A stretch of 64,000 nucleotides of DNA from Deltaproteobacteria bacterium (GTDB lineage: Bacteria; Desulfobacterota; Deferrimicrobia; Deferrimicrobiales; Deferrimicrobiaceae). The stretch lies in the NCBI GenBank assembly GCA_021815305.1, contig JAKAHC010000003.1:1-64000 (forward strand), in the 5' to 3' direction. Each line of letters starts with the position of its first letter. The first letter of the stretch is position 1. Below, one piece after another: positions 1 through 64,000 of the stretch. The translations under genes were made by a program, and so were the position numbers. The notes below the pieces were generated by a model. The model saw only the letters and a program-made list of their open reading frames with translations, ran no database searches and was not told the origin of the DNA.

Positions 1-127
1 ATCCGCGCTTGCGGCCTCCGCTCAGGGACCCCTCCCTGCGGCGGGCGCTCCGCAGCCGCCCGGGCCGGTTGCGGGTCGCTTCGCCTCCGGGAGGGGCCCC
101 GTTCGCATCCGGCCGCCCGGCTCCCCG
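1..127. repeat. Direct repeat copy 1 (127 bp)
   Basis: This copy is identical, base for base by my reading, to positions 230-356, a period of 229 bp. It is very GC-rich. Inside each copy GGGACCCCTCCC (about 25-36) can pair imperfectly with GGGAGGGGCCCC (about 90-101), so a transcript could fold. The left edge is the window edge, so the array may continue upstream. No gene is supported here; open frames through it are low-complexity Arg/Pro/Ala strings typical of non-coding GC-rich DNA. Confidence 0.85.
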
Positions 128-229
128 GCTCCGACCAGCAAACGTGCCGTGCGCAGGTTTCCCCGGCCTCCGGCCCCGTGCGCCCCCAAGCGCAAACATC
201 TCCGCTACCGGGCGCGGGGTCTGCGCCGA

Positions 230-356
230 ATCCGCGCTTGCGGCCTCCGCTCAGGGACCCCTCCCTGCGGCGGGCGCTCCGCAGCCGCCCGGGCCGGTTG
301 CGGGTCGCTTCGCCTCCGGGAGGGGCCCCGTTCGCATCCGGCCGCCCGGCTCCCCG
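230..356. repeat. Direct repeat copy 2 (127 bp)
   Basis: Second perfect copy of the unit at 1-127. The 102-bp spacer (128-229) is unique within the window. The copy ends about 80 bp downstream of the actE stop codon. Identity breaks cleanly at the right end (TCCCCGGCT in copy 1, TCCCCGCTT in copy 2). The stretch 357-439 between this copy and actE shows nothing I can assign. Confidence 0.85.
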
Positions 357-439
357 CTTCGGAGGGGGATCGCGCTCCGGGAGCTCCTTCCGCGGGGGCG
401 TGGGCCGACGGTTGAACTCTCCGGGGACGGGCTTCGCGG

Positions 440-973
440 CTATTTCAGGGTCTTGACGTAGGAGACGAGCTTCCAGCGCTCCGCGGGCGTCAGGTCTTCG
501 TAGAAAGAGGGCATGCCGTCCGCTCCGTGGGTCACGACGGAGAATAGCTGCCCCTCGGAGGCGAACCCGCCGTACCCGGATCCGGAGATGTCGATGGGTT
601 CCGGAACGAGCTTCTTCGCGATGGGGCCGTCGCCCTTCCCGGAAACCCCGTGGCAGGGGGTGCAGTAGATCCCGAACAACTCTTTTCCCTCCCGGAGGGA
701 GGCTTCCGTAACCTTCCCCGGGTTCCGGAGCGCCCTGGCGGCGTCGCTTCCCGGGGCCGGGACGTGTGCGATGCCCTTCGTCGGGACGGAACCGGCGGGG
801 GGAAGCAGCACCGGCTCCTCCTGCGGCTTGAAGGCGGGGTTGTACCACATGTTCCGGTCGATCCGCTCGCACCCGGCGAGGAGCGCGATCGCGGCGATCG
901 CCGCCCGCAGCGTCCCGGCGAGCCGGACCCCGCGGCGTCCGCCGTGCGCCCCGGTCTTCCGGGAGCCGCTCAC
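440..973 (-). CDS. actE: ActE, monohaem cytochrome c lipoprotein of alternative complex III
   Basis: Predicted membrane-tethered cytochrome c subunit of the quinol:acceptor oxidoreductase alternative complex III. The 177-residue protein has a signal sequence ending in a lipobox (ALLAGC, Cys35), a single haem site CTPCH at about 104-108 and a likely axial methionine in GADGMPSF (Met154). ActE normally passes electrons out of the complex to a periplasmic carrier or oxidase. The GTG start at 973 overlaps the actD stop as GTGA, so the two are translationally coupled. It is the last gene of the operon visible here; the repeats at 1-356 follow, and no actF is in view. Confidence 0.85.
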   Translation of the reverse strand: MSGSRKTGAHGGRRGVRLAGTLRAAIAAIALLAGCERIDRNMWYNPAFKPQEEPVLLPPAGSVPTKGIAHVPAPGSDAARALRNPGKVTEASLREGKELFGIYCTPCHGVSGKGDGPIAKKLVPEPIDISGSGYGGFASEGQLFSVVTHGADGMPSFYEDLTPAERWKLVSYVKTLK

Positions 974-1503
974 AGTTCCCCCTCTTCGGTCCGCACGTCC
1001 GTCCCCCCGCCTTCCCTCATCGCCCGGAGCACGCTTCGTTCCTCCTCTTCGGTTTCCACGCCCGCGCAAAGGGCGATCTTCCCTTCGTGGATCGCGGGGT
1101 CGAAGACCCTCTTCGTCCGGAACCTCGCAAGCCCGATCGACAGGAAGGCGGAGACCAGGGTGGCGAGGATGGCCGCAAGCATGGCCCCCTCGTAGGTGAC
1201 GATGATGGCGGGCGGCACCGTGAAGATCGGCTTGCCGGCCGTGATCATGGGGTACCTGTAGTAGGTGACGGCGGTAAGCCCCAGCCCCGCAACGGCTCCG
1301 ACGACCCAGAACGCCGCGACGATCCGCGGGAAGCGGATGGGGCGGCGGTCCCTCACGACGGCGCCGTCGGGAAGCGCCACGGAGGAGATCGTCGTGACGC
1401 GGCTCTCCGGCAGGGAGAGGGCGGACAGCGTCCGCGCCGCGTTCGCGGCCTTCTCCACGCCGTCGAACAGACCGATGACGACCCGCGAGGTCCCCTGTTT
1501 CAC
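970..1503 (-). CDS. actD: ActD, DUF3341 membrane subunit of alternative complex III
   Basis: A 177-residue protein with the organisation of ActD (DUF3341). A soluble N-terminal half begins VVIGLFDGVEKAANAA. Two membrane helices follow (about residues 70-93 and 100-125), then a short cytoplasmic tail. In ACIII this subunit has no cofactor and packs against the NrfD-like subunit. The GTG start at 1503 overlaps the actC stop as GTGA, and the stop overlaps the actE start. The family call rests on the pattern and on the fixed gene order B-C-D-E rather than on a catalytic motif. Confidence 0.85.
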   Translation of the reverse strand: MKQGTSRVVIGLFDGVEKAANAARTLSALSLPESRVTTISSVALPDGAVVRDRRPIRFPRIVAAFWVVGAVAGLGLTAVTYYRYPMITAGKPIFTVPPAIIVTYEGAMLAAILATLVSAFLSIGLARFRTKRVFDPAIHEGKIALCAGVETEEEERSVLRAMREGGGTDVRTEEGEL

Positions 1504-2894
1504 GGTCCTTCTCCTTCTTCCGCGCTCTCCCCGCCGGAGACGGTGGGGACGGTCGCCCGGCCGATGGTCCGGTCGGTCAGTTGGAAGAGATGCTCCTTGA
1601 TGTCGGACATCGCCGTGATCGGGAAGATCTTGGAGAAGAGCACGTAGAGGAGCGCGAAGAACGCGATCGATCCGGTGATGTAGGAAATCTCCACCCAGGT
1701 AGGGAAGTAGCCGTGCCACACGGAGGGATCGTTGCGCCGCGCGAGCGAAGGGACGATGATCAGGGCCCGCTCCGCCCACATCCCGACGTTGACGACGAGG
1801 GAGACGGCGAAGATGGCGGGGATGGAGCGCCGGACCTTCCGAAAGGCGAGCATCGGCAGCGGGATGACGAAGTTGCAGACGATCATCACGAGGAACAGGG
1901 GAAGGTAATGCCCGAAGTAGGAACTGCTGACCGCGTAGTCCTCGGGGAAGCGGCTGTACCACCCGGTAAGGAACTCCGAGAAGTAGAAGTACCCCCAGAC
2001 CAGCGTCATCGTCAGGAGGAGTTTCCCGAGGTTGTCGAAGTGCAACGGGGTGAGGACCTTCTCCAGCCGGAAGGTCCGCCGCAGCACGGCCATGACGGAG
2101 ACCACGCCGGCGATGCCGGAATAGATCGCCCCCGCCACGAAGTAGGGGGCGAAGATCGTGCTGTGCCACCCCGGGACGCTCGCCATGGCGAAGTCCCAGC
2201 TCACGATGGAGTGGACCGAGACGGCCACGGGGATGATGAGGACGGCGAACAGGGTGGAGGCGGCATGGTACCGGCGCCATTCGGAGTGGGTCCCCCGGAA
2301 GCCCATGGCGAGGAACGTGTACAGCTTCTTCCGCCACCCCGTCGAATGGTCCCGCGCGATCGCCAGGTCCGGGATCATCCCGAAATACAGGAAGATGACG
2401 CTCCCGGTGAGGTACGTGGCGATGGCCACGCCGTCCCACAGCAGGGGGGAGCGGAAGTTCGGCCACAGTTGCCGCTCGTTGGGATAGGGAATGACGTAGT
2501 AGAAACGCCAGTTCCGGCCCAGGTGCATGATGGGGAAGAGGCCGCCCACCATCAGGGCGAAGACCGTCATCGCCTCGGCGCCGCGCAGTACGGGCGCCCG
2601 CCAGTTGGCGCCGGTGATCCGCAGGATCGCGGAGATGAGCGTCCCCGAGTGGGAGAGGCCGACCCAGAACACGAAGAGGATGATCATGACGCCCCAGAAG
2701 ACGGGGCGGGACAGGCCCGTGACGCCGATCCCCGTGAGCATCATGTACACGAAGGCGCAAACGCCCCACAGGAACACGGCCAGGAGGGCGGCGACCCCGA
2801 TGTACCACCACCGGCTTGTGACGAGGTTGGAGCGGGAGAGGTCCCTGTAGAGCTCGCCGCCGTTCCATCGGGACAGGTGGTCGCCGCTCTTCAT
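1500..2894 (-). CDS. actC: ActC, NrfD/PsrC-type quinol-oxidising membrane subunit
   Basis: A 464-residue polytopic protein with about ten membrane helices of the NrfD/PsrC family, the quinol-binding subunit of ACIII. Family-typical stretches include FWVGLSHSGTLISAI near residue 90 and the helix around HSIVSWDFAM. It has no haem; quinol electrons are thought to pass to the FeS subunit on the periplasmic side. ATG at 2894 overlaps the actB2 stop (ATGA). Its neighbours ActB2 and ActD distinguish it from NrfD subunits of polysulfide, nitrite or Qrc-type complexes. Confidence 0.92.
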   Translation of the reverse strand: MKSGDHLSRWNGGELYRDLSRSNLVTSRWWYIGVAALLAVFLWGVCAFVYMMLTGIGVTGLSRPVFWGVMIILFVFWVGLSHSGTLISAILRITGANWRAPVLRGAEAMTVFALMVGGLFPIMHLGRNWRFYYVIPYPNERQLWPNFRSPLLWDGVAIATYLTGSVIFLYFGMIPDLAIARDHSTGWRKKLYTFLAMGFRGTHSEWRRYHAASTLFAVLIIPVAVSVHSIVSWDFAMASVPGWHSTIFAPYFVAGAIYSGIAGVVSVMAVLRRTFRLEKVLTPLHFDNLGKLLLTMTLVWGYFYFSEFLTGWYSRFPEDYAVSSSYFGHYLPLFLVMIVCNFVIPLPMLAFRKVRRSIPAIFAVSLVVNVGMWAERALIIVPSLARRNDPSVWHGYFPTWVEISYITGSIAFFALLYVLFSKIFPITAMSDIKEHLFQLTDRTIGRATVPTVSGGESAEEGEGP

Positions 2895-3592
2895 CGCCCC
2901 GGGCCCCGCATTCTCTTGAGATAGACGGTCCTGGGCTCGGTGCCCAGGTGCTCCATCAGCCGGAAACGCCGCAGGTCTTTCATGATGCGGGACACGGCGC
3001 TTTCGGGGTCGTTCAGGTCGCCGAAGAGGATCGCGCCGGGCGGGCAGGTCTGGGCGCAGGCGGGAAGGACCTCCCCGTCGCGGACCGGCCGCCCTTCCTT
3101 GAGGGCGGTTTCCTTTCCCCGCCGGATCCGCTGGATGCAGTAGGTGCACTTTTCCATGACGCCGCGGGAACGCGTGGTGAGGTCGGGGTTGAGCTGCTCG
3201 TCGAGCGGCTTTTCCCACTTGTAGTCGAACCAGTTGAAGACCCGCACCGAGTAGGGGCAGTTGTTCGCGCAGTAGCGGGTCCCGATGCACCGGTTGTAGA
3301 CCATCGCGTTGAGATTGTCGTCCTCGTCGTGGTAGGTGGCGTAGACGGGGCACACGATCTCGCAGGGTGCGTTTTCGCACTGCATGCAGGGGGTGGGGAC
3401 GAAGACCGCCCGCGTCTCGCCGTGCTCCACGCGCCAGTAACGGACCACCCGGATCCATTGCATCAGCCGCCCCTGCGCCGCCATCTCCTCGCCGACGACG
3501 GCCGTGTTGTTCTCCGCGACGCAGGCGACCACGCACGCCCCGCACCCGGTGCAGCGGTCCATGTCGATCACCATCGCCCAACGGTGCTTCAT
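2891..3592 (-). CDS. actB2: ActB2, iron-sulfur subunit of alternative complex III
   Basis: A 233-residue ferredoxin-like protein equivalent to the C-terminal (B2) domain of fused ActB. Cysteine groups are CTGCGACVVAC (Cys14, 17, 20, 24), CMQCENAPCEIVC, CIGTRYCANNC and CTYC...CAQTC. In the third group the usual second Cys is Thr (CIGT rather than CIGC), leaving three ligands. This matches the [3Fe-4S] site known for ACIII and separates it from the four-[4Fe-4S] PsrB/NrfC subunits. It has no signal peptide, so export probably occurs bound to ActB1. It starts 22 bp after the actB1 stop and overlaps actC. Confidence 0.92.
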   Translation of the reverse strand: MKHRWAMVIDMDRCTGCGACVVACVAENNTAVVGEEMAAQGRLMQWIRVVRYWRVEHGETRAVFVPTPCMQCENAPCEIVCPVYATYHDEDDNLNAMVYNRCIGTRYCANNCPYSVRVFNWFDYKWEKPLDEQLNPDLTTRSRGVMEKCTYCIQRIRRGKETALKEGRPVRDGEVLPACAQTCPPGAILFGDLNDPESAVSRIMKDLRRFRLMEHLGTEPRTVYLKRMRGPGR

Positions 3593-3614
3593 CGCGCCGC
3601 CGCCTCCGGCTTCC

Positions 3615-5807
3615 TCAAAGGATGTTCTCGTAGAGCCACTGGCCCTCCGTGCTGACCGTGCGGACGAGGGCGCCCGAAAGCTTCGTCCTTGCGAGGGATA
3701 CCCTCGTGGACTGCCGCGCCGGGGCCCTCGACGCCCCCTCCGATGCGGACGGGAGGAGCCGGTAAGGGTTGTCTCCCCGGTTCACGGCATTCCTGCCGTA
3801 CCGGGTGTGCCCCTGTCCCAGGGGCATGGCGGCCACGCCCTCCGCGATCGCCGGGTGCAGGACGAGGAATGCCGTGATCGACCCGTAAGGGGACGAAACC
3901 GTCACTCCGTCCCCGTCCGAAAGCCCGAACTTTGCGGCGGTGGCCGGGTTCACTTCGACCCAGTTCCGCCACACGGCGGTTGCGATGGGGTCAGGCAGCT
4001 CCTGGAGCCAGGAAAGGTTCGCCCCCCGCCCGTCGTAGAGCGATATTGAGGGGTAGACGTGCAGGAGGAGGGGGAACCGGGCGGGATCGCCCTCGAACGA
4101 GGCCTCCGACACCTGCGGGAGGGACGGTTTCCCGGCCTTCGGGGCCGGGCGGGATGCCGCCTCTTTCCCCGGAAACACCCCGCCGTCCCTGTGCGCCTCC
4201 TCGAGGCGGATCCCCATTCCCGCGTAGGTCTTCTCGATGCACTCGCGGGAGGACCCCCACGGCAGCGCGGAGGCCACCGGGCCGCCGAGTTCCCGTGCCG
4301 CCGCGATCAGGACGTCGGGCATCGGGCGGGTGTCCCGGTAGGGGGGCACGACCGGTTGACCGAAGGTGACCGCGCCGCCGTGCCCCACGGGGGCGATGTC
4401 GTCCCACCACTCCTCGAGATAGGTCGGGGTGGGAAGGACCAGATCGGACAGGGAGCTGGTCTCGTCCAGGAACGGCGCGAAGGATACGATCATCGGCACC
4501 GAGAGAAACGCCTCGCGGAACGAAAGCGAAGGGGCGAGGGTGAACGCGGGGTTCGTATCCCCGGAGAAGATGGCGAGCCGGAACGCCCCCTTGCCCATCT
4601 TCCCGATGGCATCCCGGACGTCTTCGTAGCCGCTCCCCGGGGGGGGAAGGAGGAGTCCCGCCTCGGCCCCGCGCCCGGAGAAAGGTGCAAGCCGGTCCGG
4701 GAAGGAGATCCCGCCGGTTTTCCCCACGTTGCCCGCCAGGACATTGAGGAGAGCGACGCAGGAAAGGTGGAAGACACCGTTCGTGCAGGACGCGGCGCCG
4801 TCCCCCGCCAGGGCCAGCCCCGGCTGGTTGGAGGCAAACTCCCGGGCCACCTCCACGAGGTCTTCGGGGACCGCACCGGTCCTCTTCCCGACCTCCTCGG
4901 GGGTGTATTCCTTCAGCCCCGCTTCCCACAGGGCGGAGGCGTTCCCGGCCGCGCGGGTGAGCTTCTCCTTCACCAGCACGTGGGCGATTCCCAGTGCGGC
5001 GAACCCTTCCGTCCCCAGGGCGATCGGAAGGAAGACGTCTGCGTTCGCCGCGGTCATCGAGAGGCGGGGCCCGAGGTGGACGAACTTGCCTCGCACCGTC
5101 GGCCGCGCCTGGCGCATCCGCCCGTAGGCGTACCCGTAGTGGACGGGGGAAATCCCCGTCTCCAGGAAGTCCCCGCTGAAGGAGAGCAGGTAGCGGGTGC
5201 CGGCGAGATCGGCCTCGGGAAGATCCCGGACCCCGTAGACCGCCTCGTTGGCGGCAAGCTGCGCGTCCTGGCCGAAGGGGTCCCACGCGACCCGGTTTGG
5301 GGACCCGAAACCCTTCATGAACCGCGCGGCCACGAGGTTCCGGTGTCCTCGCATCGGGTCGGTGAGCATGAGGAGGGACGAGGGCGCCTCGGCCCGGACT
5401 TTTTTCAGGCCGGACAGGAGGAGATTCAACGCTTCCTCCCAGGGGATTTCCTTGAACTTGCCCGACCCGCGCGGCCCGTCGAGCCGGAGCGGTCTCCCCA
5501 ACCGCTCCGGATGGTAGAGCGCCTGGAGCCCCGCATGCCCCCGCGCGCACAATTTCCCGCGGTTGACGGGGTGAAGCGGGTTCCCCTCGATCTTTTTGGC
5601 CCGGCCCGCGGAGTTCCGGACGACGATGCCGCACCCCGCGGGACACTGCCGGCAGGCGGAGGCGTACCACAGCGACTCACCGAGCACGTAGTGCTCCGGG
5701 GGGATGACGAACGGAATGAGCTTTTGCGGCATCCGCTCGCATCCGCCGAACAACGCCGCGAAGGCCGTCGCCCCGCTGATCTTCAGGAATTCTCTCCGGT
5801 CGAGCAT
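3615..5807 (-). CDS. actB1: ActB1, molybdopterin-oxidoreductase-like subunit of alternative complex III
   Basis: A 730-residue protein of the molybdopterin oxidoreductase superfamily, corresponding to the N-terminal (B1) half of ActB. The start at 5807 (MLDRREFLKISG) gives a Tat-type RREFLK signal followed by a lipobox-like LFGGC. An upstream in-frame start would add 16 unlikely residues. In known ACIII this domain carries no molybdenum and is structural. Here an N-terminal C-x2-C-x3-C-x27-C motif (CRQCPAGC ... LCARGH) is intact, so an FS0-like [4Fe-4S] cluster is possible. The gene lies 13 bp after actA. In many ACIII operons B1 and B2 are one gene; here they are split. Confidence 0.88.
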   Translation of the reverse strand: MLDRREFLKISGATAFAALFGGCERMPQKLIPFVIPPEHYVLGESLWYASACRQCPAGCGIVVRNSAGRAKKIEGNPLHPVNRGKLCARGHAGLQALYHPERLGRPLRLDGPRGSGKFKEIPWEEALNLLLSGLKKVRAEAPSSLLMLTDPMRGHRNLVAARFMKGFGSPNRVAWDPFGQDAQLAANEAVYGVRDLPEADLAGTRYLLSFSGDFLETGISPVHYGYAYGRMRQARPTVRGKFVHLGPRLSMTAANADVFLPIALGTEGFAALGIAHVLVKEKLTRAAGNASALWEAGLKEYTPEEVGKRTGAVPEDLVEVAREFASNQPGLALAGDGAASCTNGVFHLSCVALLNVLAGNVGKTGGISFPDRLAPFSGRGAEAGLLLPPPGSGYEDVRDAIGKMGKGAFRLAIFSGDTNPAFTLAPSLSFREAFLSVPMIVSFAPFLDETSSLSDLVLPTPTYLEEWWDDIAPVGHGGAVTFGQPVVPPYRDTRPMPDVLIAAARELGGPVASALPWGSSRECIEKTYAGMGIRLEEAHRDGGVFPGKEAASRPAPKAGKPSLPQVSEASFEGDPARFPLLLHVYPSISLYDGRGANLSWLQELPDPIATAVWRNWVEVNPATAAKFGLSDGDGVTVSSPYGSITAFLVLHPAIAEGVAAMPLGQGHTRYGRNAVNRGDNPYRLLPSASEGASRAPARQSTRVSLARTKLSGALVRTVSTEGQWLYENIL

Positions 5808-5820
5808 CGGCGCCTCTTCC

Positions 5821-6321
5821 CTAGATGTGGCAGGTCCAGCAGTCGATGGAAACACCGCGGCTTCGGTGGCACTGGAGGCACCACCCCATGGCGAACTCCT
5901 GCCGCTGCTCCGCGGCGGCGACCCGGTCCGTCCCGGGGTGGCAGGTGAGGCACGGGATCTTCCCGTAGGTCACCATCCGGAAATGCGGGAAATAGACGAA
6001 ATCGGGAAGCTCCGTCACCCGGTTCCACGGGATCGGCTTCTTCTCCTTCCAGTACTTCGCGATCTTCATCACCTCCGGGTTTCCGGCGGCGACGGACCGG
6101 TGGCACGCCATGCACTTCTGCACGGAGGGGAGGTTCGCGTACTGCGATTTGTTCGCCGCGGAGTGGCAGAAACGGCAATCGATCCTGTTGTCCGTGTAGT
6201 GGACCTTGTGACTGAACCGGATCGGCTGCGGGGCGGTTTCCGCCCGGACGGCAACGGCGAAAACGAGGGCCGGCGGCAGGAAGGCAAGGGTGAGGACGGC
6301 AAGTCGACGTTTCCAGGCCAT
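5821..6321 (-). CDS. actA: ActA, pentahaem cytochrome c of alternative complex III
   Basis: A 166-residue exported multihaem cytochrome and the first gene of the ACIII operon. The signal sequence spans residues 1-27. Five CxxCH sites follow (about 49-53, 70-74, 124-128, 148-152 and 161-165), the canonical ActA number; the QrcA relative has six. The last haem site sits at the extreme C-terminus (CWTCHI). A strong Shine-Dalgarno AGGAAGAGG precedes ATG 6321. It is the only gene of the operon with clear leader DNA upstream (6322-6412), so the promoter is probably there. A TAAAAT hexamer about 50 bp upstream of the start is a weak -10 candidate. Confidence 0.9.
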   Translation of the reverse strand: MAWKRRLAVLTLAFLPPALVFAVAVRAETAPQPIRFSHKVHYTDNRIDCRFCHSAANKSQYANLPSVQKCMACHRSVAAGNPEVMKIAKYWKEKKPIPWNRVTELPDFVYFPHFRMVTYGKIPCLTCHPGTDRVAAAEQRQEFAMGWCLQCHRSRGVSIDCWTCHI

Positions 6322-6412
6322 CGGTCCTCTTCCTGATCGAAGCGGGGATGAACGCCTGCCGGTACGGTGAATCGATTTTATCCCAGTCGCCTTCGGGGAA
6401 GAGATAATTTTT

Positions 6413-7504
6413 TCATGCGAGGAAGTTGTCCCCGATCTCCGCGCACAACACCCCGAACGGCAGGTAACCGGCATACCCGAGAAGGGGCATCTCGAACACG
6501 TGCAGGACGTCGACGTAGGGGATGGCGTACACCCATTTCGCCTGGCTTCCGAAATTCCACATCTCCCAGAAGAAGCCGCAGAGAACGGCGGCGAGCGCGG
6601 AGGATACCACGGACCGCCAGTCGCCGGAGGCGATCCCGGAAAGGGCATGCGGCGCCCTCCGGAGCGCGGCGAGGGAGATGAGAAGCAGCGGCGGCGCGAT
6701 CCATACAAGCGGGAACACGGCGTCGGGAACGACGCCGACGAGGGCGAGCCCCGCGCAGGAAAGGATCAGGGCGGCCCACGCGGTCCGCTTCGGCGATGGC
6801 GGGGAAAGGGGACGCCGGTCCAGGAACGGTCCGTCGAACCGGGGAAAGGTCCGCAGCAGTTCCCGAACCGACAGCACCGCGGGGAGCACGGTGGAAAACG
6901 GCAGGGTGGCGAACAGGAAATACTCGATGGGCCCGAATCCCTTCTCGCCGATGTAGTGCCAGTTTCCCACGAAGCGGTTGAGGTACTCGAAGGTCCACCA
7001 GAACGCCGCGCTTGCGGGGAAGAGAAGAAGGAAGCGATGCGGGCGGGAGAGGATGAGGCATCTCCCCGTCCGGCGCACCGTGAGCGCGTTGGCGACGAGG
7101 ATGAAGGAGAGCCACAGGGGCGTGAAGGTGTGCGCCTGGAGACGCCCCATCCAGTGGAACCGGCTCCAGGCGACGACCCAGCAGACGCCTCCCGCCGCCA
7201 GGCCGGCCCATCCCCACCACGGGAACGGCAGGGCGGGTTTCCGGCCCCCGGCGATCCCGGCGAACGATGCCATCCGCCGCAGGAACGGCCACGTCGCGGC
7301 AACCTCGATGAACGCGAGGAAAAGGAACACCGGCAACGAGAACGGAGGATGCGCCGCGTGAGACGTTCTCGGGGGGAACTCCAGGTAAGGCGACAGCGGC
7401 TTCCCCGTTGCCGCCACGCCCGCCAGCGGCAGGAGGAACACCAGCGCCGCCGCCAGGACGACGCGGCGGAAGGCCCCCGCCTCCCCGGAGGCTATCTCAA
7501 GCAC
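6413..7504 (-). CDS. Uncharacterised polytopic membrane protein
   Basis: A 363-residue integral membrane protein with about ten hydrophobic helices. I do not recognise the family. The C-terminal third carries distinctive aromatic text (FFWEMWNFGSQAKW, YVDVLHVFEMPLLGYAGYLP) that looks strongly constrained and could line a ligand or cofactor pocket. The GTG start at 7504 lies inside the end of the upstream cupin gene (13-nt overlap), so the two are probably co-expressed downstream of the NO genes. No catalytic motif, haem motif or transporter signature is visible. Confidence 0.7.
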   Translation of the reverse strand: MLEIASGEAGAFRRVVLAAALVFLLPLAGVAATGKPLSPYLEFPPRTSHAAHPPFSLPVFLFLAFIEVAATWPFLRRMASFAGIAGGRKPALPFPWWGWAGLAAGGVCWVVAWSRFHWMGRLQAHTFTPLWLSFILVANALTVRRTGRCLILSRPHRFLLLFPASAAFWWTFEYLNRFVGNWHYIGEKGFGPIEYFLFATLPFSTVLPAVLSVRELLRTFPRFDGPFLDRRPLSPPSPKRTAWAALILSCAGLALVGVVPDAVFPLVWIAPPLLLISLAALRRAPHALSGIASGDWRSVVSSALAAVLCGFFWEMWNFGSQAKWVYAIPYVDVLHVFEMPLLGYAGYLPFGVLCAEIGDNFLA

Positions 7505-7845
7505 ACCTTTGTCGCCGGGATGGCGCAGAGGAACGTGAACGTTTCGTTCCCCGCATTGGCGAAGGCATGCTCCTCGTCGGGCGGCACGAAGACGAAGCTC
7601 CCCGGTCCGACTTCCGTCCCGCCGTCCTTGCGCTTCACCATCCCCTTCCCCGAGAGGACGAACACTTCATGCTCCCAGGGGTGGGTGTGGAAGGGGGTGT
7701 GGCCGCCGGGCGCCACCTCGAAGTGCCGGAGGGTGAAGTTCGGGGCCCCGACGTTTTCGCCCATCAGGACACGGATCGTGACCCCGTCGGCGCCCGCCTC
7801 CGTGACCGCCTTTCCCTCGATATCCCGCCATGTTCCCGCTTGCAT
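7492..7845 (-). CDS. Small single-domain cupin protein
   Basis: A 117-residue cupin. The metal-site motif of the first cupin box is clear (GGHTPFHTHPWEHEVFVL: three His and a Glu) and the second box holds PPDEEHAFANAG. The chosen start (ATG 7845) has an exact GGAGGAGGG ribosome-binding site 5 nt upstream; a longer frame to 7935 would add an unlikely tail. It probably binds a divalent metal and acts as a small dioxygenase, isomerase or sensor; the substrate cannot be told. It lies 117 bp downstream of the DUF1858 gene and overlaps the next membrane-protein gene. Confidence 0.8.
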   Translation of the reverse strand: MQAGTWRDIEGKAVTEAGADGVTIRVLMGENVGAPNFTLRHFEVAPGGHTPFHTHPWEHEVFVLSGKGMVKRKDGGTEVGPGSFVFVPPDEEHAFANAGNETFTFLCAIPATKVCLR

Positions 7846-7961
7846 GGTTCCCTCCTCCTCCACCCGGCAATCACGATGCCTGTTCACTATACACCGGCCC
7901 GGCTGCGGAAACATTCCGGGGAAGCGGAACTTCATGCGGAGCGCAGGGCGTCCGCCGAGGG

Positions 7962-8918
7962 TCAGAACCCCGCGGCGCGGTTGAGCTCCGCGAGGAGCCG
8001 CTTCTCATCCACGTTGTGCATCAGCGCGCTCTGCTTCACCGATTCCGTCGCCTGGCCCGGGCAGGAGAAGCACCCGTCTCCGTAATATTTCCGGAACACC
8101 TTCTCCGTCTCGGGGTAGACCGCCAGGATGGCGCCGAGGATGTCGTCCGCCCCGATCGTCTCTCCCCTCGTGAGCTTTCCTTTCGCCGACTTCCTCGGAG
8201 TGGGCTTGCCCTCCGCGGACCCGGTGGGTGCGGAGGAGGGAGCGATCGCCGCGGAAAGTTTCGACACCATGGACTCCAGGTCCACGTTGTGCCGCTGGCA
8301 CGCCATCCGAAGCGTGACGGGGATCCGCTTCACCTGCTCCCGGTGCTCGGGGTTTCCCAGGGAGGAGAATCCGTTGCCGACGAAGACCTCCACGGTCTGC
8401 GGCCACCGGGATAGGATCTCGCCCACCCGCATGTCCGGGTCGATCCGCGGCGCCGCCTGCGCCTGGACTTTCTCCTCCGTCCCGTCCTCCGTAACGGCGG
8501 CGGTCGTGGAGGAGGGTTCCTCGTCCGCGTTCGCCGGCTTCGGTTCCAGCAACATCGTCGCCCCGAGGTTTCCCGCGAACATCCCGGCGGAGATCACCGA
8601 AAGGGCGGCGAAGAGGACGAAGCCGGTGGAGGGACGTTCGGGGTAGGTGGCCACCATCCCGATCAGCCCGATGTTGGCGATGAAGAAGTGGACCGGCACC
8701 CAGGAGGGCCACCGCAGCGTGCGCCCGTTGAACCGGGGGAGAATGAAGTACCCCACCCCGTAGATCATCATCGCCATGAAGCCGAGCAGGTTGAAATGGA
8801 CGTGGGCGAACCGCACCCACCCCCCCGTGTCCGCGCTCCCCATCCAGATCCCGAGCAGGGCGGCGGAAAAGAAGTAGAGCAGGGACGCGACCACGAACCC
8901 CTTGGTGTACCGGTCCAT
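7962..8918 (-). CDS. Four-helix membrane protein fused to two DUF1858 domains
   Basis: A 318-residue protein downstream of norB. Residues 8-123 form four membrane helices with conserved histidines (WVRFAHVHFNLLGF, about 35-46), resembling a fragment of the NorB/cbb3 fold. A disordered acidic/Ala linker follows, then two DUF1858 (ScdA/RIC N-terminal-like) domains at about 160-220 and 255-312. The second keeps the Cys pair (GDGCFSCPG, Cys283 and Cys286). The first has Ser-Ser in its place (GNGFSSLGNP). DUF1858 is found in Fe-S repair and hybrid-cluster settings linked to NO stress. The gene has its own TTGAC-N4-GTCAA box (9001-9014). Function is inferred: NO or redox sensing or iron-centre repair at the membrane. 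Confidence 0.75.
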   Translation of the reverse strand: MDRYTKGFVVASLLYFFSAALLGIWMGSADTGGWVRFAHVHFNLLGFMAMMIYGVGYFILPRFNGRTLRWPSWVPVHFFIANIGLIGMVATYPERPSTGFVLFAALSVISAGMFAGNLGATMLLEPKPANADEEPSSTTAAVTEDGTEEKVQAQAAPRIDPDMRVGEILSRWPQTVEVFVGNGFSSLGNPEHREQVKRIPVTLRMACQRHNVDLESMVSKLSAAIAPSSAPTGSAEGKPTPRKSAKGKLTRGETIGADDILGAILAVYPETEKVFRKYYGDGCFSCPGQATESVKQSALMHNVDEKRLLAELNRAAGF

Positions 8919-9000
8919 CGTGTTCTCCCGGAAGTCGGTTTTCGGGACCGGATTCCCCGGCCCTTACGGAGGATTCTCCCCTATCCGGGGGACCGGGGCC

Positions 9001-9014
9001 TTGACGGGCGTCAA
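9001..9014 (-). promoter_or_regulatory. FNR/DNR-like box upstream of the DUF1858 gene
   Basis: TTGACGGGCGTCAA on the plus strand is a perfect TTGAC-N4-GTCAA dyad in the norB/DUF1858 intergenic gap. On the minus strand a GAGAAT hexamer (8973-8978) lies 32 bp centre-to-centre downstream. That is the spacing of a class II FNR-type promoter (site at -41.5). The gene start at 8918 follows. An identical half-site dyad precedes norC. Confidence 0.65.
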
Positions 9015-9058
9015 GATCCCCGATCCCCCGGAGGGACGGCGGGGACGGAGGGGGCTGC

Positions 9059-10384
9059 CTACGCCCGCGCCTTCGGCCGGATCGTCAGCAGGTCGGTGAC
9101 GGTGGTCAGGACCCCCGACAGGAAGACGAGGCCGAGGAAGAACGTCGCGCCCATCCAGAGCCGCATGTACGACTGGGCGGTCATGAACCCCAATCCCAGC
9201 ACGCGCTCGATGTAGCTCTGGAGCACCCCCGCCACGCCGAAGGTCAGCCCCATCAGCATCATCGCGGAGGTCATGATCCAGAAACCGTACTTCCCGCGGG
9301 TATCGTCGTACTCCCGGATCCCCTTGAGGCGCGGCATGGCGTAGTAGAAGGTCATGAGGTTCAGGAGCGCGTAGGCGCCGAAGAAGGCCAGGTGCCCGTG
9401 GGAGGCGGTGACCTGCGACCCGTGGGTGTAGTAGTTGATCTGCGGCAGGGTGTGCAGGAACCCCCACACGCCGGCGCCGATGAAGTGCATCACGGCGCAA
9501 CCGACCGCGTAGGTCCACGTGAGCCGGTTGACGATCGGGTTCTTCCGTTCCTTGATGTGGTTCATCGTGTCGACGAGCATCAGGACGATCGGCAACGGTT
9601 CGAGCGCCGAGAAGATCCCGCCGATCCACAGCCAGTACCTGGGCGCGCCGATCCAGTAATAGTGGTGGCCCGTCCCCGCGATCCCGGTGAAGAGGAACAG
9701 CCCGATCTCCACGTAGAGCCACTTCTCCACCACCTGCCGGTCCACCCCGGTAAGATTCATCAGGACGAAGGCGAAGATCGACGCGGTGACCAGCTCCCAC
9801 GCCCCCTCCACCCAAAGGTGGATCACCCACCACCAGTAGTACCAATCGACGACTTCGTTCCGGTAGAAGGGGATTCCGAACAGGTAGAGGAGGGCGAGGA
9901 AGACCAGCCCGCCCAGCAGCGTTCCCTGGGTGGCGGTCCACCGGCTCGCCCGGACCATCGTCATCCCCACGTTGAACAGGAAGAGGAGGGCGCCGGCGAC
10001 GACGAAGTAGTTCAGGGGAGGCGGGATCTCGAGGAGCGGCCGTCCCTTCGTCCACCCGAGGAAAAAGCCGGCCAGGGCGGTCACCCCGATGGCCAGGAGG
10101 GCGAAAAGCTGCAGGAAGGCAAGCTTCTCCGAGTAGATCTCCGACCCGGTCTCTTCGGGGACGATGTAGTACGTACCGCCCATGAACCCCAACAGCATCC
10201 ACAGGACGAGCAGGTTGGTGTGCATGGCGCGCGCGGTCGCGAACGGGAACACGTCGACCACCGCCTGGGGCACCGTGAAGGTGTAGCTGAAGGCGAGGTA
10301 CAGGCCCAAAAAGATCTGGAGGACGAACAGCGGGAGCGCGGCGGCGAAGTACCAGTAGGCGACCTTCTGGGAACGGTATTCCAT
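9059..10384 (-). CDS. norB: Nitric oxide reductase, catalytic subunit NorB (cNOR type)
   Basis: A 441-residue, 12-helix haem-copper-superfamily enzyme reducing 2 NO to N2O. All expected ligands are visible: His55 and His331 for haem b, His329 for haem b3, and His189, His240 and His241 plus Glu193 for the non-haem iron (WVIHLWVEGAWEL, GTGHHYYW, ASHGHLAFFG). Glu197 and Glu262 correspond to conserved glutamates of cNOR. The size excludes quinol-dependent qNOR, which has an N-terminal extension. An AAGGAGG site precedes ATG 10384, 10 bp after norC. It acts in the cytoplasmic membrane with electrons from NorC. Confidence 0.95.
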   Translation of the reverse strand: MEYRSQKVAYWYFAAALPLFVLQIFLGLYLAFSYTFTVPQAVVDVFPFATARAMHTNLLVLWMLLGFMGGTYYIVPEETGSEIYSEKLAFLQLFALLAIGVTALAGFFLGWTKGRPLLEIPPPLNYFVVAGALLFLFNVGMTMVRASRWTATQGTLLGGLVFLALLYLFGIPFYRNEVVDWYYWWWVIHLWVEGAWELVTASIFAFVLMNLTGVDRQVVEKWLYVEIGLFLFTGIAGTGHHYYWIGAPRYWLWIGGIFSALEPLPIVLMLVDTMNHIKERKNPIVNRLTWTYAVGCAVMHFIGAGVWGFLHTLPQINYYTHGSQVTASHGHLAFFGAYALLNLMTFYYAMPRLKGIREYDDTRGKYGFWIMTSAMMLMGLTFGVAGVLQSYIERVLGLGFMTAQSYMRLWMGATFFLGLVFLSGVLTTVTDLLTIRPKARA

Positions 10385-10394
10385 CGTGTCCTCC

Positions 10395-11099
10395 TTATTT
10401 CTGGGCGGACAGGAACCTTGCGACTTCCTCCAGTTCCCGTCCGGTGAGGTTGTCCTTCTGCGGCGGCATCATCGCCTTCGGGTTGACGGCCTTCGGATCC
10501 GTCACGTACTTCCGGATCTCCTCCGCCGAGAGGCTCGCGCCGATTTTGTCCAGCGCCGGTCCGAAGGTTCCCCCCGTGCCGTGCAGCGAGTGGCAGTTCA
10601 TGCAACCTTTCGTCTGGAAGACGGCCGCGCCCGGGGAAACGCCCACGGATGCCACCATCATCTGCTCTCCGCGGGAGAGCCGCTTCCGGCTGTCCTGCGG
10701 GGGCCAGTCGTTGTTGTTCACGTTTCCCACCCACGTGAAGAACGCGATGAGGTCGGAGATCTCCCCGTCGGAGAGATTCTGTTGCGGCATCTTCCGCCAC
10801 GAATTCGCAAACGCCCGTTCGGGATGCTGCACCCGGAAACGGATGCCGTCCTCCCCGACGCGCTGCACGACGCGCGTGAGGTCGGGAGCGTAGTACCCCC
10901 CGAACCCGAGGATCGTGTGGCAGTCGTTGCAGTTGTGTTTCTGGAACGCCCGTTTCCCGGCCACGACTTCGTCGGACAGCTTGTCCACGTGGGACAGGGC
11001 GGCGATCTGCCGCTGCGTGTCGTAGGTGGCCCAAAGGAACAGGGCCGCCGAGGAGAGTGTGCCGATCAGGAAAATCCAGAAGGCGGTCTTCTTGCTCAT
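10395..11099 (-). CDS. norC: NorC with an extra C-terminal cytochrome c domain (dihaem)
   Basis: Electron-entry subunit of cNOR. Residues 1-145 match a complete NorC: an N-terminal anchor helix (6-24), haem site CNDCH (57-61) followed by the family-typical TILGFGGYYAPDLT, axial Met in MPQQNLSD (104), and NNDWPP. A second cytochrome c domain is fused behind it with haem site CMNCH (166-170) and probable axial Met in PKAMMPP. Usual NorC is about 150 residues with one haem; this one is 234 with two. The AGGGAGGAAACGG leader is a strong ribosome-binding site. It is the first gene of the nor operon, with an FNR/DNR-like box at 11216-11229. Confidence 0.92.
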   Translation of the reverse strand: MSKKTAFWIFLIGTLSSAALFLWATYDTQRQIAALSHVDKLSDEVVAGKRAFQKHNCNDCHTILGFGGYYAPDLTRVVQRVGEDGIRFRVQHPERAFANSWRKMPQQNLSDGEISDLIAFFTWVGNVNNNDWPPQDSRKRLSRGEQMMVASVGVSPGAAVFQTKGCMNCHSLHGTGGTFGPALDKIGASLSAEEIRKYVTDPKAVNPKAMMPPQKDNLTGRELEEVARFLSAQK

Positions 11100-11188
11100 C
11101 CGTTTCCTCCCTGGGGTTCCCGGCGGCCGGGGGACCGCCGACGTCGACGTTGGATGCCGGACCGACGCGCTTCCGCAACCGCGGCACG

Positions 11189-11229
11189 ATCGTACCAGAA
11201 TGGCCCGTGCCCGCCTTGACGCGGGTCAA
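11189..11229 (-). promoter_or_regulatory. FNR/DNR-like promoter of norC
   Basis: The dyad TTGACCCGCGTCAA (minus strand, 11229-11216) is TTGAC-N4-GTCAA. A TACGAT hexamer at 11194-11189 lies 31 bp centre-to-centre downstream, the geometry of a class II FNR/DNR-activated promoter. It sits between the divergent norC and carbonic anhydrase genes, so it could also affect the latter. No Crp/Fnr-family gene is in the window. Confidence 0.65.
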
Positions 11230-11309
11230 GGCCGGAAAAAAACGGAGTTTCCCTCGTCGATACCATATATCATCATGGAAAATCCACGGTTTGACGAGGG
11301 ACCGCCGCC

Positions 11310-11948
11310 ATGCGGAAGCTGATCCAGGGGATCCACCGTTTCCAGAGGCAGTACTGGAGCGCGAACCGGGAGTTGTACCGGAGGCTGGCCGAGCACGGCC
11401 AGTTTCCCGAGGCGCTCTTCATCACCTGCTCCGACTCCCGCGTCGCCCCCCTGGTGATCACCCACGGGGAGCCGGGGGACCTCTTCATCGTCCGGAACAT
11501 CGGGAACTTCGTCCCGCCGTACTCCGAGGGGGCGCCGGACGCCTCCGGGGTCGCGGCCGCGGTGGAGTACGCCGTGGAGCACCTCGAAGTTCGGGACATC
11601 ATCGTGTGCGGCCACTCCGACTGCGGGGCGTTGAAGGCGCTCTACAGGGACCGGTCGAAATTCGCCGGGACGGTCCACTTCTCCCGTTGGCTCGAGCACG
11701 GGGACAGGACGATGGCGGTGGTGGCGGCCAACTACCCGGAACTCACCCGGGAGGAGCGGTACGAGATCACCTCCGAGGAGAACGTCCTCCTCCAGATGGA
11801 AAACCTGCGGACCTACCCCGTGGTCCAGAAGGCGGCGAAGGAGGGACGGCTCCACGTCCACGCCTGGTACTACGAGATCGGGAGCGGCACGGTCTACCGC
11901 TATTCGCCCGAGCGGGAGCAGTTCGAACCGATCCGGGAGGAGGAATAG
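11310..11948 (+). CDS. Beta-class carbonic anhydrase
   Basis: A 212-residue cytoplasmic zinc enzyme interconverting CO2 and bicarbonate. The beta-class signature is complete: CSDSR (Cys40, Asp42, Arg44), the second zinc pair in CGHSDCG (His98 and Cys101 region), and the loop VRNIGNFVPP. Length is normal for the class. It starts about 80 bp from the bidirectional nor regulatory box; the ribosome-binding site is weak (GAGGG). It is probably transcribed with fumC, which begins about 70 bp downstream. Confidence 0.93.
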   Translation: MRKLIQGIHRFQRQYWSANRELYRRLAEHGQFPEALFITCSDSRVAPLVITHGEPGDLFIVRNIGNFVPPYSEGAPDASGVAAAVEYAVEHLEVRDIIVCGHSDCGALKALYRDRSKFAGTVHFSRWLEHGDRTMAVVAANYPELTREERYEITSEENVLLQMENLRTYPVVQKAAKEGRLHVHAWYYEIGSGTVYRYSPEREQFEPIREEE

Positions 11949-12019
11949 CCGCGGCGGTCCGGAACTCCCTTGTGCCGGGGGGAATCCAATCCTGGCGCCG
12001 GGGAAAAAGGGGAATGGAG

Positions 12020-13399
12020 ATGGAATACCGCACGGAAAAAGACTCGATGGGGGAGGTCCGCGTTCCGGCGAAGGCGTATTACGGCGGGCAGTCGCAGCGG
12101 GCGGCGGAGAACCTGCCGGTGAGCGGCGAGCGGATGCCGCTTCCCGTGGTCTACGCCGTCGCGTTGATCAAGGGGCTGGCGGCGGAGGTCAACGCAGGGC
12201 TTGGAATTCTCCCGGCACCCGCGGCGGAGGCGGTTTCGCGCGCCGCCCGGGAGGTGGTCGAGGGGCGGCACGACGACCAGTTCATCGTCGGGGTCTTCCA
12301 GACCGGCTCCGGCACCTCGACGAACATGAACGTGAACGAGGTTCTGGCGAACCGGGCGAACGAGCTCCTGGGGAAGCCGCTGGGGGGAAACGACCCGGTC
12401 CACCCGAACGACCACGTCAACCGGTGCCAGTCCAGCAACGACGTCATCCCCTCCGCGATCCGGATCGCGGCGCGCCGCATCCTGTCGGAACGGCTGGTCC
12501 CGGCGCTCGAGGGCCTGCGGGACGCCCTCGATGCGAAAGCCGCGGAATTTTCCGACGTCCTGAAGATCGGCAGGACTCACCTGCAGGATGCCGTTCCCGT
12601 CACGCTGGGGCAGGAATTCTCCGGCTACGCCTGCCAGGTCGGCCACGGGATCCGCCGGATCCGGGGGGTCTTCCCGGAGCTGGAGGAGCTGCCGCTCGGG
12701 GGCACCGCGGTGGGGACGGGTCTCAACGCGCACCCGGAGTTCGCGCTGCGGACGATCGCGGAGATCGGCCGCTCGACGGGGATCCCGTTCCGCGCCGCGA
12801 AGAACCGTTTCGCGGAGATGGGAGGACAGGACCCCCTGGTGGCGGCGAGCGGTGCGATGAAAGGGGTCGCCGCCTCGCTGATGAAGATCGCAAACGACCT
12901 GCGCCTGATGTCCTCGGGGCCGCGCTGCGGCATCGGGGAGATCGGCCTCCCGTCGCTGCAGCCGGGATCCTCCATCATGCCGGGGAAGGAGAACCCGGTG
13001 GTCCTCGAGGCGGCGATCCAGGTGGCGGCGCAGGTGATCGGAAACGACGTGGTCGTGACGCTGGGGGGGTCTCTGGGGATCCTCGAGCTGAACGTGATGC
13101 TCCCGGTGATGGCGCGCAACCTGCTCGAATCGGCCGCCCTTCTCTCCTCCTCCGCGTCCCTGATGGCGGGGAAATGCGTGAAGGGGATCGCGCCGGACCG
13201 GAAGCGATGCGCGGAATTGGTCGAACGGAGCCTCGCCATGGTCACGCCCCTGGCGGTGAGGATCGGATATGACCGGGCTGCGGAGCTCGCGCACGAGGCG
13301 TACCGCACGGGGAAGACGATCCGCGAGCTGCTGTCGGAAAAGGAGATTCTCCCCGCGGACGAGATCGCGAAACTCCTCGACCCGCAGACGATGATCTGA
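12020..13399 (+). CDS. fumC: Class II fumarate hydratase
   Basis: A 459-residue fumarase C (fumarate + H2O to L-malate), iron-independent and tetrameric, of the TCA cycle. The superfamily signature GSSIMPGKENP is intact, as are the active-site regions GSGTSTNMNVNEV and GRTHLQDA. ATG 12020 (MEYRTEKDSMGEV) is preferred over ATG 12014 because AAGGGGAA lies 7 nt ahead of it and the N-terminus then aligns with family members. Aspartase is an alternative of the same fold, but the motif text fits fumarase better. Confidence 0.93.
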   Translation: MEYRTEKDSMGEVRVPAKAYYGGQSQRAAENLPVSGERMPLPVVYAVALIKGLAAEVNAGLGILPAPAAEAVSRAAREVVEGRHDDQFIVGVFQTGSGTSTNMNVNEVLANRANELLGKPLGGNDPVHPNDHVNRCQSSNDVIPSAIRIAARRILSERLVPALEGLRDALDAKAAEFSDVLKIGRTHLQDAVPVTLGQEFSGYACQVGHGIRRIRGVFPELEELPLGGTAVGTGLNAHPEFALRTIAEIGRSTGIPFRAAKNRFAEMGGQDPLVAASGAMKGVAASLMKIANDLRLMSSGPRCGIGEIGLPSLQPGSSIMPGKENPVVLEAAIQVAAQVIGNDVVVTLGGSLGILELNVMLPVMARNLLESAALLSSSASLMAGKCVKGIAPDRKRCAELVERSLAMVTPLAVRIGYDRAAELAHEAYRTGKTIRELLSEKEILPADEIAKLLDPQTMI

Positions 13400-13401
13400 C
13401 G

Positions 13402-14454
13402 ATGGACACGGTTACGCACGGGCTGACCGGCTTGCTTATCGCGCGGGCGCTGCCGGAAGAGTGGAAAAGCGGCCATCCGAAAACGGCGACCGCCGCCGTT
13501 GTCCTGGGGTCGGTCCTCCCCGATGCCGACAACGTGGCGACGTTGCTGGGAAGCGAGCTGTACCTTCGCATCCACAGGGGGTTGTCCCACTCGCTCCTGG
13601 GGATCTCGTTCTCCTCCCTGGTCGTCGCGCTCCTGTTCTCCCGCTACGGGAAATGGAAGGACGGGAAACGGCTGTATCTCCTTGTGTCGCTTGGCCAGCT
13701 CTCGCACGTGGCCCTGGACCTGCTGAACTCCTACGGGACGCAGATCCTCCAGCCGTTCTCCGACGCCCGGCTTGCGATGGACCTCCTGTTCATCGTGGAT
13801 CTGGCCTTCACGGGGATCGTTTTGGCGGGGATCGTCCTGTCGCGGCGCAATCCGTTCCGCGCCCGCGCCGCGCTGGCCGGGCTGGCCGCCTACGTCGGCG
13901 TCGCCGCGATCTTCCACGCGGGGGCGGTGGATGCGGTGCGCGATGCGGCGCGACGCGCCGGCGTGCCGGTGGTCTCCGCGCAGGCTCTCCCGAGGCTCCC
14001 GTACCTGGAACTTCCCTCGCCGGACCGGCTTGCCTTCGCCCCTCCCGCGGCGGCGGGGACGGGAAGGGCGATGGGCGGGACCGCGGAAGGCGGAGGGAAG
14101 CCGTTCGCGATCCCGTTCCCGGCGGGTCCCTTCTCCTGGAACGGGTTCATCGACGACGGGAAAACGTATCTGCGCGCCGAGGTCGATCCCCTGACGGGTT
14201 CGGTGAAGTGGCGGCAGAGGGCGTTGCGCGGGTCGGACCTTCCGCAGGTCCGCGCCTTGCGGGGGATGGCCGACGTGGAAACGTACCTGTGGTTCGCGAG
14301 GTTCCCCGCCGTGCAGGTCGCATCGTCCGGGGGGAAGACGGTGCTGACCTTTTTCGATCTGCGGTTCGGCGGGCTGACGGCAGGGCGCCGCCCGTTCCTT
14401 CTCCGGGTGATCGAGGCGCCCGGAGCTCCCCCGCGCGCCCAGTGGAGGATGTGA
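13402..14454 (+). CDS. YdjM-type membrane-bound metal-dependent hydrolase
   Basis: A 350-residue membrane protein of the LexA-binding/YdjM hydrolase family (PF04307). The N-terminal half holds the family histidine/aspartate sites (MDTVTHGLTGLL, GSVLPDADN, RGLSHSLLG, QLSHVALDLLNSYG) and four to five helices. The C-terminal 150 residues are soluble and of unclear role. The substrate is unknown for the family. It begins 2 bp after the fumC stop, so it is probably co-transcribed, and converges on the signalling operon. Confidence 0.85.
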   Translation: MDTVTHGLTGLLIARALPEEWKSGHPKTATAAVVLGSVLPDADNVATLLGSELYLRIHRGLSHSLLGISFSSLVVALLFSRYGKWKDGKRLYLLVSLGQLSHVALDLLNSYGTQILQPFSDARLAMDLLFIVDLAFTGIVLAGIVLSRRNPFRARAALAGLAAYVGVAAIFHAGAVDAVRDAARRAGVPVVSAQALPRLPYLELPSPDRLAFAPPAAAGTGRAMGGTAEGGGKPFAIPFPAGPFSWNGFIDDGKTYLRAEVDPLTGSVKWRQRALRGSDLPQVRALRGMADVETYLWFARFPAVQVASSGGKTVLTFFDLRFGGLTAGRRPFLLRVIEAPGAPPRAQWRM

Positions 14455-14471
14455 GGGGGGCATTGCCCCCC
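14455..14471. terminator. Hairpin between convergent genes
   Basis: GGGGGGC-ATT-GCCCCCC forms a 7-bp perfect stem exactly between the stop codons of two converging genes (14454 and 14473). It extends further with one bulge (GTGA/TTCAC). There is no T-run on either side, so its terminator strength is uncertain. It is well placed to end both transcripts. Confidence 0.55.
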
Positions 14472-14472
14472 T

Positions 14473-16923
14473 TCACGGCGCGCCGATCGGTCCTTCTTTC
14501 CCGCAGAACGCGCAGTGGGTCCATTCGGCCTCCACGGGCATGCGGCAGAACCGGCAGGCGTTCTGCCGGAAGGTTCCGCAGTGGGGGCAGAAGGGGAACT
14601 TGGCGTCGATCATCCGCTTGCACGCGCCGCACCGCCGCTCGTGCCGTGTCTGCGGCCCGATGACCCGGAGAAGTTCCTCGAGAGTGGTCTCCCCCCGACG
14701 GACTTTCCCGACGCCGTCCTCCACGAGCATCGTCATCCCCGCCGCCCGCGCCATGCCGAGCAGCTCCGACTCCTTGTACCCCGTGCAGATGTGGTGGCGG
14801 AAGTCGTCGTTCATCACGAACAGCTCGAACACGCCGGTCCGGCCGTGGAACCCCGTCTGCCCGCACCGGTCACACCCCTTTCCGCGGAAGGAGCTCTCCC
14901 CCAGCAATCCCGGGGGAAGGTTCAGCAGGAGCGCCGTCTCCGGGTTCACCGCCTCCTCCACGCTGCAGTGCCTGCAGACCTTCCGCACGAGCCTCTGGGC
15001 GAGGATCGCCTCCAGCGCCGAGGCGATGAGGTACGGCTTCACCCCCATGTCGATCATCCGGGTGATGGAGGCCACCGAGTTGTTCGTGTGCAGGGTGGTC
15101 AGCACCATGTGGCCCGTGAGCGACGCCTTGAACGCCACGTCCGCCGTCTCCGTGTCCCGGATCTCTCCCACCAGGATCACGTCCGGGTCCTGCCGGAGCG
15201 TCGCCCGCAGGATGGAGGCGAAGGTCACTCCCGCCTTGTCCTGCACGTAGACCTGGTTGGCCTCCTCGAGGAAATATTCCACGGGATCCTCGATCGTCTC
15301 GAAGCTGCGGCTGCCCTCCAGCATCGCGGAGAGGGTCGAGTAGAGCATCGTCGTCTTCCCGCTTCCCGTGGGACCCGTGGAGATGATCATCCCCTGGGGC
15401 TTCCGGATGATCATGTTGAGCTTTTTCAGGTCCGTGTCGGAAACGCCCAGCTCGTCGAGCTTGCGGATCGACGCACGCTTGTCGAGGATCCGCATCACCG
15501 CCTTCTCGCCGTTGATCGTGGGCATCATCGACACCCGGATGTCCACCATCCTCGTTCCGGACTTGACGGCGATCCGGCCGTCCTGCGGTTTGCGCCGCTC
15601 GGCGATGTCCATCTTCGCCAGGATCTTGAACCGGGAGATCGTCGCCGCGTGCAGCTCCGCGGGGATGAAGATCTTGCTGTGGAGGATCCCGTCGATCCGG
15701 TACCGCACAAGGGTGTACTTCGTCTTGGGCTCGATGTGGATGTCGCTGGCCTTGTACCGGATGGCTTCCGAGATGACGGCGTTTGCGATCCGGATGATCG
15801 GGGGAATCCTTGTGGACCCGATCATCTCGTTGATGTTCAGGGGTTTCTCGTCCTCGTCGATGACGATGTCGATCTCGTCCATCGGCTCCTTTTCGAAGAT
15901 GTCCTCCAGGCCGAAGGGGGTCGCCGCATCCTGCCCGGCCATCTCCCCGGCGGTGCGTTCCCCGTAGACCTTCTTCAGCTGGTCCTTGATCTCCGAGGGC
16001 CGCGAAAGGAGCGGAACGACCTTGAGCCCCGTGATCTGCTCGAGGGCGTCGCACTTGACGATGTCCGAGGGGTCGGCCATCGCGATGGAGACCTGCTTCC
16101 CGTCCAGCTTCACCGGGATCATCCGGTTCTTCTCGCACAGGTCGCGGGGAAGGAACCGGACCACCTCGGGGTGGACCGGCACCTCCCGCAGGTCGATGAC
16201 GTCGACGTTCAGGAAGCCCTGGAACGCCTTGATGACGGCCGACTCCGTGGCGGTCCCCAGCCGCGCCAGCGTTTCGCTCAGGATCTCTCCGGAAAGCCGG
16301 CTCTTGGTCGCCTCGTCCAGATCCTGCTTCCTGATCAGCCCCGCGCGGATGAGGATGTTCCCCGCCACCGCCCGGTTCTCGTCGAAGAGGGCCGCGTAGT
16401 TCTTGATCTTGCTCTGCTGCACGCTGGCGATTTCCCGGAGCTTCCGGTTCTCCCGGAGGAGGACGTACTGCTGCAGGGCGAGGCTCACCGTGAGACGGAG
16501 GTCCTCGTCGTTCCAGGGCTTGGTGATGAACTTGTAGACCGCTCCCTCGTTCACCGCCCCGAGGATCGACTGGACGTCCGCGTAGCCGGTGAGCATGATC
16601 CGGATCGTTTCGGGCCAGCGCTTCTTCACCTCCCGCAGGAACTGCGCGCCGGTCATCCCCGGCATCCGGTGGTCGGTCACGACGAGCTGCACCTTCTCCG
16701 CCTCGAGCACCCGGATCGCCGCGTCGGCGGTCGCCGCGGTGCGGATCTCGTAGTTCTCCTCGAGGAAGATCCGCCGCAGCGCCGAGAGGACCGACTCCTC
16801 GTCGTCCACGAACAGGAGGGTGAACCGCTCCCTCTCCTCGGCGTCGACCTCCCCCCCGGCCGGGGAGGAAGCCGTTGCGGCTCCCGGTTCCGCGCTCTGG
16901 AACAGGTCAGCGTACTTGGTCAT
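14473..16923 (-). CDS. REC domain fused to GspE/PilB-type ATPase with C-terminal zinc ribbons
   Basis: An 816-residue fusion. Residues 35-150 are a CheY-like receiver with phospho-acceptor Asp84 (TDHRMPGM) and the KPWND end motif. About 185-330 resembles the MshEN/GspE N-terminal domain. About 370-760 is a secretion/pilus ATPase with Walker A (STGPTGSGKTTM), the Asp box around RQDPDVILVGEIRD, the His box and the zinc tetracysteine (CRHC ... CDRC). The last 50 residues add two more CxxC ribbons (CGAC, CPHC, CRFC, CAFC). PilB/GspE enzymes power pilus extension or type II secretion, so a fused REC would put the motor under direct phosphorelay control. The start overlaps the upstream kinase by 17 nt. 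Confidence 0.88.
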   Translation of the reverse strand: MTKYADLFQSAEPGAATASSPAGGEVDAEERERFTLLFVDDEESVLSALRRIFLEENYEIRTAATADAAIRVLEAEKVQLVVTDHRMPGMTGAQFLREVKKRWPETIRIMLTGYADVQSILGAVNEGAVYKFITKPWNDEDLRLTVSLALQQYVLLRENRKLREIASVQQSKIKNYAALFDENRAVAGNILIRAGLIRKQDLDEATKSRLSGEILSETLARLGTATESAVIKAFQGFLNVDVIDLREVPVHPEVVRFLPRDLCEKNRMIPVKLDGKQVSIAMADPSDIVKCDALEQITGLKVVPLLSRPSEIKDQLKKVYGERTAGEMAGQDAATPFGLEDIFEKEPMDEIDIVIDEDEKPLNINEMIGSTRIPPIIRIANAVISEAIRYKASDIHIEPKTKYTLVRYRIDGILHSKIFIPAELHAATISRFKILAKMDIAERRKPQDGRIAVKSGTRMVDIRVSMMPTINGEKAVMRILDKRASIRKLDELGVSDTDLKKLNMIIRKPQGMIISTGPTGSGKTTMLYSTLSAMLEGSRSFETIEDPVEYFLEEANQVYVQDKAGVTFASILRATLRQDPDVILVGEIRDTETADVAFKASLTGHMVLTTLHTNNSVASITRMIDMGVKPYLIASALEAILAQRLVRKVCRHCSVEEAVNPETALLLNLPPGLLGESSFRGKGCDRCGQTGFHGRTGVFELFVMNDDFRHHICTGYKESELLGMARAAGMTMLVEDGVGKVRRGETTLEELLRVIGPQTRHERRCGACKRMIDAKFPFCPHCGTFRQNACRFCRMPVEAEWTHCAFCGKEGPIGAP

Positions 16924-18226
16924 GGCATCCTCGCTGGATGGGGAGTTTCACGACGAACGTCGCCCCTCCCCCGGGGGTGTCCTCCACGTCGATCGTGCCG
17001 CCGTGCGACGTGACGATGTCGTACGCCACGGTCAGTCCCATGCCTTTCCCCTTGCCCACCTCCCGGGTGGTGTAGAAGGGCTCGAAGATCCGCGCCCGAC
17101 GGTCGGGGGGGATGCCGGGGCCGTTGTCCGCGAAGGAGAGCCGGATCCGGTCCTCCGACACACCGGTGCGGATCGCGACGCACAGGCCCTCCCGCCGCGC
17201 CTGGAAGGCGTTCCGCAGAAGGTTGAGGAACATCTGGCAGAACAGCCCCGGCCTGCAGGTGATCACGGGCACGGGGGAGAACTCCCGGACGATCCGGGCC
17301 CCCGGCGGGATCTCTTGGGTCATCACCGAGAGGGTCCGCTCGATCTCCCGGTTCAGGTCCGCCGGACCCTCACCCTCCTCGTCGATGTGGGAAAATCCCT
17401 TGAGGTCCGCGACGATCTTCCGCACCCGCTCGGTCCCCTCCAGGGTCTGGCGGATGAGGTCCCCCGCGTCCGGGGCGATGGCGTCGATGCGGAGCGCCTC
17501 CCGGTGCTTCCTCAGGCCGTCCCGGTCCTGCTGCGCCACCCCTCCCTGCTCGCACACCCGTTCGTACCGGCCGAGCATGTCCAGGAACCGGGAAGTGTAC
17601 TTCTTCAAGGTATGGATGTTGCTGGTGACGAAGGCCAACGGGTTGTTGATCTCGTGGGCGACTCCCGCGGCGAGCTGTCCGACGGAGGCCATCTTCTCCT
17701 GCTGCACCAGCCGCGTCATGGCGCGGGCGAGCTCCTGCGTGCGTTCCCGGACCTTGATCTCCAGGCTCTCGGCGAGTTCGCGGTACCGCTGTTCGGAGGC
17801 GGAGAGCTTCCGGTTCGTCTCCAGGAGCTCCTCGTACGACCGGTTGACGACCTCGGTATGCATCTCCGTGGTGAGCATCCGCTTCAGGTTGTTGTGCGCC
17901 ATCGTGGCGAGGGCGTCCGCGATGAGGGACAGCAGGGCGTCCTCGGTTCCCCCCGGGGGCGTTCCCGTGCGCAGGATGACCTTTCCCGCCGGCTCGCCCT
18001 CGAGCCGGACCGTTCTCGCGGCGGTCCGCTTCCCCGCGGCCGCATTCCCCGCGGCGCCCCACAGGACGTTCCCCTCTCCGTCGGCGACATGTACGCCCGG
18101 AAGGCCCGCTTTCGCCGCGGCGGAAAGCAGGGGCGCGACCTCGGCCTCGGAGAGGACCTCGCGCAGAGAGCGCTCTTCCCCCACGCAGTAGATGATGCGC
18201 CGGCGCCCCTCGTTGTCGGCAATCAT
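16907..18226 (-). CDS. Histidine kinase with N-terminal sensory domain
   Basis: A 439-residue soluble kinase. Residues 1-110 are an unassigned sensor-like domain (ADGEGNVLWG resembles PAS/GAF text). A long coiled coil (about 120-175) follows. The dimerisation helix has phospho-acceptor His191 (AAGVAHEINNPLAF), and the ATPase domain has N-box (NLLRNAFQA), G1 (DNGPGIP) and G2 (GKGKGMGLTV) motifs. No membrane segment is present, so it senses an internal signal. It lies 13 bp after the GTPase gene and overlaps the REC-GspE gene, which suggests it phosphorylates that fusion or the other REC proteins of the operon. Confidence 0.9.
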   Translation of the reverse strand: MIADNEGRRRIIYCVGEERSLREVLSEAEVAPLLSAAAKAGLPGVHVADGEGNVLWGAAGNAAAGKRTAARTVRLEGEPAGKVILRTGTPPGGTEDALLSLIADALATMAHNNLKRMLTTEMHTEVVNRSYEELLETNRKLSASEQRYRELAESLEIKVRERTQELARAMTRLVQQEKMASVGQLAAGVAHEINNPLAFVTSNIHTLKKYTSRFLDMLGRYERVCEQGGVAQQDRDGLRKHREALRIDAIAPDAGDLIRQTLEGTERVRKIVADLKGFSHIDEEGEGPADLNREIERTLSVMTQEIPPGARIVREFSPVPVITCRPGLFCQMFLNLLRNAFQARREGLCVAIRTGVSEDRIRLSFADNGPGIPPDRRARIFEPFYTTREVGKGKGMGLTVAYDIVTSHGGTIDVEDTPGGGATFVVKLPIQRGCHDQVR

Positions 18227-18239
18227 GCGCTTCTCCCCG

Positions 18240-18893
18240 TCACCCGGCCCGGCTCGCGAGCCGGTCGACGAAAGACTCGCGCGTCAGGCCGTGGGTGTCC
18301 CGGAACGCGTGCTTGCGGTCCAGGTTGTCGTATGCCCGCGAGACGAGCGTGCGGAAGGTCTCCACCACTCCCCACCCCTGCAGGGCGGAGGCGGGGACCA
18401 TCGGGATTCCCGTCGGACCCCATACCTTCCGGATCTCTTCCTCCGCGGTGATGTCGTTCAGATCCCTCTTGTTGTACTGGATCACCAGCGGGAGCCTGTC
18501 GATGTCGATCCCCACGATGGCCAGGTTCCGCTCCAGGTTCCCGAAGCTCTCCGCGTTGTTCTTCGCCTCCGTCCGCCGGGAGTCCGCGATGAACGCCACC
18601 CCGTCCGCCCGCTGGAGAACCGCCTTCCGGGTCGCGTCGTGCTGCACCTGCCCCGGGACGGTGTACACCTTCACCTTGATCTTCAACCCGCTGGGGGCGA
18701 CGAGGAAGAAGGGGAGCAGATCGAAGAAGATCGTCCGGTCGTCCTGCGTGTCCAGGACCATCAGGTCCCCCCGCCCCTCCTTCACGAGCAGGTCGTGCAG
18801 CCGCAGCAGGTTCGTCGTCTTTCCGGACAGGGCGGGCCCGTAGTAGACGAGCTTGAGGACCATCCGCTTTTCGGCATCGTCGTATTCGATCAT
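18240..18893 (-). CDS. MglA-type small Ras-like GTPase
   Basis: A 217-residue GTPase of the MglA polarity family. The G1 loop is GPALSGKTT (19-27), the G3 region is TVPGQ (MglA replaces DxxG), the G4 motif is NKRD, and the segment DGVAFIADS is typical of MglA. MglA proteins set the cell pole at which type IV pili or gliding machinery work. No MglB/Roadblock partner is encoded nearby. ATG 18893 overlaps the HD-GYP stop (ATGA). Lying in one operon with a PilB-like ATPase, it plausibly positions or gates that motor; this is inference. Confidence 0.88.
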   Translation of the reverse strand: MIEYDDAEKRMVLKLVYYGPALSGKTTNLLRLHDLLVKEGRGDLMVLDTQDDRTIFFDLLPFFLVAPSGLKIKVKVYTVPGQVQHDATRKAVLQRADGVAFIADSRRTEAKNNAESFGNLERNLAIVGIDIDRLPLVIQYNKRDLNDITAEEEIRKVWGPTGIPMVPASALQGWGVVETFRTLVSRAYDNLDRKHAFRDTHGLTRESFVDRLASRAG

Positions 18894-19834
18894 GGGGCCG
18901 CCAGGGCGACGAGGAAGATGTCGACGAGTTCCGGGTCGAGCGCCGGTCCCCGGAGCACCCCCATCACCCGGAATGCATGCTCCCGGTCGTACCCCTTCGC
19001 GTAGGGGCGGTCCGTGGACATGGCGTCGAACACGTCGGCCACCGCGACGATGCGCGCCTCCAGCGGGATCTCCTTCCCCTTCGCGCCCGTGGGGTACCCC
19101 TTGCCGTCGATCCGCTCATGGTGGTAGAGGATGATGTTGACGACCTCCTCCGGCAGGTGGGCCTGCCGCGCCACCTCGGCGCCCCAGCCGGGGTGCTTCT
19201 TCACCACCTCGAAGTCCCGCTCCGACAGCCGTCCGGGGAAGTTGAGGATCGCCTCGGGAACGCCGATCTTCCCGCAGTCGTGGAGCCAGCTGCCGTGCTT
19301 GATCGATCGCAGCATCTCCTCCGGGAGCCGGAGCCCGGAGGCGATCTTCAACGCGTACGCCGCCACGCGGTCGCAGTGCCCCCGGGTGTACGGGTCCTTC
19401 AACTCGATCGTCTGGGCGATCGACCGCAACGCCCCCTCGTCGCCCAGGCGCAGCGAACGGACCAGCTGGTACCGGCGCACCCCCTCCTCGACGGTGCGCA
19501 CCACCTCGTCGTCCGCCCAGGGTTTGACGTGGAAGCGGAACACCTCCCCCCGGTTGATCGCCTCGATGGCGGTGGGAAGGTCCGCGTAGCCGGTGAGGAG
19601 CACCTTCACCGTGTCGGGGGAGATGTTCCGGACTTTCGACAGCAGCTCCACGCCGCGCATCCCCGGCATGAGGTTGTCCGACACGACCACCGCCACCGGC
19701 TCCCCGCGGACGATCGCAAGGGCCTCCTCCCCGTTTTCGGCCCGCAGGATGCGCAGGTCGGTTTCCATGAACAGCCTCGAAAGCGCGTTCAGGATGCTTG
19801 CCTCGTCGTCGACGAAGAGGACGGTGTTATCCAC
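18890..19834 (-). CDS. Response regulator with HD-GYP phosphodiesterase domain
   Basis: A 314-residue RpfG-like protein. The receiver domain occupies residues 1-120 with Asp53 (SDNLMPGM) and KPWAD. The HD-GYP domain runs from about 130 to 310 with HCDRV, LHDCGKIG and HHERIDGKGYP, so all metal ligands and the GYP loop are intact. The predicted activity is hydrolysis of cyclic di-GMP to GMP under phosphorelay control. The start overlaps the preceding regulator gene by 8 nt and the stop overlaps the GTPase start, so the genes are translationally linked. Confidence 0.92.
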   Translation of the reverse strand: MDNTVLFVDDEASILNALSRLFMETDLRILRAENGEEALAIVRGEPVAVVVSDNLMPGMRGVELLSKVRNISPDTVKVLLTGYADLPTAIEAINRGEVFRFHVKPWADDEVVRTVEEGVRRYQLVRSLRLGDEGALRSIAQTIELKDPYTRGHCDRVAAYALKIASGLRLPEEMLRSIKHGSWLHDCGKIGVPEAILNFPGRLSERDFEVVKKHPGWGAEVARQAHLPEEVVNIILYHHERIDGKGYPTGAKGKEIPLEARIVAVADVFDAMSTDRPYAKGYDREHAFRVMGVLRGPALDPELVDIFLVALAAP

Positions 19835-20654
19835 GGCCGGCCTCCCCGGTGACGATGAGGATGAGGCAGTCCGCCGCGTACGGGTTGCGCTCGAGGATGA
19901 CCCGGTGGTTGCCCTCTCCCACGGAAACGCCCCCGCTCCTCGACCTCAGGCTCTCCTCGATGACCCGGTCGACCAGCAGGTTCTGGGCATCCGTCAGGAC
20001 GTCGCGCCGGTTCGCCCCGATCACCGGCCCGATGCGGTTGCCGAAACAGACCATCCCCTTGCGGTTGCATTGGAATACCGTCCCGTCGAGGTACATCCCC
20101 ACCACCGCGAAGGGGAGGTTGTCCAGGATGCTCAGGGACTCCGTCAGAGCGCGGTTCTGCGCCGTGAGCGCCTCCGTGCGCTCCGACACGCGCCGTTCGA
20201 GCTCCCGGTTCAGCCCGAGCAGTTCCCCGTTTTTCCTCTGCAGTTCCTCGCCGAGCTCCCGGTTCTTCGTCGTCAGCTGGTACCGCTCCAGTGCGTTTCC
20301 GACGGTGACCTTGATCTCGTCGTCGTTCCACGGTTTGGGGATGAACTTGTAGATCTGCCCTTCGTTGATGGCGGACACGATCGCCGCGGTGTCCGCATAC
20401 CCGGACAGGACGATGCGCACCGTGTCGGGCCAACGCCTCCGGACTTCGCGCAGAAATTCCACGCCGTTCATCGCGGGCATCCGGTAGTCGGAGAGGACGA
20501 CCGGTACCGGGCCGGACTGCGAAAGGAGCGACAGCCCTTCCGCGCCGGACAGGGCGGTGAGGATATCGAACCCTTCGTCGAGGAAAAGGCGTTCGAGCGA
20601 GCGCAGGACGTTGCGCTCGTCGTCGACGCAAAGGATGCGGACCGGCTCCGCCAC
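19827..20654 (-). CDS. Response regulator with coiled coil and PAS-like C-terminus
   Basis: A 275-residue protein. The receiver at residues 1-125 has Asp56 (SDYRMPAM) and the same KPWND signature as the REC-GspE fusion. A heptad-rich coiled coil lies at about 130-175. The C-terminus (about 180-270) reads as a small PAS fold (SILDNLPFAVVGMYLDG, VFQCNRKGMVCFGNRI). No DNA-binding or enzymatic output is visible, so it may act as a phosphorelay scaffold or sensor. It starts 6 bp after the upstream kinase stop. Confidence 0.85.
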   Translation of the reverse strand: MAEPVRILCVDDERNVLRSLERLFLDEGFDILTALSGAEGLSLLSQSGPVPVVLSDYRMPAMNGVEFLREVRRRWPDTVRIVLSGYADTAAIVSAINEGQIYKFIPKPWNDDEIKVTVGNALERYQLTTKNRELGEELQRKNGELLGLNRELERRVSERTEALTAQNRALTESLSILDNLPFAVVGMYLDGTVFQCNRKGMVCFGNRIGPVIGANRRDVLTDAQNLLVDRVIEESLRSRSGGVSVGEGNHRVILERNPYAADCLILIVTGEAGRG

Positions 20655-20660
20655 CGTGTT

Positions 20661-22355
20661 TCAGGCCTCCTTCACGATCGGGATCCGCACGGTGAACGTG
20701 GTCCCCTTGCCCACTTCGCTTTGCACGGAGACCTCCCCCTTGTGCTTCTTCACGATGTCGTAGGTGATGCTCAAGCCCAATCCCGTCCCCATGCCGGCCT
20801 CCTTCGTCGTGAAGAAAGGCTCGAAGATCCGTTCCAGGTTTCCCTGCGGGATCCCCCTGCCGGTGTCCGCCACGGAGACGCACACGTGCCCGTTCTCGGC
20901 CCAGGTGCGCACGGTGATGGTCCCCTCGTGCTCGATGGCATGGGCGGCGTTGACCAGGAGGTTCAGGAAGACCTGGTTCATCTGCTGGGGGTGGCAGAGG
21001 GTGCGGGGGATCTCCGAAAGCTCCCTGCGGAGAGTCGCCTTGTACTTGAGTTCGTTCCAGACGATGTTGATGGTGCTTCGGATGCACTCGTTGATGTCGG
21101 CTTGCTGTAAGTCGCTCTCCTCCACGCGGGAGAAGCTCTTCAGATCCGCCACGATGACACGGACGCGCTCCGCCCCTTCCAGGGACTCCCGGATCAGGTC
21201 GTCCAGATCCTTGAGGACGTAGTCCAGCTTGAGCTGCGCCCGTTTCCGCCGGACCGCCTCGGCCAGGTCCGGCGGCGCCCCGGCGGCGATGCAGTCGGAT
21301 TGCGCGGCGAGGAACTCGGTCATCCTCGACAGGTATTTCCCCAGGGTGGCGAGGTTGCTGTTGATGAACCCTACGGGGTTGTTGATCTCGTGGGCGACCC
21401 CGGCCGCCAGCTGCCCGATGGAGGCCATCTTCTCCTGCTGGAGGACCTTCGCCTGGGTCCGTTTGAGCTCGGAGAGCGTCTCCTTGAGCCACGTGTTTTT
21501 CCGCGTGACCTCCTCGGAGGCCTTCCGGAGCTGCGTGGAGTCGTGGATCGTCACGATCGTCCCGGAGATGTCGAAGCCCGGGACCTCCTCGAACGGGTAA
21601 TGCTTGATGACGAACCACCTGCCGGACCGCTCGTGGAAGCATTCCACCTCCTTGCCGAAGGGGAGATCCGTCACGATCCCCGCGTCGGACAGGGTCTGGT
21701 CGAAGGGTTTCCCGAGGATCTCCGGGTACGGTTTTTCGAGGAACTGCTGGAACGTCCGGTTGCACCGGCGGATCCTGCGGTGTTCGTCCGCCAGGAAGAG
21801 CATGTCGTCGACGCAGTCGATCGTTCCTTCCCACTCCTTCTTCGCCATCGCCACCTGGCCGTAGAGGCGGGAGAGTTCGTCGTGCTTCCGGACCAGTTCC
21901 TCCACGCGCTCGAACCCGCTCTCCATCATCCAGGAGACGCAGGAAGCGACCTCGTTCCGGTCGAAGAACCGTTCGATGAAAAGCCGGTATCCCTCCTCTT
22001 CCTCCCGCGGGAGGCCGGCGGACCGGACGAGGTCGGTGTACGTGTTGCGGAAGACCTTCACGAGCCCGAGGAAGATCCCCAGGGGCATGCCGTCGAGGCG
22101 GCGCTTTCGCGCCTCGGCGACGCCGAAGGCGGAAAGCCCGTCGTCCCGTCCCACGTCCTCCGTGGTGAGGGGGGGCGGATCCGTGCAGCCCCGGAACGCC
22201 TGGAGGAGGGAGCCGGAGAGCCCCCGCACGGTCGGGAGCCACGCTCCAGGGTCCTGCGAGGCGAACCGGAAGTAGCCGTTCTCTCCCGCGCCGGCGAGGA
22301 CCCGTTGGAGGAGGCGGTCTTCGTTGCGGAGGATGAGCTCGATGAAGTCGGTCAC
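20661..22355 (-). CDS. PAS-containing histidine kinase, first gene of signalling operon
   Basis: Soluble kinase of 564 residues from the GTG at 22355, which has a GGGGACC site upstream; an ATG at 22442 would add 29 unlikely residues. The N-terminal 160 residues resemble an RsbRD-type helical sensor (FIELILRNEDRLLQRVLAG). A PAS domain follows (DDMLFLADEHRRIRRCNRTF), then a coiled coil, the phospho-acceptor box LAAGVAHEINNPVGF and an ATPase domain with NLLVNAAHA, DTGRGIP and GMGTGLGLS. It lacks membrane helices. It is the lead gene of the six-gene operon and is probably driven from the AT-rich region 22476-22528. Confidence 0.88.
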   Translation of the reverse strand: MTDFIELILRNEDRLLQRVLAGAGENGYFRFASQDPGAWLPTVRGLSGSLLQAFRGCTDPPPLTTEDVGRDDGLSAFGVAEARKRRLDGMPLGIFLGLVKVFRNTYTDLVRSAGLPREEEEGYRLFIERFFDRNEVASCVSWMMESGFERVEELVRKHDELSRLYGQVAMAKKEWEGTIDCVDDMLFLADEHRRIRRCNRTFQQFLEKPYPEILGKPFDQTLSDAGIVTDLPFGKEVECFHERSGRWFVIKHYPFEEVPGFDISGTIVTIHDSTQLRKASEEVTRKNTWLKETLSELKRTQAKVLQQEKMASIGQLAAGVAHEINNPVGFINSNLATLGKYLSRMTEFLAAQSDCIAAGAPPDLAEAVRRKRAQLKLDYVLKDLDDLIRESLEGAERVRVIVADLKSFSRVEESDLQQADINECIRSTINIVWNELKYKATLRRELSEIPRTLCHPQQMNQVFLNLLVNAAHAIEHEGTITVRTWAENGHVCVSVADTGRGIPQGNLERIFEPFFTTKEAGMGTGLGLSITYDIVKKHKGEVSVQSEVGKGTTFTVRIPIVKEA

Positions 22356-22475
22356 ACCGGGTCCCCTGCCGTTCTCCTCGCACGCCCCGCGGGTCCCGGG
22401 GGGGAGGGGTTTGGTCCAGTCGTCCGGAAGGCGGGGGCGCAACGGCGCCGCCCGACTGCCGGACCTCCCGGGTAT

Positions 22476-22528
22476 TTCATCGGATCATGATGAAGAATAC
22501 TTTAGTTTTCGCGGGAGAACGAGATCAA
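22476..22528 (-). promoter_or_regulatory. Candidate promoter and operator of the signalling operon
   Basis: This is an AT-rich island in an otherwise GC-rich gap. On the minus strand TTGATC (22528-22523) and TAAAGT (22504-22499) are separated by 18 bp and could be -35/-10 elements. Just downstream is an inverted repeat TTCATC-N7-GATGAA (22476-22494), placed where a repressor or activator of the kinase operon could bind. The -35 overlaps the stop codon of the TonB-like gene. Confidence 0.4.
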
Positions 22529-23301
22529 TCCAGCCGGTATACCACCGGCGTGATGATTTCCGCTTCCGAAGGGGGCCGCGGGTAGGGGGAGGCGGTACGG
22601 ACCGCGTCCACCGCGTTCCTGTCGAGGACGGCGAAACCGGACCCCTGGAGCACCCGGACGTTCCGGACGGAGCCGTCGGGAAGGATCACGAAGGCGACGA
22701 CCACCTTTCCTTCCCACCCCATCCTCCGGGCCACCGGCGGATAGGCGATCCCCCGCTGGATCGTTTCGCGGATGTACCCGTAGGCGCGTTCGGGGGATTT
22801 GCCGGATCCCTTCCCGCGGGGCCGACCGGCGTTCTCCGCCGTTCCCTCCGCCCCTTGCGCGGGGCCTGCATCCCCGGCGGTTGCGGGCGCTTTTCCCACC
22901 GCCGCGGAGGTCGCAGGCGCGCTTCCCGATGGTTTTCCGGCAGGTACGGCCGCCGGGAACCCGGCGGACTGCGCGGAGGACCGGGCAGGGAGGCGTTCCA
23001 CCGCCGCGGCTTCCGTGCGGAAAGAGTTCACCGGCGCGGGCTCCGGCGAAGAGGGAAGCGCGGGGTGGAGCGGTGCGGCAGGGCGCGGCGCGGTGCGGTG
23101 CGCGCGCGCCGGGGGATGCCCGGCGGTCCGGTTCCGGAGATCCGCGTGCGGTTCCTGACCCTCCGGGGGCGGGAGGAGCGTGAGGTCGACCACCGGGAGC
23201 GGGGCGTTCCGCGATCCCGCCGCGATGGCTCCGAGGGCGGCGAGGCCCACGATCAGGTGGAGGATGAGGGAGGCCAGCAGCCCCTTGGCGGATTCACGCA
23301 T
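22525..23301 (-). CDS. TonB family energy-transducer protein
   Basis: A 258-residue TonB-like protein. It has a single N-terminal anchor helix (about 8-28), a long Pro/Ala/Arg-rich periplasmic spacer (45-160) and a C-terminal TonB domain (about 170-258; GKVVVAFVILPDGSVRNVRV). TonB couples the proton-motive force, through ExbB/ExbD, to outer-membrane receptors; neither partner nor a receptor is in the window. It is the last gene of a run with a metal P-ATPase and an MFS carrier, 30 bp after the latter. Confidence 0.85.
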   Translation of the reverse strand: MRESAKGLLASLILHLIVGLAALGAIAAGSRNAPLPVVDLTLLPPPEGQEPHADLRNRTAGHPPARAHRTAPRPAAPLHPALPSSPEPAPVNSFRTEAAAVERLPARSSAQSAGFPAAVPAGKPSGSAPATSAAVGKAPATAGDAGPAQGAEGTAENAGRPRGKGSGKSPERAYGYIRETIQRGIAYPPVARRMGWEGKVVVAFVILPDGSVRNVRVLQGSGFAVLDRNAVDAVRTASPYPRPPSEAEIITPVVYRLD

Positions 23302-23330
23302 CTTCCCATTTTCTCACATGCGGGCCGGCG

Positions 23331-24506
23331 TCACTCCGCCTTCGCCTTTTCCGGCATCCGGAGGAAGAGAAGCAACGTCGCCGCGATCAGGGCCAGGGCC
23401 GCGCTCGCGCCGAAAGCCGCGGGAGCGCCGAACGCATTCCACAGGAGTCCGAAAATCACGCTCGCCGGGAGTGCGCAGATCCCGACCACGAGGTGGAACC
23501 ACCCGTACGCCGTTCCCCGCCGGTCCGCGGAGACGAAGTCGGCAACCAGCGCGCGTTCCGTCCCCTCGCATGCCGCGTGGTACATCCCGTAGAAAAGGAA
23601 AAGCCCCACCATCCAGTAGACCCCCCGGGTCAGCCCCCAGGCCGCGTAGACGGCCGCATAGACCGCCCACCCTCCGAGGATCACCCGCTTGCGCCCGAAG
23701 CGGTCGGACAGGATCCCGGCGTGGGTGGAGAAGGACGACTTGACCAGTTGAAAGGCGCCCCACAGGAGGGGGATATACGTCGGCGGCACCCCGGCGTCCA
23801 CCGCCCGCAGGATGAGAAATCCGTCGCTCGCGTTTCCCAGGGTGAACACGCCCACGGCGACGAGGTAGCGGCGGAAGTGAGGGGGGAGCGACCCGTCTCC
23901 GAGGCGCAATCCTTTGCCGGGCGTCCCCGCCGAGCCGGTTTCCCTGACGAACAGGATCAGCGCGAGCACGGCCGCGATGCCGGGGAGGGCGGCGAGCAGG
24001 AAGATCGCCCGGTAGGAGAACCCCCCCGCCGAAAGGAGCAGAAACGCCGCCACGGGTCCCACGGCGGCTCCCAGGTTGTCCATCGCCCGGTGCCATCCGA
24101 ACGCCTTTCCCCGGACCTTCGCCGGCACGGAAGCGGCGATGAGGGCGTCCCGGGGGGAGGTGCGGATCCCTTTCCCGGTCCGGTCTGCGAACCGGATGGC
24201 CAGGACGTGGATCCACGAGGTGGCGAACGCCGAAAGGGGGCGTGCGATCGTGGCCACCGAGTATCCCCACACCACGAGCGGTTTCTTCCGGGCGACCCGG
24301 TCGGACCATGCTCCGGACAGCAGCTTGACCAGGCTGGAGGTGGCCTCCGCGACCCCTTCGATCACTCCGAGGGCGGTCGGGCCCGCCCCAAGCGCCGTCG
24401 TGATGAAGAGGGGGAGGAGCGGAGAGATCATGTCGGAGGAGACGTCGGTGAGGAAGCTCACGGCTCCGAGGGCGATCACGTTGCGGGGGAGTTTACGTTT
24501 TTCCAT
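23331..24506 (-). CDS. MFS transporter
   Basis: A 391-residue, 12-helix major facilitator superfamily carrier. The N-terminus FLTDVSSDMISPLLPLF and the loop-2 motif GAWSDRVARKKP are typical of a prokaryotic MFS subgroup of unknown substrate. ATG 24506 is preceded by GGAGGTGA and is favoured over a GTG 12 bp upstream. It overlaps the end of the P-type ATPase gene by 14 nt, so the two are co-translated and it may move a related metal chelate or toxic compound. Confidence 0.88.
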   Translation of the reverse strand: MEKRKLPRNVIALGAVSFLTDVSSDMISPLLPLFITTALGAGPTALGVIEGVAEATSSLVKLLSGAWSDRVARKKPLVVWGYSVATIARPLSAFATSWIHVLAIRFADRTGKGIRTSPRDALIAASVPAKVRGKAFGWHRAMDNLGAAVGPVAAFLLLSAGGFSYRAIFLLAALPGIAAVLALILFVRETGSAGTPGKGLRLGDGSLPPHFRRYLVAVGVFTLGNASDGFLILRAVDAGVPPTYIPLLWGAFQLVKSSFSTHAGILSDRFGRKRVILGGWAVYAAVYAAWGLTRGVYWMVGLFLFYGMYHAACEGTERALVADFVSADRRGTAYGWFHLVVGICALPASVIFGLLWNAFGAPAAFGASAALALIAATLLLFLRMPEKAKAE

Positions 24507-26652
24507 CGTCACCTCCACGGTGGGGCTCGGGACGCAGGATCCGCAGTCCGTTGAAGATCACGAGGAGGGTCGTCCCCATGTCGGCGAGTACCGCCATCCA
24601 GAGCGTGGCGTATCCGCCCACCGCCAGGGCCAGGAAGCCGGCCTTTATGACGAGGGCGCTGAAGACGTTCTGGCGGACGACGGATACCATCCGTCGTCCC
24701 AGCGCGATGGCGGAGGGGATTTTCCGGAGGTCCCCGGTGAGGAGGGCCACGTCCGCGGTCTCCATCGCCGCCGGGGAACCCGCGGCGGCCATCGCCACGC
24801 CGACGGAGGAAAGGGCAAGGGCCGGGGCGTCGTTTACTCCGTCCCCGACCATCGCAACGATCCCGTAGGATCCCACGAGCTGCCGCACCCTCGCGAGCTT
24901 GTCCTCCGGGAGGAGGCCGTACGAGACCTCGTCGATTCCCGTGGAGCTTCCCGCGGCTCGCGCCGCCTCCTCCCGGTCCCCCGTGAGCAGCGCGAGGTGC
25001 GAAATTCCCAATCTCCGAAGCGCGCCGACGGTCCGGGCGGCCTCGGGCCGGAGTTCGTCCTCCATCTCCACCGTCCCGAGGAGGATGTCCCCGGTGCCCA
25101 CGACGGCAACGGTGGCGGAGTTCCCGGCGCCGAGAGCGCGATCGAGGTCTTCCCGGCGAAACCCCATCCTCTCGAACAGCCTGCGGTTCCCCACGGAGAC
25201 CAGCGTTCCGTCCACCATCGCCGACACACCCAGCCCGCCGACGACGGAGAGCGTCCTGGCGATGGTTCCCCGGGCCGCCGTGGCGACCCCCCGCCGCGCC
25301 GCCTCCCGGCGGATCGCTTCCGCGGCCGGGTGCGCGGAGCCGGCTTCCACGGCCCCCGCCAGCCGCAGCACCTCCTCCTCCGTCCCCCCGGAGAGGGCGC
25401 GAACCCGGGTGACGCGGAGCCTTCCGTGCGTGAGGGTGCCGGTCTTGTCGAATGCCACGGCCCGCACCTTCCCCAGCGTCTCGAGGTGCCTTGCGCCTTT
25501 CACGAGGATCCCCTCGCGGGTGGCTCTCGTCAGCGCCGAGAGGGTGACTACGGGGGCCGCAAGGACGATGGCGCAAGGGCAGGCGATCACCAGGATCACG
25601 AGGGCCCGGTACACCCAGTCGAGGACGGCTCCCCGCCCCATCAGGGGAGGAAGGGCCGCGAGGAGGACGGCGACGGCGAGCACGGCCGGCGTGTACGCCG
25701 CGGCGAACCGCTCCATGAACGTCTGGACGGACGCCTTCTCCCCCTGCGCCTCCTCAACCCGCCGCAGGATCCCGGCGTAGGTGGAATCCGGGAGCGTCCG
25801 GGTCGCCTCGGCGATGAGCAGACCCCGCCCGTTCACCGTTCCCGCGTAAATGGGGTCGCCCTCCTCCTTTTCCACGGGGGCGGACTCTCCGGTGAGGAGC
25901 GCCTCGTTGAGGTCGGAGGAACCCCGTCGCACGATCGCGTCCACGGGGACGCGTTCCCCCGGCCGGACGATCAGGGTGTCCCCCGGACGGACCTCTTCCG
26001 CGGGGACGGTGCGCTCCTCTCCCCCCACGCCCCCGACGCGCACCACCGCCCGCTCCGGGGAGATGGCGAACAGCTCCACGGTGGCCCGGCGTGCGCGATC
26101 CAGGCTGCGGGACTCCAGCGCGTTCGCCAGGGCGAAGAGGGTCACGACGACCGACGCCTCCACCCATTCCCCCATCAGGGTCGATCCCCCGATGGAGATC
26201 GTCATCAGCGCGTTCATCCCGAGCGACCGGTTCAGGACTTCCCGCGCTCCCCGGATCGCCACGGGGGCGCCTCCCAGGAGGATCGAGGCGAGGAAGGGGA
26301 GACGGCTCAACGGGGCCGCGGGGAAGAGCGCCTTCAGGAGGATCCCGAGCAGGAGGGTTGCGCCGGCGACGCAGAACGTCCGCATGGGACCTCGGCTGGA
26401 CTCGGGCAGGTCGGCCTTCCGGAGCGCCTCGTCCATCGGGTGCCCTTCCATGCCGATCCTGCGCAGGGCCTCGAGAATCGCATCGACGTCCCCGCGGTGG
26501 CGCACCTCCACCTGCCGGGAGAAGAGCCGGAAGGTGAGCGACTCCACGCCGGGCACGCGGGAGAGGGCGGCGCGGATCTCCCGCTCCTCGTCGGGGCAGT
26601 CCATCGCCGGAACGAAAATGCGAGAGACGTTGGCGCGCTCTTGCGGCTTCAT
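24493..26652 (-). CDS. P1B-type heavy-metal ATPase, Zn/Cd/Pb exporter type
   Basis: A 719-residue P1B ATPase. An N-terminal heavy-metal-associated domain (about 10-75) carries the acidic MDCPDEE form of the metal site. The ion-pore motif ACPCAIV, the phosphorylation site DKTGT, TGDRE and GDGVNDAP are all present. The last helices carry a Lys (VIKAGFLAL) and an Asp (LADMGTTLLVIFN) at the positions that define ZntA-like Zn2+/Cd2+/Pb2+ pumps. It acts in the inner membrane to export metal. It starts 15 bp after the methyltransferase gene and overlaps the MFS gene. Confidence 0.92.
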   Translation of the reverse strand: MKPQERANVSRIFVPAMDCPDEEREIRAALSRVPGVESLTFRLFSRQVEVRHRGDVDAILEALRRIGMEGHPMDEALRKADLPESSRGPMRTFCVAGATLLLGILLKALFPAAPLSRLPFLASILLGGAPVAIRGAREVLNRSLGMNALMTISIGGSTLMGEWVEASVVVTLFALANALESRSLDRARRATVELFAISPERAVVRVGGVGGEERTVPAEEVRPGDTLIVRPGERVPVDAIVRRGSSDLNEALLTGESAPVEKEEGDPIYAGTVNGRGLLIAEATRTLPDSTYAGILRRVEEAQGEKASVQTFMERFAAAYTPAVLAVAVLLAALPPLMGRGAVLDWVYRALVILVIACPCAIVLAAPVVTLSALTRATREGILVKGARHLETLGKVRAVAFDKTGTLTHGRLRVTRVRALSGGTEEEVLRLAGAVEAGSAHPAAEAIRREAARRGVATAARGTIARTLSVVGGLGVSAMVDGTLVSVGNRRLFERMGFRREDLDRALGAGNSATVAVVGTGDILLGTVEMEDELRPEAARTVGALRRLGISHLALLTGDREEAARAAGSSTGIDEVSYGLLPEDKLARVRQLVGSYGIVAMVGDGVNDAPALALSSVGVAMAAAGSPAAMETADVALLTGDLRKIPSAIALGRRMVSVVRQNVFSALVIKAGFLALAVGGYATLWMAVLADMGTTLLVIFNGLRILRPEPHRGGDDGKT

Positions 26653-26667
26653 CGACCGGGGAGTCTC

Positions 26668-27444
26668 TTATGGTTTCTTCGCGACGAAGATGGCTTTCTC
26701 GTCCGAGTAAGACACGACCCGGCCGTTTTCGGTACGGATCCGGAACGTCTCCCTCGCCAGGGGGAACGCCGAAAGGAACATCATCTCGACCTCCCATTGC
26801 ACGTCCTTGGGGAGGCCGGTTCTCGCCGACCACTCGGGGAACGGGTGGGTCTTCCAGAAGGAGGCGCTTTGGACGAGGGCCAGCCCCGCCCCCGAAAGGA
26901 ACTCCAGCCACTCCTCGACGCGGTAGCTGCGCACGTGGGACGGGTCGTGCACCTTCTCGATGCCGTTGAGGAATGCATCCAGCGACGGCTCCCCGGGGAC
27001 CACGCTGTCGATGATGCCGACCCGCCCGCCGGGGCGGGTGACGCGCGCCATCTCCGAGAGGGCCGACCGGACGTCGGGGAAGTGGTGCGGAGCGATGCGG
27101 CACGTCACGCGGTCGAAGACGGCGTCGGCGAAGGGGAGCGCCTCGGCGTCGGCCACGGCGAAGGAGATGTTTCGGACTCCTTTCTCCCGCGCCAGCGTCC
27201 GGGCCTCCATCAGCATCACGGGTGTCAGGTCGGACGCCACCACGCGGGCGACGCGGCCGGCGATCGTGACGGCGGTGTGCCCGCCGCCGGTGGCGACGTC
27301 GAGGACGCGGTGCTCCGCGTCGAGGGCCAGGCCCGTGAAGAGAAGGTCCAGGTCCTCCACGTCGGAATGATCCGTGCTGCAGCGGTATCTCGACGCCACC
27401 CGGCCGAACTGTGCGCGGGTGAACCCCTTCGGCGGCGACGGCAT
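26668..27444 (-). CDS. SAM-dependent class I methyltransferase (UbiE-like)
   Basis: A 258-residue methyltransferase. SAM-binding motif I is VLDVATGGGHTAV (about residues 45-58), the acidic motif II is VVASDLTPVML, and ADAEALPFADAVFD is typical of the UbiE/Methyltransf_11 group. The substrate is unknown. The start has an AGGAGGG ribosome-binding site. It leads the operon that continues into the metal ATPase and is divergent from addB; 75 bp separate the starts. Larger open frames antisense to addB on this strand are artefacts of GC-rich codon use. Confidence 0.88.
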   Translation of the reverse strand: MPSPPKGFTRAQFGRVASRYRCSTDHSDVEDLDLLFTGLALDAEHRVLDVATGGGHTAVTIAGRVARVVASDLTPVMLMEARTLAREKGVRNISFAVADAEALPFADAVFDRVTCRIAPHHFPDVRSALSEMARVTRPGGRVGIIDSVVPGEPSLDAFLNGIEKVHDPSHVRSYRVEEWLEFLSGAGLALVQSASFWKTHPFPEWSARTGLPKDVQWEVEMMFLSAFPLARETFRIRTENGRVVSYSDEKAIFVAKKP

Positions 27445-27519
27445 CAGTGACCCTCCTGCCCTATTTTCCGACGCCTCCGGGGCGATTACAAGGCCGCGCG
27501 GCGCGCAGGATTCATTACA

Positions 27520-30500
27520 ATGGCGGGTACGATGGAAAAAGGACCGCTCCATCTCTCCCGGCTCTACGCCGGACCGTTCCTCGCCCTCGAGCGGGCGCTC
27601 CTGTCCCGCCTTTCCCTCTCCTCCTGGGGCGGACAGGGGTGGGAACGCGTCCTGCTCGTCCCCTCCAACGAACTGCGGGAGCACCTCCTCAAGCGGCTCG
27701 CGCTGCGGGGGGATCGGGCCTGCGCCGGCGCCTCCGCGATGACGCTGTACGACTTCGCCCACCGGCTGCTGAAGCACCGGGGGGTGTTCCCGCGCGAACT
27801 CCCGCCCGCCCGGATGGCCGCGGCGCTGACGGCGGCGGTCAGGGAGACGTACGCCGCGGGGAAGGGGGATTTCGCGTCGATCGCCGGGACGCCGGGATTT
27901 CCCTCGGCGCTCGCCCGTACCCTCGCGGATTTCGAGGAGGGATGGGTGGGTGACGCCGAACTCTTCGCGGCGGAGAGGAAGGCGCGCGAGGGGGGGGATC
28001 CGCGGAGGGCCGCGAGGTGGGCGGAGTGGCGCCGGCTGGCTGCGGCGGTGGAGCGGAAAGTCCTTGCGATGGGAGGGGAGACGCGACGGAGGATCTTCCA
28101 GGAAGCCGTGGAGGGATTCGAGCAGCCCGGGTACCCCTTTCGGGTGACCCTCTACGGGTTCTACGACTTCACGCGGCTCCAGTGGACGCTGGTCGACCGG
28201 CTTCTCCAAAGCGGCCTCCTGGACGAGGTGTACTTTCCGGGCCTCTTCGACGGGCAGGGTGCGCTCGCCCCTTCCTTCTTCTACGCCGCGAGGGCATGGG
28301 ACCGTCTGCGGACCGCGTTCGAGGGGAACGTGGAGTTCCTCCCGGATGATCCGTCGCCCGCCGTCGCGGCGGTGCGGGAGCGGATCTTCTCCCCCTTTCC
28401 TCCCGGCGAGCCGGTCCCGGCGCCGTTCGCCGTGTTGTCCGCGCCGCACGGGGAGGGGGAAATGCGTCTTGCCGCACGGCAGGTCCGGAAGTGGCAGATC
28501 GAGGAGCCGGCCGCGACGGTGTTCCTCGTGGCGCGGAAGGTGACGCCGGAGGCGATGGCCGACTGGGAACGGATCGCGGCGGAGTACGGCATCCGCACGG
28601 CGGGCCGGATCGACGTCCCGCTTTCCTCGGTTCCCCCCGTGCGTCTTCTCCTGCGGATGGTCGAGGTGGCGCGAGACGACTTCCCGCGGCGGAAAGTGCT
28701 CGACATCCTCGAATCGCCGTACCGCCGCCGGGTCTCGGACGGCGGCGAGGTCGCCCCCCGCCCCGACCTCTGGGACATCCTTTCCCGCGAGGCGATGGTC
28801 GTCTCCGGCGCCGACTGGGAGGCGCGGCTTTCCCGCCTGCGGCGGTGCCGCGAGGGAGAGGACGGGGAGGAAACGGACGGGCGGCGGGAGCAGCTTGGGC
28901 TCCTGGCTGCGGAAGTGCGCTCCCTCCGCGCGGCCCTTTCCCCCTTGCGGGAGGCCAAGGGGTACCGCGCCCTCGCGGGGGCGCTGCGGGAGATCCTGAC
29001 GCGGGAATTCCGCGTGGTCCTGGACGATACCCCGGAGGGAGAGAGGGACCGGAGGGCCGTGGAGGCGCTCCTTGCGGTCCTCTCCGATCTCGAGGGGATC
29101 CCGGACGACGAGGCTCCGTGGCCGGGAACGCGGGAGGCTTTGGACGGATTCCTTTCCCTCCTGTCCGTCCAGCGGCTCTTCACGGGGGAACGGGGCGGGA
29201 TGCGCGCGCAGGGGACGGTCGTTTTCGGCGATGCCGCCGCGATGCGCGGGGTCACGGGGACCCATGCGCTGGTCCTGTCCGTCAATGAAGAAGCGGTTCC
29301 CGCACAGATCGAGGAGGACCCCCTTCTCCCGGACGACGACCGGGAGGAGTTGAACCGTCTGCTGCGCCGGGACGATGCGCCGGAAGCCCTTTCGCTGCGG
29401 CGGCGCAACGGCACCGAGGAGCGTCTGCTCTTCGCGCTCCCCGCGGCTTCCGTGCGGAAGGGGATCGCGTATTCCGTTCTTCGTGCGGACGGGGCGGGCT
29501 CGGCAAAACGGCCGTCCCTCTACCTCCTCCACCTCCTGTCCCGTTTCCGCGGCCCCTCGGTGTTCTCCGAAGACTGGGAGGAGGCTTCCGGAGCGGTGGC
29601 GGATCGGTTGCCGCGGTCCCCCTTTGCCTCGCTCCGCGGCGGGGGGGTCAAAAGCCCGCGCGAGGAGGCGCTGGCGGCGTGGCGGGAAGGGAGGGAGCTT
29701 CCCCCGGCATCCGCAGGGGTGCCGTGGCGCCGCATCCTGCGCACCTTGTCCTCCTGGGCTGCAAGGGGCGCGGGAGCGTCGATCTTTCCCGGCCCCGGGG
29801 TCGCCGCTCCGCTTCCGGCATCGCACAGTGCGTCCGCACTGGAGGAGTTGGCACGGTGCCCGTACCGGTATTTCCTGCACCGGGTCCTCTCCTTCGATCC
29901 CGCGGAGGAACCGGAAGGGGAGCAGGCCCTCACTCCCGCGGAAATGGGGGAGATCGCCCACGACATCCTGCGGCGCCTCGGGAAGGAGGCGGCCGAAGGG
30001 AAGGGGTGGGGAGAGGTCGCCGCCGCGGCCCGCAAGAGCGTGTCGAGCTTCGTCCGGGAGAACCCGACGGGGCTTCCCGGGCTCTTCCGCATCCAGTGCC
30101 GCGCGGTGGAGCGCGACGTGGAGCGTTTCGTCGCGCTCGAGCGCAACCGGGAGGAGGAGGGGCCGGGGTGGAGAATCTCCCGGGTGGAGGCGTCCTTTGT
30201 CGTCCCCGCCGATCCGCCCCTTCCGGCCTTCCGGGGCAGGGTCGATCGGCTGGACCGGGGCCCTGCGGGGGAAGCGCGGGTGGTGGATTACAAGTACAGC
30301 GACCCGAAGCACGGCGATCCGAGGCGGGGAGCCGCCTCCGCCGATCGGATGCTCCACGGCCTGTCCCACCAGGTCCCCGTGTATCTTGCCTGGGCCCGAA
30401 CGCTCGATCCGGCGCCGTCCTCGGTCGCGGCGGTCTTTTACTTCCTGCGCAACGGATTCGGGGAATTTCCCGCCCCGGCGTGGGAGGAGGTTCGGGACGG

Positions 30501-30750
30501 CTGGGCCGCCGCCTTGGGAGACTGGCTGTCCGTCGCGGCGGCGGGGATGTTCCCCCCCCTTCCCCACCACCGGTTCACCTACGCCGGGCAGGCGGCGCCG
30601 CGCTACTGCGACGCCTGTCCCTTCAAGGACCATTGCCGGGTTTCGCCCGCCTACGACGGATCGGAAGTCGACCCCGGGTCGGTCGCGGTCCTGCTGGCGG
30701 CGGATCCCGTGCTGCGGCGGGTGTCCTCCCACCGGCCGGGGAAGGGGTGA
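27520..30750 (+). CDS. addB: AddB-like helicase-nuclease subunit
   Basis: A 1076-residue partner of AddA in double-strand-break repair and recombination. The N-terminus is a degenerate UvrD-like fold (RVLLVPSNELREHLL). The C-terminal 250 residues are a PD-(D/E)XK nuclease with GEIAHDIL, GRVDRLDRG and ARVVDYKYS. Four cysteines typical of the AddB iron-sulfur pin are present (LARCPYRYF and YCDACPFKDHCR). ATG 27520 is chosen, with AGGA 10 nt ahead; an in-frame ATG 12 nt later is possible. addA follows after 5 bp. Confidence 0.88.
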   Translation: MAGTMEKGPLHLSRLYAGPFLALERALLSRLSLSSWGGQGWERVLLVPSNELREHLLKRLALRGDRACAGASAMTLYDFAHRLLKHRGVFPRELPPARMAAALTAAVRETYAAGKGDFASIAGTPGFPSALARTLADFEEGWVGDAELFAAERKAREGGDPRRAARWAEWRRLAAAVERKVLAMGGETRRRIFQEAVEGFEQPGYPFRVTLYGFYDFTRLQWTLVDRLLQSGLLDEVYFPGLFDGQGALAPSFFYAARAWDRLRTAFEGNVEFLPDDPSPAVAAVRERIFSPFPPGEPVPAPFAVLSAPHGEGEMRLAARQVRKWQIEEPAATVFLVARKVTPEAMADWERIAAEYGIRTAGRIDVPLSSVPPVRLLLRMVEVARDDFPRRKVLDILESPYRRRVSDGGEVAPRPDLWDILSREAMVVSGADWEARLSRLRRCREGEDGEETDGRREQLGLLAAEVRSLRAALSPLREAKGYRALAGALREILTREFRVVLDDTPEGERDRRAVEALLAVLSDLEGIPDDEAPWPGTREALDGFLSLLSVQRLFTGERGGMRAQGTVVFGDAAAMRGVTGTHALVLSVNEEAVPAQIEEDPLLPDDDREELNRLLRRDDAPEALSLRRRNGTEERLLFALPAASVRKGIAYSVLRADGAGSAKRPSLYLLHLLSRFRGPSVFSEDWEEASGAVADRLPRSPFASLRGGGVKSPREEALAAWREGRELPPASAGVPWRRILRTLSSWAARGAGASIFPGPGVAAPLPASHSASALEELARCPYRYFLHRVLSFDPAEEPEGEQALTPAEMGEIAHDILRRLGKEAAEGKGWGEVAAAARKSVSSFVRENPTGLPGLFRIQCRAVERDVERFVALERNREEEGPGWRISRVEASFVVPADPPLPAFRGRVDRLDRGPAGEARVVDYKYSDPKHGDPRRGAASADRMLHGLSHQVPVYLAWARTLDPAPSSVAAVFYFLRNGFGEFPAPAWEEVRDGWAAALGDWLSVAAAGMFPPLPHHRFTYAGQAAPRYCDACPFKDHCRVSPAYDGSEVDPGSVAVLLAADPVLRRVSSHRPGKG

Positions 30751-30755
30751 CGGCG

Positions 30756-33700
30756 ATGAACGAGGACCTCGGAGGGTCGGCGCGCGTCTTCCGGAGGAAT
30801 CTCGCGGTGGACGCCTCCGCGGGAACGGGCAAAACGGCGTGGCTGGTTGCGCGGGTCACCAATCTGTTCCTCGACCAGCCGGGGCTGCTGCCGGACCACG
30901 TGCTCCTGCTGACGTTCACGGACAAGGCGGCCGCCGAGATGAAAGGGCGCCTGACCGAGCGGTGGGAGCGCCTGTACGCCGCGGCGCAGGAGAGCGAAGA
31001 CCCGGCCGAGATCGGGCGGCGGATGGCTGCGTGGAAACCCGTGGTGGAGGTCCCGGAGGGGAGATACCCCGAACCGGGATCGCTGCGGCGGCGCGTGGAG
31101 GAGATGGTCGACGGGGAGGGCCGCCTGTCGGTCACCACGTTCCACTCCTTTTGCGCCCGCGTGCTCCGGTCGTTCCCGGCGGAGGCGGGGGTGGACCCCC
31201 TCTTCGAGGTGCTGTCGAAAAGCGAGGCCTCCGACGCGTGGGACGCGGCGTTCCGCACGTTCCTCCGCGGCGAGTTCGGCGCGGAAGCCGCATCGCGCGA
31301 GTGGGAGACGATCCTCCTGCGGGCGCAGGATCCCGGGAAAGTGTGGTCCGTGATCCGCCGGCTGTGCCTGGCCCAGCGCGACCTGCTCCGCGGCGCCCCG
31401 CCGGACTTCGGGTCGCCCGGGGACTTCCTGTCGTTCCTCCGAAGGGAATACGCGTCCCATGTCGCGTACTTCCGGTCTTTCGTCGCGGGGATCGCAGTCT
31501 CCGCCGAGGATCCGGCGGCGGCGTTCCGGGCGGCGCTGGATCGTCTCGTGCCCGCGTGGGAGGCGGTCCTGCGGGGGGATCTCGATGCGGCGGCCGCGTG
31601 CGCCGCGGAGGGGGCCGCGGCCTTCGATATCGATCTGCGGAAGGCCCGGAGCGGGAAGAAGTTCCCCAGGCCCGAGGGCCCCCTGCTTTCCGAGGTCCGG
31701 GACGCGCTCCGGAAATTCTTCGATCTCCTCGAAGAAGTCCCCGGGGGGGACGCCGCCGCGCGTTTCCTCGTTGCCCGGGCCGGTACGGCCATCGCGGCGT
31801 ACGAGCGGGCGAAAGGGAGCGGCCTCGACTTCATGGACCTTCTGCTCCGCGCGGGAGACCTCCTGGCGAAGAACCCGGAAGTGGCGCGGCGCCTCGCTGC
31901 GCGGTTCCGGTATGTGTTCGTGGATGAGTTCCAGGACACGGATCCCGTGCAGGCGGAGGTTCTCCGGACGCTGTCGGCTTCGGGCGGGGAAGGGCGGCTG
32001 TTCGTCGTGGGGGACCCGAAGCAGTCCATCTACGGCTTCCGGCGCGCGGACATCCAGGCGTACCGCCGGTTCCGGGACGGGATGCTCTCGGAAGGAGGGG
32101 AGGATGTCGCGCTGGCGCGGAACTTCCGGAGCCGGCCCGACCTGGTCGCCACGCTGAACGGCCTGTTCTCCCGCGTCCTGCGGGGAGGGGAGGATTTTTC
32201 CCCCGCGTACGTCCCGGTGCGGCCGCAGCGGGACGACCCCGGAACGGGACACCCCGTCATTCTTTACACGCTGGACGCCTCGGTGGAGGAAGCCGGGTTC
32301 CTGTCCGCCCTGGTGCAACGGGTCGTCGGCACGGTGAAGGTCCGGGACCGGGACGGGTCGGAACGGCCCGCCGCCTTCCGCGACGTCGCCGTGCTCTACC
32401 GTTCCGACGCATCGGGGGAACTGCTTTCAGGGTACCGGGAGGCCCTCGCCGCCGCGGGGATCCCGCACATCGTGCCGTCGCGGAAGGGGTTCTTCCTCCG
32501 GCAGGAAATCCAGGACCTGAGGATCGTGCTCTCCGCGGTCGACGTTCCCGCCGACCTCTCGGCCCGCCACGCCGCGCTGAAAACCCTCTTCTTCGGCCTG
32601 TCGGACGAGGAGATCCTCCCGCTCTACGGCCGGGATGCGGCCGCCGTGCCCCTCCGGACACGCGATGCGTTGGCGCTTCTCTCCCGGCTCTCCGCAAGAC
32701 GGGAGCGGGCCATGCTCCCCGATCTGCTGGCCGAACTGTTCCGGGAGACGGGGGTGGACTTTGTGGCCGCGCGGCTTCCCGAAGGGGAGCGGGTGGCGCA
32801 GAACCTGGCCAAGGCGGCGGAGATGGCGCGCGCCTTCGAATGGGGCGGCGCCGGGTCCCTCAAGCTTTTCCTCGCGGAGGTCCGGCGAAAGTCGGGGGAA
32901 GGATGGGAGGAGGACGAGGTCCCCGACTTCGAGGAAGGGGAGGATGCGGTCCGACTTTCCACGATCCACGCCGCGAAAGGGCTGGAGTTCCCGGTGGTGA
33001 TCCTGGGAGGGTTGTCGCGCGGCGGCAGGAAAGGGCCGGAGGGTCTCCGGGCGGACCCGGGCCAGGGGATCTCGGCGGTGATCTTCCCCGGGTTCCGCAC
33101 CTATTCCGCCTTCCGGGAGGTCCCGCGCCCCGGGGGGTCCGTGACCTTCGAGCGGCGGGAGCGGGAGAAGGTCGTGGCCGAGGAACAGCGCCTGCTCTAC
33201 GTTGCGGCGACCCGCGCGCGGGACCGTCTGTTCCTGGTCGACGGCGGGAAGGGAGCGGGTTCGGACCTGCGGGATGCGCTTCGGGAAGGGCTCGGAGGCG
33301 TCCTTTCCGTGGACAACTCCATATGCCCAGTGACGGGTCTTCCCGGGGATCGGCTGGTATTGGGGCCGCCGGAGCCGGAGGGGACCTTCGGCGGAGAACT
33401 CCTGCGCGTGGGCGTCCCTTCGCCGCTGAAGGGGGAGATCCCGCCCCCGAAGATCGCGAAACCGCTCCCGTCCCCCCCCGGGGAACGGCCGGCGGAAACG
33501 GAAACCGGGCCGGTTCCCCTGCCCGAACCGGTGACGCTGGCCGAGCTGAACGACCGGGACCGGGGCAGGCGGTTCGGGGAAAAGGTGCACCGTGCCTTCG
33601 AGGCGTTCCCTCCCACGACATCGCCGTGGCCGCCGGAAGGCGCGGTCCCCCCCGTGGGATGGGAAGAGGAGGAGAGGCCCCGGTGGGAGGCGATCGTCGC

Positions 33701-34019
33701 GGAGGTCCGCTCCTCCCCCTTGCACCGGATGCTGCTCGGGACCCGCGTCGTCGGCACGGAGCTGCCGCTCCTTCTGTTCCGCGGCGGCCGCGCCCTGGAA
33801 GACCGGGCGGACCTCGTCGTCCGCCGGGAGGGACCTTCGGGGGCCGGGGGCGAGCACTGGGTCGTGGATTACAAGACGGGGCGGCGGGAGCCCGGGCTCG
33901 AGGAGAGCTACTCCCTCCGTTTGCGGGAGTACCTGGAGATCCTGTCCGAGGCGTGGGGCGTCCCGGCGCGCGGCTTCCTCTGGTACGTGGAGACCGGGGA
34001 AGCGGTCGAGGTCTCCTGA
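30756..34019 (+). CDS. addA: AddA-like UvrD helicase/nuclease
   Basis: A 1087-residue superfamily 1A helicase with C-terminal nuclease. Motifs are DASAGTGKTAW (Walker A), LLTFTDKAAAEM, VTTFHSFCARVL, FVDEFQDTDPVQ (Walker B), GDPKQSIYGFRRA, STIHAAKGLEFPVV and LLYVAATRARDRLFLVD. The nuclease tail has GEKVHRAFE, EDRADLVV and WVVDYKTG. Together with AddB it resects DNA ends to load RecA. It follows addB directly. Its last 110 bp are overlapped on the other strand by an open frame continuing from a methylase remnant. Confidence 0.92.
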   Translation: MNEDLGGSARVFRRNLAVDASAGTGKTAWLVARVTNLFLDQPGLLPDHVLLLTFTDKAAAEMKGRLTERWERLYAAAQESEDPAEIGRRMAAWKPVVEVPEGRYPEPGSLRRRVEEMVDGEGRLSVTTFHSFCARVLRSFPAEAGVDPLFEVLSKSEASDAWDAAFRTFLRGEFGAEAASREWETILLRAQDPGKVWSVIRRLCLAQRDLLRGAPPDFGSPGDFLSFLRREYASHVAYFRSFVAGIAVSAEDPAAAFRAALDRLVPAWEAVLRGDLDAAAACAAEGAAAFDIDLRKARSGKKFPRPEGPLLSEVRDALRKFFDLLEEVPGGDAAARFLVARAGTAIAAYERAKGSGLDFMDLLLRAGDLLAKNPEVARRLAARFRYVFVDEFQDTDPVQAEVLRTLSASGGEGRLFVVGDPKQSIYGFRRADIQAYRRFRDGMLSEGGEDVALARNFRSRPDLVATLNGLFSRVLRGGEDFSPAYVPVRPQRDDPGTGHPVILYTLDASVEEAGFLSALVQRVVGTVKVRDRDGSERPAAFRDVAVLYRSDASGELLSGYREALAAAGIPHIVPSRKGFFLRQEIQDLRIVLSAVDVPADLSARHAALKTLFFGLSDEEILPLYGRDAAAVPLRTRDALALLSRLSARRERAMLPDLLAELFRETGVDFVAARLPEGERVAQNLAKAAEMARAFEWGGAGSLKLFLAEVRRKSGEGWEEDEVPDFEEGEDAVRLSTIHAAKGLEFPVVILGGLSRGGRKGPEGLRADPGQGISAVIFPGFRTYSAFREVPRPGGSVTFERREREKVVAEEQRLLYVAATRARDRLFLVDGGKGAGSDLRDALREGLGGVLSVDNSICPVTGLPGDRLVLGPPEPEGTFGGELLRVGVPSPLKGEIPPPKIAKPLPSPPGERPAETETGPVPLPEPVTLAELNDRDRGRRFGEKVHRAFEAFPPTTSPWPPEGAVPPVGWEEEERPRWEAIVAEVRSSPLHRMLLGTRVVGTELPLLLFRGGRALEDRADLVVRREGPSGAGGEHWVVDYKTGRREPGLEESYSLRLREYLEILSEAWGVPARGFLWYVETGEAVEVS

Positions 34020-34651
34020 CGTACGTGGACGTCTTCTTGTTTGGAACGGCTTACGAACTCCCGGATTCTTGTATGGGCAAGAAGCCGGTCGAGTGTGGCC
34101 GCCGTGCGCTCGTAAAGAAGAACCGGATACGGAACGTTCTCGGCGGCGGCGTATTGGAGAGACTTCTTCCCTTCCTTCGTGTCGAACTTGTCCAATCGAT
34201 GGATTGAATCGCCCCGGGTTTGCTGGAGACTCCGTTCTGTGAGTCCGACTGTATCTGCCCCGATGACAGCCCGAGCAGCTTCGCTGAACGCATCGAGATC
34301 AAGAGACGCCAGCGACTGCTTTACGACCCAGAAAGCCATCGGGTTGATATCCGTTCCCACGACGTTCAATCCAAGACGGTTGGCCTCGTAGATCGTCGTG
34401 CCGCCCCCCATGAAGGGGTCCGCGATGACTCCTTCGAGATCGTGTGCCCGCCAGTAGGACGATTCGAGAGGCTCCTCCCCATGAAATTCGGCTAATAGCA
34501 GTGTCCGGAAAACGGTCCCCGGGCGGCGGGCAAACCATTTATGAATGCCGATAATGGGGCGGTAATTCTGCTGGATCTGCTTCTCACGCTGCGCCAAGAC
34601 CGCTGTGAACGTGGCGTCGAAATTGGCTTCCAGACTGTGCTTATTGCGCAT
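33908..34651 (-). pseudogene. Truncated DNA methylase (N-terminal remnant)
   Basis: The first 140 residues match the start of a large DNA methylase: YRPIIGIHKWFARRPGTVF, then SAM motif I DPFMGGGTTIYEANRLGLN and VVGTDINPMAFWVVKQSL. Family members are several times longer and carry a catalytic motif that is absent here. After about residue 145 the sequence loses resemblance and the frame runs on into antisense addA. Base composition is lower in GC than all neighbours (for example 31 of 60 bases in 34321-34380), which suggests an acquired then eroded gene. The true end of homology is probably near 34200. I cannot tell whether a short protein is still made. Confidence 0.6.
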
Positions 34652-34894
34652 TCAATCCATCCGTTCTCCGATGAGGGGAAAACCCGTCTTCTCCGGGCAA
34701 GTATATTGCGCCGCGCCGTTCCCTGTCCAACACGCAATCCCCATGCCGTTGCGCGGACGGCCGATCCTTCACCTGTTTCGCAGCGCTGCTGCCTCGCACG
34801 GGATCGGAAGGGAGCGTCCGCCACGTTTACGCAGAAAGGGGCGCCTGGAGAGAAGGGTCAAGGCACGGAGGAAAGCGCTCTTTGCATCGGCGCG

Positions 34895-34927
34895 CCGCGG
34901 TCCCCGTGCGGCCCGGCCGGACCGCGG
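34895..34927 (-). terminator. GC-rich hairpin after the GNAT gene
   Basis: CCGCGGTCC (34895-34903) and GGACCGCGG (34919-34927) form a 9-bp perfect stem with a 15-nt loop. It starts 3 bp beyond the stop codon of the last gene of the lysine-aminomutase cluster. No T-run follows, so termination efficiency is uncertain. The rest of 34652-34894 shows nothing I can assign. Confidence 0.45.
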
Positions 34928-34929
34928 GG

Positions 34930-35409
34930 TCACCGGACCGGCAGAAGGTAGATGAGCTTGTCGTCCCCTTCGTCGTAGTAGTCGGGGAGCGAGGCGGCGA
35001 GCGTTGCGCCGATCCTGTCGTAGAACCGGCGGGTGGTTCCGTAGCTCTCCTGCGAGGATGTCTCGATGACCAGAAGCTTCCCTCCGCGCAGCCGCACCTG
35101 CTCCGAGACGAACGTCACCATGGCCCGGCCGTACCCTTTCCCCATCCGGTCCGTCCGCGTGGCGATCCAGTAGAGGTCGTAGGTGGCCTTCGTCATCGGG
35201 TTCTTCCCGAAGCAGGCGTACGCGCCCACCGTGCCGTCCTCCTCCACCAGGACGAAGGGGTGGTACTCTTCCTGGTCCGGGCTCGCGAGGGCCGCGTCCA
35301 CCAGCTCCATCGCCACGTCCACCTCGAAGGGCTTGAAGGCGTTCGTCCCCTCGATGAGCGCGCGGACCGCCTCGCGGTCCTCTTTCTCGACGGGGCGGAT
35401 GCGCGTCAA
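34930..35409 (-). CDS. GNAT family N-acetyltransferase
   Basis: A 159-residue acetyl-CoA-dependent N-acyltransferase. The acetyl-CoA loop region is RTDRMGKGYGRAMV, preceded by the beta strand DLYWIATR; the C-terminal TTRRFYDRIGATLAASLPDYY is typical of GNAT folds. The TTG start at 35409 overlaps the ATP-grasp stop (TTGA), and upstream in-frame starts would create a long low-complexity tail. As the last gene of a cluster with lysine 2,3-aminomutase it may acetylate a beta-lysine product, as AblB does in Nepsilon-acetyl-beta-lysine synthesis. AblB is longer, so this is only an analogy. Confidence 0.82.
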   Translation of the reverse strand: MTRIRPVEKEDREAVRALIEGTNAFKPFEVDVAMELVDAALASPDQEEYHPFVLVEEDGTVGAYACFGKNPMTKATYDLYWIATRTDRMGKGYGRAMVTFVSEQVRLRGGKLLVIETSSQESYGTTRRFYDRIGATLAASLPDYYDEGDDKLIYLLPVR

Positions 35410-36434
35410 CGGGCCCCCAGGGCAAGGCCCAGCCGCAGGATCTCCCGGATCATCTCCTCGTACGGGATCCCGGCGGCGCGCGCGGCCCGTGGCATCCCGG
35501 CATCGGGCGAGATGTCGGGGTTGGGATTCACCTCGAGGACGAACAGCTCCCCCCGCTCGTTCGACCGGAAATCGACCCGGGCGTACCCCGACAGCCGGAA
35601 GATCCGGGCGCACTGCAGCGTGATCTCGGAGAGCCGCCGGAGGGTTTCCGGGGAGGCCTGGGCGGGGCAGACCGGGGCGATCTCCGCATAGGACGGGTGG
35701 GTCGAGTCCCATTTCGATTCGTAGGTGCAAAGCCGCCAGCGGGGGTTCCTGTAGACCAGTTCCGCGGGCGGAAGGGACCGGTAGGGATCCGCGGCGGTGC
35801 CGTTCCCCAGCAGGCCGACGTTATACTCCCGCCCGCCCACGAACTCCTCGACCAGGGAGTCCTGGTGGAGAACGTCCTTGAGCCACTTCACCTGGCGCCG
35901 CAGTCCCGCGCGGTCCGGCACCACGCTGTCCTCCGTGATCCCCGCCGAGCCGTCCTCGTTCGCGGGCTTCACGACCAGCGGGTAGGGCAGCCCCGGCTCT
36001 TCTTCCGGGAGGGTCCTGTACAGGCGGAAGCGGGGCGTCGGGATGCCGTTGGCGGCGAGGATCTGCTTGGTGAGCGACTTGCTGTTGCAGATCCCCAGCG
36101 TGAGCGGCCCGTTGCCCGTGTACGGGATCCGCAGGAGCTCGAAAAGCGCGCAGGCGTGAAGCTCCTTTTCGGGGGAGAGGTGAGGGCATTCGCTGAGATT
36201 GAAGACCACATCCGGCGCCGACGACCGCAGGCCCTTGATCAGCTCCGCCGCGTCTTTCCCGAACGTGTGGGTCCACGCGTCGCTTCCCGCGGACCGCAGC
36301 GCCTCCGCCACGGCGCGTGCGCTGATCGCGAGGTCCATGTCCTCGCGGATCTCTTCCTTGACGTCCCGGGTCGCCTCGAACACGGAGGTGTAGAGAACGG
36401 CGACGCGCGTCCTCACCGCCGCGACGACGTTCAT
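35406..36434 (-). CDS. D-Ala-D-Ala-ligase-like ATP-grasp enzyme 1
   Basis: A 342-residue ATP-grasp carboxylate-amine ligase of the Ddl superfamily. Motifs are PYTGNGPLTLGICNSKSLTK, YPLVVKPANEDGSAGI (ATP-binding lysine), EEFVGGREYNVGLLG, RVDFRSNERG and VLEVNPNPDISPDAG (metal ligands Glu and Asn). It joins an acyl-phosphate of one amino acid to the amine of another. It is only distantly similar to its upstream neighbour, so the pair is unlikely to be a recent duplication. ATG overlaps the preceding stop (ATGA) and the stop overlaps the GNAT start. Cell-wall D-Ala-D-Ala synthesis is possible but not favoured by context. Confidence 0.85.
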   Translation of the reverse strand: MNVVAAVRTRVAVLYTSVFEATRDVKEEIREDMDLAISARAVAEALRSAGSDAWTHTFGKDAAELIKGLRSSAPDVVFNLSECPHLSPEKELHACALFELLRIPYTGNGPLTLGICNSKSLTKQILAANGIPTPRFRLYRTLPEEEPGLPYPLVVKPANEDGSAGITEDSVVPDRAGLRRQVKWLKDVLHQDSLVEEFVGGREYNVGLLGNGTAADPYRSLPPAELVYRNPRWRLCTYESKWDSTHPSYAEIAPVCPAQASPETLRRLSEITLQCARIFRLSGYARVDFRSNERGELFVLEVNPNPDISPDAGMPRAARAAGIPYEEMIREILRLGLALGAR

Positions 36435-37423
36435 GCCGGGCCCATCCCGAGGCGGACGAGGGCGTGCGAGAGGATCTCCCCGACCAGGGAAACGTACGGG
36501 GTCCCCATCCGTTCCGCCAGGATCGGCAGGTCGCCGTAGCCCGGGGAAAGTCCCGGCAGCGGGTTGCACTCGATGAACTGGGGCACCCCGTCCCCGTCGA
36601 TCCGGAAGTCGATGCGGGAGAAGTCGCGGCACCCGAGGAGCCGGTACACCCCCAGGGCGCATCGCCCGATCTCCGAAAGGACCGTCCCGGGCAGGGCGGG
36701 GGGCACCCGGTAGATCACCCGGTTCTCCCAGTCCCGCTTGACCTCGAGGGAGTAGACGAACTCGGAAGAGGGCACCGTCTTCGGTGCGATCTCCATCATC
36801 CCCGCCACGCGGGGCGGGTCGTTCCCCAGAACCCCCACCGTGACCTCCGCTCCCGGAACGAACGCCTCGACCAGCGCGTCCTGGCCGTACGTCTCCGTGA
36901 CGAACCGGACCATCTCCCGGACCCGGTCCTTGTCGGCGGCGCGCGACGAGAGGCGGACCCCCTTGCTCGATCCCTCGAAAACCGGCTTCACGATCGCGGG
37001 GAACGGGAAGGGGAGGGATGCGACCTCGTCGGCGGACCGGAACGTACGAAACGCCGGGGTGGGGAACCCGTCGTGCGCAACGAGGCGTTTGGCCATCGGC
37101 TTGTCGAGGGTGACGGAGAGGGTCAGCGGGTCGGACCCCACGTAGGGAACGGACAGCATCTCCAGCACCGCGGGGATGTGCGCCTCGCGGCACCGCCCTC
37201 CTTCTCCCTCGGCGATGTTGAAGACGATGTCGGGGCTCTCCCTCCGCAGGGCGTCCACGAAGCCTCCGCCCGCGGGGAGCCGCCGGACGTCGTGGCCGAG
37301 GCGGGAGAGCGCGTCGCAGAGGTGGCCCACGGTCGCCTCGGAGTCGTACTCCTCGAAGGCGTCCTCGGGCAGGTGATCGGGCGGATCGGCCGGCTTTACG
37401 TTGTAGGCGAGGCCGACTCGCAC
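36431..37423 (-). CDS. D-Ala-D-Ala-ligase-like ATP-grasp enzyme 2
   Basis: A 330-residue ATP-grasp ligase. Visible motifs are FNIAEGEGG, PYVGSDPLTLSVTLDKPMAK, AIVKPVFEGSSKGV, EAFVPGAEVTVGVLG, RIDFRIDGDG and FIECNPLPGLSPGYGDLP. The GTG start at 37423 has AAGGAG 9 nt upstream within the end of kamA. Longer upstream frames are antisense or out-of-frame shadows. It overlaps kamA by 28 nt and its partner ligase by 4 nt. Two different ligases in a row suggest two successive couplings, or two halves of a heteromeric ligase, acting on the product of KamA. Confidence 0.85.
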   Translation of the reverse strand: MRVGLAYNVKPADPPDHLPEDAFEEYDSEATVGHLCDALSRLGHDVRRLPAGGGFVDALRRESPDIVFNIAEGEGGRCREAHIPAVLEMLSVPYVGSDPLTLSVTLDKPMAKRLVAHDGFPTPAFRTFRSADEVASLPFPFPAIVKPVFEGSSKGVRLSSRAADKDRVREMVRFVTETYGQDALVEAFVPGAEVTVGVLGNDPPRVAGMMEIAPKTVPSSEFVYSLEVKRDWENRVIYRVPPALPGTVLSEIGRCALGVYRLLGCRDFSRIDFRIDGDGVPQFIECNPLPGLSPGYGDLPILAERMGTPYVSLVGEILSHALVRLGMGPA

Positions 37424-38715
37424 CGGCGCTTTCTCCTTGCCATCCGCTCGTTGCCGGCGGGGATGAGCGCCCGGACCTCCCCCGTCAGCAGGCGGTACAC
37501 GTCGTTGCGCGGGGCCGCCGGCGCCGTCTCGGGCCTGGCCGAGGGGCGGCCGTCGTCCGGGGACTCCTCGTAGCTGACGATGATCCCCTCGTAGTTCCGC
37601 AGGACCGTCCGCTCCTCTCCGATCGACAGGATGTAGTTCGGCATGAGCGGGATCTTCCCCCCCCCGCCGGGGACATCCACCACGTAGGAGGGGATGGCCA
37701 GGCCGGAGGTGTGGCCGCGCAGCGCCTCCATGATCCCGATTCCCTTCGACAGGCGGGTGCGGAAGTGCGAGAGTCCCCGGACCATGTCGCACTGGAAGAG
37801 GTAGTAGGGGCGGACCTTGGCCTTGAGCAGTTCCGTGTTCAGCTTCCGGATGATCTCGGCGTGATCGTTGATGCCCTTGAGCAGGACGGTCTGGTTGTTC
37901 ACCGGCACTCCCGCCCGCAGGAGCCTGTCGCACGCCTGGCGCGCCTCCGGGGTGACTTCGCGGGGGTGGTTGAACTGCGTGTTCACCCAGACCGGCCCGT
38001 ATTTCGAAAGCACCGAGCAGAGCTCGTCGTCGATCCGCATCGGCAGGACGACGGGGACGCGCGTTCCGATCCGGAGGATCTCGACGTGGGGGATCTTCCG
38101 GAGGTTTTTCAGGATGTACTCGAGCCGCTCCGTGGGAAGCGTCAGCGGGTCGCCGCCGGAGATGATGACGTCCCGGATCTCCTCGTGGCGCTTCACGTAG
38201 GCGAACATCTTGGAGAGCTCGAACTCGGTCTTGGCGGCCTCGCCCATCGCCCAGATCCGCTTCCTCGTGCAGTGCCTGCAATACATGGAGCAGAAGTTGG
38301 TGACCACCAGGAGGCAGCGGTCCGGGTACCTGTGGGTGAGCCCCGGGACCGGCATGTCCTTTTCCTCTTCCAGCGGGTCGTCCTCGCCGCTCTCGGCTCC
38401 GAAGCATTCCTCCGCGGAGGGGACCGCCTGGCGGAGGATCGGGTCGTCCGGGTCGTCGAACCGCGCGAGAGAGAGGTAGTACGGCGTGATGCCGATGCGG
38501 TAGAGGTCCGTGACGCGGGAGAGAAGCCGGGTCTCTTCGGCGGAGATGCCGCAGAGTCCCGCGAGGTCGTCGACGGAGGTGATGCGGTTGGACAGCTGCC
38601 AGCGGTAGTCGTTCCACTGCTCGCGCGTCGCCTGGGGCCAGGGCAGGCTTTCCGGCGCGGCCCTCCCCTTCGGGCGCTTCAGCGGTACCGCGTCGTCACC
38701 GGGATGGGTCTCCAT
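37396..38715 (-). CDS. kamA: Lysine 2,3-aminomutase (radical SAM, PLP)
   Basis: A 439-residue enzyme converting L-alpha-lysine to L-beta-lysine. The radical-SAM cluster motif is CSMYCRHC (Cys142, Cys146, Cys149) and the SAM region is SGGDPLTL. The PLP lysine lies in VPGGGGKIP. The two aspartates that bind the lysine side-chain amine in clostridial KamA are both present (FQCDM and VVDVPGG), which supports lysine as the substrate and argues against EpmB or glutamate mutase. A C-terminal basic extension (about 35 residues) is variable. The ribosome-binding site is AGGAGG. Its position directly after an XRE-cupin regulator and ahead of two ligases points to a dedicated beta-lysine pathway. Confidence 0.93.
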   Translation of the reverse strand: METHPGDDAVPLKRPKGRAAPESLPWPQATREQWNDYRWQLSNRITSVDDLAGLCGISAEETRLLSRVTDLYRIGITPYYLSLARFDDPDDPILRQAVPSAEECFGAESGEDDPLEEEKDMPVPGLTHRYPDRCLLVVTNFCSMYCRHCTRKRIWAMGEAAKTEFELSKMFAYVKRHEEIRDVIISGGDPLTLPTERLEYILKNLRKIPHVEILRIGTRVPVVLPMRIDDELCSVLSKYGPVWVNTQFNHPREVTPEARQACDRLLRAGVPVNNQTVLLKGINDHAEIIRKLNTELLKAKVRPYYLFQCDMVRGLSHFRTRLSKGIGIMEALRGHTSGLAIPSYVVDVPGGGGKIPLMPNYILSIGEERTVLRNYEGIIVSYEESPDDGRPSARPETAPAAPRNDVYRLLTGEVRALIPAGNERMARRKRRCESASPTT

Positions 38716-38754
38716 GATCCTCCTCGTTTCCCCCCGCGTCCGGGGTGGATGGAC

Positions 38755-38769
38755 GGGGCCGAAAGCCCC
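38755..38769 (-). other. Short hairpin between the regulator gene and kamA
   Basis: GGGGC-CGAAA-GCCCC forms a 5-bp stem in the 58-bp gap between the regulator stop (38774) and kamA. It could partly attenuate read-through from the regulator promoter. No T-run follows, and no separate kamA promoter is evident in the gap. Confidence 0.35.
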
Positions 38770-38773
38770 GGCG

Positions 38774-39310
38774 TTATCGCCCGCTCGTGCGCACCCAGAG
38801 AAAATCGACGAGGGTCTTTCCCTTGTTCGAGAACGCGAACTCCTGCTCCCCCGCGAAGTAGAGGCTCTCCCCCTTGCGGGCGACGTAGGAGACCTGTCCG
38901 AGCCTCAGCCCGAGGCGCCCGGAGAGAACGTGCGTGTAGTTCTCCCCTTCCTGCGCCGGCTCGGGAGCCGTCTCTTTCCCCGGCGCGATCACGGCGCGGT
39001 AGGCGACGATGGAGCGGTAGCGGCTCTTGGGCAGGAGCGTGTCGAACGACTTGTATCCGGTGACCTCGGAAGGGAGAGCGTCGATTTTCCGGAAAAGCAC
39101 CTTCTCCTCGTCCACGTCGGCGAAGAAGGACGAGGGCGTCTCGTTGAGGGCGGTGAGGATCTCGAAGAGGTTGGCGACGGATGGGGAGGTGAGATTGCGC
39201 TCGATCTGGGAGATGGCGCCCTTGGTGAGGCCCGCACGTTCCGCCAGGTCGGCCTGCGCCAGCCCGTTGATCTGGCGCAGGTGCTTGATCCGTGCTCCGA
39301 TGTCGATCAC
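38774..39310 (-). CDS. XRE family transcriptional regulator with C-terminal cupin
   Basis: A 178-residue regulator. The N-terminal 60 residues are an XRE helix-turn-helix (IKHLRQINGLAQADLAERAG, then GAISQIER). The C-terminal half (about 105-178) is a cupin (PAQEGENYTHVLSGRLGLRLG ... KGESLYFAGEQEFAF), the ligand-sensing arrangement of PuuR-like and amino-acid or polyamine-responsive regulators. The GTG start at 39310 is the only reasonable start. A consensus promoter and a palindrome (39322-39338) lie just upstream, which suggests autoregulation and control of the kamA cluster. The ligand is probably lysine or the pathway product (inference). Confidence 0.88.
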   Translation of the reverse strand: MIDIGARIKHLRQINGLAQADLAERAGLTKGAISQIERNLTSPSVANLFEILTALNETPSSFFADVDEEKVLFRKIDALPSEVTGYKSFDTLLPKSRYRSIVAYRAVIAPGKETAPEPAQEGENYTHVLSGRLGLRLGQVSYVARKGESLYFAGEQEFAFSNKGKTLVDFLWVRTSGR

Positions 39311-39321
39311 GGGTCTGTTTT

Positions 39322-39338
39322 TTAAACCCTCCGTTTAA
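39322..39338 (-). promoter_or_regulatory. Candidate operator TTAAAC-N5-GTTTAA
   Basis: A perfect 6-bp inverted repeat with a 5-bp centre lies 12 bp upstream of the regulator start and 13 bp downstream of its -10 hexamer. It therefore overlaps or closely follows the transcription start, the usual place for an XRE autorepressor. The centre (GGAGG on the minus strand) also doubles as a Shine-Dalgarno-like sequence, though 16 nt from the GTG. Confidence 0.55.
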
Positions 39339-39351
39339 TAAATCTACCCAA

Positions 39352-39380
39352 ATTCTAAAAACACTGGTTCAGCCTGTCAA
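39352..39380 (-). promoter_or_regulatory. Sigma70 promoter of the XRE/kamA cluster
   Basis: On the minus strand a perfect -35 TTGACA (39380-39375) and a -10 TAGAAT (39357-39352) are separated by exactly 17 bp. It lies in an AT-rich island and the predicted start is near 39345. It is the best promoter match I see in the window. It should drive the regulator and, by read-through, the four genes behind it. Confidence 0.7.
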
Positions 39381-39737
39381 GCCCAAAATGCCGATTCCCC
39401 TTAAGATTTTTAATGTATCGGTTGCCGGCTCTAACCATCGAGGGACGGTTTGCTATACCGGGGAAACGGGATCCCCGGCCCTTCGCGCAGGCGGGTTCTT
39501 TCGCCTCGCGCTCCGGCGGTACCCGCCCGGCTTGCCGTCGCCCCGCACGATCCGGCGGCCGGGAATCGCCCCCGCAGGGACGTTCGTGGCGCACGCGCGC
39601 GCCGCCTTCCGTTTCCCGCGCCGTCCTCCTTCGCGCGGGGGAATGGTCCATCCGGATCCTGCCTTGCGATTCGGGCTCTCTCCGCCGGACGGGTCCCTTC
39701 CCTGCGGTGTCCCCTCCGACCGTGTTCCCTCCGACCG
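39381..39737. other. Gene-free stretch between kamA-cluster promoter and tRNA promoter
   Basis: No coding sequence is supported. The left 70 bp are AT-rich and may hold upstream promoter elements; the rest is GC-rich with Arg/Pro-rich shadow frames on both strands. Near the right end the 12-mer CCCTCCGACCGT occurs twice in quick succession (around 39713-39738). I see no RNA structure that I can name. Confidence 0.5.
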
Positions 39738-39767
39738 TTGACAACCGGGGGGGGAATCGGCCACAAT
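39738..39767 (+). promoter_or_regulatory. Promoter of tRNA-Ala
   Basis: TTGACA at 39738-39743 matches the -35 consensus fully. An 18-bp spacer leads to CACAAT at 39762-39767 as the -10. The predicted start is near 39774, about 9 bp before the mature tRNA 5' end, which suits a short trimmed leader. Confidence 0.6.
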
Positions 39768-39782
39768 GATTTTTCTCTGGGT

Positions 39783-39858
39783 GGGGGAGTAGCTCAGCTG
39801 GGAGAGCACCACGTTCGCAACGTGGGGGTCGAGGGTTCAATCCCCTTCTCCTCCACCA
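39783..39858 (+). tRNA. tRNA-Ala (anticodon CGC)
   Basis: A complete cloverleaf can be folded by hand. The acceptor GGGGGAG pairs with CTCCTCC, with the G3:U70 wobble that is the alanine identity element. The D arm is GCTCAGCTGGGAGAGC. The anticodon stem CCACG/CGTGG encloses the loop TTCGCAA (anticodon CGC, reading GCG). The T arm is GAGGG-TTCAATC-CCCTT, the discriminator is A, and CCA is encoded at 39856-39858. GCG is a frequent alanine codon in this GC-rich genome. Confidence 0.95.
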
Positions 39859-40007
39859 CCTTTCCTCTTTTCACATCCAATTGCACATCCAAGCCGCACA
39901 CCGGGGATGGAACCGGCCGCCGATGCCGCCCCGCTCCCGGACGGCACTGAAGATTTCACCCCTTTCATGCGATACGTAGGACTTGTAGGAAACCTGGAGG
40001 TGCGATC

Positions 40008-41615
40008 GTGAAGCGCCAACTCGCGGAAACGGCCGCAGAGATCGGTCGGAAGCATGAAAGGGACAAGGAGGCCGAGAATCGGCTCCGGGAGAGCGAAACC
40101 CTCTATCGTTCCGTGTTCGATCACGGTGCCGACGGGATCGTGATCGTCGACCCGGAAACGGCGGCCCCGGTGGATTTCAACCAGCAGACATGCACGCAGC
40201 TTGGGTATACGCGGGAGGAATTCGGCCGCCTGAAGATTTCCGATATCGATTTTCTTGAGGACCATGAAGAAGTCAGGGCGCACATGCGGAAGATCATGGA
40301 CGCCGGGTACGACGAGTTCGAAACGCTTCATCGCACCAAGCGTGGGGATCGGCGGAATGTGCATGTCAAGGCCTGGTACATTTCGGTCGGGGGCAAATCC
40401 TTGTACCTGTGCATCTGGCGCGACATCACCGACTACAAGCGGGCCGAAGCCGAGAAGGAAAAACTGCAGGCCCAGCTGCTGCAGGCGATGAAGATGGAGG
40501 CGGTGGGGCGCCTTGCCGGGGGCGTGGCGCACGACTTCAACAACCTCCTGACGGTGATCACGGGGTACAGCGAACTCCTGCTGCAGAGGATCGGGAAGGA
40601 ATCCCCGATGCACGGGGAAGTGGAGGAGATCCGCCGGGCGGGGGAACGGGCGTCGTCGCTGACGCAGCAGCTGCTGGCGTTCTCCCGGAAGCAGATCATC
40701 GAACCGAAGGTGCTTCACCTTGACAACCTGGTGGCGGAGATGCACAGGATGCTGACCCGCCTGATCGGCGAGGACGTCGCGTTGCGGACCGCCAGCGGCA
40801 AATCCCTGGGATCGGTGAAGGTCGACCCGGGGCAGTTTCAGCAGATCCTGGTGAACCTGGTGGTGAACGCCCGGGATGCGATGCCGGGGAGCGGGACGAT
40901 CGTGATCGAGACCGCGGACGTGGAATTGGACCCGGGATACTGCGCCCTCCACCCTTACGTCAAACCGGGACGGTTCGTGATGCTGGCGGTCAGCGACACG
41001 GGGAAGGGGATGAGCGAAGAGGTCAAGGCGCACATGTTCGAGCCGTTCTTCACCACGAAGGGAAAGGGGAGCGGGACGGGACTGGGCCTCGCGACGACAT
41101 ACGGCATCGTGAAGCAGGCGGGCGGATCCATCGAGGCGTACTCGGAGGAGGGAATCGGGACGACCTTCAAAATCTACCTGCCGCGTGTCGAGGAGGAGGC
41201 GGCGAAACCGGGAAGCGACGTCCGCCTTGCGGAGCTCCCGGCAGGGACGGAGACGGTGCTGATCGTGGAGGATGAGGGCATACTGAGGAACCTGTGCGTC
41301 CGGATCCTGGAGCGGCTGGGGTACGGGGTGCTGCAGGCCCGGGAGGGGACCGAGGCGATCTCGGTGGCGAAGGGGTACGGCGACCGGATCGACCTGCTGC
41401 TGACGGACGTGGTGATGCCGGGGATGAACGGAAGCGAACTGGCGACGCAGTTGGTCCTGCGCAATCCCGGGATGAAGGTACTCTTCACGTCCGGCTACAC
41501 CGAAGAAGTGATCTCCCACCACGGGGTGCTGGCCGAGGGCGTGTCCTTCCTAGGGAAACCGTACACCCCGTCGGCGCTGGCAAGGAAGGTCCGGGAAGTC
41601 ATCGACGAGGTGTGA
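40008..41615 (+). CDS. Hybrid histidine kinase (PAS-HisKA-HATPase-REC)
   Basis: A 535-residue soluble hybrid kinase. It has an N-terminal coiled segment, a PAS domain at about 30-145 (SVFDHGADGIVIVDPE), phospho-acceptor His175 ([14 protein letters not shown]), an ATPase domain with [17 protein letters not shown] and [10 protein letters not shown], and a C-terminal receiver (VLIVEDEG ... [12 protein letters not shown]). The GTG start has GGAGGTG upstream. There is no output domain, so the phosphate must pass to another protein. The kinase core is closely similar, even at DNA level around the H-box, to the next gene. The signal is unknown. Confidence 0.92.
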   Translation: MKRQLAETAAEIGRKHERDKEAENRLRESETLYRSVFDHGADGIVIVDPETAAPVDFNQQTCTQLGYTREEFGRLKISDIDFLEDHEEVRAHMRKIMDAGYDEFETLHRTKRGDRRNVHVKAWYISVGGKSLYLCIWRDITDYKRAEAEKEKLQAQLLQAMKMEAVGRLAGGVAHDFNNLLTVITGYSELLLQRIGKESPMHGEVEEIRRAGERASSLTQQLLAFSRKQIIEPKVLHLDNLVAEMHRMLTRLIGEDVALRTASGKSLGSVKVDPGQFQQILVNLVVNARDAMPGSGTIVIETADVELDPGYCALHPYVKPGRFVMLAVSDTGKGMSEEVKAHMFEPFFTTKGKGSGTGLGLATTYGIVKQAGGSIEAYSEEGIGTTFKIYLPRVEEEAAKPGSDVRLAELPAGTETVLIVEDEGILRNLCVRILERLGYGVLQAREGTEAISVAKGYGDRIDLLLTDVVMPGMNGSELATQLVLRNPGMKVLFTSGYTEEVISHHGVLAEGVSFLGKPYTPSALARKVREVIDEV

Positions 41616-41712
41616 CGGGAGAGCGGGGTACGGAACGCGGCCCGCGGGTCCGACAGGTCGGAAGGGGGTGGAACCGGTGATGCGGCGCATCGGGAACCGG
41701 CGAGGTGAAGAG

Positions 41713-44700
41713 ATGCCGACCCGTCGGATTCCGGACCTCCTGGACATCCCCCGGCTTCAGGAAATCCTGGACAGCCTCTGCGCCGTGTCGAAACTCCCCG
41801 CGGCCGTCATCGATACCTCCGGGAACGTCATCGCGCGCTCCTGCTGGCAGGACGTCTGCCTGAAGTTCCACCGCGCACACCCCGAAACCGGGAGGCTGTG
41901 CATGGAGAGCAGCGTCGATGTCGGCCGGCGGGTCCGCGAGGCGAACCTCCCGGTCGTCTACCGATGTCCTTTCGGGCTGGTCGACGCGGCGACTCCGATC
42001 CGGATCGGGGGCGAGCACCTGGGGAGCGTATTTACGGGGCAGCTGTTCCTTGCGGAGCCCGACCCGGAATTTTTCCGGGCTCAGGCGAGGGAGTACGGGT
42101 TCGACGAAGAGAGTTACGTCGATGCCGTGAAGAAGGTCCCGGTCGTCACGGAAGGGGCTTTGCAGGCCCATCTGCGCTTCGTCTCGCAGATCACGGGGAT
42201 GCTCGCGGAGATGGGATGGAACCGCCGGAAGGAAAAGAGTACGGAGCAGGCGCGGGAAGCCACCATCGAGCTGCTGCGCCTGTGCAACGAGGCCGGAAGC
42301 CTGAAAGGGCTGATGCGGGAACTGATGGTCTATTTCCAGCGGCTCACCGGTTGCGAAGCCGTGGGCGTCCGGCTGAAGGAGGGGGACGACTTCCCGTATT
42401 ACGAAACCCGGGGTTTCCCGGAAGACTTCGTGCTGGCGGAGAACCGTCTCTGCGCGAGGGATCCGGCGGGAGAGCGGGTCCGCGACGATGTGGGCCACCC
42501 CTCCCTGGACTGCATGTGCGGAAACATCCTCTGCGGGCGTTACGATCCCACCCTCTCCTTTTTCTCCCCGCGCGGCAGCTTCTGGTCGAACTGCACGACG
42601 GAATTGCTGGCGAACACGACGGACGCGGATCGGCAGGCGAAAACGCGCAACCGGTGCAACGGGGAAGGGTACGAGTCGGTGGCCCTGGTGCCGCTCCGCT
42701 CGCGGGACAGGACCTTCGGCCTGTTCCAGTTCAACGACAGGCGCCGGGGGCGCTTCACGGCGGAAAAGATCGCCCTCCTGGAAGACCTGGTGGCCTACGT
42801 GGCCATCGCGCTGGCGAAGCTGAAAACCGACGAGGAGCTGTTCCTTGCCCGATGCTGCATCGATCGGGCGTCGATCAGCATCTTCCGTGTCGCGATGGAC
42901 GGAAGGATCCTGGACGCCAACGAGAACGGGTGCCGGGCCCTGGGATACACGCGCGACGAACTGTGCTCCCTGACCGTCCCGGACGTCGATCCCCTGATGA
43001 CCCGGGAGCGATGGGCCGAGCACGTCGGATATCTGCGGACCCATGGTTCGAGCTCCGTGGAGTCGATGCTTCGCCGGAAGGACGGAACAACCTCCCCGAT
43101 CGATGTCGATGTGAGCCGCCTGGAGTACCGGGATGCCGAGTTCCTGATCGCCTTCATCCGGGACATCACCGATCGGAAACAGGCGGAGGATGCGGTGCGG
43201 TCCAGCGAGAAGCGCTACCGCTCGCTGTTCGAAAACATGCTGGAAGGGTGCGCGTACTGCAGATTCCTCGAGGAGGAGGACGGATCCCGGGACTTCGTGT
43301 ATCTCGACGTGAACGAAGCCTTCGGGAAACTGACCGGGCTGAAAGACGTGGTCGGGAAGAAGGTGAGCGAGGTCATCCCGGGCATCCGCGAGTCCAACCC
43401 GGAGCTGTTCGAGATCTACGGCAGGGTGGCGTCGACCGGCGAGCCGGAGAGGTTCGAGCCCCATGTGGCGCCTTTGAACATCTGGTTTTCCGTCTCCGTG
43501 TACAGCCCGGCGAAGGGGTTCTTCGTCGCCGTGTTCTCCGACATCACCGAGCGCAGGAAGCTCGAGGAGCAGCTGCGGCATTCGCAGAAGATGGAAGCCG
43601 TGGGTCGGCTCGCCGGAGGGATCGCCCACGACTTCAACAACCTGCTGACGGTGATCAACGGTTACAGCGAACTCCTCCTCGGGAGGGTGGGGGAACATTC
43701 CCTGGTGCGCAGGAATGTGGAGGAGATCCGGCATGCCGGAGAGAGGGCGGAGTCGCTGACCCGGCAGCTGCTCGCCTTCAGCCGCCGCCAGGTGCTGCAA
43801 CCGAAGGTCCTCGACCTGAACGGGGTGATCTCCAACGTGGAAAGGATGCTCCGCCGGCTGATCGGCGAGGATGTCGAACTGCGGTCGGTCCTCCCCCCGG
43901 CTCTGTGGCCGGTGTCTGCCGACCCGGGACAGATGGAGCAGATCCTCCTGAACCTTGCGGTGAACGCGAGGGATGCGATGCCCTCCGGCGGAGTGCTGAC
44001 CCTGGAGACCGCCAACGTCGTCCTCGACGAGGCCTTCGCGAAGGACCACCCTTCCGTCGTCCCCGGCCCCCATGTGCTCCTGGCGGTCAGCGACACGGGA
44101 ACGGGCATCCGCAGGGAAATCCGGGACCACATCTTCGAGCCGTTCTTCACCACCAAGGAATCGGGGAAAGGGACGGGGCTCGGGCTCGCCACGGTGTACG
44201 GCATCGTCAAGCAGAGCAACGGCTTCATCAGCGTCTACAGCGAGGTCGGAATGGGAACGACCTTCAGGATCCACTTCCCGCGGTTCGAAGGGGAGGTCGG
44301 GGACGTGCCGGTTCCCCCCGCGGCGTTGTCGCTGGAGGGGACCGAAACGGTGCTCGTCGTCGAAGACGAAAATTCCGTGCGGGAGATCATCGAAAGGACT
44401 CTCTCCTCGAAGGGCTACCGGGTGCTCCCGTCGGCGGGGGGGAACGAGGCGCTGCGGATCTCCGTCGGATGCGAAGGGACGATCGATCTGCTCATCACGG
44501 ACGTGGTGATGCCGGGGATGGGGGGGCGCGAGCTCGCGGACCGCATCGGGTCCTTGCGGGCCGGGATGAAGGTGCTGTTCATGTCCGGCTACACGGAGAA
44601 CGCCATCACCCACCGGGGGGTGCTGGAGGAGGGCATAGAGTTCCTTCAGAAGCCGTTCACGCCCGACGGGCTCCTCCGGAAGGTGCGGGAGCTTCTCGAT

Positions 44701-44718
44701 CGGAAAGGCCGCCGCTGA
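41713..44718 (+). CDS. PocR-GAF-PAS-PAS hybrid histidine kinase
   Basis: About 1001 residues from ATG 41713, chosen because GAGGTG lies 5 nt ahead; in-frame GTG 41668 and ATG 41680 are alternatives. The order is a PocR-type ligand-binding domain ([15 protein letters not shown] ... ETGRLCMES ... [12 protein letters not shown]), a GAF domain with a Cys-rich insert ([25 protein letters not shown]), two PAS domains, the phospho-acceptor box [14 protein letters not shown], an ATPase ([21 protein letters not shown]) and a receiver (VLVVEDENS ... [12 protein letters not shown]). It has no membrane segment and no output domain. It lies about 100 bp after the previous hybrid kinase and probably shares its partners. 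Confidence 0.9.
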
Positions 44719-44807
44719 CCCGTGGGTCTCCCTTCCGCCTCCGGACCTTTCGCGTTGCCGGGTTTCCGGGTATCGCGGGCCGGGGCATCAGGTAGTATCA
44801 TCCCGAC

Positions 44808-47045
44808 ATGACGTTTTCCCTTTCCGCGCCTCTCTTTGTCGAGGTGGCCGTGCCGCTTCCGATCGATCACCCGTTCACCTACCGGGTGCCGGCGGGGGAG
44901 GAGCCCCGGGCGCAGGTCGGCGTGCGCGTGCTGGTCCCGTTCGGGCGGCGGAAAATGACGGGACTCGTCACGGGGATCACCGACGCGTCGGCGCTCGACG
45001 GGAGGGAGGCGAGGGACCTGATCGCCTTCCTCGACGACACCCCCTACATTTCACCCGGCCACCTCGGTTTCCTCTCCGCCGCGGCCCGCGAGTGCCTTGC
45101 GCCGATGGGGGAGATGCTGCGCGTCGCGCTCCCCCGGGGGCTGTCCCGGAAAGAGGGTCCCGCGGCGCCGCGAACGGAGACCTTCTACCGGACGGCGCCG
45201 GGACCGCCGCCGGAGGGGATGACGCCGAAGCAGCGGATGGTCCACGATCTGATCCGGGAGACCGGCGGGAGGTCCGCGTCCGACCTCTCCCTGCGGGTCC
45301 GGTACGGAGGCGAGGCGGCCCGGCGCATGGCGGCGAAAGGGTGGCTCGCGGCGGAGACGCGTCCGCGTCCCGTGGGGCTCTCCGTCGCGCACCTGCCGGA
45401 TTCCGCGGGAGATCTCTCGCCCACGCCCCACCAGGAAGCGGCGCTGGCGCGCATCGGCGTGGCGGTCTCCTCGAGGGCGCACGCCGCTTTCGTGCTGCAC
45501 GGCGTCACCGGATCGGGGAAGACCGAGGTGTATCTGCGCGCCGTAGAGCAGGTGCGGGCCACCGGCCGCCAGGCGATCTTCCTCGTCCCCGAGATCGCCC
45601 TCACCCCCCAGCTGCTGGGCAGGGTGCGCTCCCGGTTCGGGGACGGTGTGGCGGTGCTGCACAGCGGACTGACCCCGGCCGAACGGGCGGAGCAGTGGAG
45701 AAAGGTCCGCGCGGGGGAGGTGTCCCTCTGCGTCGGCGCGCGGTCGGCCGTCTTCTCCCCTTTTCCCGCCCTGGGGCTCGTGATCGTCGACGAGGAGCAC
45801 GACGCGGCGTACAAGCAGGAGGACGGCGTCCGGTACCAGGCCCGGGACCTGGCCCTCCTCCGCGGGCGGATGGAGAGCGCCGTGGTCCTGCTGGGCTCGG
45901 CGACCCCTTCGGCCGAGTCGTTCCATCTCGGGAGGACCGGGGAGGCGACGCTGCTCACCCTTCGGGAAAGGATCGGGGCAAGCGGGATGCCCGCGATCTC
46001 GGTGGTGGACCTCAAGGGGCGGACCGGCCGCCGCGGCGCGGACCGCTACTTCTCCCCGGAGCTCGAGGCCGCCGTCGACGAGACCCTCGCGCGGGGCGAG
46101 AAGGCGATGCTCTTCCTCAATCGCCGCGGGTTCGCTTCCGCCCTCACGTGCCTGGACTGCGGGACCACCGTGCAATGCCCGAACTGCCAGGTGGCCCTCA
46201 CGTACCACCGGGAGCAGGGCGGCCTCCTGTGCCACTACTGCAACGCGACGCGGAAGGAACCGGAATCCTGCGCCGGGTGCGGCGGGCACAGGCTCGCGCA
46301 GGTGGGAATCGGCACGGAACGGCTCCTCTCCTGGGTCGCGAAGCGGTGGAAGGAGGCGAGGGTCGCCCGGCTCGACTCCGACGTCGCGCGCCGCCGCGGG
46401 GCGTACGCGGAGGTCCTCTCCGGCATGCAGCAGGGCGAAGTCGACATCCTCGTGGGGACGCAGATGATCGCCAAGGGGCACGACTTCCCGGAGGTGACCC
46501 TGGTCGGGGTGCTGCTCGCCGACCTCTCCCTGTCGTTTCCCGACTTCCGCGCATCCGAGAGGACCTTCCAGATCCTGACGCAGGTGGCGGGCCGCTCCGG
46601 ACGGGGGGACCGGGCGGGGAAGGTGCTGCTCCAGACGCTCTCGCCGGAGAGCCCGTGCATCCGGAAGGTGGCGGAGCACGACTACGACGGGTTCATGGAA
46701 GAGGAGCTCGCCGCGCGCGAGGCGATGGGATACCCGCCCTTCGGCCGGATGCTGATGTTGCGGCTGGCGGGGGCGCGGCAAGAGGGGGTGCGCGAGGCGG
46801 CCGACCTGGTCGCGCGGGAGCTGTCCGGGCCGCTCGCGGACCGCGGGGTCAGGATCCTCGGGCCGGCCCCCTCGCCGATTGCGCGGGTCAGGCGCCGCTT
46901 CCACTACCAGGTCCTGCTCGTCCTGCCGCCCGGGTTCCCCGTGGGGGCCTGCTTTCCGGACCTGCTCCGGCCCCTTCGCGAACCGGTCCGCAGGCTCGGA
47001 GCGCGCCTCGAGCCCGACGTCGACCCGTACCAGATGATGGTGTGA
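44808..47045 (+). CDS. priA: Primosomal protein N' (PriA helicase)
   Basis: A 745-residue replication-restart helicase. It has an N-terminal fork-binding domain (FVEVAVPLPIDHPFTYRVP), Walker A HGVTGSGKTEVY, a DEEH box (VIVDEEHDAAYKQ) and GSATPSAES. Zinc-binding cysteines sit at CLDCGTTVQCPNCQ, CHYC and CAGC, followed by GTQMIAKGHDFP and QVAGRSGRG. All features needed for 3'-5' helicase activity are intact. It begins a plus-strand run after a gap of about 90 bp. Confidence 0.95.
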   Translation: MTFSLSAPLFVEVAVPLPIDHPFTYRVPAGEEPRAQVGVRVLVPFGRRKMTGLVTGITDASALDGREARDLIAFLDDTPYISPGHLGFLSAAARECLAPMGEMLRVALPRGLSRKEGPAAPRTETFYRTAPGPPPEGMTPKQRMVHDLIRETGGRSASDLSLRVRYGGEAARRMAAKGWLAAETRPRPVGLSVAHLPDSAGDLSPTPHQEAALARIGVAVSSRAHAAFVLHGVTGSGKTEVYLRAVEQVRATGRQAIFLVPEIALTPQLLGRVRSRFGDGVAVLHSGLTPAERAEQWRKVRAGEVSLCVGARSAVFSPFPALGLVIVDEEHDAAYKQEDGVRYQARDLALLRGRMESAVVLLGSATPSAESFHLGRTGEATLLTLRERIGASGMPAISVVDLKGRTGRRGADRYFSPELEAAVDETLARGEKAMLFLNRRGFASALTCLDCGTTVQCPNCQVALTYHREQGGLLCHYCNATRKEPESCAGCGGHRLAQVGIGTERLLSWVAKRWKEARVARLDSDVARRRGAYAEVLSGMQQGEVDILVGTQMIAKGHDFPEVTLVGVLLADLSLSFPDFRASERTFQILTQVAGRSGRGDRAGKVLLQTLSPESPCIRKVAEHDYDGFMEEELAAREAMGYPPFGRMLMLRLAGARQEGVREAADLVARELSGPLADRGVRILGPAPSPIARVRRRFHYQVLLVLPPGFPVGACFPDLLRPLREPVRRLGARLEPDVDPYQMMV

Positions 47046-47108
47046 CCCGCCGTGGCACGCGCCTTGAACTCCCGGTTGCGCAACTACGCGCACAAGGAGG
47101 GCAAGGCC

Positions 47109-47495
47109 ATGCGGGTGCACTACGTGCTGAACCACGGGGAAACGCCGGCGGGAAAGCTCGCCGACGTCGAGATCCACTTCGAAGAGGGGCTTCTCCAGGG
47201 CCTTAAGCTCGTCGGGGCTTCCCTGTGGCGGTCCAAAAAGGGGGAGGGGCCGACCGTGCTCGTTCCGTCCCGCTCCTACGCCACCGCCGGAGGGGTCCGA
47301 TACTATGAGCTGCTCCGGTCCTCCGGAAACGGCGCCTCCGGGCCGGGAGACGAGGATGCGGAGGGGAAGCTCGCCATGAGGCGGTTCAAGGAGTACCTCC
47401 GGGAAGAGTACCGGAAAATCACGGCGCTTCCGGACGAACCCTCCCCGGAATCCGCGCGCGCCGCCGGGAGGAAGGCCGCCTCCGCCGCCCGGTAG
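47109..47495 (+). CDS. Conserved-looking hypothetical protein downstream of priA
   Basis: A 128-residue soluble protein I do not recognise. ATG 47109 has AAGGAGG 8 nt upstream; a GTG start at 47052 would add 19 residues. Text such as ADVEIHFEEGLLQGLKLVG, SLWRSKKGEGPTVLVPSRSY and GGVRYYELLR, then KEYLREEYRKI, has a beta-rich body and a helical tail. The pattern has a vague likeness to SpoVG, too weak to call. The C-terminus is Ala/Arg-rich. It follows priA closely and may be co-transcribed with it. Confidence 0.65.
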   Translation: MRVHYVLNHGETPAGKLADVEIHFEEGLLQGLKLVGASLWRSKKGEGPTVLVPSRSYATAGGVRYYELLRSSGNGASGPGDEDAEGKLAMRRFKEYLREEYRKITALPDEPSPESARAAGRKAASAAR

Positions 47496-47547
47496 TTGCG
47501 GGAGGAGGATCCCCCGGAGGGGATCCCGGCGAACATGCCGCGAAGGG

Positions 47548-47659
47548 CAAGCGGGGGTTCCTCGCGGCGGCGCATGGAGCGAGGAAGAGCCTGCGTCGTG
47601 CGGAATGGCAGCGAGCGGACGGAGGCCGCGAGCATGGCGGAGAGGAAGGCCCCCGCTTG
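47548..47659. repeat. Long inverted repeat / structured element
   Basis: CAAGCGGGGG-TTCCTC (47548-47563) pairs with GAGGAA-GG-CCCCCGCTTG (47642-47659). This gives a 16-bp stem with a 2-nt bulge around a 78-nt loop that has further GC-rich pairing potential. It lies in the 289-bp gap between two genes on the same strand. It could be a terminator, a structured RNA or a dispersed palindromic element; nothing shows which. Confidence 0.55.
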
Positions 47660-47784
47660 TCCTGTGGCGCCGGCCTCATGAGCGGGGATGCGCGGCCCCG
47701 CACGCCCTTTCCGAGAAAACAGGTGAAAACCGGACTGCCGCGGACCTACAATCAAACCTTATCACCGGAGGAAGGGGGGCGCGC

Positions 47785-48279
47785 ATGTCGGACACGGGCG
47801 AAAAGGTGGCGCAGGCGACTCGACAGCGGGCGGCGGTGTATGCCCACCTGTTCCTGGTCCTGCGGAAGCGGCTCGGGGAGCAAGAGGCGGTCGACCTGAT
47901 GAGCGAGGCGATCTACAACTACGGAGAGGAGAAGTCGGCCCGAAACTACTCCGAAGCGGCAAGGGGCGGGGATCTCGGGCAGGCGGCCAGGGAATTCGCC
48001 TCTCCCGATCCGGTGAAGCAGCACCAGTTCGCCCCGAGGATCGTGTCGCTTTCTCCCGAAGAGGCGGTGATCGCCATGTCCCGCTGTCCTCTCGTCGACG
48101 AGTGGCGCGCCATGGGGCTGCCCGCGGGGGACGTGGAGACGCTGTGCCGGATCGCCCACTCGGTGGATTTCGGAACGTGGGAAGGGGCTCTCGGGTGCGA
48201 CCTGTGCTTCGAGGGAACCCGCGGGGAAGGCCGGGACGAATGCGTCCTGCGCGTGAAGAAGCCGGCGGATCCGGGCTGA
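47785..48279 (+). CDS. ATC hydrolase-like protein (PF14196 type)
   Basis: A 164-residue protein resembling the L-2-amino-thiazoline-4-carboxylate hydrolase family. It has an N-terminal helical half (VYAHLFLVLRKRLGEQEAV) and a C-terminal half with conserved CPLVDEWRAMG, LCRIAHSVDFG and late cysteines (GCDLCFEGTRGEG ... CVL). Many family members have no proven substrate, so the name should not be read as function. The ribosome-binding site GGAGGAAGG is strong. It is followed after 4 bp by a small dihaem cytochrome gene. Confidence 0.65.
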   Translation: MSDTGEKVAQATRQRAAVYAHLFLVLRKRLGEQEAVDLMSEAIYNYGEEKSARNYSEAARGGDLGQAAREFASPDPVKQHQFAPRIVSLSPEEAVIAMSRCPLVDEWRAMGLPAGDVETLCRIAHSVDFGTWEGALGCDLCFEGTRGEGRDECVLRVKKPADPG

Positions 48280-48283
48280 CCCG

Positions 48284-48580
48284 ATGGGGAGGATCAAGTC
48301 GAGGGATCTCCAGTTCCTGGTCGTGGTCGGCGCCGTGATCGGCCTGCTTGCGTACCTTTCCCTGACGGGGAGGGAACGGTTCATCCCGCGGACCCGGGCG
48401 CACCTCGACGTGGCCGCGATCCGGGACAACGCTCAGGCCGATGCGGTGTGCCTGTCCTGCCACGACGGGAAACCCCCTTCGTCTCCGGGGATCCGGGTGG
48501 GTCCGCCGATGCCGAAGGACCACCCGCTGAGGAAGACCAACTGCCGCCAGTGCCACCGGCTGGAGCGGAAGAAGCCGTGA
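48284..48580 (+). CDS. Small membrane-anchored dihaem cytochrome c
   Basis: A 98-residue protein with one N-terminal anchor helix (about 10-28) and two haem c sites, CLSCH (about 56-60) and CRQCH (about 87-91), in a periplasmic tail. An intervening PPMPKDHPLRKTNC may supply axial His ligation. It is too short for NapB or a class I cytochrome and is probably a local electron-transfer or assembly subunit. Its redox partner is not evident. The stop overlaps the nfo start (GTGA). Confidence 0.82.
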   Translation: MGRIKSRDLQFLVVVGAVIGLLAYLSLTGRERFIPRTRAHLDVAAIRDNAQADAVCLSCHDGKPPSSPGIRVGPPMPKDHPLRKTNCRQCHRLERKKP

Positions 48581-49455
48581 AGCGGAAGACCCCCCCGCTG
48601 GGGGCGCACGTCTCCGTGGCGGGGGGAGTCCACACGGCGCCGGAGCGCGGAAGGCGGATCGGCGCGGACGTCGTCCAGATCTTCTCGAAGCACAACACCC
48701 GCTGGATGGGAAAGGCCCTGGAAGAGGACGACGTGCGGGCGTTCCGCGAGGAGACGGATCGCACGGGCGTATCCGTGGTGGCCATCCACTGCGCGTATCT
48801 CATCAACCTGGCTTCCTCGAAGGAAACGGTCCGCACCCGTTCCCTCTATGCGCTGGAGGACGAAGCGTCCCGCGCATCGATGCTCGGCGTCCCGTACCTC
48901 GTGATGCACCCGGGCTCCTGCGGCGAGGACCCGGCGGAAACCGGGATCGCCCGCATCGCGGAGGGGCTGCGGACGTTCGGAAGGTTCCCGAAGGGCGTGA
49001 CCCTGCTGCTCGAGAACACCGCGGGGCAGGGGAACTCCCTCGGCCGCACGATGGGGGAGCTCAAGGAGCTGCTCGACGCCGCGGGAACCCCTCCGGACGT
49101 CGCGGTGTGCCTGGACAGCGCGCACCTCTTCGAGTCCGGGTACGACATCGGCGCGGAAGAAGGGTGGGAGCGGCTCCTCGAGGAGATGCGGTCGTTCGGG
49201 ATCCTCCCGCGGGTCCGGATGTGGCACGTAAACGACAGCAAGTCCGCGGCGGGAAGCCACGTGGACCGGCACGAACACATCGGGCTGGGGAAGATTCCCG
49301 GATCCGCCTTCCGCCGCATCCTGACCCAAAAGGGGTTTAAGGAACTCCCGATGGTGCTGGAAACCCCCAAGGACGGGGAGGACGAGTTCGAGATGGACCT
49401 TCGGAACCTGGCGGCGCTGCGGGAGATCCTCGCCGGCGGGCCGGAGGGAAGCTGA
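48577..49455 (+). CDS. nfo: Endonuclease IV (AP endonuclease)
   Basis: A 292-residue base-excision-repair enzyme cutting abasic sites. It is a TIM-barrel protein with three-metal-site motifs GAHVSVAGG, AIHCAYLINLAS, VMHPGSC, LLENTAGQG, CLDSAHLFESGYD, WHVNDSK, DRHEHIGLG and VLETPKD, all intact. The GTG start overlaps the cytochrome stop by 4 nt. The length is normal for Nfo. Confidence 0.94.
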   Translation: MKRKTPPLGAHVSVAGGVHTAPERGRRIGADVVQIFSKHNTRWMGKALEEDDVRAFREETDRTGVSVVAIHCAYLINLASSKETVRTRSLYALEDEASRASMLGVPYLVMHPGSCGEDPAETGIARIAEGLRTFGRFPKGVTLLLENTAGQGNSLGRTMGELKELLDAAGTPPDVAVCLDSAHLFESGYDIGAEEGWERLLEEMRSFGILPRVRMWHVNDSKSAAGSHVDRHEHIGLGKIPGSAFRRILTQKGFKELPMVLETPKDGEDEFEMDLRNLAALREILAGGPEGS

Positions 49456-49475
49456 ACGCCGCCGGAGGGAAGACG

Positions 49476-50066
49476 ATGGATTTCGAGGGGATCAGGGAAC
49501 TGGCCAAGCACCACAAGCAGAGGTTCGGCCGGATCGTGAAGTGCGAGATGTACAAGCTCGAGGACGGGCGCATGCTCGCGATCACGCAGATGCACGACGA
49601 CTACCACGACATCAACCTCGCGATCCTCCTCTCCGATTCCTACAGCATCGAGGAAATCGCGGGGCGGATGGACCGCATCCCCTACCCCTGCTGCGAGACG
49701 AAGCCCCTGGAAATGCTCTCGGCCCTGAAAGGGATCGGGGTGCTTTCGCGGGGCGGGTTCAAGAAGGTGAAGGAGCGCATCCCGCGGAACCAGAGCTGCA
49801 CCCACATCTACGAGATGATCGAGTCCACCTTCCGGGCGATCTTCGTGGGCTCCTACAGCATCCTCAACCGGGGGTGGGAGGGAGTCCTTTCCCTCGACCT
49901 CGAGGAGACGCGCCAGTTGGGGCTTACCTCCCCGATCCTTTCGAACACCTGCTTCGCCTTCAACACGGAGTCGGCCGATCCGGAAGCGCTCGGGCGGGCG
50001 CGCAGGAAGGTCGAGGAGGCCCGCCGGAAGAAGGAGGCGATCGACGCGCTCAAGCGGGGAGAGTGA
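49476..50066 (+). CDS. DUF2889 family protein
   Basis: A 196-residue protein matching the DUF2889 pattern (GRIVKCEMYKLEDGRMLAITQMHDDYHDI ... CCETKPLEMLSALKGI). The family has no established function and often appears in deltaproteobacteria. Conserved paired Cys (PYPCCETK), His and Asp are visible and could bind a metal. The C-terminus is a charged helix. It starts 20 bp after nfo. Confidence 0.78.
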   Translation: MDFEGIRELAKHHKQRFGRIVKCEMYKLEDGRMLAITQMHDDYHDINLAILLSDSYSIEEIAGRMDRIPYPCCETKPLEMLSALKGIGVLSRGGFKKVKERIPRNQSCTHIYEMIESTFRAIFVGSYSILNRGWEGVLSLDLEETRQLGLTSPILSNTCFAFNTESADPEALGRARRKVEEARRKKEAIDALKRGE

Positions 50067-50176
50067 CGGGCGCGCAACCTCCCCGCGGAAGCACCCATCG
50101 AAAGGTGGACAATCGGCGAATCCGGGATGCCGGGGATGGTCCTTGAGGGCGCAGCGCCCGGCGGGAAAGGAGCGGT

Positions 50177-51280
50177 ATGGGCTCTGAGCGGAAGGTTCAA
50201 CGGCTGGCGGAAATCCTCGTCCGGCACTCGGTGAAGGCGAAGCGGGGGGAGATCGTCCGGATCTCGACGAGCGAACTGGGGCGGCCGCTGGCGCTCGCGG
50301 TGTTCCGGGAAGTGGTGCGGGCGGGCGCGCACCCGCTCCTCTCCGTGTCGTTCGAGGAGGCCGACGGGATCTTCTACGAGGAGGCGGGAAAGGAGCAGAT
50401 CGATCATCTCCCCCCGACGAAGTTGTACGAGGCGAAGACGATCGACGCGGACATCATCATCCTGGCCCCGGGCAACACCCGGCACCTCTCCCACATCCCC
50501 CCGCGGAAGATGGCGGACCGCCGCAAGGCGACCAAGCCCGTCTCCGAGGTCCTGCTGCGGCGGGTTCGGTGGGTGCTGACGAACTTCCCCACGGAGGCCC
50601 TCGCCCAGGAGACCGACCGGTCCCTCGCGGAGTACGAGAAGCTCTACTACGGCGCGGTGGAGCAGGACTGGGGAACGATGGCGCGCATGTTCGGCGGGGC
50701 GAAGAAGATCCTCGAGAAGGCCGACCGCGTGCGAATCGTCGGGAAAGAGACGGACCTCTCCTTCTCGATCAAGGGCCGCACGGCGATCCCCTGCGCCGGC
50801 GAGTACAACATGCCGGACGGCGAGATCTTCACGGCCCCGGTGGAGACCTCCACGGAAGGGACGATCCGGTTCGACTTCCCCGCCATCGCCGGGGGGCGCG
50901 AAGTCGCGGGGATCCGCCTCGCGTTCCGCAAGGGAAGGGTGGTCGAGGCTTCCGCCGAAAAGAACGAAGGGTACCTCAAGGAGATGCTCGCCGCCGACCG
51001 GGGCGCTTCCGTCCTGGGCGAGTTCGGCATCGGTGCGAACTCCGGAGTGAGCTCGTTCACCCGGGACATCCTCCTCGACGAGAAGATGGGGGGAACCATC
51101 CACCTGGCGGTCGGCCGGTCCTACCCCGAGTCGGGGGGCAGGAACGACTCGGCGGTCCACTGGGACATGATCAAGGACCTGCGGACGCAAGGGGAGCTAT
51201 GCCTCGACGGGAAACCGGTCCTGCGGACGGGGGTTCTCTTCGGGCGCCCTCCGAAGGGGATGCGGAAGCGGGCGACATGA
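50177..51280 (+). CDS. M29 family aminopeptidase (AmpS-like)
   Basis: A 367-residue thermophilic-aminopeptidase (M29) homologue. The metal ligands of the family are recognisable: NMPDGEIFTAPVE, EGTIRF, GEFGIGAN and the tail region SAVHWDMI with a final DGKPV. The family enzymes are dimeric metallo-aminopeptidases in the cytoplasm. The upstream gap (50067-50176) contains a perfect GGGCGC-A-GCGCCC hairpin just before the ribosome-binding site, which may damp translation or end the previous transcript. The stop overlaps the Sel1 gene start. Confidence 0.88.
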   Translation: MGSERKVQRLAEILVRHSVKAKRGEIVRISTSELGRPLALAVFREVVRAGAHPLLSVSFEEADGIFYEEAGKEQIDHLPPTKLYEAKTIDADIIILAPGNTRHLSHIPPRKMADRRKATKPVSEVLLRRVRWVLTNFPTEALAQETDRSLAEYEKLYYGAVEQDWGTMARMFGGAKKILEKADRVRIVGKETDLSFSIKGRTAIPCAGEYNMPDGEIFTAPVETSTEGTIRFDFPAIAGGREVAGIRLAFRKGRVVEASAEKNEGYLKEMLAADRGASVLGEFGIGANSGVSSFTRDILLDEKMGGTIHLAVGRSYPESGGRNDSAVHWDMIKDLRTQGELCLDGKPVLRTGVLFGRPPKGMRKRAT

Positions 51281-52506
51281 GGCGGGCCGCCCTCCGCCTG
51301 CTGCTGGCCGTATCCCTTCTTCCGTGGGGGGCCGGTTCCGCGCACCCCGCCGTGGCAGGGAAAGCGCGCCGGGAGCCGGCGAGGCGATCCGACGCGAGGG
51401 CGAAGGCGCGGGCGACAGCGGAGGCCGGGGCGCGACGGGCGGTGCGCGGTTACCGGGACGCGCTGAAGAAAAACCCGGAAGACACGGCCGCCATGGTCCG
51501 CCTGGCCGACGCGTACGCCTCGGGGACCGGCGTGCCGATGGACGATGCGAAGGCCCTCCGATGGTACCGGAAGGCGGCGGACAACGGGAACGCCGATGCC
51601 CGGTACGCCCTTGCGAGCCGCTACGCGGGCGGCCGGGGGGTCCCTCGCGACTTCCCGGAGGCGGTCCGGTGGGCCCGCCTGGCGGCGGAGCAGGGGCAGC
51701 CCGCCGCCCGGTCGTTGATGGGGTTTCTCCTCGAACAGGGGTTGGGCGCGCCGCAGAACGGGCAGGAGGCCCTTGCCTGGTACGAAAAGGCGGCGGCGGC
51801 GGGCGACGTGACGGCGCAGAAGTTGCTCGGATGGCGATACCTGGAAGGGCGGGGGGTCCGAAGAGACCCCGCGGTCGCCGCCTCCTGGTACCGCAAGGCG
51901 GCGGAGCAGGGGGAGGCGGATGCGCAGGCGCAGCTCGCCGCGATGTACCGGGCCGGACTGGGGGTCCCCAGGGACGATTCCTTCGCGGCGGCGTGGTACG
52001 GACGCGCGGCGGCGGGGGGAAGCGCGAAGGCGTGGGCCGGGCTGGGCAGGGCGCTCCTCTACGGGCTGGGTGTGCGACAGGACGACAAGGCCGCGGCGAC
52101 CTGGATCCGGAAGGCGGCGGAGCGGGGCGTGCCCGAAGGGATGTTCCTCCAGGGGGTTCTCTACGCCTACGGCCGGGGGGAGCCGGAGGACGAACCGGAG
52201 GCGGTCTCCTGGTTCCGCAAGGCGGCCGTCGAGGGATCCCTCGACGCCCAGCTGGCGCTTGCGGGGATGTATCTCGAGGGGCGCGGGGTTCCCCGGGACC
52301 CGTCCGAGGCGGCGGCGTGGTACCGGAAGGCGGCCTCCGGGGGAAACCCGGACGCCCAGGCGATGCTCGGGTGGATGTTCGAGGTCGGCCGCGGCGTGAG
52401 GAAGGACCCGCAGGAGGCGATCCGCTGGCTGCGGGAGGCGGCCGGGCAGGGAAACGCCTCCGCGAAGGAGCATCTTCGGTACCTGGAAAGCCTTCCCCGT
52501 TCCTGA
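51277..52506 (+). CDS. Exported Sel1-repeat protein
   Basis: A 409-residue protein with an N-terminal signal peptide (about 1-27), a basic linker, and nine consecutive 36-residue Sel1-like (TPR-related) repeats from about residue 70 to 395. The repeats have the pattern A-x2-LG-x2-Y-x3-GV-x2-D-x3-A-x2-WYRKAA. Such solenoids mediate protein-protein contacts; no enzymatic domain is present. The partner is unknown. ATG overlaps the aminopeptidase stop (ATGA). Confidence 0.9.
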   Translation: MRRAALRLLLAVSLLPWGAGSAHPAVAGKARREPARRSDARAKARATAEAGARRAVRGYRDALKKNPEDTAAMVRLADAYASGTGVPMDDAKALRWYRKAADNGNADARYALASRYAGGRGVPRDFPEAVRWARLAAEQGQPAARSLMGFLLEQGLGAPQNGQEALAWYEKAAAAGDVTAQKLLGWRYLEGRGVRRDPAVAASWYRKAAEQGEADAQAQLAAMYRAGLGVPRDDSFAAAWYGRAAAGGSAKAWAGLGRALLYGLGVRQDDKAAATWIRKAAERGVPEGMFLQGVLYAYGRGEPEDEPEAVSWFRKAAVEGSLDAQLALAGMYLEGRGVPRDPSEAAAWYRKAASGGNPDAQAMLGWMFEVGRGVRKDPQEAIRWLREAAGQGNASAKEHLRYLESLPRS

Positions 52507-52555
52507 GCATCCAACCGTAAGGCGGAATCTACGACGGATGCGCGGGGGTGGGAAG

Positions 52556-53011
52556 ATGAAGTGGCTGCTTAAGACTTCCGACAACGTGACGGACCTTGTC
52601 CTTCGGCTGATGCTTGCGGTCGTGTTCTTCCCCCATGGGGCGCAGAAGGCGCTGGGGTGGTTCGGCGGATACGGGTTCCACGCCACCCTCGGTTTCTTCA
52701 CCGGGAAGGAGGGGGTTCCGCTGGTCCTGGCGGTCCTCGTGATCGCGGCGGAGTTCCTGGGCAGCATCGGGCTGTTCGTCGGGTTCCTCGCGCGCGTGGC
52801 GGCCTTCGGGATCCTCTGCAACATGGTGGGCGCGATCCTGCTGGTCCACGGGCACATGGGATTTTTCATGAACTGGGCGGGGCAGATGCCCGCGGGGAAG
52901 GAGGGGTACGAGTTCCACCTCCTTGCGATCGCGCTTGCCTTCTCCGTGATGGTGCGCGGCGCCGGTCCGCTTTCGATCGACCGGGCGCTGGCGGGCAGGG
53001 GCAGGCGATGA
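52556..53011 (+). CDS. DoxX family membrane protein
   Basis: A 151-residue protein with four membrane helices of the DoxX/TQO-small-subunit family. The N-terminal helix LVLRLMLAVVFFPHGAQKALGWFGGYG is diagnostic, and the loop HGHMGFFMNW is typical. ATG 52556 has GGGTGGGAAG ahead and is preferred to a start 18 bp upstream. The family role is unclear (thiosulfate:quinone oxidoreductase subunit, or redox/SodA-associated). It is followed immediately by a strong hairpin. Confidence 0.88.
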   Translation: MKWLLKTSDNVTDLVLRLMLAVVFFPHGAQKALGWFGGYGFHATLGFFTGKEGVPLVLAVLVIAAEFLGSIGLFVGFLARVAAFGILCNMVGAILLVHGHMGFFMNWAGQMPAGKEGYEFHLLAIALAFSVMVRGAGPLSIDRALAGRGRR

Positions 53012-53014
53012 GCT

Positions 53015-53048
53015 CCGGGCGCGACCCGGCGCTGCGGGTCGCGCCCGG
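53015..53048 (+). terminator. Strong hairpin after the DoxX gene
   Basis: CCGGGCGCGACCCG and CGGGTCGCGCCCGG make a perfect 14-bp stem with a 6-nt loop starting 3 bp after the stop codon. No clear T-run follows. The position and stability make it the likeliest terminator in this region. Confidence 0.6.
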
Positions 53049-53173
53049 CCGTGCTATCGTACCTTTCGGAGTCCCGGTTCGTCCCCGGAAAATGCGGGAG
53101 GAACCCGGGGTGAGGCCGTGCTGCCCGACCTGGTCCCGGGGCTCACTTCGTTCGGATGGCGAAGGAGATAAGG

Positions 53174-53686
53174 ATGAGCGAACCGGAAGCCGCCGGAGTG
53201 CCGGACACCCCGGTCCCCGGCATTCCGGAGAGGATCCGGACCGGTCTTTCCGCGGGGGTCCGGACCTCCCGGAAGATCATCAAGGTGACCGTCCCGCTGT
53301 ATGTCGGGGTCGCGCTGCTCAAGGAGACTCCGGTCCTTGACCGCCTGGGGCACCTCTTCGGCCCCGTGATGGGGCTCTTCGGCCTGCCGGGGGAGGCGGC
53401 CTTCGCTTTCGTTGCCGCGTTCCTCATCAACATCTACGCCGCCATCGCGGTGATCGCGCCGCTGCACCTCACCCCGTTCCAGGTGACGCAGTGCGGCCTG
53501 ATGATGGGGGTCGCGCACAACCTCGTCGTGGAGGGAGGGGTGCTTTCCTCCACGGGCGCGCGCGGCGGGGTTCTCACCCTTTGCCGCATCCTGGTTTGCT
53601 GCGCGGGGGGCCTGCTGCTGCGAGGCATGTGGCACCTCTGGCACGCGGTCGCCTCCGGACCCCTGGCGTTCCCGGGCCCGTCGTAG
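53174..53686 (+). CDS. Gate (nucleoside-recognition) domain protein, first of a pair
   Basis: A 170-residue membrane protein with about four helices of the Gate/nucleoside-recognition family (PF07670), related to SpmA/SpmB and FeoB gates. ATG 53174 has AAGGAG 6 nt upstream. Text such as IAVIAPLHLTPFQVTQCGLMMGVAHNLVVEGGVLSSTG is family-like. It ends one base before the second Gate gene, so the two probably form a heteromeric transporter. The substrate is unknown. Confidence 0.8.
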   Translation: MSEPEAAGVPDTPVPGIPERIRTGLSAGVRTSRKIIKVTVPLYVGVALLKETPVLDRLGHLFGPVMGLFGLPGEAAFAFVAAFLINIYAAIAVIAPLHLTPFQVTQCGLMMGVAHNLVVEGGVLSSTGARGGVLTLCRILVCCAGGLLLRGMWHLWHAVASGPLAFPGPS

Positions 53687-54118
53687 ATGGACGCCCTGCT
53701 CGCCGCCCTGCTGGAGGCGCTCAAGCTCTCCGGCAAGCTCATCCTCATCATCGTCCCCCTGGTGACGGTGTTCGAGGTGCTGCGGCACCTGCCGGTGTTC
53801 CGGAAGGCGGGGAACCTGGTGGAACCGGCGATGCGGGGGGTGGGGCTCACGCGGGACGCGGCGATCCCGCTGTTCACGGGAATTTTCCTCGGAATCGTCT
53901 ACGGCGCGGGGATCATCATCCGGGTGGCGCAACAGAAGGGGCTCTCCGCCCGGGATCTGTTCCTGATGGGACTGTTTCTCGCCACGTGCCACTCGGTGGT
54001 GGAGGACATCCTGATTTTCATGGTCATCGGCGGAAGCGGGCCGGCGATCTTTTCGATGCGCCTGGGGCTCGCGGTCCTGCTGACCGGCCTGACGGCGCGG
54101 GTGTGGAAGAAAGCCTGA
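53687..54118 (+). CDS. Gate (nucleoside-recognition) domain protein, second of a pair
   Basis: A 143-residue protein with about four helices. SGKLILIIVPLVTVFEVL and the GIVYGAGIIIRVA stretch are typical of Gate domains, and the LATCHSVVEDILIF segment parallels GVAHNLVVEGGVL in its neighbour, suggesting an internal-dimer arrangement. It directly abuts the first Gate gene and precedes the M16 protease by 12 bp. Confidence 0.8.
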   Translation: MDALLAALLEALKLSGKLILIIVPLVTVFEVLRHLPVFRKAGNLVEPAMRGVGLTRDAAIPLFTGIFLGIVYGAGIIIRVAQQKGLSARDLFLMGLFLATCHSVVEDILIFMVIGGSGPAIFSMRLGLAVLLTGLTARVWKKA

Positions 54119-54130
54119 ACGGAGCGAGAG

Positions 54131-56779
54131 ATGGGATTTTCCGCATGCAGGTTTTGGATGGCCGCCGCGGTCCTGTCCGCGGCGATCGCGGGGGGAGCGA
54201 CTTCCTCCGCCGGGGGGGACGCGTCGGTGGACAAGTACAAGCTCGGCAACGGTCTGACGGTGGTGATCCGGCCGAACCCTTCGTCGCCCGTGGTGGCGGT
54301 GCAGGCGTGGGTCAAGGCGGGAAGCGCCACGGAGCCCGCCGCCCGCGCGGGGATGTCCCACATCCTCGAGCACATGGCGTTCAAGGGAACGAAGCGCCGG
54401 GGGCCCGGGGAGATCGCCCGGGAGGTCGAATCGGCGGGCGGCGAGATCAACGCCTACACCGGCTTCGACCAGACGGTCTATCACATCACGATCTCCGGGA
54501 GGTTCCTGGGAGAGGCGCTCGACATCCTCGCGGATACGATGAGGAACTCGGTCTTCGACGCGGGGGAGCTTTCCCGGGAGCGCGAGGTGATCCTTGAGGA
54601 GGTGCGGATGAATGAGGACGACCCCGGCCGGGTCGTCTCCAGGGCCCTCTTCCACGAGGCATACCGCGTCCACCCGTACGGCCGGCCGGTCATCGGGTAC
54701 GTGGACACCATCCGGAAGACCACCCGCGACGACCTCGTATCCTACTTCCGTACCTGGTACGTTCCCGCGAACATGGTGCTGGTGATCGCCGGGAACGCGG
54801 ATCCCGGGACCGCCCGGCCGCTCGTCGAGAAGACCTTCGGGCGGCTTCCCCCCCGCCCCGCCCCGGAAGGGAAGATCCCGGAGGAACCGGGGCAGGAGGG
54901 AACCCGCGTGGTCCTCAAGGAGAAGGACGCGCGGCGCGTCTACCTGGACATGGGGTTCCACGGCCCCTCCATGCGGGACCCGGACGTGTACGCATGGGAT
55001 CTCCTCTCGATGATCCTCGGAAACGGCGAGACCTCGCGGCTGTACCATGCCGTCAAGGACCGGAAGGGGCTGGTCGACACGGTGTACGCATCCTCGTACA
55101 CGCCGAGAGACCCGGGGCTTCTCCTCGTCGGCGGCACCCTCGCGCCGGAGAAGGCGAAAGAGGCATTGCGGGAGATCCTCTTCGAGACGTTCCGCATTGG
55201 GGCGGCGTCCCCCGAGGGGCCGGAGCTGTCCCGCGCCAAGACGGCGACGGAGACCGATTTCCTCTACTCCCTGGAGTCCCAGTCCGCCCTGGCCCGCCAC
55301 GTGGGCTTCTACGAGACCACGTTGAACGACGCGGCCTTCGAGCATACCTACCTGCAGAGAATCCGCGCCGTGACCGCGGCGGACATCGTCGCGGCGGCGA
55401 GGAAGTACCTCACGCCGGAGAACCTGACCGTGGCGGCCGTCCTTCCCGAGGGGCAGAAGGGGATCCTCTCCCCGGAGGAGGTCCGAAAGATCGCGCGGGA
55501 GGCGTACGCGGCGGCCACCGCGCCACGGAAGGGGGAGGAGACGAAGGCCCTTGCGGTCAAGGAGGTGCTGCCGAACGGGATCCGCGTCATCGTGCGGGAG
55601 AACCACGCCGTGCCCGTGGTCGCCGTCGAGGCGGGTTTTCTCGCCGGAGTGCGGGGAGAGCCGGAGGACAAGGGAGGCGTCTCCGGCCTGGCCGCCGGCA
55701 TGCTCACCAAGGGGACGGCCCACCGCACGGCGCGCGAGATCTCCGAGGCGGTGGAGAACATGGGGGCGGAACTCTCCGGCTATTCCGGGCGGAACTCCTT
55801 CGGACTCCAGGGGAAGTTTCTCCGGAGGGATTTCGAGCCGGGGTTCCGTCTCTTCGCCGAGTCGCTGCGGGAGCCCGCCTTCCCCGCGGACGAGCTCGAC
55901 AAGAAGCGGCGCGAGGTCCTCGGTGCGTTGAAGCAGCAGAAGGACCAGCTGACCCAGGCGACCTTCCTGCTCTTCCTCTCGACCCATTACGGCGGCCACC
56001 CGTACGCCCGCAATCCGCTGGGAACGGAGGAATCGGTCCGCGCCATGACGCCGGGGGACCTGAAGGCGTACTACGAACGGTGGGCGGACCCGGGGAACCT
56101 GGTGATCGCCGTCTCTGGGGACATCGGGACGGAGGAGGCGCTCGCCGCCGTCCGCAAGGCGTTTGCCGATTTCCCGAAGCGTCCGGGATACGAGCCGCTC
56201 GGGACGCTTCCGGTCCCCTCCCACGATGCGGTCCTCCGTGCCGAGGAGCGGCGCGACAAGCAGCAGGCCCACTTCGTCATCGGGTTCCCGGGGAAGCGGT
56301 TCACCGATCCGGACCGGTACGCCCTCGACGTCCTCGGGTCCGCCCTGGGCGGGATGGGGGGTCGGCTGTTCGTCAACCTGCGCGACAGGAAATCCCTCGC
56401 CTACTCGGTCACTTCCTTCTCCTCCGAGCAGGTCGACCCGGGGTTCTTCGCCTTTTACATGGGCACGAGCGCGGACAAGCTGGACGTCGCGATATCCGAC
56501 ACGCTCGCCGAGATCGGCGAGGTGAAAAAGGGAGGAGTGACGCCGGAGGAGCTCGACCGGGCGAAGAAGTGGATGATCGGCAACTACGAGATCGGCCTCC
56601 AGAGCAACTCTTCCTATGCGGACAAGATGGTGTATAACGAACTCTACGGGGCAGGGTACGAGGAGACCTTCCTCGCTCCGGAGAAGATCGGGGCGGTGAC
56701 GCTTCCGGAGGTGAACCGCCTGGCCGCTTCCGTGCTCGACACGGGAAAGTACACGATTGCGATCCTCCGCGGGAAGTAG
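54131..56779 (+). CDS. M16 family zinc metallopeptidase, full-length two-half form
   Basis: An 882-residue exported peptidase. A signal peptide of about 26 residues precedes the active half, which has the inverted zinc motif HILEH (His77, Glu80, His81) and a downstream Glu in the EREVILEEVRMNEDD region. The second half (from about 475) repeats the fold without HxxEH (GLAAGMLTKGT) but keeps the Arg/Tyr binding element (RLFVNLRDRKSLAYSV). This is the pitrilysin/PqqL-like periplasmic arrangement. It degrades peptides in the envelope. It probably shares a transcript with the Gate pair. Confidence 0.92.
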   Translation: MGFSACRFWMAAAVLSAAIAGGATSSAGGDASVDKYKLGNGLTVVIRPNPSSPVVAVQAWVKAGSATEPAARAGMSHILEHMAFKGTKRRGPGEIAREVESAGGEINAYTGFDQTVYHITISGRFLGEALDILADTMRNSVFDAGELSREREVILEEVRMNEDDPGRVVSRALFHEAYRVHPYGRPVIGYVDTIRKTTRDDLVSYFRTWYVPANMVLVIAGNADPGTARPLVEKTFGRLPPRPAPEGKIPEEPGQEGTRVVLKEKDARRVYLDMGFHGPSMRDPDVYAWDLLSMILGNGETSRLYHAVKDRKGLVDTVYASSYTPRDPGLLLVGGTLAPEKAKEALREILFETFRIGAASPEGPELSRAKTATETDFLYSLESQSALARHVGFYETTLNDAAFEHTYLQRIRAVTAADIVAAARKYLTPENLTVAAVLPEGQKGILSPEEVRKIAREAYAAATAPRKGEETKALAVKEVLPNGIRVIVRENHAVPVVAVEAGFLAGVRGEPEDKGGVSGLAAGMLTKGTAHRTAREISEAVENMGAELSGYSGRNSFGLQGKFLRRDFEPGFRLFAESLREPAFPADELDKKRREVLGALKQQKDQLTQATFLLFLSTHYGGHPYARNPLGTEESVRAMTPGDLKAYYERWADPGNLVIAVSGDIGTEEALAAVRKAFADFPKRPGYEPLGTLPVPSHDAVLRAEERRDKQQAHFVIGFPGKRFTDPDRYALDVLGSALGGMGGRLFVNLRDRKSLAYSVTSFSSEQVDPGFFAFYMGTSADKLDVAISDTLAEIGEVKKGGVTPEELDRAKKWMIGNYEIGLQSNSSYADKMVYNELYGAGYEETFLAPEKIGAVTLPEVNRLAASVLDTGKYTIAILRGK

Positions 56780-56941
56780 GGAGCGGTTCCGTCTTGCATC
56801 AAACTATTGCATGGTCACGGCACCGTGGTGCGACAACGTGGTTTTTTCGCCTGAAGCCCTCGAAACGTACCGTGGGAAATCGGAGGCATAACTTATAGGG
56901 ATTCTTTGGTAAATCGATTTCGAGCCTTCTGTCGTGGTATG

Positions 56942-56956
56942 TGGCATCCTCCTTGC
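56942..56956 (+). promoter_or_regulatory. Sigma54-type promoter of the RND pump operon
   Basis: TGGCATCCTCCTTGC fits the -24/-12 consensus TGGCAC-N5-TTGC with the exact GG-to-GC spacing and one mismatch. It lies 72 bp before the tolC-like start. The gap upstream (56780-56941) is AT-richer and holds a GCACC-GT-GGTGC dyad (56820-56831) that could be an enhancer-binding-protein site. No sigma54 activator gene is in the window. Confidence 0.65.
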
Positions 56957-57027
56957 CAAGACAGGAAAGGTTTCAGGGGATTCGTCTTGCAAGGTTTCCC
57001 GCGTCCCCTGCCCAAAAGGAGATACCG

Positions 57028-58425
57028 ATGGCCCGCCCCGACCGCGTTCGCTCCGCAGCCGCCCCGCTCCTTGCCGCGCTGATTTCCCTTGCGCTTTCCG
57101 TTACCGTTTCCGCGCCGGCGCCCGCCGCCGAGGCGGTGGATTTTCCGGCGGCGTTCGACCGCGCCTTGCGCAACAACGCCCTCGTATCCGTTTCGGCCGA
57201 GGATCTCTTTGCCGCGCGCAAGGACGCCGAGATGGCCAGGGGATTCCTTCTTCCTTCCCTTCGGTTCGACGAGAAATTCATAAGGACCAGCGTTCCCGGC
57301 GAGGCGTTCGCCCTCAAGATGAACCAGAAAAAGCTCCTGGCCTCCGACTTCCTGGACGTGGCGAACTTCAACAGCCCCCCGCCCCGGAACGATTTCCTGG
57401 GCGTTCTCGCCCTCGACCAGCCCCTTTTCGCCCCCAAGGCGTATTTCGGGTACGCGATGGCCCGGAAGGAAACCGACGCGAAGTTCCTGGACCTCTCCCG
57501 GAAAAAGGAAGAGGTCGCCTACCGGGTTCTCACGGCCTATCTGACCGTCCTGTCCGCGAAGCGGTTCTCGACGGTGGCGGAGCAGGCGCTGTCGGACGCG
57601 AGGGAACACCTGCGGGTGGCGCAGTCCCTCGAATCGGCGGGGATGGGGCTTTCCTCCGATGTGCTCCGGGCGAAGGTGTTCCTGGCCTCCGCGGAAGGGG
57701 CCAAGGTGACGGCGGACAGCCGGCTGGAGATCGCCCGCCGCGGTTTCGCCCTTTCGATGGGGGAGCCCTGGGCCGCCCCCGTGGACGCCTCGGGAGTGCT
57801 GCCGGCGTTCCCGGATCCCGGGACGATCGAGGAGCGGATCGCCGCCGTTTCCCGCCGGGCCGACCTGCGCGCGTTTTCCCTGCGCGTGGCGAACGCGGAC
57901 CGGAACGTGCGGTTGCAGAAGTCGGAGTATCTCCCCACCGTGGGGGTCTCCGGGGCGTACGAGGTCGATGGGGAATCGACCCCCTTCTCCCCGGACAACA
58001 GGACCTGGAAGGTGGGCGTCGGGCTCACGTGGAATCTCTTCGACGGATTCCGGAGGGAGGCCTCGGTGGCGAAGGCCGCTTCCGAACGGCGCAGGGCGGG
58101 GGATGCGTACCGGGGCTTGCGGGATGCGGCCGCGTTCCAGGTGGCGCAGGCGTACCTCGGGGTCCGGGAGGCGACTCGCCGGGAGGAGATCGCGCGCGCT
58201 TCCCTTGCCTCCGCGGAGGAGGGAGTGCGCCTGGTGAACGCGCGGTACGAGAACCATCTCGGACGGATGGTCGACCTCCTCGACGCCCAGACGGCGCTGA
58301 ACGCCGCACGCGCCGATTCCGTCCGCGCGGAGAACGATGTCCGGCAGTCCAGGGCGCAACTGCTGTACGCCTCCGGAGGCCTGCTCGAATGGGCGCTGTC
58401 GGTGGAGAAGGAGACCGGCCGGTGA
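57028..58425 (+). CDS. TolC-like outer-membrane efflux protein
   Basis: A 465-residue outer-membrane channel. A signal peptide (about 1-35, ending APAAEA) precedes two outer-membrane-efflux repeats of long helices and beta segments (GVLALDQPLFAPKAYFGY in the first half, GVGLTWNLFDGFRREAS in the second). Trimeric TolC proteins form the exit duct of RND pumps. ATG 57028 has AAAAGGAG upstream; longer frames lack a signal sequence. The stop overlaps the adaptor start (GTGA). Confidence 0.92.
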   Translation: MARPDRVRSAAAPLLAALISLALSVTVSAPAPAAEAVDFPAAFDRALRNNALVSVSAEDLFAARKDAEMARGFLLPSLRFDEKFIRTSVPGEAFALKMNQKKLLASDFLDVANFNSPPPRNDFLGVLALDQPLFAPKAYFGYAMARKETDAKFLDLSRKKEEVAYRVLTAYLTVLSAKRFSTVAEQALSDAREHLRVAQSLESAGMGLSSDVLRAKVFLASAEGAKVTADSRLEIARRGFALSMGEPWAAPVDASGVLPAFPDPGTIEERIAAVSRRADLRAFSLRVANADRNVRLQKSEYLPTVGVSGAYEVDGESTPFSPDNRTWKVGVGLTWNLFDGFRREASVAKAASERRRAGDAYRGLRDAAAFQVAQAYLGVREATRREEIARASLASAEEGVRLVNARYENHLGRMVDLLDAQTALNAARADSVRAENDVRQSRAQLLYASGGLLEWALSVEKETGR

Positions 58426-59609
58426 AAGGGGTGATGGGGATGGCGGGGTACGGCATGCGCGCCGCGGCTGCGGTGATCCTTTCGGCGGCGGTGTGGGCCG
58501 CCGGTTGCGGGAGAAGCGGGCAGGAGCCGGTGACGGTTTCCCGCACCGCCGTGAAGGGCGTGGAAGTGATCACGGTGCGGCCGGAGCCGAGGGAGACCCC
58601 GGTGGAGACGGTGGGTACGGTGCGGGCGAAGACGACCGCGGCCGTCGCGCCGCAGATGATGGGACGGTTGACCGCGGTGCTCGTCGCGGAAGGGACGCGG
58701 GTTCCCGCGGGCGGCCTCATGGCGACCATCGACGACCAGGCGGTGCGGGCGCAACTGGCCTCCGCGGGAGGGGCCGTCGCGGAGGCGGAGGCGGCGAGAT
58801 CGGAGGTCGACAAGGCCATCGGGCAGGCGGAGGCGGGGATGGATCTCGCCGAGAAGACGTACGAGCGGTACCGGAAACTCCTCGCGGAGAAGGTGGTGAC
58901 CCGGCAGGAGTACGACGAAGTCCTGGCCAGGCGCACCGTGGCGGTCAAGGAGCACGAAAGGGCGATCGAGAAGCGCGCCCAGGTGACGGGCAGGATCGCC
59001 CAGGCGAAAGGGCAGGCGGACGCGGCCCGGACCATGCTCGCCTACGCGAGGGTGACGGCGCCCTTTTCGGGCGTGGTCCTCGAAAAGAGGGCCGACGCCG
59101 GGTCGATGGCGGTCCCGGGAGTTCCCCTCTTCGTCCTGGAGGATCCGCGGAGGCACCGGCTCGAGGCGGCCGTCCCCGAAGCGTACCTCCCGGTCCTGAA
59201 GGTCGGCACGCCCGTGCGCGTGGTCCTGGACGAAGCTCCGGACAGGGCGTTTTCGGCCGCCGTCACGGAGGTCGTCCCGGCGATCGACCCGGGTACCCGT
59301 ACCTTCCTGGTGAAGGTGGATCTTCCGCCCGGGAACGAGCGCACGGGACAGTTCGGACGGTTGCGGTTCAAGGCGGGGAAGGGCACCGTCCTTGCGGTTC
59401 CGAAGAGCGCGATCACGCGGGCGGCAGGCACGGAAGGCGTGTTCACGGTGGAGGGGCGGGATAACGTCGCCCGCCTGACCGTGATCACCACGGGCGCGGA
59501 GTTCGGGGACCGTGTCGAGGTGCTCTCCGGCCTCTCGGCGGGGACGCGGGTGGCGGTGGCGCCCGTCGACCGGCTTTCCGACGGCGTCGTCGTGGAGACC
59601 GGGAAGTGA
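58422..59609 (+). CDS. RND periplasmic adaptor (membrane fusion protein), lipoprotein
   Basis: A 395-residue adaptor linking pump and channel. The N-terminal lipobox is VWAAGC. The lipoyl half-motifs are [19 protein letters not shown] and [20 protein letters not shown] coiled-coil hairpin (about 115-200) lies between them, then beta-barrel and membrane-proximal domains. GTG 58422 overlaps the tolC stop and has AAGGAG 8 nt ahead; ATGs 12 and 18 nt later are alternatives. The stop overlaps the pump start. Confidence 0.92.
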
Positions 59610-62600
59610 GCGCATCCGGGAAGCACGGCCATCGCGGAATCGCCGGCCGGATCGCGGCCGCCTTCATCGATTCGCGCCTGACGCCGTTGATCGTCCTTGC
59701 GTCGGTCCTCCTGGGCCTGGGCGCGGTGCTCCTGCTTCCGCGGGAGGAGGAGCCGCAGATCATCGTCCCGATGATCGATGTGTTCGTGCAGATGCCGGGC
59801 GCCTCGGCGAAGGAGGTGGAGGAGCGGGTAACCCGGCCGATGGAGGAGCTCCTCTGGGAGATCCCCGGGGTCGAGTACGTCTACTCCACTTCGTCTCCCG
59901 GGCAGTCGATGGCGATCGTCCGCTTCAAGGTCGGCGAGGACGAGGAGAAAAGCATCGTCCGGGTGAACCAGAAGCTGTTCGCGAACTTCGACATCATCCC
60001 CCCCGGAGCGACCCATCCGCTGGTGAAGCCGCGCTCCATCGACGACGTCCCCATCCTCGCCCTTACCCTCTGGGGCGGCAGGTACGACCCGTTCGGCCTT
60101 CGCAGGGTCGCGGACCAGCTGAAGAACCAGATCAAGACGGTGCCCGACGTCTCGGAGGTGAAGGTCATCGGGGGCCGGCGCCGGCAGCTCCGGGTGATTC
60201 TCGACCCGATGCGGATGGCGGCCCGCGGCGTGGCTCCGGGACTCCTCGCGCAGATGCTCGGCCAGGCCAACCGCCAGCTCCAGTCGGGAAGCTTCTCTTC
60301 CGGGAACCGGGAGTACCTCGTCGCCACGGGCGGTTTCCTGCGCAATGCGGAGGACGTGGGCAGCGTGGTGGCGGGCGTGTCGGGGGGGCGCCCGGTCTAC
60401 CTGCGCGACGTGGCGCGGATCGTGGACGGCCCCGAGGAGCCGGCGGACTACGTATCCTTCGGGGAGGGACCGGCGGCCCGGGCGAAAGGCGCTTCCGTTT
60501 CCCCGGCCGTCACCCTTTCGATCGCCAAGCGGAAGGGGACCAACGCGATCGACGTCGCGGACCGGGTGCTCCGGAAGGTGGACCGGCTCAAGGGGACTCT
60601 CCTTCCCGGAGACGTCCGCCTCACCGTCACGCGGAACTACGGGATGACGGCGGAGGAGAAGTCCAACGAGCTCCTCTTCCACATGCTGATCGCCGTCGTT
60701 TCCGTGTCGGTCCTCATCTGGATCACGCTGGGGATGCGGGAAGCGGGGATCGTGGCCACGGCCATTCCGGTCACCCTCGCCCTCACCCTCGCCGTCTTCT
60801 ACCTCACCGGCTACACGCTCAACCGGGTGACCCTTTTCGCCCTCATCTTCTCCATCGGCATCCTCGTGGACGACGCGATCGTGGTGGTGGAGAACATCGT
60901 GCGGCACTACCGGCTTCCGCAGAACCGCGGCCGCTCCGTGACCGACATCGCGATCGAGGCGGTGGACGAAGTGGGAAACCCGACGATCCTCGCCACCTTC
61001 ACGGTGATCGCCGCGATTCTCCCCATGGCTTTCGTCCGGGGCCTGATGGGACCCTACATGCGGCCCATCCCGGTCGGAGCCACGGCCGCCATGCTCTTTT
61101 CGCTCCTCGTGGCCTTCATCGTCACTCCCTGGACGGGAGTGCGGCTCCTCGGCCGCACGGGGGAAGCCGAGCACGCCGAGGAAGGTTGGAGCACGCGGTT
61201 CTACCGGCGGGCCATGGGCCGGCTGCTGCACCGTCCCGCGTGGCGGTACGGTTTCCTCGTCCTCGTGGTCCTTCTGCTGGCGGGGTCGGCCTCGCTCGTC
61301 GCGGTCAAGTGGGTGAAGGTGAAGATGCTCCCGTTCGACAACAAGAGCGAGTTCCAGGTGGTGGTCGACATGCCGGCGGGGTCGACCCTGGAGGAGACCG
61401 CTGCCGCCACGCGGGAGATCGGCGGCGTCCTGGCCACCGTTCCCGAGGTCCTGAACTACCAGATGTACGTGGGGACCTCCTCCCCCTACAACTTCAACGG
61501 CCTTGTGCGGCACTACTTCCTGCGCCGCGGGGCGAACCAGGCCGACCTGCAGGTGAACCTCGTTCCGAAGGGGGAGCGGAAGGCCCAGAGCCACGAGATC
61601 GCCAGGCGGGTGCGCCCCCTGGTCCAGGCGGCGGGGGCGCGGTACGGCGCCAACGTGAAGGTCGCGGAGGTGCCCCCGGGACCGCCGGTCCTCGAGACCC
61701 TGGTGGCCGAAGTGTACGGACCCGACTACCGGGGACAGATCGACGTCGCCCGGAAGATCAAGGCGATCTTCGAGAAGACCGAGGGCGTGGTGGACGTGGA
61801 CTGGTACGTCGAGGCCGACCAGCCGCGGTACCGTTTCGAGGTGGACAAGGTGAAGGCCGCGCTGAACGGCGTCTCGACGGAACAGGTGGATGCCGCGCTT
61901 CACATGGCGATCCAGGGGACGAGCGTCGGGCTCCTTCACAAGCCGCTGGAGAAGGAGGACGTTCCGATCGTGCTTCGCCTCCCGCGGACGGACCGGTCGA
62001 GCATCGACGGACTGAAGGCGGTCCGGGTGACGGGGAATGCGGGAAACCTCGTGCCTCTCGGCGAGCTGGTGCGGGTCAAGGAGGAGATCGCGGAGAAGAG
62101 CATCTACCACAAGAACCTGATGCCGGTGGTGTACGTCACCGCCGACGTGGCGGGAAAGGTGGAGAGCCCGGTCTACGCGATCCTGTCGATCGACAGGGTG
62201 CTCGACAACTTCCGGCTTCCGGGCGGCTACACCCTGAAGCGGTACGTCGCGAGCCAGCCCGGCTCCGACCGGCAGTACGCCATGAAGTGGGACGGGGAGT
62301 GGCACATCACCTACGAGGTCTTCCGGGACCTCGGCCTGGCGTTCGCGGCGGTCCTCGTCCTCATCTACATCCTGGTGGTGGGGTGGTTCCAGTCGTTCGT
62401 CACGCCGATCACCATCATGGCGGCGATCCCCTTCTCGCTGGTGGGAATCCTCCCCGCCCACGGGCTCATGGGCGCGTTCTTCACGGCCACCTCGATGATC
62501 GGCTTCATCGCCGGCGCGGGGATCGTCGTGCGCAACTCGATCATCCTCGTCGACTTCATCGAACTGCGCCTGAAGCAGGGGATGCCGCTGGACCAGGCGG

Positions 62601-62836
62601 TGATCGACGCCGGCGCGGTGCGCTTCCGTCCCATGATGCTCACGGCGGCCGCGGTGATCGTCGGGGCGTCGGTCATCCTGTTCGACCCGATCTTCCAGGG
62701 GCTGGCGATCTCCCTGATGGCGGGCGAGGTGGCTTCGCTGTTCCTGTCGCGGATGACGGTGCCCATCCTCTTTTTCCTCAGCGAGAACCGGAAACACCGC
62801 CACGAGCCGCGCTTCCCGGAGGACGCGGCGGGATGA
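59606..62836 (+). CDS. RND family efflux pump permease
   Basis: A 1076-residue, 12-helix resistance-nodulation-division permease with two large periplasmic loops. The helix-4 proton-relay aspartates are present ([15 protein letters not shown]), as are family motifs [17 protein letters not shown] near residue 70 and [17 protein letters not shown] in the second half. It exports hydrophobic or cationic compounds using the proton gradient; the substrate cannot be read from sequence. The GTG start overlaps the adaptor stop (GTGA), so all three pump parts are translationally coupled behind one sigma54-type promoter. Confidence 0.94.
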
Positions 62837-62903
62837 TCCGGCGTGCGGATCCCGCGATGTGCGCCGCGAAAAAGGCGGGAGAAAACCGGGGGGCCGGCTG
62901 CGG

Positions 62904-64000
62904 TCACCCGGGCAGGCCGGAATCGCCGCGGGGGTTCGGGCCCAGGACCTCCCGCACCTTCCTTGCCATGGCATCCGGGCCGAACGGTTTCTGGAGGTAG
63001 GGAAGTTTCGGGCGCAGGACAAACGAGTCGTGAATCGCGTCGGCGGAATAGCCGCTCAGGAACAGGACCTTCAGTCCCGGAAACGTTTCGACCATCTCGT
63101 CGTATGCCTGCTTGCCCCCCATCTTCGGCATGACGACATCGAGCACGACCATCGCGATCTCGTCGCGGTGCCGCCGAAGCATCCCGATCGCCTCCTCCCC
63201 GTCGCATGCGCTCAGGACCCTGTACCCGCAGGAGCTCAATGTCCTCTCCGTGAGGTGCCGAACGGAATCGTCGTCCTCCGCCAGGAGAATCGTTTCGTTC
63301 CCCCCTTGGAGGGTCCCCCGGGCGGGGGAGACCCTCGGATCGGCGGGAGTGTCCACCGCCGGGAAATAGATCCGGAACGTCGTTCCCTTTCCCGGTTCGC
63401 TGTTGACGTGAATGAAGCCGTCGTGCTGCTTCACGATCCCGTAAATCACGGCGAGCCCCAGCCCTGTCCCCTTATCCGGACCTTTCGTGGTGAAGAACGG
63501 CTCGAAGATGCGTTCCCGGGTCTTCTCGTCCATACCGGTTCCCGTGTCGTCCACCGAAAGCACCGCGTACCGGCCCGTTTTCATGTACGGGTACTGCTTC
63601 ACGAACTCCTCGTCCAGCCATGCCTCTTCGGTATGAATGGCGAGCCGGCCTCCTCCCGGCATGGCATCCCGCGCGTTGAGGCTAAGGTTCATCAGGACCT
63701 GCTCCACCTGCCCCTGGTCGGCGCGGACCGTCGGCAGCCCTCCCGCCAGGAAGGTCCTGATCTCGATATCTTCCCTCGTGACTTTCCGGAGGAGTTTCAC
63801 AAGGCCGGTCACCACCTCGTTCAGGTCGAGGTTGACGAGATCGATGACCTGCCGGCGGGCAAAGGAGAGAAGCTGCCGGGTGAGCGCCGACGCCCGTTCC
63901 GCGCCGCGGAAGATCTCGTCGAGGTCGGAAAGCGCCTTCGGGTCGTTCGCAACCCGGAGCTTGACCATCTCCCCGAACCCGATGATGCCGGTCAACGCGT
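62904..64000 (-). CDS. Hybrid histidine kinase (partial; 5' end beyond window)
   Basis: The C-terminal 365 residues of a hybrid kinase are visible; the frame stays open to the window edge, where it reads A-L-T-G-I-I-G-F, the continuation of an HDFNN-type phospho-acceptor box. The ATPase domain has [21 protein letters not shown] and KGTGLGLAV; the receiver has LLAEDDDSV ... [12 protein letters not shown] and LSGYSAD, ending [16 protein letters not shown]. It belongs to the same kinase subfamily as the two hybrids at 40008-44718. It converges on the RND permease with a 67-bp gap. Confidence 0.9.

Follow-up and report, generated by a model that had tools for sequence, protein, structure and literature searches.

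The window, a stretch of 64,000 nucleotides from a Deltaproteobacteria bacterium genome assembly (GCA_021815305.1, contig JAKAHC010000003.1), contains five genes on the minus strand, encoding an XRE-cupin regulator, a lysine 2,3-aminomutase-type enzyme (KamA), two ATP-grasp ligases (LIG1 and LIG2) and a GNAT-family acetyltransferase (Table 1). The original prediction, made from the sequence alone, had described these five genes with overlaps of 28 nt, ATGA and TTGA, and every boundary proved exact to the base: kamA and lig1 share 28 nt, lig1 and lig2 overlap by ATGA, and lig2 and gnat by TTGA. The kamA/lig1 overlap is identical in five further genomes of the host's family, and the GTG start of lig1 and its tight coupling to kamA are therefore not due to chance.

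Table 1. Features of the locus, with positions counted from the first nucleotide of the window.
Feature	Position	Strand	Details
XRE-family HTH and cupin regulator (PuuR-like architecture)	38774..39310	(-)	178 aa, GTG start
KamA, lysine 2,3-aminomutase-type radical SAM/PLP enzyme	37396..38715	(-)	439 aa
LIG1, Ddl-fold ATP-grasp ligase	36431..37423	(-)	330 aa, GTG start
LIG2, second Ddl-fold ATP-grasp ligase	35406..36434	(-)	342 aa
GNAT acetyltransferase, 2R7H family	34930..35409	(-)	159 aa, TTG start
Sigma-70-type promoter TTGACA-N17-TAGAAT, upstream of the regulator gene	39352..39380	(-)	11/12 consensus positions
Candidate operator, imperfect dyad TTTATTAAAC-GGAGG-GTTTAAAAAA	39318..39342	(-)	between promoter and start codon

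The regulator combines an XRE-type helix–turn–helix domain (PF01381) with a cupin domain (PF07883). Its best NCBIfam relative is PuuR, at 63 bits far below the 211-bit cut-off of that model. Other genera of the host's family have orthologues with 80–84% identity immediately upstream of kamA. In an alignment of the upstream regions of relatives, the TTGACA and TAnnAT elements of the promoter are invariant, and the dyad forms a conserved block that covers the ribosome-binding site. We therefore regard the dyad as a putative operator to which the XRE-cupin repressor may bind. Acting at its own conserved promoter and dyad, and presumably in response to a ligand, the repressor would probably control transcription of the operon in the host's family. 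The predicted XRE-cupin protein is thus confirmed, but the regulator is seen only in this family and lies outside the pathway core.

A lysine-type aminomutase and two divergent ligases

KamA aligns with the Clostridium subterminale lysine 2,3-aminomutase (2A5H) over 397 residues, nearly its whole length (E=4.5e-133). It carries the radical SAM motif CxxxCxxC, the PLP lysine and, as predicted, both lysine-contacting aspartates (D310 and D347), a pair that glutamate 2,3-aminomutases lack. Of 41 LIG-associated KamA proteins, 40 have one of the lysine-binding aspartates and all 41 have the other, as well as the PLP lysine. The protein is the only one of its kind encoded in the host genome. Its score exceeds the cut-off of the KamA family model TIGR00238 (349.2 versus 199.2) and narrowly misses that of the NCBIfam AblA equivalog (516 versus 525.4 bits), a shortfall that counts against a beta-lysine pathway. 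The lysine 5,6-aminomutase model PF09043 had no match in the genome and was likewise silent in all controls, so that its silence carries no information.

Both ligases match PF07478. Their AlphaFold models (pLDDT 95.7 for LIG1 and 90.5 for LIG2) superimpose on Pseudomonas DdlA and DdlB (VIA Z 34–35, rmsd 1.8–2.2, about 295 residues). The matches listed in PDB fold searches with these models were Ddl-type enzymes, and the fold therefore gives no clue to the substrate. Against the 243-bit cut-off of the Ddl model PRK01372, LIG1 scores only 152.6 and LIG2 130.3. In a tree of 116 LIG1, 67 LIG2 and 12 canonical Ddl sequences from the host's phylum, every LIG1 falls in one clade (support 0.98) and every LIG2 in a second, weakly supported one (0.45), both apart from Ddl. 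Judged by sequence, LIG1 and LIG2 are two subfamilies distinct from Ddl, in agreement with the prediction of two dissimilar Ddl-like ATP-grasp enzymes.

The residues involved were compared in E. coli DdlB numbering, mapped through alignments; the roles of these residues in DdlB are established. The ATP-binding, Mg-binding and catalytic residues K144, R255, D257, E270 and N272 are kept in both ligases, which thus share fold, catalytic residues and Pfam family with DdlA/DdlB and VanA. They differ from these enzymes in the residues that contact the substrate, as well as in their separate clades and in falling below the NCBIfam Ddl cut-offs. His63 is replaced by Glu in 183 of 183 LIG sequences (116 LIG1 and 67 LIG2), and Tyr216 is Trp in all 67 LIG2 and variable in LIG1 (mostly Arg, Trp, Glu or Leu); the 12 Ddl proteins of the phylum all have both His63 and Tyr216. 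Further, E68-D69 becomes R-E in LIG1, Ser150 stays Ser/Thr in LIG1 and is lost to Ala/Gly in 99% of LIG2, and Leu282 mostly gives way to Asp in LIG1 and to Gly in LIG2. An extra arginine (RxDxR) is common to both. Each subfamily also has signature residues of its own, namely E25, D27, E72, R79, E80 and R274 in LIG1, and N79, E82, W242, R290 and N305 in LIG2. The extra acidic side chains of LIG1 (E25, D27, E72, E80 and D298) would fit a substrate that carries two amino groups.

A separate canonical Ddl is encoded elsewhere in the host genome, so LIG1 and LIG2 are not its only wall-type ligases. The original prediction had named canonical Ddl pockets as an observation that would speak against it; the pockets instead proved unlike those of a D-Ala-D-Ala ligase.

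Distribution of the gene set and fusions of the acetyltransferase

In a sample of 198 genomes drawn across the host's phylum, 53 have KamA no more than 6 kb from LIG-type ligases. A strong KamA is encoded in 35 of the 36 genomes with tandem ligases, compared with 51 of the remaining 162 (Fisher p=4e-14, with no correction for phylogeny). Many families share the order kamA-lig1-lig2-gnat, and its conservation across phyla excludes chance. Using a scan of 84,980 species genomes, from which the neighbourhoods of the best 80 LIG1 loci were listed, we found that KamA adjoins LIG1 in 41 of these 80. The bacterial loci of this kind come from about ten phylum-level groups, named as in the database records (Chloroflexota, Omnitrophota, Bacillota, Planctomycetota, Bacteroidota/Ignavibacteria, Deltaproteobacteria, Alphaproteobacteria, Magnetococcales, Nitrospirota and Coriobacteriales), and six are archaeal. 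The association of kamA with these ligases, whose restriction to the present locus would have undermined the prediction, therefore extends across phyla and domains.

Departures from the full gene set are informative about the individual steps. Among the best 80, some loci of Omnitrophota, Bacillota, Nitrospirota and Coriobacteriales combine KamA with LIG1-type ligases only, which makes LIG1 the likelier direct partner of beta-lysine and suggests that LIG1 catalyses the beta-lysine step. Other LIG1 loci among the 80, notably in Myxococcota, have no KamA nearby, and LIG1 can thus have other substrates; Myxococcota also carry tandem LIG1-type genes, without KamA, beside a peptidase of family S58, which includes beta-peptidyl aminopeptidases. 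In several families the ligase pair lies beside genes for a pyruvoyl arginine decarboxylase, an agmatinase and a deoxyhypusine-synthase-like protein, with KamA elsewhere, and these loci count against a beta-lysine pathway.

A plasmid of Thioflavicoccus mobilis encodes a LIG relative beside a lysine-type KamA, SbnA, SbnB and a diaminobutyrate transaminase, which points to a diamino-acid partner in that case. SbnA and SbnB are proteins of 2,3-diaminopropionate synthesis. Two LIG homologues on rhizobial plasmids are single genes among insertion sequences, with no KamA nearby. Four other plasmids carry KamA in other contexts, with no LIG-type ligases annotated alongside, and the link to ligases is therefore not a general property of KamA. 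No recurring dedicated transporter was seen in the core loci, so the product is probably intracellular.

The acetyltransferase predicted in the cluster was confirmed as a GNAT protein (PF00583) with a match of 128 bits over 153 residues to PDB 2R7H. The latter is of the same family and is called a 'putative D-alanine N-acetyltransferase', but this function is a name only, and the context of the cluster favours the product or substrate of LIG2 over D-alanine. Among the loci listed, all 26 that hold GNAT also hold LIG2. In three lineages (L075, L077 and L079) LIG2 and GNAT form one protein of 510–522 residues, and Pfam found both domains in the two of these fusions that were scanned. In two further loci (L076 and L122) GNAT is fused to a histone-deacetylase (HDAC)-family domain, preceded by another GNAT-like region at the N-terminus; a third (L046) encodes a protein that falls in the same cluster and has the same length, and L088 and L097 have an HDAC protein after the gnat gene. 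Acetylation and deacetylation are therefore both part of some versions of the pathway, a pattern consistent with a protecting acetyl group or with reversible acetylation. The host genome has three HDAC-family genes elsewhere.

A proposed beta-lysine pathway and its alternatives

On the basis of these observations, we propose, with a probability of roughly 0.6, that the operon directs the biosynthesis of a small beta-lysine peptide or amide through KamA, LIG1, LIG2 and GNAT. KamA would convert L-lysine into beta-lysine (3,6-diaminohexanoate). LIG1, with its re-modelled substrate site, would use ATP to activate a carboxylate as an acyl phosphate and form the first amide bond, in which beta-lysine may be donor or acceptor. 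LIG2 would probably act after LIG1 and make a second bond, and GNAT would N-acetylate either the substrate or the product of the LIG2 step. This reading draws on the gene content, the overlaps, the conservation across phyla, the lysine-type KamA, the retention of catalytic ATP-grasp residues together with the loss of Ddl substrate residues, and the LIG2–GNAT fusions. The predicted outline, in which a lysine-specific KamA is tied to ligases and an acetyltransferase, is thereby upheld, while its details had to be amended, the regulator lying outside the core and GNAT not being AblB.

Small peptides such as N-acetylglutaminylglutamine amide and bacilysin are made by ATP-grasp ligases, the first also with an acetyltransferase. 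The present cluster differs in joining Ddl-fold ligases to KamA, and the ligase families are not the same; no ligase or amidotransferase model for N-acetylglutaminylglutamine amide was among the NCBIfam matches, from a library that may not hold such models. A description of the gene set was not found in the full text of 5.39 million open-access articles, a scope that mostly leaves subscription journals outside, in line with the prediction that no characterised pathway has this composition.

The nearest known relative is the AblA/AblB pathway of methanogens, green sulfur bacteria and Bacillus, which likewise places a lysine 2,3-aminomutase and a GNAT protein in one operon. KamA and GNAT could accordingly make the compatible solute Nepsilon-acetyl-beta-lysine, with the ligases serving a separate purpose. 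KamA is of the lysine 2,3-aminomutase type, GNAT is encoded in the same operon, and the osmolyte route is known in methanogens and has been proposed in Pelobacter carbinolicus (PMC3543383). The cluster, however, adds two ATP-grasp ligases, and its GNAT tracks LIG2 rather than KamA alone and occurs in fusions with LIG2 or an HDAC-type domain. The AblB model TIGR03827, which does match Methanosarcina acetivorans, has no match in the host genome at E<=0.01, GNAT included, and the host therefore lacks the AblB of the known acetyl-beta-lysine route. Rfam scans covering ten related loci as well as the window and the upstream region returned only tRNAs and sub-threshold chance matches, and no salt-linked or other riboswitch. 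Both genes named in the original prediction are present, but since GNAT is not AblB the analogy is only loose, and we consider the osmolyte reading quite unlikely. A possible link to salt adaptation in Desulfovibrio vulgaris was dropped, as the text of PMC5686539 contains neither lysine nor aminomutase.

Instead of an amino acid, beta-lysine might be joined to a polyamine, a macromolecule or some other partner, giving a cationic conjugate. The ligase pairs beside polyamine genes in several families would fit this, as would the resemblance of the GNAT–HDAC–GNAT fusions to enzymes of polyamine acetylation and deacetylation and the relationship of the regulator, distant as it is, to PuuR. Most loci that contain KamA, including the one in the window, nonetheless lack polyamine genes, and the polyamine-linked operons also carry housekeeping genes, and the link may therefore be incidental; such a conjugate seems unlikely, if worth bearing in mind. 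That KamA supplies beta-lysine to EpmA for the modification of EF-P, with the ligases as unrelated passengers, is highly improbable. The host does encode, elsewhere, a genX/EpmA protein above its cut-off (293.6 versus 286.9) and an EF-P whose loop reads PGKG, and KamA is the only such enzyme in the genome. Yet KamA falls far short of the EpmB model TIGR03821 (247.8 versus 369.3 bits), EpmB yields (R)-beta-lysine and lysine 2,3-aminomutase the (S) form, and the association with ligases is far too regular for passengers. Nor can EF-P modification explain the archaeal cassettes, since archaea use aIF5A rather than EF-P. Given the EpmA-like gene and the PGKG loop, beta-lysine could have a second fate, with EF-P modification as a possible second consumer. 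The least probable reading is that LIG1 and LIG2 produce D-Ala-D-Ala or a variant dipeptide of the cell wall: they share the fold and Pfam family of Ddl, but they score far below the Ddl cut-off, lack Ddl substrate residues such as His63 and Tyr216, and coexist with a canonical Ddl.

Returning to the proposed beta-lysine peptide or amide, it is quite possible, if still tentative, that across many bacterial phyla, as well as in Bathyarchaeota/Nitrososphaeria, a pair of dedicated ATP-grasp ligases produces widespread beta-lysine pseudopeptides that have gone undescribed, and that acetyl groups are added and, in the lineages with HDAC fusions, removed in the course of synthesis. Proteins that usually bear the annotation lysine aminomutase, 'D-Ala-D-Ala ligase' or 'D-alanine N-acetyltransferase' appear to belong to a single conserved pathway that spans many lineages, uncultured and cultured, and that represents a testable, so far uncharacterised variant of ATP-grasp peptide synthesis; the five proteins of the cluster are small and probably soluble. 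If this is true, many 'Ddl' annotations would be wrong, 2R7H would gain a likely pathway, and a common intracellular beta-amino-acid metabolite would have been missed so far.

Genes flanking the cluster

The open reading frame at one side of the cluster resembles a methylase gene that is truncated or has a disrupted frame. The tRNA-Ala gene is the only tRNA gene in the window.

Coordinates of flanking genes and of features at compared loci
Feature	Location	Remarks
247-aa open reading frame	window 33908-34651	matches the end only of an N6/N4 DNA methylase model, and part of DUF1156
tRNA-Ala (CGC)	window 39783-39858	between the cluster and the hybrid kinase gene
Hybrid PAS-histidine kinase/receiver gene	window 40008-41615	
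Related ATP-grasp gene with genes for lysine-type KamA, SbnA, SbnB-like protein and diaminobutyrate transaminase	L162:3656-9137	Thioflavicoccus mobilis plasmid pTHIMO01
GNAT-like region and HDAC-family domain	L076:10282-12543	example of the fusion

KamA and EF-P in the same genome

The window's own genome (entries L179 and L183) encodes an EpmA-like protein that scores barely over its cut-off. It also encodes an EF-P whose loop is PGKG, while its sole KamA is that of the operon.

Related ligase loci

Tandem LIG1-type genes without KamA lie near an S58 (DmpA/BapA-type) peptidase gene at nine loci (L098, L103, L113, L115, L117, L124, L135, L137 and L153), for the most part in Myxococcota and relatives. 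At five others (L047, L056, L057, L058 and L060), the ligase pair is accompanied by genes for pyruvoyl-dependent arginine decarboxylase and for agmatinase and/or a deoxyhypusine-synthase-like protein, with KamA encoded elsewhere in these genomes.

HDAC-family fusions

Six loci (L046, L073, L076, L088, L097 and L122) carry, near kamA and the ligase genes, an HDAC-family domain with an N-terminal GNAT-like region, to which the cluster GNAT is additionally joined in some. These proteins suggest that acetylation and deacetylation both occur within one pathway.
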